Below are positions 1-64,000 of a stretch of DNA of 64,000 nt, in pieces; position 1 is the stretch's first letter; every line of letters starts with the position of its first letter. Position numbers and translations under genes: made by a program. The notes under the pieces are model-generated. The model did not search any database, had not been told where the DNA came from, and was given only the letters and a program-made list of their open reading frames with translations. The stretch is from Spiroplasma mirum ATCC 29335. GTDB lineage: Bacteria > Bacillota_I > Bacilli_A > Mycoplasmatales > Mycoplasmataceae. The stretch covers positions 558,001 to 622,000 of the forward strand of contig NZ_CP006720.1 of NCBI RefSeq assembly GCF_000565195.1, given 5' to 3'.

Positions 1-822
1 ACAAGAATTCCAGTACCAATTGATAAACGATTTAATTTAAAACTTATGAATGAAGCATTTGATTTAGCAATGATTGAAGCAAATATTAAAAATGGAATGA
101 TTGCTAATGCTATTTCAAGTGTTGTCCAAAATAAATTTGTTAATTTAGAATGTGAATTAATTCAAGCAATTTATGATTATTGTTTAGCAGATGGACAATA
201 TGAAGTTATGCCTTTGCGTAGTTATAATTCAGATAATGCTGATGATGCAAATAAAGTATTTTTTAAATTAAATGAAAGTATTATTGATACTACAAATCAA
301 ATTAGTAATTTATATTTTGGTTTATCTACTGAAAAAATGTTTTTAGTTTTAGGACGAAGAGCATATTTAGGTTTAACACCTGCTTATTTAAAAGTAATTG
401 GTTCACAAGCACAATTAAAAGCAATGGTTAATGGTGAATTATATGAAAATACTGCAATGGGTATTCCAGTAACTAAAAGTTTTAATTTAGAAAAAGCATA
501 TACTAAAGGTCAAGTTAACCGTGATAGAGGTTATAATTTTATTAACTTAAATGGTATTATTATGAATAAACAAGTATGAGCATATCCAATTAATATGGAT
601 ACTATTCAACAAGTTTTAGATAATGATACTGCTAACCCTAAATGAATTGGTAAAGTACAATATGCTACACCAACAATTTTATATCCAAAAACATGTAAAA
701 TTATTTTAGAAAAACAACCAACACAAGATGAAATTACACAAGCATATAACAACTTAAATAAAACTTATCGTGTTCCTATTGATTATGTTATTCCATCACC
801 CACACCCAGGACCATCCGTTAG
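1..822 (+). CDS. Phage structural protein, probable major capsid protein (5' end outside window)
   Basis: The frame is open from the first base, so the start lies left of the window; an internal ATG at 46 is only the first visible methionine. One TGA (577) is read as Trp. The visible part (about 273 residues) is soluble, without membrane segments, and ends in a Pro-rich linker, IPSPTPR, before TAG at 820. It is the first of a rightward series of structural-type genes, where tailed phages usually keep capsid genes. I do not recognise a signature motif, so capsid is inferred from size, order and the missing membrane segments. At CCC (805-807) the +1 frame opens into a further 213 residues (see 806-1450). 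Confidence 0.5.
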
Positions 823-1450
823 GAAAATAAATATAAGTAATATTGTTAAGCCGACAGTATCGCAAAATGATTTTATTATGAATGTTTTAGACCCTAAAAC
901 AGCAACTAAAAATGAAATAAGTAATGTTTATAAAAAATCTGTTTTATCAGAAATTAAAAAAATTAATGATAGTTTAACAGAAAATGATTTTGAAATAAAC
1001 CCTTATTTTGATGGTAAAAATGATATTAATTTAATTGGTAATAGTAATAATTTTATTTTAAATATTAAAGGAAAAAATAATGCTGAGGGAGAAAAAATAT
1101 TTAATATACATTTAAATAAATTTAATCTGCAAAATTTAAGTGATGTAATTAATGATGATGTTGATGATCCAACAGAATTTAAAGTTAAAGACCCTAAAAA
1201 TGTAGTAAAAGATGAAATAATTAATGCATTACAACCTCAAATTATAAAAAGTGTTGATGATGATTTAAAAGAAACTATAAAAGATAGTGATTATGAAGTT
1301 ATCATTAAAAAACCAGATTTTAATACACAAGCAAGATATGATATATCAGTACCAACTGAGGTTATAATTTCTTTAAATGGTAAAAATTGGTTAGTAGGTA
1401 ACTCAACAAATGATATTCATATTCAAATGCCAAGTGCTACAAAAAAGTAA
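806..1450 (+). CDS. C-terminal extension of the capsid-like protein in the +1 frame
   Basis: This open frame overlaps the end of the preceding gene and has no ribosome-binding site at its own first in-frame ATG (878). If a ribosome slips +1 at CCC-A (805-808) the product reads through PSPTPGPSVRK into 213 extra residues. The extension holds two related halves, one starting VLDPKTATKNEI and one KVKDPKNVVKDEI, each about 90 residues, polar and beta-rich in appearance. The alternatives are a 1-base mutation splitting one gene, or a separate gene. A decoration or host-binding domain on a minority of capsid subunits would fit, but this is inference. Confidence 0.45.
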   Translation, partial: PGPSVRKINISNIVKPTVSQNDFIMNVLDPKTATKNEISNVYKKSVLSEIKKINDSLTENDFEINPYFDGKNDINLIGNSNNFILNIKGKNNAEGEKIFNIHLNKFNLQNLSDVINDDVDDPTEFKVKDPKNVVKDEIINALQPQIIKSVDDDLKETIKDSDYEVIIKKPDFNTQARYDISVPTEVIISLNGKNWLVGNSTNDIHIQMPSATKK

Positions 1451-1496
1451 ATAAAGACTATCAAGTTAAATTAATGATATAGGTTTAAAAATAATT

Positions 1497-2382
1497 ATGA
1501 ATTTATTAATTTTACGAATTATAACTTTTTTAGTAGAAAATATAGAGAATCAAGAAATAGTAAGTAAATTTACTACTTTAATTAATAAAGCAAGATCTTA
1601 CTATTCTAATCCTCTTCAAAAAGTATCTAGTAAAGTTGAAGATATTTATCAATGATTAAATCCATTAACATATGTTAATTTAATTAAAAAAGGTCATCAA
1701 AAACAAATACAACAAATATTAAATGAATTAGAAAAAGAAAATAATCTTAAAAATAAAAAACAATTTGAAAATGAAAATTATATTAATACAAGTTGACAAT
1801 CTTTAAATAGTAGTTGGCTTGATAGTGGTCTGTTTAATATTACAAATAAATTAACTTTAACAGGTAATTTAATATTATTAATTTATACAAAAAAAGCAAA
1901 AAAATCCTAAATGATATGGACCTTATGTATATACTGGTGTCCCAGTTGAAGTATGAAAAGTATTAAGTAGTGCTGTATCAAATGCAGGAACATTATTTTG
2001 AAGATATTGATTAAGAAAATGATTACCTAGTCATTTAAGAAAATATATTAAAAGTCGATTACCACGAGAATTAAAGGAAAAATATCCTAAGGGATCAACT
2101 AAATTAACAATTGAAACTACTAAAAAATTAAATAAAATTAAAAACTTTATTTATGATTTACAAAAAGGTTATTTTAACTTTAATTTTCAAGGTGAAATTA
2201 ATATTAAATCATGATATCAAGAGCGTAGAAATGTTGTTAAAAATATTAAAAGTTCTTATATTAAACCAGTTAATAATTTTTTTTATCAAGCTAATAAAAC
2301 TGTTCAAAATGCTAAAAAAGTACAAAGAAAATTTAATTATTATAAACCAGTTAATTTTAAAAATAGATATAAAACAAAATAA
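1497..2382 (+). pseudogene. Phage protein, frameshifted
   Basis: The first part (1497-1910, 137 residues, TGA as Trp) starts MNLLILRIITFLVEN and ends at TAA in an A-rich stretch. The protein plainly continues in another frame from about 1903 (NPKWYGPYVYTGVPVEVWKV onward) to TAA at 2380, giving about 155 more residues. The second part is Arg/Lys/Trp-rich. The shift lies in the A7 runs around 1889-1905, so it is either a real frameshift or a homopolymer miscall. No motif is recognised. Its place between the capsid-like gene and the next structural gene suggests a head or portal-region protein. Confidence 0.5.
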
Positions 2383-2394
2383 GAGGTGTATTAC

Positions 2395-3609
2395 ATGGAA
2401 AATAATTTATTATTTATAACAGTTGAAGATGTTAAAAAAAGTCCCCTATGACAACCTATTAATGATCGTAAGCAATCTACTTATAATGATAATTTAATTT
2501 ATAATTCTATTTTAAAAACTAGTTTATGAATTGATAGATTAGCTGGTGCAACAGTTTCAGAAAAAATTAATAAACAAGATTTATTTCCATGAGTTAAAAA
2601 AGATGGAACTGGTTTAATTGATTATAATAGATGATTAAATTATATTCAATCTGCTTGTTTATTAGCTGTTATTAATTGATATTTGCCAAAAGGTGTAGAT
2701 GATTTAAGGGGGAGTGCTAGTATATCGCAAGGTGGTGTTGCATATTCACAAACTAATGATCCAGAAGCTAATGAAAATATTACTAAGGATGTTAAAAATG
2801 CTTTAAAATTAGCTGGTGAAATAATTGATACTACTTCTGCTAAAACATTTACTCGCCCATATAATTATGTTTTAGATAATTATGCTCATCCATGAGAAGA
2901 AAAATATAAGCATATATCTAAAAAAACATTTTATCCAACATTATTATTTTGATTAAAAAATCGTTTATTTAGTGATAATAGTATTAATATTAGTTATTCT
3001 ACAAAAAATGATTTTAGTAAAATTGATTATAATGAGTATATTAAATTAGTTGTTCCCTTTGATAATAATACAATTTATTATGATAATGGTTTATGAAAAG
3101 CAAAACTAGGAAATATTCCTGATAATGTAATTACAGATGAAATGTTTAATAAAGATTATATTGATAAATCTGATAGTAAATATATAGTTAAAAATGCTTT
3201 ATTAACAGTTAATAATGAAACAAAAAATATTAATGATTTTATATTAGATTTACAAAATAAAATTATAAGTCTTAATCAAGAAATTAATAATATGAAATGA
3301 GAAGTTGTAGATACTAGTGATTTTGCACCTGATATCCGCGGAACTTATCAAATTAAAAATTTCGATAAAATAAATTATGAATATCGTGTATTTGTTAGTT
3401 TAACTGGACCCTATAATTCTCGTTTGGGCTCAGTAGCAAGTTATAAAAATTTTAAAGGTATTATATCAAATGTTTCTATTGAATTATTACCAAAGCCAAG
3501 TTATATAGCATTACTACTTAATTATAAAGGAAAAGTTTATAATCAAAATCAAGATGGTATACCGCAAAATTTACATTCTATTCATGTGGAAAGAAAAAAA
3601 GTAAGTTAA
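2395..3609 (+). CDS. Phage structural protein of unknown role, 404 aa
   Basis: It starts at ATG after AGAGGTG and reads through many TGA Trp codons to TAA at 3607. The N-terminal half (VEDVKKSPLWQPI onward) is Trp-rich and compact. A short coiled-coil-like stretch lies near residue 285 (DLQNKIISLNQEINNM). The C-terminal 110 residues look beta-rich. No signal peptide or membrane segment is seen. Length, position and the coiled coil before a beta domain fit a tail-fibre or baseplate component, but I cannot name a family. Confidence 0.55.
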
Positions 3610-3624
3610 AAAGGATTTAATTTT

Positions 3625-4146
3625 ATGAATGAAAATAAAGAAATAACTAGACCCGAATTTAAATGAGCATATTATTTATTTTGAACTAAACCAGCTCGCT
3701 TTTATCGTAGAGAATTAGAACGATATGAAGATCAGTTTTTATTAAAATCTGAAAAGGTTAGAAAAAAACAATATAAGATGATTGATGGCATTAATGCATT
3801 TATATTTATTGCTTTGTCTACTTCTTGAACAACTTTACCTAGTTTAGTTGATTTACCACATTGATTACAATGAGCAAAATTAGGAATGTATGATGTATCA
3901 TGACAACATAATTGAGCAGGTGGATTAGTAATGTTTGTAATACCAGCTAGTGTGGGAAGAATAATTCAAAAATCACCATATTGATTCCCTCAAAAACAAA
4001 TGCAATATATTTTAAATTGAATTTTAAAATTATTACCTATTTTAATATTAATATTAACTACTTATTGATTTAAAACTCAACGAGAATATCGAGAATTTAT
4101 TAAATATGAAAAAGAACAATTTAAAAAAGAACTTAATAAAAAATAA
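3625..4146 (+). CDS. Phage-region membrane protein, 173 aa
   Basis: It starts at ATG 11 bases after an AAGGA site and has an exceptional number of TGA Trp codons. There is a charged N-terminus (about 45 residues, many Arg/Lys/Glu), then hydrophobic segments near residues 55-70, 95-115 and 130-150, and a charged C-terminal tail. The topology would suit a lysis or superinfection protein or a virion membrane component; nothing more specific can be said. The next gene follows after 22 bases. Confidence 0.5.
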
Positions 4147-4168
4147 CATTAGAAAGGAGGTTTTTAAT

Positions 4169-4444
4169 ATGGTAAATGCAGTAACTGGTGTTGCAGTTGC
4201 AATTGGTGTAGTTGCTATCTTATTGCTATTAGGATTAATTAAAGCTATTTGTGTAATTAAACGAATTAATGAATGCCAAAATAAAGCATTAATTAAACAT
4301 GAAAAACAATTATATGGAAGTGATAGTGCCGTTGAACTTGCTAAAAATATTAATAAGATTGGTGTTGTTAAAAAACATTCTAAAAAAGTTAAAAAACAGC
4401 AAAAATATCTTAATGCCGTGGATGAATTAATGAATGATTTATAA
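4169..4444 (+). CDS. Small single-span membrane protein, last gene of the rightward phage operon
   Basis: The ATG at 4169 follows a strong GAAAGGAGG site; an in-frame upstream extension to 4106 overlaps the previous gene and is not used. Residues 3-30 form one hydrophobic helix (VTGVAVAIGVVAILLLLGL), followed by a basic 60-residue cytoplasmic tail. It could be a holin-like or coat protein. TAA is 7 bases before the operon terminator. Confidence 0.6.
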   Translation: MVNAVTGVAVAIGVVAILLLLGLIKAICVIKRINECQNKALIKHEKQLYGSDSAVELAKNINKIGVVKKHSKKVKKQQKYLNAVDELMNDL

Positions 4445-4450
4445 AAAATA

Positions 4451-4477
4451 AAAAGAGATATTAATCTCTTTTTTTAT
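4451..4477. terminator. Bidirectional terminator between converging phage operons
   Basis: Hairpin AAAAGAGATATTAATCTCTT flanked by A- and T-runs. It ends the rightward structural operon; the stop codon of the leftward gene (4461-4463) lies inside the hairpin. Confidence 0.8.
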
Positions 4478-4625
4478 TATGGACAATATAATAATTGATA
4501 AAAAATTGAACTCTTTGAGAATTTGTATATAATTCAGGTAACTCATTTCATGATTTTTCTTGATCTTTATTAGTTAAATGAATATTAACATTTCTAATTG
4601 TTCTATTTGGTTTTATTCTTGACAT
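4461..4625 (-). CDS. Small phage protein, 54 aa, ribbon-helix-helix-like appearance
   Basis: ATG (4625) follows GGAGGTTAATA. The product starts MSRIKPNRTIRNVNIHLT: a basic N-terminus with a short beta-like strand (RNVNIHL), then two predicted helices. This is the layout of small ribbon-helix-helix DNA-binding proteins, but the match is by eye only. It is the most distal gene of the leftward early operon. Confidence 0.45.
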
Positions 4626-4671
4626 TATTATTAACCTCCATTCTAATCAAATAATGTTTGTTGAATATTAA

Positions 4672-4812
4672 TTAATTGTTTTTTTTTTTTTTTGCAATAT
4701 TTGGATAAAGATAAGGTGAATCAGTTAATATTAAATTAATACTTTTATCAGGAATTGTTTTTAAATATTCTAATGAATCATTAAGTATTAATTCACCTAA
4801 TTTAGTTTTCAT
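4672..4812 (-). pseudogene. DNA adenine methyltransferase, N-terminal fragment
   Basis: It starts after AAAAGGAGG with ATG at 4812 and gives 46 residues. LILTDSPY matches catalytic motif IV (D/N/S-PP-Y/F) of beta-class N6-adenine methyltransferases, preceded by the usual SLEYLKTIPDKSI context. The frame runs into a 15-A tract (T-tract 4679-4693) and stops at once. The remaining 200 or so residues are absent, because the next gene begins 46 bases further on. The long tract may be where the deletion or slippage happened. Not expected to be active. Confidence 0.65.
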
Positions 4813-5030
4813 TTTTTAACCTCCTTTTCTATATCTCATCATTTAAAAACTTGTTGTTTTTCTTTATTAACAATAAATATGTTTTCTGCTCCATATTTTT
4901 CTTTAAAATATTCACAATAATCTAATGATTTTAAGTTAACTGATAATATTGTTTCACCAACGATAATATTTTTTGTTATTGTTTCACAAGGAAATAATTT
5001 TCTATCTTTTTTGTATGATAACTGAAACAT
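4797..5030 (-). CDS. Hypothetical phage protein, 77 aa
   Basis: ATG (5030) to TAG (4797), with three TGA Trp codons near the C-terminus (FKWWDIEKEV). It overlaps the start of the methyltransferase fragment by 16 bases, and its 3' end carries that gene's ribosome-binding site. Soluble; no motif recognised. Confidence 0.5.
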
Positions 5031-5110
5031 TATTTTAGTTTCTTTCTAATTTCAATAGTTTTAGTAAAGTTATCTTTGGTTTGCATATATCTGCAAACTG
5101 TTTTTTTATT

Positions 5111-5236
5111 TTAAATTCCACAACATTTTCCTCCATTCTCACAACCAATACAACATTCAACAATTCCACCACATTCACAATCTCAATAATTTTCGCCACA
5201 TTGAATACAAGTATCATATTTGTTATGCCTCGCCAT
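5111..5236 (-). CDS. Cysteine-rich 41-aa zinc-finger-like protein
   Basis: ATG (5236) follows AAGGAGGATAAATA and overlaps the preceding stop as TAATG. Nine of 41 residues are Cys (positions 10, 13, 20, 22, 28, 29, 32, 38, 39), including CIQC and CIGC pairs, so a structural zinc site is likely. No stop-free alternative frame looks better. The 80 bases downstream could hold one more tiny ORF starting GTG, which I do not call. Function unknown. Confidence 0.55.
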
Positions 5237-5560
5237 TATTTATCCTCCTTTATATCTAAATAACCTCATTTTTTTAATAAATTTATTACATAATTTAAAA
5301 TAAAAATATTGATTTCATTTACAGATCAATCAGAACTTGGGTGGTTTTTTCCTCAAAAATAAATTCTTTTTTTTAAAATATCATAATGCAAAATTATAAC
5401 TAAAATCTATGTTCTCATCATATATAGAAAATTAAGTATAATCAAGTCAATGATTTTTATATTTTTTACTTAATTCTACAACATCATTATAATTTGGTAA
5501 TCCATTCTTTGGGACATTTTCATTTTTTTTAATCTTTTTATAGATTTTATATATTTAGGG
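5236..5560 (-). pseudogene. Broken phage gene
   Basis: Coherent Trp-containing fragments lie in three frames: KNGLPNYNDVVELSKKY, then NIDFSYNFALWYFKK, then RIYFWGKNHPSSDW with about 35 more residues to TAA at 5236-5238. The middle-to-last switch falls in an A8 run. The protein would be about 110 residues, soluble, with no family recognised. It overlaps the Cys-rich gene start by 1 base (TAATG), the normal coupling in this operon, so decay or miscall is recent. Confidence 0.45.
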
Positions 5561-5570
5561 TACTACTATC

Positions 5571-5684
5571 CTAATATTCTGAATTATTTTCTTCTTCCTT
5601 ATTATCTTTTAATACTAAAATTACTTTATCGCATTTTGTTAATCCGTGTTTATTCATAAATTCTAATATTTTCTTTTCAGTCAT
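5571..5684 (-). CDS. Hypothetical 37-aa phage protein
   Basis: MTEKKILEFMNKHGLTKCD to an acidic tail (KEEENNSEY). The ATG overlaps the stop of the upstream gene (TAATG), with AAGGTG as a possible ribosome-binding site. No motif recognised. Confidence 0.45.
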   Translation of the reverse strand: MTEKKILEFMNKHGLTKCDKVILVLKDNKEEENNSEY

Positions 5685-5911
5685 TATTTTTCACCTTTAC
5701 TTTCTAATAAATTGTATTTTTCTTTATTCATTTGAACTATTATTTTAGTTCGGGTCTCGTTAATAATCGTTAAATCTTCTTTAAATAATTGTTGTTGTTT
5801 TAATTTTTCTAAATAATCTGTATTGCTTTCTACTCATTCATATAATGGAATATAATCATTTTTCAGTTTTTTAAGCTCATCATATGTTTTTATTAATTTT
5901 GTTATAGTCAT
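5684..5911 (-). CDS. Hypothetical 75-aa coiled-coil-like phage protein
   Basis: It starts after AAGAAAGGAAAGTGATA. The product is rich in Lys, Glu, Leu and Gln with heptad-like spacing (LEKLKQQQLFKEDL). It is translationally coupled to the next gene by a TAATG overlap. Function unknown. Confidence 0.5.
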
Positions 5912-5934
5912 TATCACTTTCCTTTCTTTGATAT

Positions 5935-6102
5935 TTATTTTTTTAAATAGTATGTGTGATATTCATAATCAATATTTATTGTCTTCTTTGGTAAAAAAAT
6001 TTGTGTATATTCAAATATTTTTTTCTTTAAAGCAATTTTTAAATCAGAAATTGTTGCGTCATCAAGTTTTTTAAGAAATAAATGTGCTCAATCCTCAAAC
6101 AT
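5935..6102 (-). CDS. Hypothetical 55-aa phage protein
   Basis: MFEDWAHLFLKKLDD to YYLKK, one TGA Trp codon. Soluble and basic. There is no clear Shine-Dalgarno site immediately upstream, so the start is less certain. Confidence 0.4.
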
Positions 6103-6105
6103 TAC

Positions 6106-6174
6106 TTATTTGTTTTCATAAATAGACGCCCCACGAAATTTCAAAACTTTTTTAATCAATCTTTTTCTAATCAT
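6106..6174 (-). CDS. Very small basic ORF (22 aa)
   Basis: It is preceded by GAGAGAGTGAAGAATA and codes for MIRKRLIKKVLKFRG and seven more residues. It fits the tight packing of the operon but is too short to support independently. Confidence 0.25.
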   Translation of the reverse strand: MIRKRLIKKVLKFRGASIYENK

Positions 6175-6196
6175 TATTCTTCACTCTCTCATTCTA

Positions 6197-6889
6197 TTAT
6201 AGTCATTTTAAAAACCTTTCTTTAAAGTTAATATAAAAGTTTTCATTTTGTTTTTTAATTATTGATGGGTCAATTTTATTTATTTTTAATTTATCTTTAA
6301 TTCAAGTTTTAGCTTCTTCAATATAATCAGAATTTAAATCTTTATTTGTAAAAAATGTTTTAATATTATTAAATTGATCTAAACTCATTGAATTTAAATT
6401 ATTAATTTGTTGTTTATTAGTTTCTTTAATAGATTGATTACTATTTTCTTTACTTATTTCAGTATTATCAGGATCTAATTCATCAGTTGCTATTCCAAAA
6501 GTTTTACATAATCAATAACGAGCACCATAAGTTAAAGCACTACCAATTGCTTTTGCAATGTCTGAGTTTTGTGCTGATAAAATAATTCCTAACTCTAATT
6601 TTTCATTACCTTTATAAAGAGTTAATAAACCTTTTGAATAATAACTTGTCATTTTTCCACCTTTAATATTTTCTGATTCCATAAATTTTGGCTCGCCAAT
6701 TGCTTGAATAGTATAAGTTATATGATGTTCTTTTAATTTTGGTTTTAAAGTTTGATATAAGTCACTTTCAGTAAAATAATTATATTTATTAAACTCATTT
6801 CTTGCATTTTTACCAACAAAAATATTTATATTAGATTGAATTTCTCCAATACTTTCAATTAATGTTTTTGAGTTATTATCTTGTTGCAT
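6197..6889 (-). CDS. ERF-superfamily single-strand annealing recombinase
   Basis: ERF proteins anneal complementary single strands in phage recombination. The 230-residue product has the typical layout: helical start, KNARNEFNKYNYFTESDLY at about residues 26-44, a beta core, then the hallmark IAKAIGSALTYGARYWLCK and GIATDELDPDN. The C-terminal 80 residues are a charged linker and tail. I chose the ATG at 6889 over the GTG 15 bases earlier because that GTG lies inside the GAGG ribosome-binding site. The gene overlaps the upstream nuclease by 14 bases; the exonuclease-annealase pairing supports the call. Confidence 0.8.
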
Positions 6890-7525
6890 TTTCTCATTCC
6901 TCACTTTCTTGTCATGTTAAAATTGCATCTTTTATTTGTTCTAAATCTTGTTTAGTAATATTATTTTTTCTTTAATAACTTTTTTTAATTTAGGGTTAAT
7001 AATAATAAACGTTACTTTTTTATTATCAATTTTAAAATCTTTTTCTAATAAGTAATAAAGTTTTAATTGTCAAATATATCTTTCAATATCAATCTTTTCA
7101 TTTGAACTTGTAATTTTTCAATCACACATAATTATTTCATTATTAATTGTTTTACCTATAAAATCAGTTGTTCCACAAAGAATAGGTGTATAGTATTTTT
7201 TTTCAGTTTCATAATTATTAAATTGAATATCTTTAAAAGTTTCTTGATATAGTTTTATAAAATTTTTAAATAATTCACGATGTGACTTTATATTACAATC
7301 AACAAACTCAATTAATTCATCATTAAAATTATTTTTAATTCAATAATCAATCATATTATGTAAACAATTACCACGTTCTTGTGCTAATTTTAAAATATTC
7401 TCATCAATTTGGGAAAAATCTTTTAGCACTAAAATATTAACAATTTGGCTAACACTAGGTATTAAAATACTATACTTATGCAATGCATCATTATAAATAT
7501 ATAAAGGTTTTACATCTAATCTCAT
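6876..7525 (-). CDS. PD-(D/E)XK phage exonuclease, apparent frameshift near the C-terminus
   Basis: Related to RecB/Cas4-type phage nucleases that supply 3' single strands to the annealing protein. Visible motifs are an N-terminal ERGNCLH helix (about residues 50-56), CGTTDFIG and then MCDWKITSS (the D...xK catalytic pair), and RYIWQLKLYYLLE (Q-rich motif). The frame stops early near 6950, but a neighbouring frame continues convincingly (NNITKQDLEQIKDAIL) to TAA at 6876, which overlaps the annealase start. The switch is at AAAGAAAAAA, a candidate homopolymer error. The start overlaps ssb by 10 bases. Confidence 0.7.
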
Positions 7526-7905
7526 AAAATTGCATCATCGCCATTAAAAACAATATAATCGTTATTTTTATTGCTATTATTTTCTTGTGGTTTTTTTGAT
7601 AATACATTATTGTTTGTATGTAAAAATTCATAATTAGATACTTGAACTATTCATTCAATTTTATTATCTTTATTTTTATATGATTGTAAAATACCACTAA
7701 TTGCAATTTGGCTACCTTTTTTACAATATTTTTGCAAAGTAATTGCTTGCTTATTTCAAACTTGGCAAGGAATAAAATCAGTTTCTTTTTGTGTTGAATA
7801 TGGGCGAGTAATTGCTAAATTAAAGATTGTATATTCTTTTCCATTTTGCATTTTTTTAATTTCAATATCTTTTGTTGTTCTACCAATTCCAATAAATTTA
7901 TTCAT
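7516..7905 (-). CDS. ssb: Phage single-stranded DNA-binding protein
   Basis: 129-residue OB-fold SSB. It begins MNKFIGIGRTTKDIEIK, with the usual FNLAITRPY and FIPCQVWNKQA strands and GSQIAISGILQSYKNKD. A polar linker (NNSNKNN) is followed by the acidic tip NGDDAILWD, a variant of the DDDIPF tail that recruits partner proteins. The ribosome-binding site is GGAGAGTGA. Its stop overlaps the nuclease start. It coats single strands for the ERF/nuclease pair; the cell's own ssb should be elsewhere. Confidence 0.85.
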
Positions 7906-8147
7906 TATTTATCACTCTCCAATTTCTTCTTTCATTGTGCTAATGTATAACCATTTTGTTTTGCTTGTGCTTTTAATCGTTTCTTTTCTGCTAATTCTTT
8001 ATCCACATCAAATCATTTATTAATTATTTCATCATGTAAATTTACTGATTGAAAAGATGCTAATATTGTTATTGCTATCATAATCTTTTTTTGATTATGT
8101 TCAATTTGTTCTAATTTTGCTAATAAACTTGCTTCTCCACTAGTCAT
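7905..8147 (-). CDS. Hypothetical 80-aa helical phage protein
   Basis: It begins MTSGEASLLAKLEQIEHNQ and is strongly helical and basic towards the end (LAEKKRLKAQAKQNGYTL). A TAATG overlap couples it to ssb, suggesting a helper in the same replication/recombination module. Function unknown. Confidence 0.55.
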
Positions 8148-8428
8148 TAATATCATTCCTTTCATTCTTCTAACATTACAATTTCATTATCAATACAATA
8201 ATCTAAAATTCTATTTTCATTATTAATATTAATTTCACTATTAATTAACTGAATATCTAAACAGTCTTCACAATATAATCTATTTTGATGAGTATCTAAA
8301 TATTCCATTTTCTTATTATGTTTTTCACAATACACACTAGTATTTTTATTTGCCAAAATGAAATCTAATAACTGATTTTTATCTTCATTAAGCAGTAATA
8401 ATTTATCGTATTTAATTTTTAATTCCAT
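8147..8428 (-). CDS. Small zinc-finger-like phage protein, 93 aa
   Basis: The ATG follows AGGTGATTAATA; TGA codons near the end are Trp, so the product ends EEWKEWY. VYCEKHNKKM and LYCEDC are spaced as CxxH...CxxC, a plausible zinc site at residues 33-56. It is coupled to the next gene by a TAATG overlap. Confidence 0.55.
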
Positions 8429-8431
8429 TTA

Positions 8432-8739
8432 TTAATCACCTCATAATTTGGTTCCACTTCTAAATAGTCAAACAATTAGATCTTTAACCTCATCAATTTC
8501 ATATCATTTTAAATTTAAGTTAAAGTTTGTTGGTAATTGAACAGAACCCATGCAGCATTCAACATATTAATAATCTATTTTAAATTTGGTATATAAATTT
8601 ATTTTTCAATCTAAATCATTATCTTTCACTTCTGCATAAATGATATCTTTATCATTAATTTTTAATACTTTATTATTAATTCATTTTTCATTTAATTAAT
8701 CACTAATACAATTAATTAATCACTAATACAATATGACAT
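8432..8739 (-). pseudogene. Phage gene inactivated by two in-frame TAA codons and a 20-bp duplication
   Basis: Removing one copy of the 20-bp tandem repeat at 8691-8730 gives one frame from ATG (8739) to TAA (8432), interrupted only by two internal TAA codons: after MSYCISD and after KFKIDY. Both sit where Trp is plausible, so TGA-to-TAA changes are a simple explanation. The remainder (KINDKDIIYAEVKDNDLDW, later MGSVQLPTNFNLNLKWYEI) reads like an ordinary small phage protein of about 95 residues. Function unknown. Confidence 0.5.
8691..8730. repeat. 20-bp tandem duplication
   Basis: Two adjacent 20-bp units (tttaattaatcactaataca and attaattaatcactaataca) differ only at the first base. The duplication shifts the frame of the surrounding gene. 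Confidence 0.85.
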
Positions 8740-8751
8740 AATTTATTTCTT

Positions 8752-8868
8752 CTAATTCTTTTTACCAAGTGCTCATAATTCATCTTTTACTTCTTGTGTA
8801 GTAACATAAGAACTTCAGATTGATAATTCATCTATTTTAATAGTTATTTTTTTAGGTATTTTTTTCAT
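8752..8868 (-). CDS. First gene of the phage early operon, 38 aa
   Basis: ATG (8868) follows CGGAGG. Product MKKIPKKITIKIDELSIW and 20 more residues, two TGA Trp codons. Small and basic at the N-terminus. As the promoter-proximal gene it might be regulatory, but no motif shows this. Confidence 0.5.
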
Positions 8869-8879
8869 CTAAACCTCCG

Positions 8880-9190
8880 ATGTTTATTAATTTTTTTAAC
8901 TAAAATAACTATATAATGTAGTTATTTATATTGTTGTGACGCCGTGGATATCCACCTCTTTCTCCTCTGCAAACTAATGCGACTATCATTTTTTTAAAAT
9001 ACTCATGCTTGCAACACGAAAGAGCCAGTTACTAACGCATAAATATTTATAAAGTCACCATCTCTATAATTTATTGTCGTTCGATGTTGATACTTGGACT
9101 TATCACGACTATGGTTATTACTAACCCCAATTTTCCTCATTTCTGATAGGGAATTTCACCCTTGCCTTGGCCGGCTTTTTATATACCGCA
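8880..9190 (-). ncRNA. Long untranslated, structured leader of the phage early operon (candidate RNA)
   Basis: About 320 bases lie between the predicted start of transcription (near 9190) and the first gene. They are richer in G+C than the surroundings and carry many stop codons. Hairpins visible: AGGG...CCCT at 9148-9162, the palindrome GTGGATATCCAC at 8944-8955, and repeated TTAGTAA and ATAGTCG words. GGGTGAAATTCCC resembles one arm of FMN riboswitches, but the rest of that consensus is missing. It may be an antitermination or regulatory RNA, or hold the phage attachment site. Confidence 0.35.
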
Positions 9191-9196
9191 TATCGG

Positions 9197-9225
9197 TGTA
9201 TATTAAGTTGTAAAGTTGTTTACAA
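9197..9225 (-). promoter_or_regulatory. Phage early promoter with 18-bp operator-like palindrome
   Basis: On the minus strand TTGTAA, 17 bases, then TATACA form a good sigma-70-type promoter reading into the early operon. The perfect inverted repeat TTGTAAACAACTTTACAA (9208-9225) covers the -35 box, the classic place for a phage repressor site. No repressor gene is visible in the window. Confidence 0.6.
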
Positions 9226-9227
9226 AT

Positions 9228-9365
9228 AAAAAAACAACTCTAATAAGAGTCGTTTTGTCCTACTTCATCGTACAAGATACATTGCTTTATCTTGGGTTGC
9301 TACATTAGGCTTAAGATAAAGTTTATTTATCAAAATATATAACCTAATTATTAAACTTTTAAGTT
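9228..9365 (-). ncRNA. Candidate small RNA or transcript end with strong terminator
   Basis: On the minus strand an inverted repeat, CTTTATCTT...AAGATAAAG (arms 9285-9293 and 9313-9321), is followed by a terminator hairpin AACGACTCT/AGAGTTGTT with seven T (9228-9254). No ORF lies between 9260 and 9439. Either a small RNA starts near 9360 or this insulates the phage promoter from read-through. No clear promoter seen; low certainty for the RNA, high for the hairpin. Confidence 0.4.
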
Positions 9366-9439
9366 TTCTCCCTCCTAATTAATGGTGATTCAGTTATAAT
9401 TATGGTAAAATAAAGACCAATAAATAAGGAGGAACTACA

Positions 9440-10042
9440 ATGTCAACAAAAGTATTAGTAATTTACGGAACGGTTAGCCCAGATAAAAAATCATATTCAA
9501 AAGAATTGGCGCATCGTTTTATTAAACATTATCAAGAATTAAATCCAAATGATGAAATTATTCATTTAGATTTAAACAAAACACCAATGGCTTTAAAAAC
9601 ATTAACAGTCGATAATTTTGCAACTTATTTTAATGAAGAAGATTCTGATGTGTATATTAACCAATTAAAACAAGTTAATAAAGTTATTATGGCTTGTCCA
9701 ATGAATAACTTTAATGTTTCGGGGTTAGTAAAAAACTACTTAGACCATGTCTTAGTTGCTAATAAAACTTTTTCATATAAATATTCAAAGAAAGGGGATG
9801 CTATTGGATTATTACCCCATTTATCAGTCCAAATTTTAACAACCCAAGGAGCACCATTTGGATGATACCCATGAGGTAATCATACAGAATATTTAAAAGG
9901 AACTTGAGAATTTGTCGGTGCCAAAGTAAACGAACCAATTTTAGTAGCTGGCACAAAAGTTGCTCCAACTAGTTTATTAACTCCACAAGAATTAATTAAT
10001 CAATATGATGACCAAATTAAAAAAGTAGTTAAAACATTTTAA
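9440..10042 (+). CDS. acpD: FMN-dependent NADH azoreductase (AcpD family)
   Basis: Flavodoxin-like quinone/azo reductase of 200 residues, the usual length. N-terminal beta strand and phosphate loop KVLVIYGTVSPDKKSYSKEL (residues 4-23), central MACPMNNFNVSGLVKNYLDH (FMN site), and QILTTQGAPFGWYPWGNH near residue 135. AAGGAGG precedes the ATG, with a TATAAT box near 9396. Single-gene unit closed by a terminator. Cytoplasmic; likely protects against quinones and azo compounds. Confidence 0.88.
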
Positions 10043-10043
10043 A

Positions 10044-10070
10044 CAGATAAGCAATTATCTGTTTTTTAAT
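10044..10070 (+). terminator. Terminator of acpD
   Basis: Stem ACAGATAA/TTATCTGT with GCAA loop and T6. Confidence 0.85.
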
Positions 10071-10074
10071 AATT

Positions 10075-10526
10075 TAAATAGTTAGTTCTTATTAAAATAA
10101 TAATTTTTAATGTTTATTTTGTTTAAATTTATTAATTGCTTTTTTAATTATTTTGAAAAAATAAAAATAAGATATGAAAAACCTAAGTTAGATAAAGAAA
10201 TATTATTAAAATTAACAATTTAATTAACGAATTAATTGATGTTTTGAATGATTTAAAGTTATGAATCACAGGAAAAACTTTTTAAACTTTATTAATTAAT
10301 AATAAAAGAATAATTTTAGTAAAAAGAGAAATAATAAAATTACATTTTTAAAATTTAACCAAATTTATTAATGAAAATTATTCAAACATGATTTGTGATA
10401 TAAATTTTGTTTATTTACTAACAAAAAATAGTTTTCATAGTTATTTTAAAAACATTGAAGCACAAAATAATAATGTGGAAAAATTAAATGAAATATCTAA
10501 TGAAGGACTTACAAAAATTAATGAAC
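10075..10526. other. Non-coding, AT-rich, with coding relics
   Basis: No intact ORF. Short coherent plus-strand peptide stretches (for example KLNEISNEGLTKINEQ, 10485-10530) suggest a decayed Spiroplasma gene. It ends abruptly at the left arm of the 262-bp inverted repeat. Confidence 0.5.
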
Positions 10527-10788
10527 AAATCCTAGCACAAACCACATTCCCCGGCGTTCTTCTTTAGTTAACTTGAATCGTTCTTGCTGAACACCATTAA
10601 TTTCAAATTCATCAATGGTTGTCATGTGCGCATAGCGATTAATAATTCTTTTTTCAACAATCTTATCGGTTACAAACCATCCTACTAAAGTATAAATGGG
10701 AATTAATAAAATTGTAAAATATCAATTTGATAAAGCATTCATCACTTCCTTGTTAAAAAATGAATTTGTTGAAGAAGTTAATAAAAAT
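10527..10788 (-). repeat. Left arm of exact 262-bp inverted repeat (copy of part of the AbgT gene)
   Basis: Reads on the minus strand as a base-for-base copy of 11521-11782 over every position I compared. It contains codons for residues about 213-299 of the transporter but has no start of its own, and after the arm the frame stops within two codons (GTTCATTAA). Confidence 0.9.
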
Positions 10789-10835
10789 AGTTGGCATTTA
10801 TTTTAACTATCTGTCAATTCAAACATAAAAAAATT

Positions 10836-10863
10836 CTTGCATTATAAAAATAATATAGTATAA
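10836..10863 (+). promoter_or_regulatory. Promoter of the AbgT-family transporter
   Basis: TTGCAT, 16 bases, TATAAT, 23 bases before the start codon. It lies inside the segment bounded by the inverted repeats. Confidence 0.7.
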
Positions 10864-10885
10864 TATTTAATAAGGAGGAATAACT

Positions 10886-12673
10886 ATGAGAGAAAGAACA
10901 GAACAATCGAGGAGTCTTAAGTTTCGAGTAAAATTTAATGCTATTTTTGGGAAGGTCGGAAATAAGACTTTAAATGGGATTGAGTGGTTAGGAAATAAGC
11001 TACCAAAACCATTTTATTTATTTATATATTTAACATTAATTATCATGGTACTCGCGATGATCTTGCATTTTGTGTTTCCGGAGGGAATTACAATTTACAA
11101 TATTTATGTGCGTGAAAATCAACAAGTTGAAAAAGTTTATCAGTTAAAATTCTTTAATTTATTTAGTGGGGAAGGGATTATCTGATGACTTACTAATTTC
11201 ATTACTAATTTTACGGGGCTAGTTACTATTGGTGTTGTGTTAATTACTACCTTATGTATTACGGTTGCTGAAAAATCCGGGTTTATTGATGTGTCGTTAC
11301 AAAAAATGGCATCACGAGTTCCAAAAGTTTTATTAACCCCAGTTTGTATTTTAATTGGTTGTATTTCTTCGGTTGCTAGTGATGCAGGTTATTTAATTTT
11401 AATTCCGTTGGCAGGGGTATTATATTATAAAGCTAATCGTCATCCGCTAGTTGGAATTGTGGCGATGTTTGCAGGAGTATCCGCCGGGTTTGCTGGTAAC
11501 CTAATTCCTGCTTCTAGTGAATTTTTATTAACTTCTTCAACAAATTCATTTTTTAACAAGGAAGTGATGAATGCTTTATCAAATTGATATTTTACAATTT
11601 TATTAATTCCCATTTATACTTTAGTAGGATGGTTTGTAACCGATAAGATTGTTGAAAAAAGAATTATTAATCGCTATGCGCACATGACAACCATTGATGA
11701 ATTTGAAATTAATGGTGTTCAGCAAGAACGATTCAAGTTAACTAAAGAAGAACGCCGGGGAATGTGGTTTGTGCTAGGATTTAGTTTAATTTATTTAACA
11801 ATTATTTTAATAATGATGTTTGTCCCTTATGCGCCGTTTAATGCACCGTTTAACCCTGATTTTAGTGCCACGTTAAATGCTAAAGCCCCAGGATTAGCTA
11901 ACCAGTATAGCATTTTACCACATTTAGTATTAGTGATTGCTTTTCTATTTTTAGGAATTGGTTTAGCATATGGTTATGCTGCGAAAACTTTTAAAACTAA
12001 AGATGACTTTACCGAAACCTTAACTTTTGGTTTAAAACGATCAGCTAGTACCTTAGTAATCTTTTTGGTAATGTCACAGTTTATTGCTACTTTAAGTAAA
12101 ACAAAGTTAGATATGGCTGGTGCTTATTATTTAGGTCAAGGAATTCAAGGAATTAATCCAACATTAACAATTTTTATCTTTGTTGTTTTAATTGCTTTTA
12201 TTAATTTATTTATGGGTTCGTTAAGTGCCAAGTGATTTGTATTAGGTCCAATTTTTGCCATTGCTTTAGAACAAGCAGGAATTCATCCCGCGGCAACAGT
12301 GATGGCATATCGAGTAGGAGATAGTGCCACTAATATTATTTCTCCAATTATGACCTATTTCCCATTAGTTTTAATGTATGGTCAAAACTGAATTAAAAAA
12401 GAACACCATGCTGATTTCAAAATTGGTTCGTTAATGTCGTTAATGGTTCCATATTCATTCTTTTTCTTCCTTAGTTCAACCGCAATTTTCTTAATTTGGT
12501 TTGCCTTAGGAATTCCGGTCGGAGTCAATGGTCCAATCTACATTGAACAATCAGCTTTTGCCTCAACCATTATGAAAGTTGGGGCCAGTGAATGAGTCAA
12601 CATGAACCCAAAAGCATTATGACAAGTTCGGGGATTCCAAATCAACAATAATTTTTCCTACAATTTAAATTAA
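10886..12673 (+). CDS. AbgT-family transporter
   Basis: Integral membrane protein of 595 residues (family usually 500-550) of the AbgT group, known as p-aminobenzoyl-glutamate importers or sulfonamide exporters. A cytoplasmic N-terminus is followed by about 12 hydrophobic segments. Family-like stretches include SVASDAGYLILIPLAGVLYY, FAGVSAGFAGNLIPASSEF and YRVGDSATNIISPIMTYFPL. A charged cytoplasmic insert lies at about 255-290. AAGGAGG precedes the ATG. The gene is intact in this orientation, but residues 213-299 are duplicated in inverted orientation upstream, making a possible on/off switch. Folate-related substrate is a family inference. Confidence 0.85.
11521..11782 (+). repeat. Right arm of exact 262-bp inverted repeat, inside the AbgT gene
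   Basis: Identical inverted partner of 10527-10788. The arms are separated by 732 bp that hold the promoter and codons 1-212. The arm ends exactly on a codon boundary (residue 299). Confidence 0.9.
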
Positions 12674-12689
12674 GATTTCAAACTAATTA

Positions 12690-12730
12690 AGTATAAGGTC
12701 AGTAATATCCTCCTTACTTTTTAGTTTTTA
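12690..12730 (+). terminator. Weak terminator after the AbgT gene
   Basis: Imperfect stem GTATAAGG/CCTCCTTAC followed by TTTTTAG. Confidence 0.4.
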
Positions 12731-12814
12731 AAAAAGTTTAGAAAACTTAAAAATTTATTATATGATAATCATATGATAATAAGCTAAGGAAAAAATTATC
12801 TATAAGGAGATTCG

Positions 12815-13350
12815 ATGAAAACTTTAAAAATTTTTATTGAAATGCTTTTTAGCAACCACTTGCACTAGCGTAGCGGCGGGTGCGGCGTTAGGAACAGCAA
12901 CAATGGGCAATGCTTGAGGAATGTTTAACCAAACCACAATTGCGTTTTCTTTTGCTTGTAACTGGTTAAAATATCTTACTATTAGTTTTGCTATTTTAAT
13001 TGTTGGATTAATTTTATTACGCTATATCTTTACTCCTAAAATTTTGGTAAAAGAATTACAGGACCCGACGTTAAATAATTTTATTCCCACAATTTTTATG
13101 ACTTGTTTTGTAATTAGTGGTTTTTGTGGTGATCACGGTTTAAGAATGTTACAATTAATTATTTGATTAACGGGGGGGTATTTGCCATTTAATTTATATT
13201 GGGTTTTTTGTTGTCTTTCAAATTTATCATTTTAAGTGAGAAAATTATATTGCTTGGTGGTTTGTTCCACCAATTGGAATTGTTGTTGCCTGTGTAATGT
13301 CAAAAAATGTCGGGGTGAATTATATTACTACCCGCTCTTTTTTGGATTAA
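12815..13350 (+). pseudogene. TDT/TehA-family transporter, decayed fragment
   Basis: A start with AAGGAGA site remains (ATG 12815), but the frame changes after about 12 codons (T5 run) and again near 13225. Fragments read ALGTATMGNAWGMFN, LIVGLILLRYIFTP, FIPTIFMTCFVISGF, GGYLPFNLYWVFC, then HFKWENYIAWWFVPPIGIVV. This order of helices matches the N-terminal half of C4-dicarboxylate/tellurite (TDT) transporters; the second half is missing. Confidence 0.6.
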
Positions 13351-13475
13351 ACATTAAAAACGACTAAACTAATTAATAAGGATTTCAAACATTGAGAATG
13401 TTTAGAAAGCATTATTGACCTCTATGATATTTTATATAAAATGAGAATGTAAATATAAACCCCTTGAGTGTACAT

Positions 13476-13530
13476 AACACCTCTTATATTTTTCCAATCA
13501 TTGTTAAGATATAATAGGTGTTTTTATTTT
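13476..13530 (+). terminator. Long imperfect terminator hairpin
   Basis: Arms AACACCTCTTATAT (13476-13489) and ATATAATAGGTGTT (13509-13522), one mismatch, then TTTTATTTT. The gene it once served is not evident; 13351-13475 holds only a short relic (KDFKHWECLESIIDLYDIL). Confidence 0.65.
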
Positions 13531-13665
13531 CAAAATTTGAAAATTTAATAGTAAGATTTAACTTATACAAAAATATTTACAACGAACTTATGAGTTTTTA
13601 AGTGTTTTTACCAACTTAATTTGTGCTTAAAAACAATTAGATTTTATAAAGGAAGGTTTACAAGA

Positions 13666-14118
13666 ATGCAATTAGAAGATAATTCAAAACAATATGTTAT
13701 TGTTGAATTAAATATTCAAAATGCTAAAAAAGCAATAAAATTTTATGAAAAAGCATTAGGCGCGGAAATCATTGAAGTCTTAACTGGTGAAAAGTTACCA
13801 ATTAATAATCCATACTCTTTAATTCTTCGTAATAAAATTATTCATGCTAAATTAAATTTTAAAGGAACTTTAATTTTTATTTCTGATAAAATTACTCCCA
13901 GGGCAAATGAAAAATGTTCAGAAGTACGGTGTAATCGATCAACAGTTTCCGTCTGTTTATCGTTAGATAGTGAATGAGAATTTGAACGTTTATTTTATAA
14001 TTTAGCAGCTGATGGTGAAATTACTATGCCAATTTCCAACCAATATTGAGGAGCAAAGTTAGGGATAGTTGAAGATAACTTTGGAGTTACTTGAACCTTG
14101 AGTTATAAAAACCCTTAA
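13666..14118 (+). CDS. VOC/glyoxalase-fold protein (PhnB-like)
   Basis: 150 residues. MQLEDNSKQYVIVELNIQNA leads into KKAIKFYEKALGAEIIEVL, the standard first beta-alpha-beta unit of the VOC fold. HAKLNFKGTLIFISDKI and the C-terminal QYWGAKLGIVEDNFGVTW are typical of PhnB-like members. I chose the ATG at 13666 because AAGGAAGG precedes it; the upstream in-frame extension has none. Substrate not predictable. Monocistronic, closed by a strong terminator. Confidence 0.75.
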
Positions 14119-14128
14119 TTAATAAGAA

Positions 14129-14162
14129 AAAAAGTAGGAACCTTTATTTGTTCCTACTTTTT
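14129..14162. terminator. Strong bidirectional terminator
   Basis: Perfect 13-bp stem AAAAAGTAGGAAC/GTTCCTACTTTTT; serves the VOC gene and the converging relic. Confidence 0.9.
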
Positions 14163-14165
14163 ACA

Positions 14166-15030
14166 TTAAGAATTAATAACAATTTTATTGTTGCTAATGA
14201 GCATTAAATTAATGATATTTATAATTGTAAAACAACTTAATAAGATAATGAAAATCATTGGTTTAGCATTATTAACAATAATATTTGGGTTTTTGTGATT
14301 ATTGCTAAAGTAATCCCAATTAGGAATTGACTAACCCCAATCCCAATAATTTAAATATAAGTGAGTTGCTAGCGAATTAATACTATAATAATTCATAATC
14401 AGCATTCCCAAAAATAATCCCATGCTAATGACAACTAAGACACTACTAATAATATTGGCATAATAAACCTTTTGTTTATTAATCGTAAGCAGACTACCAC
14501 TAAGATCACTAAGTTTTCGTAGGAAGTAAAAGACTCCAATTCAAATTACCCAGTAAATTGTTTGATCAAAAACCAGAACGGGAAGGAGATAACCAATAAA
14601 TTCATTGAACCCATAAGTAAAACTGGATGGGAATAAATAAGCCAAGAATAGTTTATTTTTTCAAATCATTTTAAAGTTTCCATTATTAGTAGCAAAAGTA
14701 ATTTCATGAGTCATAATATTTTGATTTCTATAAATTGTTATTAATAATCCTAACCCCAAGCAGCCAAAATAACAAATTAACATAATATTTAAAATATTTT
14801 GCTCAAGAAAATAAAAGCATAAAAAGGAGATGATAATTGGGATAATACCAATTATACTAAATAATAAGGTGGGGTTAACTTTGATTTTGTTGCTAATTCC
14901 AAAACTGCGGATAATCTCCATTGTAAAAGGGACCATTCCAGTTAAAAACATTCCAATTAATCATAAGTTAACGGCATAAACAAAAATCAAAGAGTTATTA
15001 TTAAAAAAAATTAAAAATCATAATGGTTGT
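14166..15030 (-). pseudogene. Multi-pass membrane transporter, decayed (MFS-like)
   Basis: The longest open stretch (about 15000 to 14356) gives about 205 residues with six or seven hydrophobic segments, for example MFLTGMVPFTMEIIRSFG, SIIGIIPIIISFLCFYFL, FTYGFNEFIGYLLPVLVF. It hits TAG, while a neighbouring frame continues (GVSQFLIGITLAIITKTQ). The 5' end is also shifted at a T8 run near 15005. Architecture suits a sugar or drug MFS carrier; no family signature is clear. Confidence 0.5.
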
Positions 15031-15087
15031 TAAAAAAATCATTACAAAATAAACATCATTTTTTATTAAAAATATTAGTTGAGTAGC

Positions 15088-15535
15088 AAATTATGAAATA
15101 ACCAGCCCTTATTTAGTGAATGGTATCGAGCATTCAATTAGTTATGAAGATTTAAAAAATTTATGAGAATTGTTAATTACCAGCCAACAATAACCTAATT
15201 TAGATATTGATACGAGAAAAAATTTAATAGATACTTATAAAGTTTTTATAAACATAATTACTAAATCAAAAAAATCAAATAATTTATTTTTTAATAAATG
15301 AATTGAATAACCAAGAAAATGCAAAAAACAACCATGCCAATCCGGCGCCTGAGCAACCACCAGTAAAGACATCTTTAGACATTAATGAAACAAAATCGGA
15401 ACGCAATATTAAACAAGCACAACTAATTAAAAAAAACAACAAGAAAATCACGAAAAACAACTTTTGTTAACGAATAATAAAGATTCAAAATTAATAAAAG
15501 AAGATAAAAATTATTTAACATCAGATCGTTAATTT
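15088..15535 (+). pseudogene. Decayed hypothetical gene
   Basis: Scattered readable peptides in changing frames (GIEHSISYEDLKNLWELL, LDIDTRKNLIDTYKVFI, later NHANPAPEQPPVKTSL). TAA codons and frameshifts throughout; no start region remains. Probably a relic of a Spiroplasma-specific surface or plasmid-type protein. Confidence 0.35.
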
Positions 15536-15756
15536 AAAGATGCTCATTAATATTTTATAGTTTTATAAAAAGGTAAAAGCACTAAGCAAAAAAATATTAA
15601 AATGGAATTTTAAAAAATAAACTCTTAATTAGTTTAAAATATAGAAATAACAGAGTAGTAAAATTAGCATATAATTAATATGAAAGGAGTATACTACTTA
15701 AATAATATTTTTACCATACAGAAGCAAGCAGGTTACATTTTTTTAAAATATTTAAA

Positions 15757-15797
15757 TATCAAATTCTAATTACTTAGACTTAGAGCTTGATATTTTT
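15757..15797 (+). terminator. Hairpin with T-run
   Basis: AAATATCAA pairs with TTGATATTT, followed by T-run; inner loop about 22 bases. Confidence 0.6.
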
Positions 15798-15814
15798 TTA
15801 TGTAGAATAATCAA

Positions 15815-15851
15815 ATTAAAGTGGTTAGTAATTATAATTAACCACTTTAAT
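15815..15851. terminator. Perfect 13-bp hairpin
   Basis: ATTAAAGTGGTTA/TAACCACTTTAAT with 11-base loop; T-rich 3' flank. Likely terminates the leftward relic 15881-16317 or any rightward transcript. Confidence 0.7.
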
Positions 15852-15880
15852 GTTTTTAATTTTCTAAAATTATATTTTTT

Positions 15881-16317
15881 TTAACAAACAGCAAATTTAT
15901 AATTAAAAATAATTCCGCAACCACCAATTGCGGCATTAATTAAGTCATCAATTTTTCATTCATGTTCAATATGCTGAAACATCCAAGAATCTGTTCAATA
16001 AAACCGTGAACAGGGAGACTTGCTATAAATTCATTTCATGTTGGGAACTTGCTTAAAAACATTTTTAAGTCATTTGTAAATTTATACATTGTGGTTCCAC
16101 TAGATGGCAACAATTGTTTACTACTTGTTCCAGATAATATTAATAGTTAAGTAGTTTCAATTTGACGGGGCATTCAGAACTAAAACTACTGAGTCTGCTA
16201 ATTTTGAAAGAAAAGATTACTTTGCTCAGACAGATAATTGTTAATTAGATTAGGAGTTGCACTAATCATTAAGATTCCACTTGTTAACGTACTTAAAAGA
16301 ATAATTAATTTTTTCAT
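15881..16317 (-). pseudogene. Secreted protein, decayed
   Basis: GAGGAAACATT precedes ATG (16317). A signal peptide MKKLIILLSTLTSGILMISA is followed by 20 residues and TAG. Downstream, two other frames give TMYKFTNDLKMFLSKFPTWN and DDLINAAIGGCGIIFNYKF, so about 140 residues of a secreted Spiroplasma protein can be pieced together. Function unknown. Confidence 0.5.
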
Positions 16318-16597
16318 AATGTTTCCTCTTCTTTCTAAAGTTAGTTATAACTTTTTAAAATGTGATAGAAATGCTGTTTCAAATCTATTAATTTAATCAT
16401 AACAACTTCAAAAGATATTTAATTTAATTTTTTTAAGCCTTTCACAAGTTTATTTTTAATAATTTTTGCAAAGAAGATAAATATTAAAATAAAATTATTG
16501 CTGGTTTAACCCCAACTATTAATCTTAAAATAATTTACATCCTTTTTTAAATATGCTAATATTTAAACAATATATATACAATAGGAAGAAACAAAAT

Positions 16598-17780
16598 ATG
16601 AAAAAATACTTTAGCAATTTTAAATTGATTATAAAAAACGATTATTAAATGATAAATCAGTTGGATATATTTTTCTAACAAAACCCCAGTCGAATATCAA
16701 AAATGTTGTTAATTTTTTAGATCTTTTATTTTTATCAAATCAAAACCCGGAAATGATTAAAGAAATTTGTGGTTATCTGGGAGGAATTTATTAATAAAAG
16801 TAAAAATGATGAAGAATTTTTGTTGCATTTAAACCAACATGGTTTTGCTAAATATCCAATTTTACATTATCATAAATTTTTAGCTTCTAGTTTTGAACTA
16901 TTTGTTAAAAAAGAAAATAAAAAAATTAGTAAAGCAAGTTTATTAAAATTAGAAAATCTAATTAATGAAGAAGTTAATAAAATGTTTACTAAATTTTATC
17001 GAATTCTGCAAGACGTTAAATTATATTTATTAGAAAAAGATGTTAATCCCTTATATATTTGGTGACCATACATTGAAGGATTAACCCAATCCCAAAAAGT
17101 ATTTTGCGCTCCCTTATTATTATGACCGGTTAATGAAATTAGTCGCACCAAAAATAAAATTGTATTAGCCACTAAGCACGAGGAAATTTTATTAAACTCT
17201 GCTATTCGGTTAAGTTAAATCAAAGATGGAAATTATAATGTTGCTGAATTTAATTTTGATTCTTTATAATTAACAAATGATATTTTTACCAAAGCAGTGG
17301 GAGATTTACAAACATTAGCGTTCAAAATTAAAAACAAAAATGCTTTAAATAATTTAACTAAATTAAATTATTATAAACAAAAAGATTTAATATTATTATT
17401 AGATCATGCTTTCAATTATGAAAAAAATATCTCTCAACTTTTTGATGCCAGTCAGTTAGCAATTGTTTATGATAGTTATTTAGGAATGTATAATATTTCA
17501 TCAACAACGTTATATCGTGATTATTGTGACTTAGAAAAGATTAGCGATAATTCAATTGACCATCTTTTTAAAAATGAATATCAACTTGAAGAAGACTGGG
17601 ATGAAAATCGGTTAGCATACCAAGCAGAGTTATTAGAAAATTCAGTGCTGGATATTAATTAATTATGATATTTCACAAAAAGTAGCTATTAAAAAAGCCT
17701 TAGAAAAAAATACAATTATTCAAGGCCCACACGGGACCGGAAAATCACAAACTATTAGTAATTTAATTATTAATAATTAA
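16598..17780 (+). pseudogene. Upf1-like superfamily I helicase, decayed N-terminal half
   Basis: The ATG at 16598 has an AGGAAG site, but the frame breaks after 16 codons. From 16769 one frame runs about 300 residues, with two internal TAA codons (after NSAIRLS and NFDSL), through the charged helical N-terminal region of large prokaryotic AAA/Upf1-type helicases. Another shift near 17662 restores QKVAIKKALEKNTIIQGPHG with TGKSQTISNLIINN, a Walker A loop in the Q-motif context of SF1 helicases. The helicase core after motif I is deleted. Confidence 0.6.
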
Positions 17781-17832
17781 ATTAGAATATTAAGATTATC
17801 TCCGCCATGGGAGCAAAATTTTTCATAACAAA

Positions 17833-18051
17833 ATGATCACCAAAAAATTTCTGGCATTATTTAATGACTATCCGTTTTTAGATGATATTTATCATAAATT
17901 AAAAGCTAAAGATTTTAAAAAAATTATTAAAAAAGTTAATAACTTAAAAGATGTTAAAACAACTTGTCGGTTATTAGATAATGAATTAATATATATTAAA
18001 GGAAATTTATTAGATAATATGCAAATTATTTTTGAACAAACAAGACAATAA
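17833..18051 (+). pseudogene. Fragment, probably of the same helicase
   Basis: Open 72-residue stretch MITKKFLALFNDYPFLDDIY to EQTRQ with no ribosome-binding site. Its charged helical composition matches the preceding relic and a terminator follows directly, so it is best read as the surviving piece after an internal deletion; an independent small gene cannot be excluded. Confidence 0.35.
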
Positions 18052-18081
18052 AAAAATAACTTAATTTTTTAAGTTATTTTT
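18052..18081 (+). terminator. Terminator
   Basis: AAAAATAACTTAA/TTAAGTTATTTTT stem with a short T loop. Confidence 0.8.
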
Positions 18082-18504
18082 ACTAAAATTTAATTAATTT
18101 AAATATTTTTAAGACTAAATTTAATTGAGCTAATTGTGTATAAATTTAAATTTTAGATATAATTTAAAATTAATAATCTCCATTTTAAAATAATGCTAAT
18201 TTTGTAATTTTTAATTTTATTCTTGTAATCTATTTTAATTAATGCTGCCTAAATTAATTTTACTAATTATTAAAATTAAATAAATTTTTAGTTTTAATTT
18301 TTTTTAGTATTAAATTTTTAGAATGGTTATTGTTGGTAATATTATCCTATTTTTTTTCAATTAACGCATCAGCAAAGCTAACCAGTCCCAACATAAGACG
18401 ATTGAATGGAGAATTCATTCTAATATCTTTAATTTAGTGCAATTTTATAGTATAATATATTTAATTAAAAGTATGGTAAAACAAAATTAAATGGGGTGTT
18501 ACAA
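18082..18504. other. AT-rich intergenic region with promoter
   Basis: Low-complexity A/T until 18360. A short minus-strand relic reads NSPFNRLMLGLVSFADALIE (18358-18425). A TATAAT box at about 18452 serves the following gene. Confidence 0.5.
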
Positions 18505-19524
18505 GTGTCAAATAAAAAAGTTATTGATTATTGAAATGATGATGATAATTCTTACATTGACCCTGCTAAAAGACCAACTTCAATAATGAAAAAGCCAACT
18601 ATTGAACCACTGCATGATAATAAACGAAAAATTGAAAATAATGTTGAATCATGGGATGATTACTATAATTATTCAGCAACTTTAATTGATGATAAAGTTA
18701 ATAGTAGTGACTATGATGAACTAGCCGAAGATGATGTAATTGATCCGCTTCGTAATTTTAAAGATGCTGAAATTGACCAGATAGAAGAATTAGGAGGGGA
18801 GCTTGATGAATTAAACTTAGGAAATAAAAATCGTTTTGTGAATGATGATGAAACTAATTATAATAATCCCCAACCAATTTTAAATGTTAATGAAATGCAT
18901 GAGCGTTGAAAAGCCAATAAACAAAATTCAGTGCAAGAACGATTAAATTTCTTGCGTCATCGTAGCCAAGAACCAAAAATAAAGGGACGACAAAAATATA
19001 ATTTTTTAGTTCCCAAGTCCTTAACTAATATTATCAAAAAACCAAATCCCGTGGTAATTGATGCTACTCCAACGGCTGGGAGTAATGAAGTTTTTGGTGA
19101 ACGACGATTTTTTAATAATCCGAATTTAATTAAAAAAGTTCAGAATCAGGATAAAGAAGACATGGCAGAGGAAGTGAAAACTAATTCTTTCAATGAGGAA
19201 GGAAGAGCTTTTAATCCATTATTGCAAAATATTTTACAAGCAGCAAAACAAAATAAGGCAGAAGTTAACAAAGAAGCAATTTTTATTAATAATGATGATT
19301 TTCTTGACCCTGATCATTTAACTCCTGCTCAACGGTTAAAACTATTAAAAGCAGCAAATGATCCCAATGACCAACAACGTAAACAAATTTTACAAATGAA
19401 GTTAAACCGGGGAGTAATGGGATCATTATCCCAGGTTGTCAAAGAACGTTTACATAAACTTGAAAATGGGGAGTTAGAATTAGTCGAAGATGCTAACGAA
19501 AATGGTGATGATAATAAAAAATAA
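18505..19524 (+). CDS. Acidic, largely disordered cytoplasmic protein, 339 aa
   Basis: It starts at GTG with a GGGG-type site 8 bases upstream; the first in-frame ATG (18586) would lose 27 residues. There is no signal peptide or membrane segment. The N-terminal 130 residues are Asp/Glu/Asn-rich (SWDDYYNYSATLIDD). A basic patch follows (RLNFLRHRSQEPKIKGRQKY), and a helical C-terminal part ends LSQVVKERLHKLENGELELV. No family recognised. Composition suggests a scaffold or a regulator of a larger machine. Confidence 0.6.
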
Positions 19525-19567
19525 ATATTTATTTTTTTTAAATGTCCTATAATTACCATAGGAAAGT

Positions 19568-20007
19568 ATGGAAAAATATGAGAAACAAAAAATATTATGA
19601 TGTCATTGTGGTAATTGTCAAAAATGAGTTACCCAGGAGATTAATATGGAAACAATTGATAAAATTTTAAACAACCACTTTTTAAAGTCAATTAATGAAT
19701 TACTAGAAAAATTTAAAGCCACAACTATTATTTAGTAAATTAGAATTAAAAAATCACCATTCCGAATTTCTGTGGTTAATAAATTATTATAATAATATTA
19801 AGTTTATTGTTATTCACTTAAAAATTGATCATAATGAAAAATTAAAGTTAATCTTAAATTTCAAAACATTGCATTTAGAAGGATTTATCAATGCTAATAC
19901 CAAATAATACTTACTATTATTTTATAAATTCAACAATTACCCAACTGCCAAGTGATTATTGTCAAAATAATGAAAATTTAGTATATAGTTCACATTATGA
20001 AGAATAA
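19568..20007 (+). pseudogene. Small zinc-ribbon-like protein, frameshifted
   Basis: ATG (19568) gives MEKYEKQKILWCHCGNCQKW, with a CxCxxC cluster, and stops at 19735. A neighbouring frame continues at once (KPQLLFSKLELKNHHSEFLW) and a third finishes at TAA 20007 (STITQLPSDYCQNNENLVYS). About 145 residues can be reconstructed. Function unknown. Confidence 0.45.
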
Positions 20008-20092
20008 TTAATTGGGGATGACAGTTTAAGCATTAATAAAAATGTCATTTTAAGTAAATATAATGCATTATAATGAAGAATAAAATATTTCT

Positions 20093-20119
20093 AAGGATTT
20101 TACAATAATCCTTTTTTTT
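20093..20119 (+). terminator. Terminator
   Basis: AAGGATT/AATCCTT stem followed by T8. Confidence 0.8.
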
Positions 20120-20215
20120 GTTAAATTAAGTTTAAGTTGAGATCATTAATTTTAAAAAAATAGGGGACTATTATTGTATTAAACAAGTTATAATTAAACA
20201 AAGGAGTTGAAAAAA

Positions 20216-21001
20216 ATGTTCTTGTTTAATGATGAATTTAGTTTATCAATTTTAATCGCTTTTATTATTATCCAGGCAATTTTTTTAACTTATTTACTAA
20301 TTACTTACCAAAAAATTATAATTCCGGATCCAAATGCAAATTATTCTTCATCTAAAAATACAACTGCGCTCCAAATTATTGATAGATATCTGCTAAAGAA
20401 TAATATTACTAATTTAAATGTTGTTAGCCATCCAGAAATGCTTAAAATTAAACGCTGTTATCGTCGTCAGACCTTTGTAATTAATGATTTACAAATTTTT
20501 AATCGTTCATATACTTTAACCGGATTGGGGTTAGACTATGTGTTGGGGAGATTATTTTATGCGAGTGAAATTCACCAAAAGAATAAACAGGTTCGCTTTT
20601 TAAGCTTTTGACTATACTGAGCACCCGTTATTTTTAATATTTTGTTTTACTTATTTGTGGCCTGTGGAGTTGCTTTTTACTTATTAGTCAAAATTCGCAG
20701 TGATTTATTAAATAATAATATTATTTATATAATTAATAAACTTCATATATTTACCTTATTAGCAACTATTTGTTTTGGGTTATTTTTATTAACAATTGGA
20801 GTTAATAATAAATTAAAACAAAATTTAGAGAATTTGTATGAACAAAAAATGACAAAGTTTGTAAAAAGTGATTTTCCTGAGTTATACTATGATTGAGGAA
20901 TTGCTCGCCGTTATTCGTGTAGTATCAATTTTACCTATACATTTGGCTGTTCTTGAATCTTTCAAAAAAATTATAAATATACGGGACCATTTGGCTTATA
21001 A
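20216..21001 (+). CDS. Membrane protein resembling Zn_peptidase_2 (YugP) but lacking HExxH
   Basis: 261 residues. An N-terminal anchor (residues 9-28) precedes a soluble part with an order reminiscent of YugP-type membrane zinc peptidases: ALQIIDRYLLKNNITNL, VINDLQIFNRSYTLTGLGLD, then two or three hydrophobic helices (VIFNILFYLFVACGVAFYLL and LLATICFGLFLLTI). The expected AxHEVGHA helix is replaced by DYVLGRLFYASEIH, so catalysis would be lost. The start is ATG 20216; TTG 20207 is too close to AAGGAG. The C-terminal 30 residues may be out-of-family sequence produced by fusion with the decayed dinB 5' end. Confidence 0.4.
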
Positions 21002-22085
21002 GGCATAGTGTAATTAATCCGGACCTGCAAGATAAACCGCTGGTTGTGAGTTCACCATCCCGCTGGGCAATTGTGGTCAGTGCTAATTATGTGGCTCGTA
21101 GTTACGGGATTCAAAGTGCGATGCCATTATATCAAGCCAAAAAACTATGTAGGGATTTAGTGATTGTTGACTTTGATTACCAATTATATGTTAACTTTGC
21201 GCAAAAGTTATTTGATTATATTGCTAATAACTATACCGATAAAATTGAAGTTGCTTCCATTGATAAATGTTATCTTGATGTGACAGAACAGAGCTTTACC
21301 CAAAATTTCATAGTGCTTTAAACTTAGCGAAAGAAATTCAGAGCAAAATTTACCAAGATCTTGGGTTAAGTAATAGTATTGGGATTTCTTACAATAAAGT
21401 TCTGGCGAAACTAGCAAGTGACTTAAAAAAACCAATGGGGATTACTATTATTCGTGATAGTGATATTGCGTTAGTTGTTCATCCCTTAGCAGTTAATAAA
21501 TTATGAGGTGTTGGAAAAGTTACCACCCAAAAATTAGCAACCTTAAATATTAAAACAATAGGGGATTTAGCCCACTATGATAATCCGATTGCCCAGTTAA
21601 ACTAATTGGCAGCCAAACGGCCCATGCGAATGGCGAAGGCAATGATGAAATTAATTTAGGAAATAATAGTATTAAATCAATCAAAACAAGTTACTTTGTC
21701 ACATTATACAAATGATATTAATGAAATTTTACCATTAGCCCTTAATTGTTTTGAAAAATTATGAAACGGTTCACCGATTCGCTTAATTGGCGTGGGGTTA
21801 GTGGGAATTATTAATAAATATGATTTAAAAGAACAGTTAGCATGGGATAATTTTTTAACAACTTCCCTAACAAGTGACACTGAAAAGTTAATTAAAAAAA
21901 TTAATTACCATTTTAAACAAGACATTCTCTTAACCGGTGCCAAATTAAATGAATCTAATCTAGCTAAAATTTTAAAATGTCGTTTTGACCAAGCAACCAT
22001 TGATGAAATTGAAGCATCCGAATGGTTAAACTGACCACCAGAAAAAATCAGCGCCAATGTTGAATGATTAATTACGAAAAAATAA
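21002..22085 (+). pseudogene. dinB: DNA polymerase IV (Y-family), decayed
   Basis: Recognisable Y-family order: PSRWAIVVSANYVARSYGIQ, SAMPLYQAKKLC, then SIDKCYLDVTE where the catalytic SIDECYLD Glu has become Lys. After a shift near 21305 the thumb and little finger follow (SNSIGISYNKVLAKLASDLK, NKLWGVGKVTTQKLATL) with a TAA and a further shift near 21600-21690. The N-terminal MDxDxFFA catalytic block is missing. The gene therefore cannot make an active polymerase. Confidence 0.8.
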
Positions 22086-22186
22086 ATTTTTATTCTGCCA
22101 ATATGGTAAAATTCTTAGGAGAGAGTAAAAAAAATAAAATTATTATTTATAAGGTTCGCAATAATATTTTCAAAGAAGTCAACAAA

Positions 22187-23113
22187 ATTAAAACATTATT
22201 AGCAATCTTAGGAGTAATTAGTTTTGTGGCAACAAATTCGATTAGTGTTGTTAGTTGCCCACCATTGCCTAATGATGGTAAAAGTTATTTATTAAAAGTA
22301 ACAATGGATGCTAATAATACTGAACATTATAAGTGGCAAGCAAAAATAACTTTATTAGTAGTGGCAGCAACACTTGATTTAATTTATTTTAGTGGTGATT
22401 TTTCCCAAGATGGAAGTTATTCAATAAATTATACTAGTCAAGCAGAATTAATTAACGCAATTAATAGTGATGCTAAGATGAATCCAGTGATTAAATCTGC
22501 TGTTGCCTCGAGAGGTATTATTGTTACAACAACAACCAAAATTCTTCCTAATAATTAACCAACCGTTGTGCAAATTACGATTGATGCAACTAATACTAAA
22601 ACCTATTTTAGCAAAGCAATTATTAAATTAACCGTTAAAAATAATTCCAATGATCCTTTTACAAACAATTAAGATTGGTGTGACCCAGTCAAAATCATTT
22701 AATGGGACTTCTTCGCCCTGATCCTGATATTCGACACAGAGTAAAAATTTTGTAGACTATTTAAGATTATGCCGATAGTATGGATAGTTTTTCAAAAAAA
22801 TATCCAACAACAATTAATATTTCTGGTAAATTTTATGCTTAAAGTCAAAAAAATATCTTAGTGTTTTAAATGTTTGAACCGCTAGTATCATAGCACGTCA
22901 TGCAGATCCATTTATTGATTTAAAAGTTGGCGGTCAATTTGCTGCAGCTTACCAGGTTATCCAATTTACTTTTGAAATTTATAATAATTATTATGAATCT
23001 TCTCAACTACATAATCTTTATTGAAAATATATAATTAATGAATATTCTACGTTGTGTAATGAAGGAGTATCTTATATTTTTAATATTGATAATATTACAT
23101 TTAGTAGTTAATC
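22187..23113 (+). pseudogene. Lipoprotein with repeat-family domains, decayed paralogue of the 28582-31569 protein
   Basis: A lipoprotein-type signal (KTLLAILGVISFVATNSISV then VSC) follows a purine-rich site, but the expected start codon is ATT (22187), probably a lost ATG. The mature part is a repeat domain very close to repeats 3 and 6 of the large surface protein (LPNDGKSYLLKVTMDANNTE). Its C-terminal region mirrors that protein's end (SFNGTSS, DYADSMDSFSKKYP) but in several frames with stops. Confidence 0.55.
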
Positions 23114-23135
23114 AAATATTTTCTTAAAATAAGCA

Positions 23136-23210
23136 AGTTATTTAACACAGGTGGTTATAATACCAAAAAAATTTTTAAAAATATTTACAAAAATAACTTG
23201 TTTTTTTTAT
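23136..23210 (+). terminator. Long-loop terminator
   Basis: CAAGTTATTT (23136-23145) pairs with AAATAACTTG (23193-23202) before T8; the 47-base loop is unusual. Confidence 0.55.
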
Positions 23211-23349
23211 TTTTTGTGTAAAATTAATTAATATAAAGGGATTTATTAATTTATTAAACCAAAGGACAAAAACTATAAAAAATATAAGTCTTAACTTTTT
23301 GTATTAAACATGTACACAAGAATCAACGATATACTGATTAGTAGTATAT

Positions 23350-23860
23350 TGTTGATGATACTTCTAGTCCGCAATTAAAAACAGCAGTGTTATCAATTCC
23401 AACGTTAAATGCCACTCTTAAAATGGCCGTTAATGATCCAAGCTCATTTTTAACAACTAAATATATTTTATCTTATGATGGCAAATACCATAATGTACGA
23501 ATTGAAATAAATGCCAATAATACTTATCATTATACTGGTACAGCAACTGTTAGGATGAAGTTATGGGCAAAAAATGATATTAGTATTTTTAACCAAGACA
23601 TTAGTAGTTTAGGCGATGTTGAAATTAAATCGGGAACACTTCAAAGTGTTCTAGAAGGGTTATTAAGTTCACCGCTTGTCTATAACAATATTTCCAAAAC
23701 ATTATATAGTACTTTACAAGATAGCAAAATTATAATTACCTTTGACCAACCAATTCCTAATGATAGGGCACCACATGTAATTTAGGTTAAAATTAATGGG
23801 GAACAAACAGAAAACTATTTTGGAACAGCAATTCTAAAAACAAGTCTTATTATTAAATAA
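23350..23860 (+). pseudogene. Second degenerate repeat-domain fragment
   Basis: About 165 residues without a start codon or signal peptide, interrupted by TAG near 23785. They contain two copies of the repeat motif seen in the 995-residue protein (YDGKYHNVRIEINANNTYHY with TGTATV). Likely the leftover of a larger surface-protein gene. Confidence 0.5.
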
Positions 23861-23881
23861 AAAAGTGAAAAGGATAAAACT

Positions 23882-25687
23882 ATGGGCCTAAAAGAAAAAG
23901 TATTCGCTGGACAAACAAAAAAATTTAAGCGAAAAGCTTCGAATCTTTCAATTATTAAATTTGCAGTTGCACGAGTTAAAAGTTCAATTATTATTTGAGT
24001 TTTATTGGGTTTATCTTCCGCACTATTTATTGGAACTGGTTTAATGCTCTTTTTATCATCTTCAACAGCTGAAAGTTTAATAATTAATTTTCAGTATGGG
24101 GTGTTAATCTTTAATAATATCTTTTTAATCTTATTTATTTTATTAGTAGTTACGAAAATATTTAGTCAAGAATTTGTGAATGGAACATACTTATTAATTT
24201 TATCAAAACCATATTCTCGTTTTAGTATTTTTCTTTTAAAGTTATTGTCAGTATGGCTAATGGTATTTTTTTTCCTTGGTTCTAACATGTTAATCGCGTT
24301 TTTAATTGGTTATCTTGGCGAAGTTATTACTAATAATGAAAATTATTTTAATTTATATAAAAATTTAATTTTAAAATTATTAATTTATTCATTGTTGTTA
24401 AGTTACTTTACGATTAGTGGAACAATTTTTACTTCAACTTTTTTAAATTCCCAAGTGGTATTAATTATTAATGTCATCTTTTGTAGTTTGTTTTTAATCG
24501 GGGGGATGCCATATTCATTAATTATGAATATTGGTAATAACATTAGTTTAAATTTTGAAAATGTGACCCAAGATTATCAAGTCAAGAATATTAAAAATGT
24601 GCTATTATTTCATGAAAATGTTGAAAAAGAAAAGGTTAAATATCCAAAAATCTCAAAAGCAATTTATGATTTTTACATGCAAAAAGATCTTCCAACAATA
24701 AATTTAATTCTTGCAAATAATGATGATAATAATTCTCACACTGAACGATTAGATAATTTATACCATCAAGTTTTTGACTTAACAAAATCTCAGCAACTGA
24801 ATAAACTAACGGGAACTGATGTTTCAGCTTGAAAGGGAACTTTTAATGGTCAATCAATTAGTACTATTATCACTGCGAATGTTACCAATGGAAAAGATAC
24901 TAATATTAATGTTACAGTTACTAACAAGTTTGCTTTTAAAACGATTGAGGAATTAGATGATAATCCTTACCAACAAGAACTTAAACAATTAGTTAATTAT
25001 TATGCTCAAAACTTTGATTGAAGTACATATTATAATTTAAGATTATTTTATTTTAATTCTTTAGTAACCTTTGATCCCAACGAAACTTATTTTAATGTGT
25101 ATGGTAGTTGTGATCCCGAACCAACAATTAATGATAAAGGTATTAACACCATTGATATTTTTCAAACTTTTTATCAACAAGATAATGGTGGGTCACTGCC
25201 TTACTATGTTATTAATGATCAAACATTTAAACAAAAATTTAAAGATTTTTTTCAAAACCCAGTTTTATTTGTAACTCAGGAACTTGAAAAAAATATTATT
25301 CAAAAAGTTTATGATTATAAAATAATTCAAACTCAACCAGTGAAAATTACTAATAATCTAAAACAATATCAATCATTATCGGAAAAATATAGTTTAATTT
25401 CGAAAGTAAATATTATTGAACATTGAAACCAAATTTGAACAAGTTCACTTTCTTATTTACCAGTAGGTTTTGCTCCGTTAGAAAATAGTCATATTGATTT
25501 TGATAACCAAAAAAACTTACTAATGAGTTATCAAAATTTTCCTTTAAAGTTAACAGCTGCCAATAAAATTGATCTTAATTATCAGTCTTATTTAAACATT
25601 GCCTTGATTCGAAATATTTATCTTTACTTAGCTGCCGGGTTAATTATTTTATCCACCATAATTTTACAACGTAAAAATATTACATAG
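23882..25687 (+). CDS. ABC transporter permease (ABC-2 type) with large external domain
   Basis: 601 residues. Five or six hydrophobic helices in the first 215 residues (for example WVLLGLSSALFIGTGLMLFL and VLIFNNIFLILFILLVV, with KIFSQEFVNGTYLLILSKPY in the cytoplasmic loop typical of ABC-2 permeases). A roughly 360-residue hydrophilic region follows, then a final helix (NIYLYLAAGLIILSTIIL). It starts at ATG 23882. The ATPase gene follows after 19 bases and a lipoprotein after that, so the three form one export or surface-assembly unit. Substrate unknown. Confidence 0.8.
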
Positions 25688-25706
25688 CACGGAAGGGAGG
25701 TGAAGT

Positions 25707-26642
25707 ATGAGAAAACAAAATATCACAAAGCTAACTAATGCACCAGTTATTATTGTTGATAATTTTGTTCGAAAATTTAAAAAAAATACCATTGGACCCT
25801 TTAATTTCAATGTTGCCAAAGGAAAGCTCCATACTATTTTAGGAGCATCCGGAAGTGGAAAAACAGTTTTAATTAAATCGCTAATTGGAGGATTAAAGGG
25901 ATATAAGGGTTCAATTACAATCGAAGGTAAGAAGGCGGGGAAAATTGCCGCCAAACAAAAAATTGGTTATGTTCCCGAGTATATTACATTCCCGGAAAAT
26001 ATTAGTGCCTGAAGTTTTTTAAAAAACTTTGGTAAAGCTAACGGAATCCATGGGAAATATTTAAACTATCGATTGGAATACTTAATGAAGTCCTTAGGAA
26101 TCTGAGATTCACGAAACAAAGATGTTAATTCATTTTCTTCAGGTATGAAAAAGCGGGTGATGATTATTCAGGGAATTATCCATGATCCCGAAATTTTAAT
26201 CTTAGATGAACCTGAAGCGGGATTAGATGTTGAAAACCGGGAAAAAATAATTAAATATTTAAAAGCATTAACATTACGGGGTAAAACAGTCTTCTTTTCA
26301 TCTCACTTGTTAAATGAAATTAAAGACTATATTGATGAATTTACAATGGTGATGAATGGTACTCAATATTATACTGGTAATTTCAAACAGTTTAACCTTA
26401 GTAACACTTACTTTATTGAATGTAAACGTCTGGACTTAATTTCGCGGTTCCTAACAGTCAATAAAGTAGTTAATTGGTATGATAAAAATACTAATCGGTT
26501 ATTTTTTATCATTTCATCCCCCCTATCACTATTTTATATCACTAATTTTGCACTTAAATATAAAATTCCGGTCACTAAAATTTCAACTGCGGAGTTTACT
26601 TTTAATTTTTTAAATCAAAAAATTACCCATAATCAAAAATAA
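25707..26642 (+). CDS. ABC transporter ATP-binding protein
   Basis: 311 residues with all catalytic motifs: Walker A GASGSGKT (about 47-54), signature FSSGMKKRV, Walker B ILILDEPEAGLD, and the H-loop FFSSHLLNEI. GGGAGGTG precedes the ATG. The C-terminal 90 residues are the accessory domain common in ABC-2 exporters. It energises the permease encoded just upstream. Confidence 0.92.
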
Positions 26643-26663
26643 CTTATTAAAGGAGAGGATAGT

Positions 26664-27898
26664 ATGAAAAAGCTATTAATAATTTTAGGTACGATTAGTT
26701 TAACAGCTGGAGCAATAACGACACTAATTGCTTGTACCGGTTCTAAAACAAATAATGCTACTTCAGGTGCTACAACAACCAAAGATGCCAAAGTTTTAAA
26801 TAATATTGTTAACAAAACTAATAAATATTTTTTAGACTTTTTAAATTCTAACCAATATGTTGATACTACGCAATATGGTTCAGAGGTGTTTGCTAATTTC
26901 TTCAATAAAGTTAATAAACAAGAACCAACTGCGGTTATTGATATTGCTGATAGTAATTTTAATCAGGGGATTAATAATATTAATACTATTTTTAAAAACT
27001 ATTTAGACCAAATTAATATTAAAATTGCTCAAGAATACTCCAACGTATATGTTAACAGTTATCCCTTAACTTGAAACCTGGAGAAAAATATTAGTACCCT
27101 AAATTTTATTAATTTAGAAGATTTACATAATTTAAATCCGGGTGTCGGGATTGATGGTTTAAAAGCTGTTAACTACCAACTTAATATTAACTATACAGTT
27201 AAGTATAAAGAAATAACTTCAATTAATAAGTTTACCTTTAGTTTTATTGTGATAAATAATCCTGATAAAATTAAACAATTTCAAACTGAATCAATGGCGA
27301 AGTTATCAAGGAATATTATGAAATATTTTAGTGGGGAAGATATTATTATTGATAAAAATCCAAATTATCAGAGACTATATGATGAATTCGATATTAATTA
27401 TTCGTGTGCCCACATTAATTTAGATAATATTGTGCAAACAGAATTAATTAACTTTTTAAATAAAGATACCGACTTAACTGATTTAATGAAACATGTTACT
27501 TGAAATGATGATAAATCAATTTTAACGTTATTAAGCGGAGCGTTAAACGATGCTACAAGTGACAAGTGGTAAAGCATTATCGTCATTACCCCAAAATAGT
27601 TCTTATGTTTGAACTGATGAAGGACCGTTTGATGCTAATAAAGTAACCGCAGAGGTATTTTATAAATTTTTAATTAATTTATTACAAGTATTTAATATTA
27701 GCGATGATGAATTACAATTAACTAACTTTAATGTTAACTTAGCAAAAATTTAGTGTATCAGGAATATCATTATCAGGAGCTGTTAGTAAACATGGCAAAC
27801 CATTAAATGTTATCATTGGAATTTCCCAAGAAGGGTTAAAACAAAAATTAATGAATTATTCCCAAATTGTAGTTGCCTTCTATGTTAATCGAAATTAA
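26664..27898 (+). pseudogene. Lipoprotein of the ABC unit, with two frameshifts
   Basis: AAGGAGAGG precedes ATG. The signal MKKLLIILGTISLTAGAITT ends in a lipobox LIAC (Cys25). About 305 residues of charged, mostly helical ectodomain follow in one frame (TGA as Trp). Near 27560 the frame must change to continue (TSGKALSSLPQNSSYVWTDE) and again near 27750 to end KQKLMNYSQIVVAFYVNRN at 27898. A shortened lipoprotein ending DATSDKW could still be made. Family not recognised; the position suggests a partner of the ABC exporter. Confidence 0.65.
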
Positions 27899-27962
27899 AA
27901 ATAACTTAATTAATATAATAAAATTTTTAAAACTATCTTAATAAAACAACATAAATAACATT

Positions 27963-28000
27963 AAAAAAGATTATATTAAATTAAAATATAATCTTTTTTT
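27963..28000. terminator. Terminator of the ABC/lipoprotein operon
   Basis: AAAAGATTATATT/AATATAATCTTTT stem with T7. Confidence 0.85.
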
Positions 28001-28019
28001 AAACTAGTCATTCAATTAA

Positions 28020-28363
28020 TTCGTTAGCAAATAAACCATTATTAGTTGGTTATTGGTATGAATGAAATGATCAAATTAGTATGAAAAATGTTGAGTAATT
28101 GATGTTTCATTCATGACAACAATGACAGGGGCGTCAATATTTTTGCCCAAATTACAGCTGATAAATTAGTAATTGGTCTTCCTGCAACTCCAAGTGCAGC
28201 TGGTAGTGGGTATGCTACCAAAGCCGATATTAAAAAAGCTTATAATCTTTTAGTTAACAACCATGTTAATGCGCGGGAACTAATGACATGAGCTGTTAAT
28301 TATGATGCAAAAAATAACTGAAATTTTGCCAATGCCTTTAAAGAAACTTGAGGTAAACAATAA
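28020..28363 (+). pseudogene. GH18 chitinase relic with internal deletion
   Basis: PLLVGYWYEWND matches the start of the GH18 barrel (VGYW...W), but the next readable peptide, LVIGLPATPSAAGSGYATKA then ARELMTWAVNYDAKNNWNFA, is the C-terminal barrel end (MxWxxNxD). The catalytic DxxDxDxE region in between is gone and the remaining parts are in different frames. Spiroplasma chitinases are known; this copy is dead. Confidence 0.65.
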
Positions 28364-28483
28364 GTTATTTTATGAATATAAAGAACAATTAACTAGTTTT
28401 ATTCGAACTTATGAGAACATTTCTAAAATATTAATTGCAAAATTTATTTTTTTCAATTATAATAAAAGCAGTTAATGAGAGTA

Positions 28484-28526
28484 CGAAAAGTACCAAACAA
28501 AAATTAATCTGTTTGGTACTTTTCTT
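28484..28526. terminator. Strong hairpin, possible small-RNA end
   Basis: 15-bp perfect stem GAAAAGTACCAAACA/TGTTTGGTACTTTTC with T-rich end. A TATAAT box lies only about 30 bases upstream (28456), so a very short transcript is possible. Confidence 0.7.
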
Positions 28527-28581
28527 TTATTAACATCTGAAAAAAATGAAAAACTTACATAATATAAAGGAGGGAAAATAA

Positions 28582-31569
28582 ATGGAAAGCCAACATAATC
28601 AATCTAAATTATGTAAAAAATGTTATCAAAAAATTATTAATTTTTTAAAAACAAAAAATGATATTAAAGATTTAATTATTTTTAACGTTACTTCAACTGA
28701 TAATTTTAGTGAAGAAAATAAAATTAACCCTGTTATTATCTTTAAATGTCAAAAACATTTTTTTGGATTATTTACAAGAAATAATTTAAGAGAAAATCCG
28801 CAGCAAGTTAATTTTCAAACCAAAACAGTAGCTTTACCTACTAGTTTAGTTATTAAGAAGTTTAAAGAAAGCAAAAAAATTCTTGATGTTAAAGTAAATA
28901 AAAATTCTCTTGTCAACGTCAAACCTTGACCTCTTGTCCCGGTTAGTTCACCATTTTCGTTAGAACCTACAAAAAAAGAACTTGCTTATTTTTTTAATAA
29001 GCAACAATTAAAATATTATAAAACAAATGTTTTTAACCAACATAAACATTATTTTAAAACATTATTTTTAAGATCAAATCATCGTTTTACCATCATTTCA
29101 TTGTTAATTGGGACTTTACTGTTTGGTTTAGGAATTGGTGGGTGACAACTGTTTGAAGATTTAAACCATCCCCAAGCCCATGTTGACCGTCGGATTAATA
29201 TTTCCCACGATGGGGGTGATTATTATAAAACCAAAGCAATTATTCATAATACTTCCTCAAAAGAATTATTATCCGCTGTTCAGCATATACCAAATTTAAA
29301 CCCTGATTTACAAAGTGCAATTAATGATAATACCACAATTTTAACAACTAGTGATCCGCTCCAATATGATGGGGGATATCACTTAATGAAAATTAATGTT
29401 AATGCACAACATTCCGAGATTTTTGAAGGAATTACCAGCATTACGATGAATATTAAATCCAATAAATTTGATATTTCCTGGTTAGATGGTAACTTTACCC
29501 ATAATAATGATGTTCATATTGCTAACATTGATCCAACTAATTTATTAAATGACCTAAAATTATTACCCAATTTGAATTCTAATTTAGCAAGTGCCTTACG
29601 TGAGAAGGGGATTAAAGTTATTAACATTAAGGGAAAAATGATTGATGATGGTTTCCCCCACCCAATTAATTTTACGCTGGATGCCAATAATACAAATGAC
29701 TTTAAAGGACAACTTAATTGTCAGTTAAATTTAATTTCGGATAAATTTGATATTTCTAATTTAAAAAATGATTATACAACATCATCATCAGTTACAATTC
29801 ATGATACTAGTTTTAATAGCTTAGTTTACTTAATAACTTCGGTAGCAGGCATGGATAAACATTTAATTGCCGCGGCCCAAGATGCTAATATTATTTTAAC
29901 TACTGCTTCGCAATTACCGGATGATGGTCAATGTCATTTATTAAAAGTAACAATGGATGCTACTAATACACTTGCTTATAGTGGAAGATTGACAATTATG
30001 ATTTCAGCCATTGCTGGTAAAATGAAAATTAACACTCTCAGCCAAGATTTAACCGCAAAACCACCCGTAGTTGAAACAAATACGGATGAAGAAAGTTTAC
30101 GAAATGCGTTGCAAAAAGTGCAGGGTATTAACCAAACAACTTTAAATGTTTTAAAAGAAAGTAACTTGTTAATTGCTACTCATTCTAATTTACCAGATGA
30201 TGGTTTACCTCATGAACTTGATATTAGTTTAAATGCTTATCGAACTTTAGATTATACAGGTACTGCCACAATTAAACTAATGGCCAAAACAAGTAAAATT
30301 GACATTAGTAAGGATGGGGGAAACTATACGACTTATGGAAACATTATTAGTACTAATGTTGATTCACCATCTTTAATTAAAGCGTTAAAACAAATTAAAC
30401 AAACTAATCCGGTGATTCTAAGTGCCATTAATGATCCGAAGGTAATTGTTACCACAAATTCGAAATTACCCCAAGATGATTTAATCCATGACATTGAAAT
30501 TACTATTAATGCCGATCAATCACAAGATTATACCGGAACGGCTAAAATTTTAATTTCAATGGTTTATCCAAAAACAGATATTACCAATTGAAACCAAGAT
30601 TTAACAAGTTCACCGCCAATTGTCGAACCTGATTTAAATTCAAAAGAATTATTAGATGCCTTAACAAAAGTCAATGGTTTAGCAACTGATTTAAAAAATA
30701 TTTTAACCTTACAAGGTCTAACCTTCACGACAGATTCAAAACTAATTTATGATAATCACCCCCATCCAATAACAATTTTTATTAATGCTGATAATACTGA
30801 ACATTATAAAGGGCAAGCAAAAATAACATTATTAATAAATGCTAGTACAATTGATTTAAGTTACTTTAATGGTGATTATTCAACATATGGTGATTATACT
30901 ATTAATGGTGTTAGTCAAGAAGAACTGATTAAAGCAATTACAAATGATCCTCATATGAATCCTGTTCTGAAAGCTGCTGTGGAAACCACCGGAATTACTG
31001 TTAGTACAACCACAAAAATTCCTCCTAACAATAGTGCTGTTAAAACAACAATTACAATTGATGGAACCCACACAAAAAAATATTTTGGCCATGCCACAAT
31101 AACAATGATCTTACGAAATAATTCAACCGCCCCATTCCAAATTAATATTGGTTTTAAATCACATCAGTCTTATAATGGAACTTCTTCTAGTGATCTCCAT
31201 TCGGAAACTCATATCTTATTAGATTATTTTGACTATGCTGATAGTTGAGATAGTTTTGTTAAAAAATATCCGTATGTAACCTTAAACGGTTCATTAAGTG
31301 TTCATGCCTGAGGAGAGGAGGGCAGTCTTACTAAGATGAAAACGACAACAACAAATATTGCTTTAAATAATCCCGAAACTTCACCCGCCACATGAGAATG
31401 TAAAAAAAGTGGGAGTGTTGTTGGGAGTCAAATTATGGCGGTTTGATTCTATTTATGACATGATGATCACAACATCTATTGAGCATTCCAACGTCAAGAA
31501 TATTCGTTCTGATGTAGTTCATCACCCTATTATTATGCTAATTTAAATAGCATTTATTTTGGACAATAA
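28582..31569 (+). CDS. Membrane-anchored surface protein with seven tandem repeats, 995 aa
   Basis: AAGGAGG precedes ATG. The N-terminal 165 residues are cytoplasmic, with a CKKC pair at residues 11-14. A single helix (about 168-188, IISLLIGTLLFGLGIGG) anchors the protein. Seven repeats of about 85-90 residues follow, each ending in a motif like LPDDGxxHxLxITxDAxNTxxYxGxAxI. A unique Trp/Tyr-rich C-terminal region of about 130 residues closes it (NSIYFGQ end). No signal-peptidase site, so it is anchored N-in. Likely an adhesin or surface filament; family not named. Degenerate paralogues lie at 22187-23113 and 23350-23860. Confidence 0.7.
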
Positions 31570-31587
31570 GATAATTCAATTATAAAG

Positions 31588-31630
31588 AATGCTGATTAGA
31601 AAAATCTTAAGTAAAGCAGCATTTTTTTTT
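31588..31630 (+). terminator. Terminator of the repeat-protein gene
   Basis: AATGCTG/CAGCATT stem followed by a T-run. Confidence 0.75.
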
Positions 31631-31724
31631 ATTTTCTAGAACGCAATTTGTTAAAAAAATAAAATAGGATATAATAATATTAAGTAATATGGTAGCAAAA
31701 CAACAGAAAAGGGGAATCAATTTT

Positions 31725-32510
31725 ATGGGAAAACCAACTTTTTGTCTAATTCATTTAAAAATTCATGAATGTTCAGAAAATACTAACCGGGCAATATCTT
31801 CAGCTAATGAAATAAAAATTAAAGCAAAAATGAGTCGCATGTTAAATCCAACAATTGCGACTGTTGAATCAGTAAATGCGGAAAAGGGGACAATTCAATA
31901 CATCTTACAAAATGCCAAAAAAAATAATGCTTTGTTAAAATCAAAATTAGGATTAGAAACAGAAGAGGGGATGTCAACCGGTGTGGATGAAAATGATATT
32001 AAAGCAAAAATGGCTCGTTTAAGAGCAGCTATTACTGGTCATCAGCCAGCTGCTAATTCCCCTGCTCTTAATTCGTCAAATTCGGGGTTAAGAGAAATTA
32101 TTGATCATGCTTACCAAGCTAATCGTCATTTTAATAAAAATGTTCCTAATAATAAAGATGACAATAATAATACCTTATCAGCCATAATCTTAGCAGATGC
32201 TGATTTAGATCATCAGTTAAATCCTGAAATGACAAAAAAACAATTAACACCTAATAAACAAAAAAAATCCGGTTTTCCTGCATCGAAATCACAATCAGCG
32301 GATAAACCATTATCTCAAGTTGATAAAACGGCTAATAATAATGGTAAAAAAACATCAGCTAATAAAAAATTAACAACAGCAAAATTAACAACTAATAAGA
32401 AAGTACCTAATAAAGAAGAAGTTAATAAAACTGTCGTGTTATCAATTAATGAAGTTGAAAAATTAATTGAAGCTGCTGTTAATAAAGCAATTAATAAAAA
32501 AAATAAATAA
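31725..32510 (+). CDS. Basic, low-complexity cytoplasmic protein, 261 aa
   Basis: I chose the ATG at 31725 because AAAGGGGAA precedes it; the frame is open to 31689. MGKPTFCLIHLKIHECS, then two related Lys/Met/Arg segments (IKIKAKMSRMLNPTIA and DIKAKMARLRAAITG), an Asn-rich linker, a long Lys/Thr/Asn-rich tail and a C-terminal helix (VVLSINEVEKLIEAAVNKAI). TATAAT near 31670. No family recognised; could bind nucleic acid or cytoskeleton given its charge. Confidence 0.55.
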   Translation: MGKPTFCLIHLKIHECSENTNRAISSANEIKIKAKMSRMLNPTIATVESVNAEKGTIQYILQNAKKNNALLKSKLGLETEEGMSTGVDENDIKAKMARLRAAITGHQPAANSPALNSSNSGLREIIDHAYQANRHFNKNVPNNKDDNNNTLSAIILADADLDHQLNPEMTKKQLTPNKQKKSGFPASKSQSADKPLSQVDKTANNNGKKTSANKKLTTAKLTTNKKVPNKEEVNKTVVLSINEVEKLIEAAVNKAINKKNK

Positions 32511-32765
32511 AAAAAAGAATAGGAGATTTAAATTATTTATTGGTTTGTAACAAACCACCACATTCCCAGAATATTGATTGTTAAAATACTAAATATTAAT
32601 AATAAGTTAGTATGTTGATAAGGCAATCTTTAATTAATTTCCTAATAAATTTATCAATTTTTATAGAAATATTTACTAGATTTAATTTTTATATATTATA
32701 AAAATAAGTTTATTTTCAATCTTTTCGCTTTTAGGAAGTAGATGTTTCTATCATATAATTGTCAT
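32511..32765. other. Intergenic, nothing recognised
   Basis: AT-rich, no supported ORF in either strand. Confidence 0.5.
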
Positions 32766-32808
32766 AATGAATAAAATTTGATTAAAATCTAATCAAATTT
32801 TATTCATT
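32766..32808. terminator. Bidirectional terminator of the leftward four-gene cassette
   Basis: Perfect 19-bp stem AATGAATAAAATTTGATTA with its complement and a 5-base loop; the stop codon of the next gene (32800) lies inside the arm. Confidence 0.85.
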
Positions 32809-33327
32809 ATTAGAAGTTTTTATTGCTTGTAAGAAGGAAAAAGTTTTTTTGCCAATGATTGTTTTTTTATCGGTTTCCCCATCAACATTATAAATTAATT
32901 TTTTCGTGATTCCCTTAACAGCAATTCCAACAATAGCTTTCAGCGGGATTTCTTCATCTAAAAAGAAGATAACATTGTCATTAACTTTAATTCATAAACT
33001 ATTCAAACATTGGGTTTGAATTATTAAATAAATTAAGATTAAACCATAATCAATTAAACCAATAATAACATATAAGTAAGAAAAAACCGGAGCAGTATCG
33101 GGGATCGTTAATAATAAAATATAATCAACAATAATAAAAATAATAATGGGGGTTAAAACAGCATAGATAAAAATAAAAATAAAACTAAGCATCGCAGTTC
33201 ACCGAAATTCTTGATTATAGTCTTTAACACCCCGTTGGCGATGATATTGCATCATGAATAAAAAATTAAAAACATACAATGCTAACGCTAAAATTAAGGT
33301 AAAAACTAATATTATATGTAATTCCAT
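32800..33327 (-). CDS. Membrane protein, third member of a cassette (175 aa)
   Basis: Start ATG 33327. Three hydrophobic segments: residues 4-25 (IILVFTLILALALYVFNFLF), about 46-72 and about 85-105. A short soluble C-terminal domain follows (LWIKVNDNVIFFLDEEIPLK to the end) that may be a reduced PH-like fold. It follows the preceding gene by one base, so it is certainly in the same operon. Unknown function. Confidence 0.6.
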
Positions 33328-33328
33328 T

Positions 33329-33958
33329 TTAACTTCCCTTCTCTGTGGTAATTAATTTTTGTTGTTGTAATAATAGTTTATATAGGATCATTGATATTTT
33401 AACATTTTTTGTTAAAAACTTATAAATATTATTCTTGGTACTAATGAAAAAACCAACTTCAAACGCAATATTAAGATTAAAAATGCTTGGATAGAAATAA
33501 ATAATATCTTTTAACCAGATTATTTTATAAGTTTTAATATCATCAATTAGCACTCGTTTATTAGTAACATATAGATTTCCATTGTATCTTCTTGCACGGT
33601 GCGGTGATTTTAAGTTAATATAGCCATTTAAATTTTCAATTTTATATTGGGGTTGTTTGGGCTTTACCGGAGGGTATAAATAAAAACTATTATTATTAAT
33701 TTCTTTGGTGTTTTCCAAGATATATACTTCAACTTCTTCTTTAGCATAACACACTTCATCAGATGGCAGTTGATAATCAATGGTAATTGCTTGTAAAGGG
33801 ATTGTTAATTCTTGGTGTTGATCAGTAATTGCCGCTTGGAAACTACGATAAACCTTTTTATAATTTTGAATTTTAACTTGTTGGAGAATTCCTAAAATTA
33901 AAGTGATCAATACTGAAATTCCCATTACGCCAAAGAAAATAATAAATCCAATTTCCAT
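33329..33958 (-). CDS. Membrane-anchored PH/GRAM-like domain protein (209 aa)
   Basis: One N-terminal membrane helix (IGFIIFFGVMGISVLITLIL), then a soluble domain. Around residue 130, NGNLYVTNKRVLIDDI followed by IIWLKDIIYFYPSIFNLN and FEVGFFISTKNNIYKFL, matches the strand pattern of bacterial PH/GRAM-like domains (G-x-L-x-(V/L)-TNKR-L-I). Start ATG 33958, four bases after the upstream stop. Orientation would put the domain in the cytoplasm. Role unknown. Confidence 0.6.
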   Translation of the reverse strand: MEIGFIIFFGVMGISVLITLILGILQQVKIQNYKKVYRSFQAAITDQHQELTIPLQAITIDYQLPSDEVCYAKEEVEVYILENTKEINNNSFYLYPPVKPKQPQYKIENLNGYINLKSPHRARRYNGNLYVTNKRVLIDDIKTYKIIWLKDIIYFYPSIFNLNIAFEVGFFISTKNNIYKFLTKNVKISMILYKLLLQQQKLITTEKGS

Positions 33959-33962
33959 GTTG

Positions 33963-34574
33963 CTACTCCCCTTCTGTTTGTACTTTTTTAATTAAATATG
34001 GTGTTTTTAAATCATTACTAATGATAAAATACTTACTTTGCTCATAATATAAGAAAAATCCCTGGTATAAGCGCTGATTAATCCGAATTATTGATAATTC
34101 TAAGTTAGTAATTTTTGTTAGCTCCCAAATCGTAGTAATTTCGGGGTTAACAATTAAAATTCGTTGGTTGGTAATAAATAAATACCCTTCTTGAAAAACA
34201 ACTGGAACAGGATTTTTTAAAAAACGATTTTTCCCGGTATAACCAACGTTAATTCCCCCCGGAAATTCAATTACATATTTAGATTTAGAATAGTTACTAA
34301 CTTGTTTTTTGTCTAATAAGGGCATTAAATAACTGCTAATTGCTGTTGTATAATATACCACTTCATTTCGTTGTAATTTAATCTTAACTTTAATTGGATT
34401 AACGGTTAGTTGGGGATAATCATTATTAATAAAACTTTGGTTATCAACTTCTAATTTTTTAAAAATTTCAAAAATAAGGTGTTTTTTCTTATAGTTAAAC
34501 CATATTAAAAAACCAAGAAAAATTAGTGATAATCCGATAAATAAGCCAATAAATACTCACCCAATTGTTGTCAT
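33963..34574 (-). CDS. Membrane-anchored PH/GRAM-like domain protein (203 aa)
   Basis: AAGGGGGGGG precedes ATG (34574). Helix at residues 5-25 (GWVFIGLFIGLSLIFLGFLI), then a soluble domain with EGYLFITNQRILIVNPEIT and IWELTKITNLEL, GFFLYYEQSKYFIISND. This parallels the downstream gene strand by strand, so the two are paralogues. A TGA early in the gene (Trp) hides the true start from standard-code translation. Confidence 0.6.
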
Positions 34575-34590
34575 GTGGTTCCCCCCCCTT

Positions 34591-35841
34591 CTATTTAATA
34601 TTATTAATCCCTTTATTAAAATTATTAATAAATGTTTGTAACATTAATTCTTCCCCACTATTGCGGGGTTGTTCAAAGCGATTGTAATAATAAATATTAA
34701 TTAACTCTTTTGTTTTACTATTTAATTTATCATAATACTTTTGGTTAATTAATATGTGGTTAGCTTGGTTAATAATTAAACTTGAACTATAAGTTAACCA
34801 TTCTTTTTCATTTTTAATTTTTTCTGTTCATTCATTAAAGTATAAATTATAAATCCGGTTATTTTTATGATAATAAAAGTTAATAACCCCCGTGTTATTT
34901 TCCACCGTGTTAATTACAAATAATAATTTATTTGGTAAAAATGGGTTGTTTGGGGAATTAATCGCTTGAAAAGTAATCGGGGTAATTTGCGCTAATAAAA
35001 TATCATTAATAATAAATGAGGTTAATGGTTTTTTGAGTACAATTTGGTGTTTAAGATAGCTTTTATTAGTATTATCTAAATCATTAACTAAGCGGTATAA
35101 TTCTAATTCATAAATTAAATGGAGTTTAATAAGTTTCCGAATTTTTAAAGTTAAGATTACTTGTTCAGCGACACTTAGTAACTGGTAAAAATTAATAAAG
35201 GTTTCATAACAAACCTGGTGGTCAATTAAGTTATTACCAATGTTCATTAATAAAGCTTTTAACTGGGGAGTTAATAACTTTGGATTATTTAAATATTCAT
35301 CACTATGATTTTGACAAAGTAAATAAAAATAATAAGGACAATCCTCTGTACTTTCTTCTAATGCTAAAAAGTTATTCTTAATATTTTTAAAAAAATGTTT
35401 TTCTTGATAACGATCAATAAAATAATTCCCTTTAATTAACTCAGGGTTATAAAGATCATTGCGAACAACCGGATTTTGACAATCTCTTAAAATGCATTCA
35501 TTTTGTTGTTGATGATTGCGAACGTTAGTATAATGTTTTTTTTCTTGATAAACATATTGTTCTTTTAACTGGGAATCACTAATTGCTTGTAAAATTGACA
35601 GATATTCATCCCGTGCATGGGGAGTTGCTAATACTAATGGCTTACAACAATCTTGGTATTTTTTCCCGCTAAAGCAAATGCAATCTTCATTATCCGAAAT
35701 GGTAAAAATTGGTTTATAGTATTGATGCAAATAATCTAACTGGTCATCATCAAGAAAATAACTCTTTAGTAAAGCATCAAACATTAATCGTTCTTGGCCT
35801 TTTAAATTATCACTGAAATGTTTTTCGATTTGATCACTCAT
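34591..35841 (-). CDS. SEC-C motif protein heading the cassette (416 aa)
   Basis: Soluble. DNEDCICFSGKKYQDCCKPL at residues 51-70 is a SEC-C zinc motif (CxC...CC), found at the SecA tail and in many stand-alone proteins. The rest is helical, with a second Cys cluster (NECILRDC, EDCPYYFYLLC). AAGGGG precedes ATG. Genes at 34574, 33958 and 33327 follow with gaps of 16, 4 and 1 bases, so it probably works with these membrane proteins, perhaps at the secretion or membrane surface. Confidence 0.7.
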
Positions 35842-35965
35842 TTTGAATCCCCTTTTTCCTAATCATTATATATTATAAACTAAAATTAATATTTTATGCT
35901 GGTTACTATGTTTTTTCTCCCCTATCCTCAGAAAAACCTCCCCTTCCCATTAAAAAAGAGCCTCT

Positions 35966-35996
35966 TGTAAAAGAGACCCCCAAAGGCAACATATAG
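35966..35996 (-). terminator. Weak minus-strand terminator
   Basis: GTCTCTT/AAGAGGC hairpin followed by CTCTTTTTT on the minus strand; no intact gene precedes it. Confidence 0.4.
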
Positions 35997-36000
35997 ATTT

Positions 36001-36470
36001 TTTTAGTACTTATATTGTTTAATGAACTTTATTATTTTAACAAGCATTTTTTAGATATAAATAAATTATTTATCCAATACAGACCAATACAGACCAATAC
36101 AGACAGCATATTTGACCTTAAATTTTTATACTATTATCATTATTTCTCATCAAAACAATATAATTACTTCTCAATTTTGTAGTCTTGATAGCAAGGTTAA
36201 ACATAGAATCAATTATTTTTTACATGGACCGTGAATTAATAAGTAATATTTTTCATAGTTTTAACCGTTTCTTCTTAACTACAAATTCATTATATCGCAA
36301 ATTTCATAAAATTCATAAAAATTTTCAAAAAATTTTATTTTTTTTATTAGTTTTTTATAAAAATATTCAATATTTTATAAATTTATAATTAGTAAATAAT
36401 TATTCTTACCTTATCACATTCCCCTTTAACTGTCAAATAACTGACAAATTATTTAATAAACACTCACAAG
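36001..36470. other. Intergenic, AT-rich, no supported gene
   Basis: Contains a 10-bp direct repeat (36074-36103). A 67-codon open frame at 36185-36388 has neither ribosome-binding site nor normal start and is not called. Confidence 0.55.
36074..36103 (+). repeat. Three tandem copies of a decamer
   Basis: ccaatacaga repeated three times without mismatch. Confidence 0.9.
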
Positions 36471-36479
36471 GAGTATTTA

Positions 36480-36935
36480 TTGCCCTTTTGTTAAGTCAAT
36501 TAACCGTTTTGTTTTTTCATTCGCAATAAGATAAAGACTGTTTCTGCCACGGTTAAAGCTAATAATGCTAACACTACAATTACAATACTTTGTCATGAAA
36601 AAGCAAAGGTAAAGAGAATTCCCGTCATGTTAAAGATTAAGCGAACAATAATAATTCAGGCACCATAAGAGATTAGGAATGGCAATCCGAGTCCAATTTT
36701 TCAAAAGCAAAGATATATCAGGCTAAAACATAGGTTAAAACCTTACCATTCGAATATCCCATTGCTTTCATTGTTGCCATAATTGCTGCTTTATAATTGT
36801 TTTCTTCAATTGTCATGTTAATTAAAACAACCAAGATAAAGGCTACAATAATAAAGGTAAAGATAGCGGTAATTTCTAACAATAAAATAACATTCCCAAA
36901 AACTTTTTCTAACGCTTCTTAGACCATTTTTAATG
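36480..36935 (-). pseudogene. FtsX-like ABC permease, C-terminal relic
   Basis: Minus-strand frames read EKVFGNVILLLEITAIFTF, FIIVAFILVVLINMTIEEN, NYKAAIMATMKAMGYSNGKV, then after shifts LPFLISYGAWIIIVRLIFN and SIVIVVLALLALTVAETVFI. This is the last domain of FtsX/MacB-type permeases (MTIEENxYxAxxxxMKAxG). No start region; at least two frameshifts. Confidence 0.65.
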
Positions 36936-37059
36936 GTGAAATTGTATTTTGACCATTTAAATTATTAGTGCTCTTAAGAAGAAACTAAACTATCCCGTAA
37001 TTTTAGTGAGGTTAATAATTGCACAATCCCTACCGTTTTTTTGGAAACTGACTTAATGA

Positions 37060-37667
37060 TAAAATTAATGAGAGAATTAAGACGATCATCATTGTAGTTC
37101 TCTTAAGTTATATTTCAATTCAATTAATTATTAACCAGTATTTGTTAAAAAAGAAAACTGTAGTTCAAAAAGAACTGGTTAAAAAATGGTACCATATTGT
37201 TTTAAGTGATAATCCCCAAAAATATTTAAATATTTTTTTCCTTAGCAGCAATTTCTTTTGTTGCCGCAATGATAACTTCCTTAACCGGAATGGGTGATGG
37301 AGTCATTATTATGCCTTTCTTATTACTGTTTGTGAAGTTAAATATTAAGGATTCAACCCCAATTTCGCACTCAATTATTATGATTACCAGTTTATTAGCA
37401 ATTATTATTGAACCCACAATGGTTAACCACAACTACTTTTTAGACACCCTTGTGATGACAAATATCTTAGTTCCGATGTTAGTAGGAACTGTTGGTGGGA
37501 CAATTGGTGCTATTTTTGTCAAAAAATATCTGAAAAAAGAAAATATTATTTTATGAATTTTAATTATTTTAATTTGAATTTCAATTGTAAAAATGATTGT
37601 CGATTTAGTTTACTGGTTAAAAAACAATTTTAATATATTAATTATTGCGAAGGTAAATAGTTACTAG
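37060..37667 (+). pseudogene. TauE/SafE-family permease, decayed
   Basis: From 37269 the frame reads MITSLTGMGDGVIIMPFLLL and continues with four hydrophobic segments to TAG at 37665. GxGxG in the first helix and the HSIIMITSLLAI block are typical of TauE/SafE sulfonate/sulfite permeases. Upstream, another frame (IIIVVLLSYISIQLIINQYL) is the true N-terminus, separated by a T-run shift near 37235. Only about half of a family member remains; the 3' end overlaps miaA. Confidence 0.55.
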
Positions 37668-38577
37668 CTTCTAAATCATTAATAATCTGGCGCGTCACAG
37701 TTAAAAAATCTTGATAAGAAAAGGCATATCAATTAGTAGTTGGCAGTTGATTTCGAAACCATGTCAACTGCTTTTTTGCATATATTTTGTTAGCATACAC
37801 CATCTGGTCAATTGCTTGTTGGTAAGTAATTTTACCTTTTAAATAAGCAATGATTTCTTTACAACCAATTATTTTCATACTTTGTTTAGTTTCATCAAAA
37901 TGACAATATTCATACGCAGCTGCTACTTCCGCAAATAACCCGCGCGCAGTTAGTTTATCAACACGGGTTTCAATTCGTTCGTGTAGTTCAGCTTTATCAG
38001 GATTTAAACCAATAATATAAGGTTCATAATATCATCTGTTTTTGGCATCATCATTGGCTGATTTTAGGCTCTTATTTTCTTGGAAATATTGTAAGGCTCG
38101 TAAGACACGTTTACGATTGTTACAATGGGTACGCTTGGCTTCTACTGGGTCAGTGCTTTGTAATAATTGCCATAAGGCAAGATTGGAATATTTTTCATAT
38201 TGTTGGGCAAATTGGGGATCACGCTGATGGTTATCAAAATGATAATCTTTTAGTAAGGCATTAATATATAAGCCACTTCCCCCAACAACAATCGGGATTT
38301 TATGGCGTTGTCAAATTTCATTAATAATTTTGCGTCCTGCCCGTTGAAAGTCACTAATTGAATAATTATTATTTAAATCAATTGTTGATAATAAATGATG
38401 AGGGATGTTTTCTTGTTCAGAGGACAAAATTTTATTAGTAGCAATATCTAATCCATTAAAAATTTGAGTGGCATCAGTGTTAATACATTCACCATTAATT
38501 TTTTTAGCTAACATAATCGACAAGTCAGTTTTTCCACTTGCTGTTGGTCCCACAATAAGAATAATTGGTTTGTTCAT
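37642..38577 (-). CDS. miaA: tRNA dimethylallyltransferase
   Basis: Transfers a dimethylallyl group to A37 of tRNAs that read U-starting codons; 311 residues, normal length. P-loop ILIVGPTASGKT at 6-17, DATQIFNGLDIATNK (substrate Asp), VVGGSGLYINALL at about 98 and the QLTWFRNQ end. TGA at 38308-38310 is Trp. Its substrate dimethylallyl diphosphate would come from the MEP pathway that includes ispG at 45697. Confidence 0.95.
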
Positions 38578-38675
38578 TTTTGCCCTGCTTTCTTTTAAAT
38601 AATATCATATATAAATATATCGCATTTTTAATATTTTTTTAAGTTTATCATTATCTTTTATTTCGATCTTTAATT

Positions 38676-38711
38676 AAAAATATCTAAGAAACCTTGTTCT
38701 TAGATATTTTT
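38676..38711. terminator. Strong hairpin terminator
   Basis: 15-bp stem AAAAATATCTAAGAA/TTCTTAGATATTTTT. Confidence 0.85.
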
Positions 38712-38743
38712 ATAGTTAATATATATCATTTAAAAAGAAAAAA

Positions 38744-38925
38744 GTTATTTTAAAAACTAATTAATCCTCTTAATTGGCTTTTAAAATAACCCTAAACCGC
38801 TTTAAGTGTCTGGGTGTAGAGTTATTTTTTGATTTATATAGCGGTTAATAACCCCAAACACACCTTAACGTTGCATAAAAAACGTAGAAACTGTCCTTAC
38901 GGACAAATTAATTATACTATATTTA
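38744..38925 (-). ncRNA. Candidate structured small RNA or orphan leader
   Basis: On the minus strand a TATAAT box (complement of 38911-38916) is followed by a TGTCC-GTAA-GGACA hairpin (38892-38905), a further GC-richer segment with complementary words (AACCGCT/AGCGGTT), and a terminator GTTATTTTAAAA/TTTTAAAATAAC with T6 (38744-38790). No ORF is present. The unit of about 170 bases ends before miaA, so it looks like a free-standing RNA or an attenuated leader. GTTTCTAC after the hairpin recalls purine riboswitch joints but the rest does not fit. Confidence 0.4.
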
Positions 38926-39057
38926 ATCATAAAAATCAGCAATTTTCTTAACAGATGAAATTATTTTACCTAAGGTAATTTTATCATTTGTTAATTTTTC
39001 CTGGTGCTATTGATTTTGGTTTTTTTAATTTCAATCTCATTTTTGTTCCTTGACAAT

Positions 39058-39554
39058 TTATTTTAATTCACTAACAGCATTTCCCATCGCCACTGGTTAA
39101 CCAACACTTTGCGCTAGTTTAATAACATTATGGTTATCATCACCATATGAAATAAATTGGTTTGGATCATATGCCTTAATATCACATAAAATTTTAACAG
39201 TTAAATTTTATTTTGCCGAACTTGTTCAGCAAAATCACTAGTAGTGTCCACTTCAATTTGGTATTCTGGTTTGGATGCTGTCTTGTTATAATTAAGAACC
39301 ATTTGAATCCGATCGGTCTTTTCAGGACCATAAATCATGTTGCAAGAAATAATTGGAATTTTAATTTGTAATTTATCAGCATACTCTTTAATTATTAAAT
39401 CTAATTGTCCCGATGCTAAAATTAATTTATAATCACTAGCTAGTTGATATATTCGTAATGCTTCATAAGTTTTATCACTAATCGTAAAATCTTTGCGGGT
39501 AATTGTTCTGTCTAAATCAGTAATAATATAAGGATACTTGGTAATTAGACTCAT
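39058..39554 (-). pseudogene. Cof-type HAD hydrolase with internal deletion
   Basis: 117 residues starting MSLITKYPYIITDLDRTITR keep the DxD motif (DLDRT for the usual DLDGT) and ILASGQ (motif II). The frame then ends, and another frame supplies only the family end: DPNQFISYGDDNHNVIKLAQ (GDDNND-like motif) and PVAMGNAVSELK with a TAA before it. The cap domain and motif III are largely missing. Confidence 0.65.
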
Positions 39555-39605
39555 TATTACTCCCCCTTTTTAACTCTCAATAAGTATTATAAAATTAATT
39601 ACCAA

Positions 39606-40694
39606 TTAAATAAATCTTTTTGCCAAAGTAATTTTAATATTTTTATTTGTGGTAATTAATAATTTTTGACCAACAATACCTTGAAAAGTAATTCACCCTA
39701 ATCCTGAAATTCATAAGGAATAATTATCTGCTTGAGAAATTGTAATTTCAGTTATTTGCATGTCATCATAATGATTTAATTGTAAACTTAGCTTATTCAA
39801 ATTATTTTTCCAGTACTGTTCTTGGTTTTGATATTTTGTCCGATGTAAGATAATGTTATTGTTTTTATAAAAATGGAAACTAGTTTTAAATCCCGCTAAA
39901 TATGTAAAACTCGCTAGTCCTTCATAAAAAATTGTTTGTTCAGCATTTAGTTGAAAAGTTATTGGTCGCAAAATTTTGTTAACTAATAATTTTTTATAAT
40001 TATTTTTATTAACATAATTTAATAAATTAGTTGTGTTAATGACCCCGGGTGTATCATAAATTTTAACTGGTAAATTAAAATTTAAGGAAATGTTATCTAA
40101 GGTAGTTCCAAAATGGTTAGAAACCACAATTGGTTTATTATTCCTATTAACTAATTTAATTAAACAATTTAAGATACTACTTTTACCAGTGTTTGAACAA
40201 CCAACAACATAGAGATCTTTAGTTTGATGAGTAATATATTGGTATAATTCGTCAACATGATAATTTTTTAAAGCACTCATCAAGATAATTTTTTTGATGT
40301 TGCGGTTAATTATTGCAGAGGAGAAAATACTTTTAACATAACTAATTATTTTTTGTTCATTAATTAATTTATTAACTAGATCAACTTTATTAATAATTAA
40401 TGTAATTTCATTATGTTGGATAATTTCTTCTAAAGTGAAGTTTCGGGTTCCGGGTAAGTCATAAATATCTAATACATAAAAGTAATGATGATGTAAGTTA
40501 ATATTATTTTTAAGTTGGACTAAAAATTGGTGGGGATCAACATCATAATCAATAATTTCATTATAATTTATTAACCGAAAGCAACGCAAACAATAATCCT
40601 GCTCAATATTTTTTGCAAACCCGGCGTGATTCTCTTCACTTGTTTGGAGAACCACACCACAACCAATACATTTTTTATTATTATAAGATGTCAT
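39606..40694 (-). CDS. yqeH: Circularly permuted ribosome-assembly GTPase YqeH
   Basis: 362 residues. N-terminal zinc finger CIGC...CLRC, then the permuted G motifs: G4 NKVD (about 103), G1 VVGCSNTGKSS (about 163), G2/G3 SNHFGTTLDN and YDTPG. C-terminal RNA-binding part follows with TGA Trp codons. Needed for 30S subunit maturation. Overlaps yqeG by 14 bases, the conserved arrangement in Firmicutes. Confidence 0.95.
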
Positions 40695-41277
40695 AATCTA
40701 CTCCATATTCTCCTTCATCAAAAAAACCTTTATGTAAAATATTCTTTTGTTCTAAGCGTTTATAAACTAAATTATCTAACATTCGGATTAAACGACTTGA
40801 TTCATCAACACCAGTTACTGGGACTACTAAGATACTTTCAATGTGAGCGCGGTTAGCAAATAAAATATCAGTAATTAACTGGTCACCGACCATAATCATT
40901 TCATTTGGTTGCACATTAAATTGTTTACTAATCACTTTAAAATATTTTAGTAATGGTTTTTTAGCATTCCAATAAAAATACTTAATCTCTGCTTTTTGAG
41001 CAAATCGTTCCACACGTTTACGAGCATTATTCGATAATAAAACAAACTTCATTCCTAATTCTTCTACTTTCCGAATTAATTGGAAATTATCCGCATTCGG
41101 GATGCGGCGGTAAAAAGGGGCTAAGGTATTATCTAAATCACAAATAAAGACTTTAATCCCATGTTTTTTTAAAGATTCTAAATTAATTTTATTAACATCT
41201 TTCACATAAATTGATGGTTTAAAATAATTTAACAATAAGTTACGGTTTTTTTGTTTTCGAAAGATCTTATTTGACAC
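40681..41277 (-). CDS. yqeG: YqeG-family HAD phosphatase
   Basis: 198 residues, GTG start preceded by AAGGGGTT. ICDLDNTLAP is HAD motif I, LLSNNARKRVERFA motif II, and MIMVGDQLITDI motif III. It belongs to the YqeG/IIIA-type group that accompanies YqeH. Specific substrate unknown. Confidence 0.92.
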   Translation of the reverse strand: MSNKIFRKQKNRNLLLNYFKPSIYVKDVNKINLESLKKHGIKVFICDLDNTLAPFYRRIPNADNFQLIRKVEELGMKFVLLSNNARKRVERFAQKAEIKYFYWNAKKPLLKYFKVISKQFNVQPNEMIMVGDQLITDILFANRAHIESILVVPVTGVDESSRLIRMLDNLVYKRLEQKNILHKGFFDEGEYGVDYDIL

Positions 41278-41326
41278 TTGTTAACCCCTTTCCTATTTTC
41301 AATATTATATCTTAAAATTTAATAAA

Positions 41327-41358
41327 AAGAAAAGCATCCCTGTTGAAATGCCTTTCAA
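41327..41358 (-). terminator. Terminator of the SGNH-hydrolase gene
   Basis: GGCATTT...ATGCTTTTC hairpin with T-rich minus-strand end. Confidence 0.6.
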
Positions 41359-41369
41359 AAATAATTTTG

Positions 41370-42476
41370 TTAATTTCAGTTAGCTACTAATTGGTATAAT
41401 TGTTCGCCCACTTGTTGATGTGCTCACGCGGTTGGATGGACATCATCAAAGAAAAAATGATTATTAATATTACTATCATCACATCCTGAAACATAAGTTG
41501 GTGTTAATTTACCCGTTACAATATCACTAAAATTAATTGTTACACACTGGTCAGTGGTATTATTTTTTGGATCTAACTTCCCAAATGTGGTTAGTAATTT
41601 ATCAAATTCAGTAAATAGATCATATTCCTTAACTGTATTTGGATGATGAGCATTAACTTCAGCAATTACTGTCGAAAGCTTTTGATTATATTCTTTTGTA
41701 ATTTGAGTTGCCAACGCGCTTTTTTGACTATCTTTATTAAAAGCAGGAATTTTACCAATATCAGGAACATTCATAACCACAATATGATGTTCTTGATGGT
41801 TAGCTAAGGCAAACAAGGCTTGTCGCTCATTTTTAATGGCCAAGTCAATCATTTGTTCTTGTTTATCGTGTTGATTTTCCTGAGGGTTAGCACTTTCTTT
41901 TAAAATTTGCATTACATCATTACCGCCAATTTCTAAAAAAGTCAAATCAGTTGGTTTAATTTGATGCTGTTTAATTAATGCTGTTGTTTGATTATAAATT
42001 TTAAAATTATTTAAAATTATACTTTGAATCGGATCAGTTACTTCTCCGCTGGTTGCGCCAGCAATTGCATAATTATTTCCTTGGAAATTATAATTACTAA
42101 AGTTTCAACCAGTTTCTAAATTAATTCCTAGCTTTTCACTTAATACTTTGCCAGCAACCTTACCATTTGTAAAAGAATCATTGGCAAAGGGTGGATCCAT
42201 TTCAACGGGACTGCGACGACCTAAAATCTTGCTCGCTACCTGGGCAATTCCCCCTGAATCAGATAAACTATCTCCTAAAATATAAAAGTTAGTAAATTTA
42301 CCCGAGTAGTTCGAATCATCAATTGCGTGGGAAGTATCAATATCCATCCCAATGGTACTTGTATCATCACTAGGAGGTGGTGACACATGAGAAGTTTCGG
42401 GATGACAAGCAACTAGATTTCCGGCAACGCCAAAATATAATGTTGCTGCATAAAACATTATAAATAATTTCTTCAT
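41370..42476 (-). CDS. SGNH/GDSL hydrolase lipoprotein
   Basis: 368 residues, intact with TGA as Trp. Signal peptide with lipobox LVAC (Cys24), then an acidic linker. Block I YILGDSLSDSGG (nucleophile Ser70), block III LEIGGNDVMQ (Asn oxyanion), and block V FFFDDVHPTAWAH (Asp-His pair). Domain order is that of fungal/bacterial GDSL esterases and the thermolabile-haemolysin type. Surface-anchored lipase/esterase; may supply fatty acids from host lipids, as mollicutes cannot make them. Confidence 0.85.
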
Positions 42477-42551
42477 ATTTATTTTTTTTCTCCTTAATTA
42501 GTTTTTTTAAATTAGTTTGTAGTTATTTTTAGGTTTTATTTTAAATTTGAG

Positions 42552-42581
42552 TTATGAAATATTAAAATTAATATTTCATAA
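42552..42581. promoter_or_regulatory. 30-bp palindrome between divergent genes
   Basis: Perfect dyad centred at 42566/42567 (TATGAAATATTAA and its complement around AA/TT). A second inverted pair, TTAACAAAAATTTT (42589-42602) and AAAATTTTTGTTAA (42648-42661), lies beside it. Either may be an operator for the lipase or the ABC genes. Confidence 0.45.
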
Positions 42582-42739
42582 TAAAATTTTAACAAAAATT
42601 TTTAAGTTTTAAGTTTTTTAACAACCATTTTAGCTATTAATTTTATTAAAATTTTTGTTAAGAAAAGCTGGTTATTTTTGAGAATATTTTTAAAACCCTT
42701 CTTTTCTAGTGTAAAATGTAAACAAGGAGTTGAAGATTT

Positions 42740-43540
42740 GTGAAATATTTGTATCGAATTTTATTTTTTAATTATTTTCATAGTATTTTTGGATTTTACC
42801 TCGGTTTTATCGGCCCAACTTTATTTGCCATCACCCTAATTGGTTTTCGATTTACAAATATTGTTACAATCCCCTCATTTATGGCCTTAGTTATTATTCG
42901 GAATGCGACCACTAACTTAGCAGTTTCCTTAACGCAATTACGCTTATCAGGATTTTTCTCCCGTTTAGCAACAACCCCGTTTGCCAAACCTCGTTTAAAA
43001 TTTAAATTTTTTACGGTGATTATTATTTTTAACGGGGCTTTATCAGTTTTTATTGCCTTATGAATTTTATTATTATCTGTTATTATACAACCAAACGCCA
43101 ATATTTTTGCAAATGTTAATTGAGGTTATACAATATTAGGCTTTATTTTATTATTAATAATGTCTTTATTATTAGGATTATTAATTGGCGGGCTGGCACG
43201 AAGTAATGGTATTTCGAGGATAATTGGTTTATACTTATATTTCTTATCAACCTATTTATTAGGAATTGTGTATGGTTATAACTTAATTAATAAATATGCT
43301 CCGGCAATTAATATTATTACTTTATTTATCCCATTTGATTATAGTGTTTCTATTATTCAAGTTGGCTGAAGTGGTAATGTCCATAATATGACAATTCCCT
43401 ATTTTGATCACATTACTAACACAACAGTTAATTATACAGTGGGCTTACCCACAATGTGAATTGCAATTTTAGTTTCTATTATTATTATCATTCTAAGTGG
43501 CATTGGCTTTTGACAAACTTTTAAATATTATCAAAAATAA
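42740..43540 (+). CDS. ABC-2 type permease, first of pair
   Basis: 266 residues with six hydrophobic helices and no large domain. GTG start after AAGGAGTTG. Cytoplasmic loop RNATTNLAVSLTQLRLSGFF carries the ABC-2 coupling helix pattern; the final helix is IAILVSIIIIILSGIGFW. Followed after 16 bases by an ATPase and then a second permease of similar length. Confidence 0.75.
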
Positions 43541-43556
43541 GGAAGGAACCAAGTAA

Positions 43557-44294
43557 ATGAAAAATTGAAAAAAGAGAAACTGCGAAATATTAACTGATGC
43601 GGTTGTTGAAATTAGACATATTAAAAAAAGTTTTAATAAAAAAACCATCTTAGAAGATATTAACGCCACAATTTATCCTGGTGATCGAATTGCACTTGTT
43701 GGGGCAAATGGTAGTGGAAAATCATTATTATCGGAAATTATTGGGCAATTAATCGAACCAACTAGTGGAAAAATTATTTATCGTTTTAATAATCCCAAAA
43801 GGCACATTGGAATGTTATTAAATGGTCTTGATTGACCTCCTGGTGTGCGAGTGTGTGATGCTATTAATTTATACAGCTGAATTTATAAAGATTTAGATGA
43901 AACTTGAATTAAACTTTTAATCGCCCATTTTAAACTTCAAACTCATTATAAAAAATATATTACCCAATTAACTCCTGAATATAAACAATTATTTAACATG
44001 GTGATTTCAATTATTCATAATCCTAGTTTAATTATTTTTGACCGCTCCCTAACCGATGTTGATTTACAATGACAATATGTAGTGTGGAAAATTATTTCAG
44101 AAGTTCTATTTAATGATAATACCCGTTCCGCAATATTTATTACCCACCTGGTAAATATTATTCAAGATTTATGTAACCGCATTTGACTAATTCATGAGGG
44201 AAAAATTCTCATTGATGATACAGTAGAAAATATTGTCGCCAAATATGGTTCGGTTGAAACTTTCTTAGATAATTACTTTAAGGGAAATTTATAA
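43557..44294 (+). CDS. ABC ATP-binding protein with degenerate catalytic motifs
   Basis: 245 residues, GGAAGGAACC before ATG. Walker A GANGSGKS is intact. The signature LSGGQ is replaced by LTPEYKQLF, and Walker B ends LIIFDRS, so the catalytic Glu is Arg. The H-loop (FITHLVNII) is present. It could bind ATP but hydrolysis should be weak or absent unless it pairs with another ATPase. Flanked by two permease genes, which suggests a heteromeric exporter. Confidence 0.85.
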
Positions 44295-44297
44295 AAG

Positions 44298-45068
44298 ATG
44301 AGACTTTTTCGGATTTTATTACACCATTTCTTCCATAAAAGTAATGTTTTCTACCTATCAGTCTTATTTGGTTATCCCTTGTTAATTGTAATTGTCGCTT
44401 GTTCCCTAAATGCTGATTTTCCCATTACCTTACCAACTTATATTTCGGTCGGAATTATCCTGGCAACTGTTATTGTCTTACCAAATTTTTTAATTCAATA
44501 CCGCAAAATTGAATTTATTTACCGGTTAAAAGCAACCACCATGAATATTTATTGAATAATTGCAAACATTTGTTTATTCTTTCTATTTATTGTGTTATTA
44601 ATCACAATTTGAATGTTCTTATGAGCAATGATCTTTCCTCAACAACGAATGCTCGTCAAAACTATTAACTGAGGAATTTTCATCTTAGGAATTTTCTTAA
44701 CAACAACAATGGGGATTGCTATTGGCTTTTGTGCCGGAGGTATTTTTAAAAGTAACTCGGTTTCGTTAATTATTATGTTTTCAATGTTCATAATTCCACT
44801 CTATTTAGGAGGAGTTACCATCCCCTTAGATATTATTTATAATAAAGCACCCTGGTTGTTCTATTTAACCCTCGCTATCCCATTTAAATACCCGGTAAGT
44901 ATTCTACAATTAGCTTGGGGGGGAGATATTAATGGGATGAAAGTTATTAGTAGTACTGGTCATTTAATTAATGTTGGTTTCCCCAATATTTGAATTGGAA
45001 TTATTGTTTCGCTGGCTGTTAGCGGATTACTAATTTTCTTAGGCATTAAGTTCTTCCGGTTACGTTAA
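44298..45068 (+). CDS. ABC-2 type permease, second of pair
   Basis: 256 residues, six hydrophobic helices, start 4 bases after the ATPase stop. FLIQYRKIEFIYRLKATTMN is the coupling-helix loop; IVSLAVSGLLIFLGIKFF the last helix. It resembles the 42740 permease in layout (both contain a LxxxIPFxYxVSIxQxGW-like segment), so the pair arose by duplication. Confidence 0.75.
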
Positions 45069-45132
45069 ATCTCTAACATTAGAGATTTTTTTAAGCCAAA
45101 ATAAAAAACAACCCGGGTGAGGTTGTTTTTAT
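45067..45132. terminator. Two successive terminators
   Basis: AAATCTCTAA/TTAGAGATTT with T7 (45067-45090) and AAACAACC/GGTTGTTT with T-run (45106-45131). Confidence 0.85.
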
Positions 45133-45696
45133 AGGGTATCCATGAAGTATAAGAAAATATAATACAAAGTATGGTCATATTCTGATAGGGCTAAACTTGT
45201 GCTTTAAATTATTATTAATTAAAAGAACAAATCTTATACTTCTCTAGACACTTTTTATTATATATGGGTATAAATAAATTTCAACAAAAGTTAGCAAACT
45301 TTTTGATATTTTTTTAATTTTTAGAATGAATTTGGAACAAAAATGGAACAAAATTGAAACAAAGATGAAATTATTATTATAAACCCTTATAAATAAAGGG
45401 TTTATAACTGTTGATAAGCTCAAATCCCCCTGCTAAATTATCTTTATTTTTTTAAACATAAAAAAATATTTGAAATAGTTTATCCTAATAAGATTGACTA
45501 TTTATCATTTTCAAAGTATGATGGGTGTATTATAAAAATATAATTCAAGAAGATATATAAATAACTAAAAATAACCAGAAAATGCAGTAAAATAAAGGGT
45601 TTTAAACTCCCCTACCGAGTTCTCCAAGTCCCCTACCGCATCTTATTTCCTTTTTTTCTACTGATTATCTTTAGTTATCATAAATAGAGGGATAAA
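45133..45696. other. Intergenic region upstream of ispG
   Basis: No supported ORF. Holds a hairpin TAAACCCTT/AAGGGTTTA (45380-45404), a TGGAACAAAA-type repeated stretch (45331-45362), and two copies of TCCCCTACCG about 20 bases apart (45608-45639). Confidence 0.55.
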
Positions 45697-46782
45697 ATGA
45701 CAAAAAGAGAACAAACACGAAAAATTTATATAGGTAACATTCAAATTGGGGGTCAAAATAAAGTAGTTATTCAATCAATGACAAATACGAAAACCCATGA
45801 TATTGCCGCGACATTACAACAAATTAATGCTTTATATAATAAAGGTTGTGAAATTGTGCGGGTTGCGGTTCTAGGTATTGATGATGCCTACGCTTTAAAA
45901 GAATTAGTAGCAAAATCCCCCTGCCCATTAGTAGCTGATATTCATTTTAACCATGAATTTGCCCTAATTGCTGCCGATGCGGGAATTAGTAAGATTCGAA
46001 TTAATCCCGGAAATATTGGAAAAATTGAAAATACTCGTAAAGTTGTGGAAAAATGTAAAGAAAAGAAAATTCCCATTCGAATTGGGGTTAATTCTGGAAG
46101 TTTACCATTAGATTTAGTTGAAAAATATGGTTGAACTCCCAAAGCAATGATTGAAAGTGCACGCCGCCATATTGAAATCTTAGAAAATGAAGGATTTTAT
46201 GATATTATTTTATCTTTAAAAGCAACCGAACCATTAATGGCAATTGAAGCTTATACCCTAGCTAGTCAAGAGTGAAATTACCCTTTGCATTTAGGGATTA
46301 CTGAAGCTGGTAGTTATCAAAATGGAACAATTAAATCAAGCGCTGGGTTAAGTCCTCTGTTATTAAACGGGATTGGTGATACTATTCGAATTAGTTTATC
46401 TTCAGATCCCATTAATGAAATTGAAGTTGCAAAACGGCTATTAAATTCATTAGGTCTGTATGATAACATTGTCGATGTTGTTGCTTGTCCAACTTGCGGT
46501 CGTTTAGAATTTGATTTATTTGATGTTGTCCACAAAGTTGAAAAGTATGTCAAAGAAATGAATTTTCCTTTAAAAATTGCGATCTTAGGTTGTGTTGTTA
46601 ATGGTCCGGGCGAAGCAAAACAAGCTGATATTGGGATTGCTGGTGGTAAAAATGGTGGCATTATTTTTAAAAAAGGCAAAATTTTTAAATCATGTCCCCA
46701 AGACCAATTAGTTAGTGAATTAAAACTATTAATTGATGAATATTATCAAAATTGAAAAGCTAGTAAAAATATTAATAAATAA
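45697..46782 (+). CDS. ispG: 4-hydroxy-3-methylbut-2-en-1-yl diphosphate synthase
   Basis: MEP-pathway enzyme making HMBPP from the cyclic MEcPP precursor; 361 residues, the compact bacterial form. QSMTNTKTHD near the start, DIHFNHEFA, RINPGNIG, and the 4Fe-4S ligands VACPTCGRLEFD and LGCVVNGPGE. Start ATG 45697 with AGAGGG site. Shows isoprenoid synthesis in this mollicute, consistent with miaA nearby. Confidence 0.96.
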
Positions 46783-46852
46783 AATGCTGGTAATTAAAAC
46801 ATTTCCTATTAAATATTAACCATCAGAGGAAAGCCAGATTTCCCGATACTTA

Positions 46853-46862
46853 TGTTATAATT
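46853..46862 (+). promoter_or_regulatory. Promoter -10 box of the Cys-rich gene
   Basis: ATGTTATAAT gives an extended -10 (TATGTTATAAT-like); no good -35 box. Leaves a leader of about 50 bases. Confidence 0.5.
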
Positions 46863-46918
46863 TATCTATAAATTTATTTAATTTCAAATAAATTTAAAAT
46901 AAATTGGGAGGATATTAT

Positions 46919-47068
46919 ATGGCCGTGTGTTGTCCAGCTAAAAATCATGAATGTAGTACTTGTCGTACTTGTAGTAAACCAAAAGTTGGTTGTCGTTCAT
47001 GTTTGGTATGTATATCTTGCATTAATTGTGTTAATAAAGAATGCGCATGCTGTAAAGATAGTCGCTAA
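46919..47068 (+). CDS. Cysteine-rich 49-aa protein, metallothionein-like
   Basis: GGGAGG precedes ATG; own promoter and strong terminator, so an independent gene. Thirteen of 49 residues are Cys at 4, 5, 12, 15, 18, 25, 28, 31, 34, 37, 42, 44, 45, mostly as CxxC repeats (CSTCRTC, CRSCLVCISCINC, CACC). No aromatic or hydrophobic core, which suits a metal-cluster-folded peptide that stores or buffers zinc, copper or iron. It does not match the bacterial SmtA pattern. Function inferred only from composition. Confidence 0.7.
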   Translation: MAVCCPAKNHECSTCRTCSKPKVGCRSCLVCISCINCVNKECACCKDSR

Positions 47069-47098
47069 AAAATAACTTATTTAATAAGTTATTTTTTT
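47066..47098. terminator. Terminator after the Cys-rich gene
   Basis: AAAAATAACTTA/TAAGTTATTTTT stem followed by T. Confidence 0.85.
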
Positions 47099-47571
47099 AA
47101 TTAGAAATTAAATGGTTATATGGAAATTCATTAACTAAGAAATCAAATTATCGCGGGTTTGGATTAATATAAGGATGAATCCGTTCAAATTGTTCAAACG
47201 CATTATCAAAGTATTCATCATTAATATATCCCCTTGGCGACTAAATACATAAAAACAATCGAAGCACTGCGATTTACTCCCCAAACACAATGAACATAAA
47301 TATTTTTCATTTTGATATTATTATCAATGATTTTTAATGCTTGGATAATGGTATTGGGGTCTAATTCTTGTTAAATTGGATAATCTTTAAAATTAAAACA
47401 AACATGTTTATCATCAGTCCAAGCATATTTATCTTCGGTTTTGGGGATTTTATGCATAATAACTTGCTCACGAAAAATTTCTTAGGCACAAGAAAATACT
47501 AAATTAGCATCAGGAGGAATATTATGGCAATCACCTAAATATAAATTATCTAAAATTTTCTTTGACGACAT
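47097..47571 (-). pseudogene. Dual-specificity protein phosphatase, decayed
   Basis: MSSKKILDNLYLGDCHN opens a DUSP domain. The active site IYVHCVWGVNRSASIVFMYL (HCxxGxxRS) is preserved. Two in-frame TAA codons (after VFSCA and KDYPI) and a frameshift after LVAKGIY break the gene; the last part (FDNAFEQFERIHPYINPNPR) is in another frame. Intact DUSP-like phosphatases are rare in mollicutes, so this relic may have been acquired. Confidence 0.7.
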
Positions 47572-47576
47572 TTGTG

Positions 47577-48503
47577 TTATCTCTTTTCTATTGGTGTTTT
47601 CCCATATTTTTGAAAGGGATCAGTAAATTTTTTATTTTTAATCATGGTAATTTCTTCTTGGTATGGGGAATACATTTTGCCTTCCTGGTCTTTAACATAA
47701 GGTGTTTCTAAAATTTTAACCATATTATTTAGTCGGGGATGATAAATAATTTTAAGTAAATTATCAAATCCTAAATAACCATAACCAATATTTTCATGAC
47801 GATCTTTATGAGCATTTAAGGGGTTTTTACTATCATTAATATGTAAACATAAAAGTCGATCAAGACCAATCATCTGGTCAAATTCCTCAATGATAGCATC
47901 TAAATGCTCTCCTAGCTGGTAACCACTATCATGTAAATGACAAGTGTCCCAACACACCCCTAATTTATCGTTTAACTTAACATTATCAATAATATATTTT
48001 AATTGGGTAAAATTAACCCCTAATTCGCTCCCCTTACCCGCCATAGTTTCTAAAGCAACGAGTGCTTTTTGCTCAGCGGTTAGGACTAAATTTAAACCTT
48101 CAACAATCAGATCTAACCCGACTTGTTCTTCGGCTCCCACTGCACTACCGGGATGTAAAACTATTGTTTTAATTCCAATTTTATCAGCCCGGGAAATTTC
48201 TTTTTTTAAAAATTCAACCGCAATGTCAAAAGTTTCTTTTTTAAAACTATTTGCTAAATTAATAATATAGGGCGCATGAATAATAACATTATCAATACTT
48301 AAATTATTATCTGCTAATTGTTGATGAAATTCAGGGATAAAAAAATTTTTAACATCAACCCGAATCGTGTTTTGTGGGGGACCCGTATAAATCATTAGGG
48401 CGTTTGCCCCATTATTAAGAGTTTCATTTAAAGCTCCTAATAAATAATTATCTTGTTTATTCATACTAACATGACTACCAATAATTAAATTATAATCTTT
48501 CAT
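47577..48503 (-). CDS. nfo: Endonuclease IV (AP endonuclease)
   Basis: 308 residues, TIM-barrel Xfo/Nfo family. LIIGSHVSM start, VIIHAPYIINLA, TIVLHPGSAVG, LETMAGKG, VCWDTCHLHDSGY, LHINDSKNPLNAHKDRHENI, and KILETPY carry the three-zinc ligands (His, Glu, Asp) in the right order. Base-excision repair of abasic sites. Confidence 0.95.
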   Translation of the reverse strand: MKDYNLIIGSHVSMNKQDNYLLGALNETLNNGANALMIYTGPPQNTIRVDVKNFFIPEFHQQLADNNLSIDNVIIHAPYIINLANSFKKETFDIAVEFLKKEISRADKIGIKTIVLHPGSAVGAEEQVGLDLIVEGLNLVLTAEQKALVALETMAGKGSELGVNFTQLKYIIDNVKLNDKLGVCWDTCHLHDSGYQLGEHLDAIIEEFDQMIGLDRLLCLHINDSKNPLNAHKDRHENIGYGYLGFDNLLKIIYHPRLNNMVKILETPYVKDQEGKMYSPYQEEITMIKNKKFTDPFQKYGKTPIEKR

Positions 48504-48591
48504 TTTTTTACTCCTTATTTTTTAACTTGCTTAACTTATAATATAATATCATATATAATTAAAATATTGATATTTAAGAAAGGAAAATCTG

Positions 48592-49578
48592 ATGATTGAA
48601 CCTCCCGAAATTGATGAAATTGAAAAAACAGTAAGTAAAATTTATGATAATATTGTAACGAAAAAACACGAAAAATTCTTGGCTTGGCAATGAATTAACT
48701 TAGTTTTTATTTGTCTAATTAGCATTAGTCTTTTTATTGCGATTTTTTCTTATATTCAATGTTTTGATTCGCATTTTAAAACAAACCAGAACTTATTTTT
48801 ATCCTTAGCAATTGTATTTAGTGGGTTATTTGTAGGGTTGCTAATTGGTTTAATTATAATACGCCACGGGCAAAATTGTTTAAAAGAAAAAATTAAGGAT
48901 AATTTTGACCACCGGATGATTATTAATATTTATGATCAAGTCTATCAAGAGCAAGATAATAACTTAAAATTAAATGATTTAAGTTACCAATGAACCATTA
49001 CACCGCTTAATTTACATCCCAATGATAATTTTTTAATTAATGACCTTATTTTAGATGGAGTTTATCAACAGTGCCATTTTAATATTGGTTCAATTAGTGA
49101 AGCAACTAATACTGTGGTTGATAACTTGGAGCCAAGTTTAGCACCCCAACCGTATAGTATTAATTATTATCGCTATTTATATTTAACAATTAAAAGTGAA
49201 CAGTTCTGAAACCAAACATTAGAAATTACCCGCAAAATTAAACCACAAAAAAATAACTTAACTTTTGATAACTTCTTTATTTATGATCATCAAAACCCAC
49301 ACATTACTGAGGAATTTAAAGAAAAAGTAATTGCCAATATGATTAAAACAAAATTAATTCCTAATCTTAAAATTGAAAATAACATCTTATCAATTAATTT
49401 AGCAACAATCAGTACCAACGGATGAAATGATAACTATGATAGCTTTATTAATTTAGAATTTAGTTTAAATAAACGAATGATGATTGAACAGATTATTACT
49501 GCCATTCAAAAAGATTATGTCACTTTGCAAAAAGCGTTGGTGTGGTTTAACTTAATAAATGAAAAAACTGGTGGTTAA
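48592..49578 (+). CDS. Membrane protein of unknown function, possibly DUF3137-like (328 aa)
   Basis: AAGGAAAATCT precedes ATG; several TGA Trp codons break it in the standard code. Two adjacent helices at about 32-55 and 65-88 (IVFSGLFVGLLIGLIII), cytoplasmic head and a large soluble C-terminal domain (KSEQFWNQTLEITRKIKPQK onward). Order resembles DUF3137 proteins, but the match is weak. Monocistronic with its own terminator. Confidence 0.6.
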
Positions 49579-49590
49579 CCAGTTTTTTAG
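49563..49590. terminator. Bidirectional terminator
   Basis: AAAAAACTGGT/ACCAGTTTTTT hairpin; ends both the rightward gene and YitT. Confidence 0.85.
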
Positions 49591-50804
49591 TATTTTGAAA
49601 TTGAGAAATTACCAATTAACTTGTCGAGTTTATGGGACAAGATTTTGGCATCGGGGTCCGAAACCATAATCGCGGCCTTCACATATTTATATTCTAATAA
49701 GGATGTTGAACAAATTAAAACTTCGTTATTAACATATTGTCCAGCAATATTATCCCGAACCGGAATGCGCATGATATCATTTGAATATTTAATAAATTGG
49801 AGTCCGGCGACAATAGCATCCCCTTTTGAAGTTACAATCATTAAACTACGGTATTTAAATTTTGGGAAGATTAAATCCGTTACAATTGACTGGACAATCA
49901 CAAATAAATATGACGCAAAAAGAACGGGTCCAAAGAAGTATTTAATTTTATAAGTAATTAAGGCATTACCATAAAAGCCATTAATTACATCAAAATTACT
50001 TGGGTTCAGACCATTTCCATTGGCTCAAATTTCGTTTACATGGTTTCGCCAATTTGTACCAAAGTAAACTTCGGTTAACGTTTGGCGGCTCATTAATAAT
50101 GTGTGTATTAAAACCATAATAATTACAATAAAATAATTAATAATTCGATTATAATTGGCAATTGATTTTTTATGTTTAACTGAATAATATGCTAAAACAA
50201 AGTCTGTTCCCGCTGATGAGCTGCCTCCTTTATATAATAAACCATAGGCAACCCCATTTAATAGTCCCGCAGCGCCGGCAAAAACAAATAATCAAATTTG
50301 ATACATTCCTCCGGAATTTTGGTACAAGTCTAAATTAGCATAATCAACAATAAAGTGAAAACTACTTGGATTAATAAATGGAATGTAAGCAAAGGCAAAG
50401 TGAAAACCATTTTGTAAAATAATATAGACAATGGTGCGGATGGAAAACCGCCAACCAATTTTAATAACTCCAAACACAAATAAGGGAAAATTAATACAAA
50501 AATAAAATACCCAGTACATTCCAGTTTGCATTGTTAATTGTTCTGGTTCACTTCAAATATTAACCGCCATCCTCCGGGCGATGGCGGCGACCCCACTGGG
50601 CGTAATCCCATTACTAGTTGTGGAAGCAATAAAATAGTCATAAGCAATAACTCCCAATAAAGCAGCTAATACAATATAAGTATAGTCTCGAAATCGTCGC
50701 GACTTAAAATATTCTTTAAAACGGAGGTTAAACTCTTTTTTTGTAATCCGCTCACGATTTCTAGTTTTTCGCGTTATTTCTATTATCTTAGATTTATTGT
50801 TCAT
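49587..50804 (-). CDS. YitT-family membrane protein
   Basis: 405 residues in one frame with TGA as Trp. Basic N-terminal tail, five or six membrane helices (IVLAALLGVIAYDYFIA and LLYKGGSSSAGTDFVLAYY, the GGSSxGxD block of YitT proteins), then a C-terminal DUF2179-type domain (YRSLMIVTSKGDAIVAGLQF onward). Family members are of uncertain transport or sensory role. Start ATG 50804. Confidence 0.85.
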
Positions 50805-50886
50805 TTCCTTACCTTCTAAATTTTATTATCCAATTATCGAGCGGAATTTTTAAATTTTATACGTTGATAATTATAACACCTTTTTA

Positions 50887-50920
50887 AAATAAAAAAAACA
50901 ATCTTATCGATTGTTTTTAA
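50887..50920 (-). terminator. Terminator of fib
   Basis: AAAACAATC/GATTGTTTT hairpin with T-run on the minus strand. Confidence 0.75.
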
Positions 50921-50927
50921 AAATTAA

Positions 50928-52466
50928 TTATTCACTTTTTAAACGAATAGTTACTTTAAATGAACCAACTTTGATTGGGTCATAGTCATTTCTTGTAATA
51001 TCAACCACAGTGTAATCTCTTTGTAATTTTTGGTTTATGTTTCCAAATTTAATTCCACGACTTACGCCTTTTGCTGAAGGAATAAAGATTGGAATTTTAC
51101 GGTAATCCAATGCTGGTACTGTCATGTAAATTACAACTTGTTGGTATGGTGAATCAACATCTTTTAATGCTTCGTTTAAGTATTTAACAAATTCGTTACT
51201 TACTAATTGACTACCAAAGTGTTTGTCTTCAACAAACTCATGTGATTGGTTATGAGTAATGTAGAATGAAATTCTAGCATCGCAGTTAACTAATAAGTAT
51301 TTTTGGGGAACAGTTGCTCCGTTATATGTGTATGATGATTTATCTTGGGCTTTTTCAGCAATTGCGGCAGCAATTTCGTTAGCCACGGTCTCCACTTTAT
51401 ATAATTTTTCAGTGTTTAAATCATATTTAGCTGATTTATTTCATAATAGTTCATCATCATTAACACGAACTTGTTCTAAGAATAATAATTTACGTAATCA
51501 TTTTTTAGGAGCATTTTTTCATTCATCTTCTCCTAAAATAACTTTACTTGGTCCTTCGTTGTCTTTAACTTTATTCTTCATAACTTGAATAATGTCTAAC
51601 GCAACTGGTGATTTTTCTTGTTTATCAACTAACATTAATGATGGTCCAAATCCTGATAATACTTTATGAGTATTTGGTTTGAATAATTTAATTCAATCAT
51701 CATGTTTAATTTCAAATAATTCATTAATTGAATCTAAATCATCTGCTGATGATTGTGATAAATCAATAATGTAACGTGAACTTAATAAGTTAAATAATCT
51801 TCTTAATAAGTATTTTAAAGTATTAACTGTTTCATACATTTTAAATTTATGTAATGGGTCATTATCTCATGGTGATAATGCATTGTTATAAATAATTTTT
51901 AATGCTAAGTAATTAATACTTGATTTTTTCGCAACTTGGGCGATGGCCCCTGCTTCAGTATCAATAACATCAATTGTGTGACCATATTTGTCAACCATTT
52001 CTTTAAATTGTTTTGAGTTATAGATCAACATATCAGCTGTTCCAGTAACCCCTTCAGTTAATCCTAATTTAAAGTCTTTAATAACTTTGGCAAATTCACC
52101 ATCAAATTGGAATGATTCTGGTTCATTAACAATTTGCCCATATTTAATGTCTTTAAATACTGTTAAATCAGCATCACGATAAATAAATTTTGTTGAAATT
52201 GTTGTATCAGCAGTATCATGTTTATCATTTGTTGATAACGCTAAGTCAATATTGATAATTGTTTGTAATCCTGGGTATTTTTCTAATAAGTAAGTTATTG
52301 CCATCGCTGCATTAGCTTTTCCATAACCTACAGTTGCAATAATAAAAGTTTTCCCATGGTATTTTAGATGTTGGATAACACAGTTTTTTCACCAATACTT
52401 TTTAATAGTCTTAATGCTGTGTTTGTCTTTCATCGTGAAATACGCAGTTGAAATAACTCCAATCAT
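50928..52466 (-). CDS. fib: Spiroplasma fibril protein
   Basis: 512 residues, intact with TGA as Trp, GAGGTGAAGAT before ATG. Recognised from sequence (MIGVISTAYFTMKDKHSIKT, MAITYLLEKYPGLQTIINID, EDEWKNAPKKWLRKLLFLE). Fib is unique to Spiroplasma and builds the internal ribbon that, with MreB proteins, keeps cells helical and drives swimming. The first half has the fold of a methylthioadenosine/SAH nucleosidase (ATVGYGKANAAMAITYL; VIDTEAGAIAQVAKK, an ExGAxAxVA-like active-site block); the second half makes the filament. Confidence 0.97.
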
Positions 52467-52755
52467 ATCTTCACCTCAATTTCCCTTATAACTAATTTCC
52501 TATGTTGTGCCTTACACAAGGTTTTTCACCTCTGCGAAATACAACTAGATATATTTTATCTTAAAATGACTTTTTTAGCAATATCTTTAATAAAAAAACA
52601 AAAAACAAAGTTTTCTTCTTGAAAAACAGAATTAATTATGATTAAATTATTTTTTACAATAATTAATTACTTTATGTTTTTTAAATTTTTATGGAAATAA
52701 ATATGGTGATGAATTGATAATTTTATTGTTCTTAAAAACCCATTAAAATTAAGGT

Positions 52756-52992
52756 TTAAGTTAATAAAAAATTATTAATCATTTGTAACTCGTGATTTAC
52801 CTTTGCTTGCTGTTGTAACTGAGCAGTTTGGTGCTGTTGCAATAATTTTTGTTGTTTTTGTTGAATAACAGTACTACTAATTTGGACCCCTACTTGGGCT
52901 AATGTGCCAATACAAGACAATATTAAAGGAATTAACATTCAAAAAAAGCCTCGTTTAATGTTTTGGGTTGCGACTATTGATAATTTTTGCAT
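52756..52992 (-). CDS. Small membrane protein with Gln-rich tail (78 aa)
   Basis: GAAGGGCAATTAAG precedes ATG (52992). A basic start, one hydrophobic helix (MLIPLILSCIGTLAQVGV), then a Gln/His-rich coiled coil (IQQKQQKLLQQHQTAQLQQQ). Transcribed towards fib with a 290-base gap that contains no other ORF. Function unknown. Confidence 0.55.
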
Positions 52993-53081
52993 CTTAATTG
53001 CCCTTCCTTTCTACTTATTATTTAACAGATCCCAAGGGGTTTTCCTTGTTAAAATAAAAAAATAATTATTAGTTAAAATAA

Positions 53082-53558
53082 TTATTCGACATTATTAATA
53101 CTTATTTTATAAGGATTTTGAATTCCTTTAATTTCAACAGTATCACCGAATTTTTTACCAATAATTGCTTTGGCAATTGGTGATTCATTAGAAACCGTAT
53201 TTTCAAAGGGGTTTGCTTCCACCGCCCCGACAATTTTAATCTCAAAGTCCTTGTTAATAGCTAAATTAGTAAAACTAACTTTGCTTCCTAATTTTATGAC
53301 CCCGGTTTTTGACTTAACTTCTTTAATTTCTTTCGCTTTTGTTAAAAAAGCTTCGATTTCTTTAATCCGACCTTCCACTTCTGCTTGGCGGTTACGAGCA
53401 GCATCGTAATCAGCATTTTCCGAAAGGTCTCCCTGGGCGCGGGCTTCTTTTAATTCTTCAATTACCGCGGGGCGAACCACATTAATTAAATTATTTAACT
53501 CCGCTTTTAATTCTTCCATCCCTTCTTTAGTTAATAAAATTTCTTCATTAATACTCAT
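53082..53558 (-). CDS. greA: Transcript cleavage factor GreA
   Basis: 158 residues. N-terminal coiled coil with the acidic tip LKEARAQGDLSENADYDAAR (DLSENADY is the signature), C-terminal FKBP-like domain (KLGSKVSFTNLAIN, SPIAKAIIGKKFGDTVEI). I start at ATG 53558, not the GTG upstream, since that GTG is inside the GGAGTGA site. Rescues backtracked RNA polymerase. Confidence 0.95.
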   Translation of the reverse strand: MSINEEILLTKEGMEELKAELNNLINVVRPAVIEELKEARAQGDLSENADYDAARNRQAEVEGRIKEIEAFLTKAKEIKEVKSKTGVIKLGSKVSFTNLAINKDFEIKIVGAVEANPFENTVSNESPIAKAIIGKKFGDTVEIKGIQNPYKISINNVE

Positions 53559-53652
53559 CTGAATGTTCACTCCTTTATTATTTTCAATGACTAATATTAT
53601 AACATTAATCTTAAATAATGTCTTATTTTTCCGTTAATTTTAGTTATTTTCC

Positions 53653-54303
53653 CTAAAAAATTGCTTTCTTTTTCAATAATGACTTAATTTTTGTCGCAAT
53701 CATGTCAATCGCAATTTCATTTGCTTCATAATATGGCACAATAATATCGGCATACTTAATACTTGGTTCAACAAAATACTCATGCATTGGTTTCACCGTG
53801 GTTAAATACTGGTTAATAACACTGTCAATACTGCGACCCCGTTCATTAATATCGCGCATTAACCGGCGAATAAAACGAATATCATCTTCGGTTTTAATAA
53901 AAATTTTAATATTTGCTAACTGGCGAATTTGTTCAATTGCTAAGGCTAAAATACCATCTAACATAATAACATCTGCTTCTTCAATATGAACAGTTTCGAC
54001 TGTTCGTTGGTGTAAAGTAAAATCATAAATGGGGCGGTCAATTGGTTCATTATTTTTTAGTTTATTAATGTGGTCAACAAGTAATTCAATGTCAATTGAA
54101 TCTGGGTGATCATAATTAATTAACTTTCGTTGTTCAAAAGTTAAGTCTGGTCAGTCTTTATAATAATTATCCATTGTTAAATAAACAATTTTTTGTCCTT
54201 TTAAAATATGGGCAATTTTGGTTGCCACTGTTGTCTTTCCACTAGCGGTTCCCCCAGCAATCGACACTAGTTTAACAACATGTTTTTTTACCCTGTATTC
54301 CAA
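53653..54303 (-). CDS. udk: Uridine kinase
   Basis: 216 residues; TTG start 6-8 bases after GGAGGAAG (an ATG nearby is in another frame with an early stop). P-loop IAGGTASGKTT, VYLTMDNYYKDW, YDHPDSIDI, RPIYDFTLHQR, and RFIRRLMRDINERGRS lid. Pyrimidine salvage: phosphorylates uridine/cytidine. Confidence 0.94.
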
Positions 54304-54367
54304 ACCATCTTCCTCCTTTACATTTTTAAATTAATAAGATAAAACCTTTTTTATTTTAACATAGAAT

Positions 54368-54402
54368 AAAAAAAGTTTAGACCGAAAGGTTAAACTTTTT
54401 TA
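54368..54402 (-). terminator. Terminator of the YhgE/Pip-like gene
   Basis: AAAAAGTTTA/TAAACTTTTT hairpin with an 11-base loop. Confidence 0.85.
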
Positions 54403-54405
54403 GGG

Positions 54406-57018
54406 TTAATCATTACGACGTATAATTTCTTCATCACTAGCCGAAGATTTTGAAGGATGTTCGGAATGATGTTTTGCATTTCAAGCTTGGTATCACTTAA
54501 ATTGTCCTTCTTCAGGATAGCGCTCATTAACTTTTTCGCGAATTTTATCCATTTCCATGAATGGTAATTTTGATCACATTGCCCGGTTTGTTTTTGGATT
54601 AACATATTGTTCTAAATGTTCTTCCACTAAAATTGTTGCTATTTTTTTACTATTGTGGGTTCCGTAGAACATTTCCCGGTTGCGTTGAATGGAAACCCCT
54701 AACCCAATCGCTAAGAAGCCAACAATTCAAACTAGTAAAATTGCAAATTGTTGAAGGACATATGAAGCATCCGTTCAGTTTGAACCAACAATTCCAATAC
54801 TGTAAATGATGGCCCCCTGGGCATGAATTGAATAAGTATATGGTGCTAAGTAACTTATTACATCAAAGAACCCAGCTTGCATAAAGGTTGGGAATGTTCC
54901 CCATCCTGATGATAAGTTAATAATCAACAAGATAACACATAAGAACTTCCCGATCGTTTCGTCGCGTAAACTAAACCATAAGGCCTGTTCAATAATGACA
55001 AAGACGGTGACGGTAAACATCATTCATAAATAAACTAATCCAAAGGTTGGACCAATCATTGATCATCCTAAACCATAGACTGTTAACATTAAGATTGTAC
55101 ATTGAATTCAAGACGTTACTAACATTAAGGTTGTTTTACCTAAATATCACGCAAATGGTCCGGCAGTTTTAACTCTTTTAGCACGGTCAAAAACAAATGT
55201 TTGCATTAGCGTTCCCACTCATAATCCAATACATAAGAAAAATTGTCCTAACCCAATTCCATAAGGGTTAAAGTTGCTTCCCACAATATTGGTTTGCATA
55301 ATTCCCCCTAAATCAGGGAATAATAAGGAATTAATTCCCCCACCTAACATTGATAAGAAATCACCCGCTTGGCTAGCCACACTATTGTCCCCGTTGACAC
55401 TACCACCTAAAATTAATTGTGATAACACATCAATATTTGTTTGGAAATTACCAACAATAGTTCCTTTGGCTGGGTTATTAAGATCACCAAAAGGCAAAAC
55501 ATAAGCATTTTTCGGAGTGTTACTTGGATTACCATCCCCTAGTAAACTCACTAAGCCAATTTTGCTAAAGGTTCCAAATTGGGTACCAAGAGTAATTAAA
55601 TCTTTATAATTTTTAATCAGAACACTCGTTGCTCCTTTCCCAGTAATTGGAAAATTATAAGCAGTATTTGGAATAATAGCTCCTTCTTGTTCTAATAATC
55701 CCGCAATATTTCCCGCTGATCCCAATAGTTTTTTTACCCCATCAGCATCAATCGCTAAACTTCCTAAACCTTTTGGAAAGGGCAAAGCCGCAGTTAGTTT
55801 TTCCGAAAGTTTGGGTGCCAGTGCGGTTGCTAATAAATTACCTGTCTCACCACTCATTAATGTATTTCATAAATTAGCGATTTGACTTAAAAAACCATCT
55901 GTTTGTCAGTCTTGCGTAATATCTGTCCCCGCAGTTCCTTCTAAAGTTAAACTTGGTAAAGTTCAACTTGGATACTTCGCTATAATCGCCGCTAGCATTT
56001 CCTGGTTACGAATAACATATTCCTGGTCTTTAATAATGTTAAAATCAACGGTTTTGGCAGTTGGTGAACCATGGTCGGCCACTGTTAATTGTTCATTAAC
56101 TGTGGCTGGTGCTTTAAATAACATGTTAGCTTTAACATTATTTAATTCTTTTTCTAATAATAACTGAATTGTTGTTTGTAAGATTTCGGGACCTAAATCA
56201 ACTAGTAAACTACTTTTAAATTCATTAAAAATATACATAAATTGTCCAAATAAAAAGTTATGTTTATAAGTTGATCAAAAGTTAATACCACTGTGTTTTA
56301 AATCATTAATAAAATCAGTGGGACTTTTTTGATCCGGGGTTGATTTTCCAGCAATTTCGCGTAGAGTGGAATCAATATAGCCAATTAAATCATCAGTTAA
56401 GTTTTCTGGAATTTGTAACTGTACTCAGTATCTATCTTGGTCTTTTACATTTCATGACCCATCGCTATTTTGACTAGCAATATTAGCGGCTGCTTCACCA
56501 CTTAAATATTTCAAATTAGTTAATTCCATGTTGTCATTAACTTTGACCTTAAATTTATCCTGATCTTTGTTATAAGAAATATTTGGTACTTTATTTTTTT
56601 CTCAGGATGACACTAAATCTTCAACAACGCCCGCTTTACTATGAATTGTGGTTGCTGCTTTTTCAATCACAGTTCCACTAGTTGTTGTTATTTTAGTACC
56701 ATTGGGAATACTATTTCAGTCCGTGTTGATCGTAATTGGTACTTCCGCGCCCCCAACATCAGTATAGTATTCTCCAGCTCCCAACGCTAAATTACCATCA
56801 ACTGATTTTCCGACAATTAACACCACTGGTTTATCGTTGTTAATAATTGCCATTGGTGCGGAACCAATTTGGGGAATCGGGTTTCAGAATGCTCAAATAC
56901 AAATAAAAGCATACAGAAAAGGAACAAAACAAATTGCCACAAACTTAATGACCCTTTTTCTGCTACTAAAAACACGTTCTCTAAACTCGGCCTGAACAGT
57001 ATCTAGATATCCTTTCAT
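54406..57018 (-). CDS. YhgE/Pip-family membrane protein (870 aa)
   Basis: One N-terminal helix (FVAICFVPFLYAFICIWAFW) followed by NPIPQIGSAPMAIINNDKPV, the YhgE/Pip N-terminal pattern (N-xx-VAVVNxDxG-like). A long extracytoplasmic region of about 560 residues, then five or six C-terminal helices (TVFVIIEQALWFSLRDETIG, FAILLVWIVGFLAIGLGVSI) and a cytoplasmic charged tail. Family members are phage receptors or type VII secretion partners elsewhere. All internal TGA codons are Trp; apparently intact. Confidence 0.75.
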
Positions 57019-57225
57019 AATTTTCTTCCTATCTTAAATTAAATTATTTAGTACACAATATTTAATATATCACTTCTAAAAAGTTTGTCTAGGTTAATGC
57101 CCAAAAAGTTTTAAAAAATTTAGGAATAATTTTTGCAAATTAGGGTAATTTTTATAAAATTAAGAATTGGACTAAATTGCACTTCCTTAAAGGAACGGAA
57201 AATAGTCTTAGCCAAAAATAAAAAA

Positions 57226-57258
57226 ACATAAATAATACTATAATATTTATTATTTATG
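57226..57258 (-). terminator. Terminator hairpin
   Basis: AACATAAATAAT/ATTATTTATGTT with T7 on the minus strand. Confidence 0.8.
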
Positions 57259-57270
57259 TTAAAGTTTTTA

Positions 57271-57853
57271 CTAATTTTCATAGATTTCGGAATCTTCGGC
57301 TGCTTCTAATTCACTATAACGATCAAAGATAATATTTAATTCCTCTAGCATATGCAGCGCGTCCTGACGGTTAGGGTTATCTTACCCCGCATGCAAAGCT
57401 TGATTGCGAACTAGATAGCTTCGTAATTCATTGTGGATTTCTTTCGAAGTATATTTTCAATCATCAACAACATTCAAATTCATCATCCAGTTTTACTTGT
57501 AACTCAGGCCGAGTTTGCATTCTTTTCAAGTATTTGTTACGATAGTATGTAAAATACCATAATGTTCCAAAAACAGCTGAACTTCCAACAAAGGCTAACT
57601 CAATCACCGCTCCAATTAAATGGCTTTCAAATTTATCATCCTTGGCAGTACCCACCCCATTAATTAATGAATAGTAGTGCCATACAAAGGCAAATGCTAA
57701 GATTACAATATTAATTGGGAACGCCACTCATTTTCAAACTTGCATTTTAACTTTTTTTATTGCCGCTAATTTTAAAGTAACGGCCATGACCATCCCATAG
57801 TCAGACAAAATCAACTAAACTAAATTTCTTAGTTTCTTTTTTTGTTTAGCCAT
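57271..57853 (-). pseudogene. Membrane protein gene with nonsense codons and a frameshift
   Basis: GGAGTAAAAAAG before ATG (57853). TAG appears after MAKQKKKLRNLV. Downstream two helices (FPINIVILAFAFVWHYYSL, GAVIELAFVGSSAVFGTLW) are intact. Near 57470 the protein continues in another frame (NVVDDWKYTSKEIHNELRSY), which itself has TAA after NQALHAG and ends EDSEIYEN. About 190 residues originally; no family recognised. Confidence 0.5.
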
Positions 57854-58086
57854 AAAAAACTTTTTTACTCCTTTTCATTTGTATTATTCTCGCTTACACC
57901 AACATTCTTAATATAAAAATATTATAAATAACATTACTATTAAGAAAAATTATACTATTTTTTTTCAAAATAATATGCTTTTTATGATAACGAAAAATAA
58001 AGATAATGCAAATAAAATTAACAATTTTTTTAAAAATAATTATAGATTTTTATTTCTCGGATGTTTTCCTAAAAAATAGATGCTTG
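57854..58086. other. Intergenic, AT-rich
   Basis: No ORF or clear hairpin; probably carries the promoter for 57853 and the 3' end of the next leftward gene. Confidence 0.5.
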
Positions 58087-58656
58087 TTAAACGATCAAGA
58101 GAGAATAATCATAACAAATTGTTAAAATTAAGATAAAAATTAAAATTAAATAATATTTTTCCGAACGGTTATTAAAACTATTAGTTGCCAATAATCTTAC
58201 TTTTGCCAGTTTATCACCTGGCCTTGTAAAAATATGTTCATGGGGGACTTGTTCGGGAAAATTAATGCTAACAATTTTGTTAAGATTGCTGGTGGTGCTC
58301 GCTGGTTTGCCCTGACAACTAAATTTTTTGCGTGAGTTTTTTGTTAAAAAAGTTCTTAAAATACTAATTGGCAAGACAACTAAACCTTCTGTTCATGATA
58401 TCTTTTTCATATATGGATTATTTTCTAACTGTGACTTTTGAAATAAACCCGCATTTCCCCCATTACATTCAAAATATAGTAATAAATCCAAATCAGTAAT
58501 TCGTTGTTTGGTATAATCTCACTCAACTTTTAAAAAAATTAAATCCTCTTTGTTATTTCAATAAAGATCATTATTTTTAATTTGCTTAATAAAGCGATAA
58601 TATCTTTTTTTACAATTTGAACAAAGAAGTTTAATAATTGGTTGATTATTAATCAT
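58087..58656 (-). CDS. Hypothetical tail-anchored protein (189 aa)
   Basis: MINNQPIIKLLCSNCKKRYY holds a CxxC pair. The middle part is polar and contains TGA Trp codons. One C-terminal hydrophobic helix (YYLILIFILILTICYDYSLL) would anchor it. The AGGAGC-type site before ATG 58656 is plausible. Neighbouring genes are also small membrane proteins. Unknown function. Confidence 0.55.
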
Positions 58657-58805
58657 CTTCCTCAGCGCTCCTTTTAAAACAATAACATATTTTAAGTTCA
58701 ATAGTTTTTTCATTTATTCTTTGTTCAGGTTTTTACTGATTCAATTTTTGAAAATATTACGTTGTTGTGATTTCAAAATAGCTTCTTCTCGTAATTTTTT
58801 ATTAT

Positions 58806-59402
58806 TTAATTAATTAAGATTTGTTTTCAATAATCAGTTGCGGTTGCAATATTTTTACTTTTTTGGCTTTTTAAATTGGCATAGACGTTAAAAAATGATT
58901 GGTGGTGTTCTCACTTAATTCTTAAATAGTTGTTAACAAAAATTAGTTTATCTAGTAAAAATTTTCATAGGTTTAAAATAAGAAAATACATAAAATTAAA
59001 TAACTGAATAGCCAATAATAACATTAATTCAACCGCTCCAATTATTAAAACAGTATAAAAACTACTATTGAAAATCCCAAGGTCTTTTAAATTTCAATAC
59101 ATATTAACTAAGAAATGAATGATTAGTAATTTAATTAAAGCATTATGTTCTAACAGTAAATATAAATAAAAGATGAAAATTAAAGAACCAATTAAATAAC
59201 ACACCCCACAGATGTTCTGAAAAATAATACTACCAAAAAACTTTTTTTGTTTTGATAAATTGGGCATTTTGGCCAATAACCGGTGTAAAAATAATCTAAA
59301 AGCACGAAAAAATTGTTCAGTCAACACAAAAAAGACTGTTACAATAAATATCCAAGATAAAATTAAGCCATTAAAAGACGTAAAAATAGTGGTCCATAAC
59401 AT
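58806..59402 (-). CDS. Four-helix membrane protein (198 aa), C-terminus possibly truncated
   Basis: ATG 59402 lies 11 bases after AAGGA; an in-frame GTG at 59468 would add 22 residues without a site. Helices at about 8-30 (LILSWIFIVTVFFVLTEQFF), 62-85, 92-115 and 118-140. After TAA (58806) a neighbouring frame continues with NLNKE-type residues, so the C-terminus may be shortened. Unknown function. Confidence 0.5.
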
Positions 59403-59487
59403 CGTCGTTTCATTCCTTAACATCGTAGTTTTTTCGTTTGTTTTTATGTTAATAAGCTTATTATACACTAATTATTTTTTGTATACA

Positions 59488-59520
59488 AAAAATAAAAAAC
59501 CACCCCATTCTGAGTGGTAT
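59488..59520 (-). terminator. Terminator after the Asp23-like gene
   Basis: ACCAC...GTGGT hairpin with T6 on the minus strand. Confidence 0.7.
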
Positions 59521-59521
59521 C

Positions 59522-59827
59522 TTAATGATGAAAATTAATGTTAATATTTTTTGGTTTAATTTTTAAAGTATAATCTAATTCTTTTTTAATAGCATCGTAT
59601 AATTCCTGGGCTAAGACTGGTAAGTTTTCTGCTTGTAAAACCTTCCCGCTCACAAAAATGTGTAAGAAGTTATCTTCATAAATTCTACACTTAATTTGAT
59701 CGGCAAAGAACTGTTCAGTCATGTCCCGTAAAGCGTACGAAACAATTTTTCGAATCACTAATAAACTAACATTTAAATTACCACGATAATTCTTATCAAT
59801 TAATAATAAAGTATTATTATCCATCAT
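59522..59827 (-). CDS. Asp23/Gls24-family (YqhY-like) protein
   Basis: 101 residues. NYRGNLNVSLLVIRKIVSYA followed by FLHIFVSGKVLQAENLPVLA gives the alternating strand-helix order of Asp23/YqhY proteins. GGAGTTTGAA precedes ATG, and the gene lies 15 bases after efp, in line with yqhY-efp neighbourhoods in Firmicutes. Envelope or lipid homeostasis role by family. Confidence 0.6.
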   Translation of the reverse strand: MMDNNTLLLIDKNYRGNLNVSLLVIRKIVSYALRDMTEQFFADQIKCRIYEDNFLHIFVSGKVLQAENLPVLAQELYDAIKKELDYTLKIKPKNININFHH

Positions 59828-59841
59828 TTCAAACTCCTTAA

Positions 59842-60399
59842 TTATGCGCGTCCCACATATTTACCATCACTGGTGTTAATACTAATGATTTCCCCTTCTT
59901 TAATAAACAAGGGAACTTGCACTTCTCACCCAGTTTCCACAATTGCTTTTTTCATTGCTCCCGAAGAAGTATCACCCTTCACGGCAGCTTCTGCTTCAAT
60001 AACTTGTAAATCAATTTTATCAGGAAGAATAACTCCTAAGACTTCCCCTTCATATTTAGTAACACTAGCGGTTACTCCTTCTTTGAAAAAGTTTTTTTCT
60101 CAACTTAAGCGTTTACTAGGAATTTCAACTTGGTCATAAGTTTGACTGTCCATAAACACTAGGTTAATTCCATCATCATATAGGTATTGCATGTCCACTT
60201 TATCAATCATTGCTTTTTCAACCTTATTGCCGCCCGTAAAAGTAATTGAAGTAGTGGCCCCGGTGCGTAAATTCTTGGCCTTTGTTTTAACATGGGCTTG
60301 TCCCCGCCCTGATTTTGAATGTTGAGCTTCAATTACAACATAAATATTACCTTCATATTGGAAAGTAACCCCTGGTTTAAAGTCATTTACATTAATCAT
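59842..60399 (-). CDS. efp: Elongation factor P
   Basis: 185 residues, three beta-barrel domains. MINVNDFKPGVTFQYEGNIY opening; the loop HSKSGRGQAHVK carries the tip residue region (Arg), and QVEIPSKRLSWEKNF, GDTSSGAMKKAIVETG close domain III. Relieves ribosome stalling at polyproline. AAGGAAA site before ATG. Confidence 0.96.
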
Positions 60400-60493
60400 A
60401 TCATTTTCCTTTCTTTGTAATTAATACCAATTGTAATTATTAAATCTCTCCTAATTATAAACTATTAAGTGCTTTTCACCAATCAAAAATGAG

Positions 60494-61623
60494 TTATTTA
60501 ATTGGTAGATCAATAATTTTGGCATCACGATTTTCCGACAGAAAGTTATCTTTAATTAAAGCATTATATTTGTCAAAGATTTCATCTTGTAAAATTCGTC
60601 ATTTAATTTTTTGTTTTTTGTTATTATTAGCATTCATCATTTTAAATTCATGTAAAACTTCTCGGCGCAATTTTTGGTATAATTTTTTATCAATATCTAA
60701 TAATTCTAAGCGAATGTAATTATTAAAGAAGGTTAAAATTAAGGCAATAACTGGTCCCGAGAAAAACGCCATCAGCATGGTAGCATAACTAATTCAAGAG
60801 TATAAATGGTTCAAACGATCTTGTAAGGGATAATTGCCCAGAAATAATAACCCGACTCCCAAAACAATTAACATACTATCGACAATAATCCGACACGCAG
60901 GATAAGGTAACTGGGTAATTTGTGATAATTCAGATGATAACCCGTTATAAGGTCCGGGCATCATTTTTGTCGCCACAATAATTCCTAACCCTAAACAAAA
61001 GTTTAGATAACTAGCTCATAAAATTCAACTACGCACTCATTCATTTCAAATGGCCTCGTTTCCTGTCATATTAGTTGGATCAATTGGTTTAATATTTCAA
61101 TCGGGATTAACAATTCAAATATTAAGTTCCACTGCTAATGGTCATAAGAAAACGGGAATTAAATCTAAGATAATCTTAATAATTTCATCAAAAATAATAT
61201 TTAAAGTTAAAATTTTTTGCTTCTTAAATTGAAAAATCTTAATTGTTTTAAAGAGAACAACCACTAGTCAAAAACAAGAATAAATAATTAATAGGGAAAT
61301 TGAATAATATTCAGCAATATTACTCCCCCCTTTTACTCAAATATTAGCGGCTAATGAAAAAACTAGCAAGTCTTCATTAACAACCCCTAAGTTTAAATCC
61401 ATGTATAATGCATTTGCTAATCCAAAAATATAAACTCCTAATAAGTAAAATAAAAAGCGTACCAAAATTGATTGATAATGGCTCTTAAAGAATAATTTCT
61501 TTTCATTAATATATAATTGGAAGGCCTTTGTTTTTTTATGAAACTCTTTTAATACTAAGTACTTTTTATAGCGGCTTTTATTTTTTTTATCTTTATTATC
61601 TATCGTTTTTGCTCATCATTCAT
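60494..61623 (-). CDS. Multi-pass membrane protein with an apparent frameshift near the start
   Basis: From about 61605 one frame runs 370 residues (TGA as Trp) with six or seven helices: SILVRFLFYLLGVYIFGLA, IILDLIPVFLWPLAVELNI, YLNFCLGLGIIVATKMMP, IIVDSMLIVLGVGLLFLGNY, YATMLMAFFSGPVIALILTF, and a basic cytoplasmic tail. The best start, MNDEQKR after GAGGGCC, is one base out of frame at a CAAAAAC run, so either a young frameshift or an assembly error. No family recognised. Confidence 0.55.
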
Positions 61624-61845
61624 TGTCGGCCCTCAGTTATTTTCTAAATTAACATTATTATTCCCAATAATTCTTATCAATAATTATCTTATTTATAATA
61701 ATTTTAGCATACATTCAAAAAAGTTAAAAAAGAAAAACAAAATTTTTGGGAAAAAGACTTTTATTATTATTATTCCATCACAACTAAGGCAATTATTATT
61801 TCCTAGTAGAATAGCTATTACATCCAGAAAGGAACCTGTATCACA

Positions 61846-63055
61846 ATGAAAAAGTTATTAACTTTTTTAACTTCATTAACAATAGTGCTCCACCTGCCAA
61901 CTACCTTGGTGTCTTGTCATTTGTTGTTCCATTGGTAGGATAAAACCCCATCCGGGAGCCAGTACAGTACGTGTTTACTTTACAAAAATTATCAGCCAAC
62001 AAAAATTATTGATGATCGCTCGGGGCGAGATAAATTATGATGACAATTAACAAATCCCAAGGATGGTTTTTATATTTGCCAGCAACAAAAAATTAGTTTA
62101 TCGCGATTAACAACCGAAGATCAACAATTTGTAAATGCTTGTGAAAGTAACATGCTTTACCAAACCAGTAGTCCGGTAAGTATTAATCATTTTCATGAAC
62201 TGACAACAACTAGTTTTTACGCGGATATTACAACTTTAGCAAATGCTATTTATCCATTAAACGCCCCTTCCCTTATTCATTAGAATTTCAAGAATTAATT
62301 GACAATGCGACAAACTTAGCGGGATTTAAAACTAACTAGTCAGGAAAAGGAAGAGTTTAGTGCCCAAATCAATCTTAACCTTTTTTAATATTATTACTAA
62401 GGTATACGCTCAAAATGTTTGTTATTAATAAATTATTGTATGAATTAATGAGTGGAACGACAATTAGTAATTCCAATGTTGTGGCAGAAACCGGGTTTGC
62501 ATTATGACAAATGGGGGGATTCAAGGAATGATGTTAGTGGGGTTACCAAAGTGCTAGTTTAAAACTAGCCCAGCAACAATATGAAATTGGTTATTAAAGT
62601 AATTAATCAATTGCTGGTACCCCTAGTTCATGAAATGGGTCATACCATTAGTATGCCGGTCTAGCACCCCCTTCGCGTTATTATATTAATAATTTTGATC
62701 CGAATATTATTGATCCCCAAACAGTTCCCCACCTAGAAGATATTGTTTATTAAAATCCTAGTGATAGAAATCCAATACTATTTTATAAATTCCGTCCGGG
62801 TGATGCCCTTGTTGAATATCTTGGTACCAAAGTAGGAATTGGTGATTATTATCCATTCCAACAAAAATTGGCAGCCTGGTATTTATTCAATCTGGTTATG
62901 GTTGGGGTGGTAACCAAGATGGTGGGAATGAAGAATTATTTACCGAAGGATTTAGTCAGTGGTTATTAACTCCTGATAATCTAAAGGAATTAAATTGAGA
63001 AGAATTAAATGAGTTCTATACTAGCCATTTGTTAGATGTTTATCAAATGAATTAA
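61846..63055 (+). pseudogene. Secreted HExxH metalloprotease lipoprotein, decayed
   Basis: AAGGAACC precedes ATG. Signal MKKLLTFLTSLTIVLHLPTT ends TLVSC (lipobox). After six codons a TAG stops it. Downstream, in several frames, follow SLSRLTTEDQQFVNACESNM, LLVPLVHEMGHTISM (zinc motif HEMGH), IIDPQTVPHLEDIVY, GGNEELFTEGFSQWLLTPDN and LNEFYTSHLLDVYQMN. About 380 residues originally; zincin-type endopeptidase. Fully inactive here. Confidence 0.65.
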
Positions 63056-63088
63056 AAAGATCAATTCAAAATCGAATTGATCTTTTTA
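63055..63088. terminator. Bidirectional terminator
   Basis: AAAAAGATCAATTC/GAATTGATCTTTTT perfect 14-bp stem. Confidence 0.9.
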
Positions 63089-63370
63089 AATGTTATCTTT
63101 TAAAATACTGGGATGAGTTTGTAAATACTGATTCTTTTCCCGGCGAGTTAATTGTTTAAAGGCATATTCTTGTTGCATTGCTAATGATTTGGTTGCATAT
63201 TGTTCAGCATGAATTAACTGAACGGGACGGCGCGTGTTAATTTTGGTATATTTTGCTCCTAACCCAGCGTTGTGTTTATCAACACGAGCTTGTAAATCAA
63301 CAGTATAACCAGCATATAAAGTATTATCAGCACATAATAAAACATAGAAATAAAAATTTTGCGGTGCCAT
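63086..63370 (-). CDS. GIY-YIG endonuclease-domain protein (UPF0213/YazA type)
   Basis: 94 residues, the normal single-domain length. FYFYVLLCADNTLYAGYTVD is the GIY-YIG core (Y...YAGYT), followed by RVDKHNAGLGAKYTK with the catalytic-type Arg and the KYTK motif, and EYAFKQLTRREKNQYL. The start overlaps the ABC-F stop region (TAATAATGG). Cellular substrate unknown. Confidence 0.85.
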   Translation of the reverse strand: MAPQNFYFYVLLCADNTLYAGYTVDLQARVDKHNAGLGAKYTKINTRRPVQLIHAEQYATKSLAMQQEYAFKQLTRREKNQYLQTHPSILKDNI

Positions 63371-63372
63371 TA

Positions 63373-64000
63373 TTATTGTAACTCTTCAAAGTCAAGAATT
63401 TTATTTGTTCAATTAGTGCTGAAGTTAATATCATGGGTAGTAATCAGAACGGTTCCTTTGAAGACTTCAATTGCTTCTAACAAAGCTTCCTTGGCTAAAA
63501 TATCAATGTGATTAATTGGCTCATCAAAAATTAATAAACTACAAAGGGTTAATGATAATTCGGCAAGGCGAGTTTTTGTTTGTTCACCCCTGATAGTTTT
63601 ATCATTTTATTATGCATTAGCGTAGTTTTTAATCCAAAGTTTGCCAAAGTTATCCAAATAATTTTATCATCTAAGTTGGGATTAATCTTCTTTAAATATT
63701 CAATCGGGGTTAAGTCACTAATTTTTTCAGTTTGTTTAAAATAAACCACCTCGACATTTGCTCCTAATGTAACTTCGCCAGCTAACGGTGGAATCTGGTG
63801 GGTAATTGTATTTAAAAAAGTAGTTTTCCCAATTCGGTTCCGCCCTTTGATAATACATTTTTCACCCTCACGAATTTCAAAAGTTAAATTTTTAATTAAG
63901 GGCAATTGAAAACCAATTGTTAAATTAGTTGCTTTAATAATAACTGCTGTGGCCGGACGTTTATATTTAAAATTAAATTTTGGTTTTGTTAATTTCTCTT
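63373..64000 (-). CDS. ABC-F ATPase, C-terminal half (start beyond window), G-run frameshift
   Basis: Second ATPase domain: Walker A GRNRIGKTTF (Arg in place of the usual Gly), then HQIPPLAGEVTLGANVEVVY typical of ABC-F. At LSG the frame breaks: one more G in the GGGG run at 63587-63590 would restore LSGGEQTKTRLAEL and the rest (LLIFDEPINHIDILAKEALL, VLITTHDINF) to TAA 63373. DEPINHID is a variant of DEPTNHLD. Likely an assembly homopolymer error or recent mutation. ABC-F proteins act on ribosomes. Confidence 0.75.

Follow-up and report, generated by a model that had tools for sequence, protein, structure and literature searches.

A perfect 262-nt inverted repeat at an AbgT-family transporter gene of Spiroplasma mirum, probably the scar of a recent templated inverted insertion

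The window analysed here, a stretch of 64,000 nt of the Spiroplasma mirum ATCC 29335 chromosome (NZ_CP006720.1, positions 558,001 to 622,000), carries an intact gene for a transporter of the AbgT family (Table 1). Its PF03806 match is full-length, covering transporter residues 28-551, and the protein matches the structures 4R1I and 4R0C; the alignment to these known AbgT structures places residue 299 in the middle of the domain. The gene is preceded by a probable promoter, which was missed by a consensus scan that needs four of six matching positions per hexamer, and by an AAGGAGG Shine-Dalgarno sequence, read from the sequence and conserved in S. eriocheiris. In the sequenced orientation the transporter would be expressed from this promoter of its own. 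The adjoining SLAC1-like gene (PF03595, window 12816-13367) is frame-shifted and corresponds to an intact gene of 359 aa in S. eriocheiris. The GC skew switches sign across the window, and the locus therefore lies in the terminus region.

Table 1 Features at the transporter locus and in its neighbourhood (positions in the 64-kb window).
Feature	Position	Strand	Basis
Operon for Erf-type ssDNA annealing protein, phage-type exonuclease and SSB	6197..7905	-	PF04404 1.2e-19, PF00436 3e-21; phrog_155, phrog_298, phrog_44
Remnant of 521-aa gene, 3′ end replaced by left arm	10310..10526	+	tblastn, residues 365-438, 47% identity
Left junction, microhomology of ~4 nt (AAAT)	10523..10530	.	three-way comparison
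Left arm, inverted copy of transporter codons ~212-299	10527..10788	-	exact repeat, absent in S. eriocheiris
Right junction, microhomology of ~7 nt (ATAAAAA)	10780..10788	.	three-way comparison
Probable promoter TTGCAT-16-TATAAT, between the arms	10837..10864	+	read from the sequence; conserved in S. eriocheiris
AbgT-family transporter, 595 aa, intact	10886..12673	+	PF03806 E=1.6e-115; 4R1I E=7.6e-68; code 4 ORF
Right arm, donor, native transporter segment	11521..11782	+	collinear with S. eriocheiris, 22/262 differences

The left arm of the repeat lies upstream of the transporter gene and the right arm within it, with a spacer of 732 nt. Direct comparison confirmed that the arms, described as an exact inverted repeat in an earlier sequence-only reading, are reverse-complementary at 262 of 262 positions, and their identity stops abruptly at the first base beyond the repeat on both sides. 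A chance origin is excluded at this length, and in a scan with 20-nt seeds the pair was the sole inverted repeat of at least 60 nt in the window. The same reading had placed the promoter and codons 1-212 between the arms, which agrees with the geometry except that codon 212 straddles the boundary of the right arm. The Shine-Dalgarno sequence lies between the arms as well, so the repeat flanks the promoter and the expressed segment, and an inversion would alter expression. When the inversion was carried out in silico, the predicted product was recovered, namely residues 1-299 followed by V-H and a stop (301 aa), and both arms remained intact, making the reaction reversible in principle, as had been proposed.

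We used one relative, S. eriocheiris, as the outgroup for the direction of copying, the type of mutation and the decay of recA. There the transporter and its promoter region (L021) are collinear with those of S. mirum and the left arm is absent; its place is taken by 253 bp belonging to the 3′ end of a 521-aa gene, with flanks that match on both sides. Because the relative lacks the arm and has the 3′ end of another gene between the matching flanks, the copying ran from the right arm, which is the original, to the left. The locus thus shows an inverted copy with an unchanged donor, an outgroup without the arm and acceptor DNA that was replaced, 262 bp being gained against 253 bp lost. At both joints a few nucleotides are common to acceptor and donor, although matches this short abound in AT-rich DNA and may partly be due to chance. 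Searches of plasmid and phage collections returned nothing related to the locus apart from the azoreductase gene, and protein and exact 28-mer searches of the genome contig collection, from which near records may have been left out, gave no match.

The arms do not differ from each other at any position, while the transporter genes of the two species are separated by a dS of 0.42. With mutations accumulating at the neutral rate, the probability of finding no difference is 0.04 if the event dated back 5% of the time since the split. The dN of the transporter is 0.012 (dN/dS 0.03), a ratio that mostly reflects the time before the copying event and is therefore no proof of selection since.

A second, unrelated inverted copy was found in the same chromosome when we scanned a sample of 702 kb of S. 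mirum and 396 kb of S. eriocheiris for inverted repeats. Positions 975158-975369 (L051:15158-15369) are an inverted copy of positions 979483-979694 (L051:19483-19694), 212 nt long with one mismatch and 4.1 kb apart. This copy, too, is absent from S. eriocheiris, and it replaces about 1031 bp of a gene for a membrane protein of 429 aa that is intact there. The left joint has a microhomology of ~14 nt with one mismatch and the right joint little, again in AT-rich DNA where short matches are common; since the sole mismatch lies inside the left-joint microhomology, the copied part is otherwise identical. Having removed most of a gene, this insertion cannot be a switch. The difference in lengths, 1031 bp lost against 212 gained, suggests that the near-equal lengths at the transporter locus are a coincidence. 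The scan thus yielded two long inverted copies in S. mirum and none in S. eriocheiris, but given the share of bases from each genome this difference lacks statistical significance (0.41). Inverted copies that had aged and diverged did not turn up in the scanned S. mirum sequence; either the events are all young, or such copies are quickly lost, or their arms are homogenised.

Other repeats were also noted. In S. mirum, L054:14658-14700 and 17695-17737 form an inverted repeat of 43 bp with 98% identity; its arms are separated by ~3 kb and fall within or close to ~2 kb of sequence that is absent at that place in S. eriocheiris. The sampled S. eriocheiris sequence contains several long direct repeats, among them one of 583 bp with 99% identity (L071:3208-3790 and 4099-4681).

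The usual genes of homologous recombination are broken in S. mirum. recA (chromosome positions 843290-844003, L029) is a pseudogene that has lost its start codon; its Walker A motif GPESSGKT is shifted out of frame, the alignment to S. eriocheiris RecA has a gap of 27 residues, and the C terminus is lost and fused to other sequence. Two TAA stops each interrupt ruvB and recU. A loss of recombinational repair in S. mirum has been inferred independently (PMC9666726), and the same study called recA complete, probably because its frame stays open. Neither the tyrosine nor the serine recombinase family is represented in the genome (no match to PF00589, Phage_integrase, or PF00239, Resolvase), while control genomes gave matches, so that neither a recombinase nor an intact recombination pathway that would act on the repeats was found. 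The operon encoding an Erf-type annealing protein, an exonuclease and SSB stands ~3 kb from the repeat, on an island of ~19.5 kb that is absent from S. eriocheiris and has its right end near position 9283; the S. eriocheiris genome has no Erf match. This operon possibly provides a RecA-independent annealing route, and the repeat may be linked to it.

Taken together, these observations favour a recent templated inverted insertion, non-reciprocal and brought about by RecA-independent template switching, of which the repeat is the scar; to this reading, drawn from sequence comparison, we assign a probability of about 75%. During replication or break repair, a strand that had reached about position 10527 would have changed template to the opposite strand in the transporter gene, ~1 kb distant. 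There it would have been extended by 262 nt, from 11782 down to 11521, before rejoining its own template past ~253 bp of the neighbouring gene, a segment that would thereby have been lost. Template switching and microhomology-mediated templated insertion are known RecA-independent processes (PMC8604942, PMC2621351, PMC7954356), and such a process, having no need of RecA, would fit a genome with broken recA, ruvB and recU; proteins of the Erf operon on the nearby mobile island may have contributed. The event was probably neutral, as it left the donor intact and hit a neighbouring gene that was already a pseudogene or turned into one. Any flipping of the 732-bp spacer would then be an unregulated by-product.

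The sequence-only reading had instead proposed an on/off switch for the transporter, that is, a spacer that inverts at useful frequency and is kept for that reason. The geometry is right for such a device, the Erf operon is close by, and RecA-independent inversion at a repeat of 333 bp reaches 16.8% of a pneumococcal colony (PMC6620402). The proposal nevertheless finds no support in our comparison and appears improbable: the nearest relative compared has no left arm and does not conserve the arrangement, and in S. mirum the arm took the place of the 3′ end of an unrelated gene in decay; its sister scar elsewhere in the chromosome destroyed a gene and has no switching role; recA, ruvB and recU are all defective, and neither an integrase nor a resolvase family was found; and a single orientation is found in the S. 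mirum assembly, the same as in S. eriocheiris, both S. mirum repeats standing in the ancestral orientation. A site-specific inversion was dropped for want of a recombinase. It is more conceivable, if still doubtful, that the repeat is a scar whose spacer flips at measurable frequency and leaves a minority of cells without the transporter. Accidental flipping may occur, because the pneumococcal spnIII locus inverts without RecA (PMC6620402) and the S. mirum genome has an Erf annealing operon, and template switching between inverted repeats is known to invert spacers in yeast, although those spacers are only a few bases long (PMC8604942). The stronger version, in which the repeat flips spontaneously, perhaps aided by Erf, and leaves some cells of every population without the transporter, a switch born of a copying error, is speculative and seems to us unlikely.

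The identity of the arms had been put down to a recent event or active homogenisation, a fair alternative, of which the recent event is favoured. An old repeat whose arms stay identical because they are repeatedly copied from one another would account for two repeats that are both near 100% identical and for the lack of diverged ones, and homogenisation of arms by template switching is known (PMC8604942); we nevertheless regard it as unlikely, as a recent origin explains the data equally well without an ongoing process and the usual recombination genes are broken. A left arm that is a chimera or the product of a wrong gap closure would be compatible with the fact that one S. mirum assembly was built from 454 reads with a mean length of 255 bp, shorter than the repeat, and PCR gap closure (PMC9666726), and with a filled length that almost equals the ancestral one. 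Such an artefact has a low probability, however, since the overlaps at the joints are at most ~7 nt, too short for an assembler to bridge, and in the second case the lengths lie far apart and one mismatch has been kept; moreover, the assembly analysed here (1,132,608 bp) and the published one (1,132,591 bp; PMC9666726) differ in length. Gap filling, which the equal lost and gained lengths had suggested, was dropped as the second case does not share this property. An insertion sequence was also rejected, there being no element in the arm and both ends lying in unrelated genes. Finally, rightward transcription of the left arm would give an RNA that pairs without mismatch with codons 212-299 of the transporter mRNA and could act in antisense, but promoter-like matches in the region do not exceed chance (20 against 22.2 expected), which makes this the least credible of the explanations considered.

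The templated inverted insertion implies that a genome without RecA, RuvB and RecU can still gain long perfect inverted repeats when neighbouring sequence is copied in one direction. With two cases in one chromosome, this amounts to a mutational signature whose instances can be counted in mollicutes with degrading genomes, and this recurrent signature in a recombination-poor genome is the more useful finding here. Each new repeat is raw material for an invertible switch, and S. mirum could serve to examine whether repeats of this sort invert in the absence of RecA.

In the vpma/Xer1 system of Mycoplasma agalactiae and the vsa/HvsR system of M. pulmonis, DNA is inverted at short sites by a dedicated recombinase. 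An inversion at the S. mirum locus would resemble these systems in moving a promoter in a wall-less bacterium, but the S. mirum genome encodes no PF00589 or PF00239 protein. The pneumococcal spnIII (hsdS) locus also has long inverted repeats in coding sequence, and high-frequency inversion at its 333-bp repeat requires neither RecA nor any known recombinase; in contrast to the S. mirum locus, its repeats are shared between hsdS genes and conserved among strains, and its inversion has been measured (PMC6620402). The S. mirum copies also resemble template-switch mutations of the quasipalindrome or four-point type and microhomology-mediated templated insertions, which likewise consist of an inverted copy of nearby sequence with an unchanged donor and a replaced acceptor; these have microhomology at their joints, as the S. 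mirum copies may have, and arise without RecA (PMC8604942, PMC7954356, PMC2621351). Compared with the short quasipalindrome cases, the S. mirum tracts (262 and ~212 nt) and the distances bridged (0.7-4 kb) are larger, and the host is a mollicute that has lost its recombination genes.
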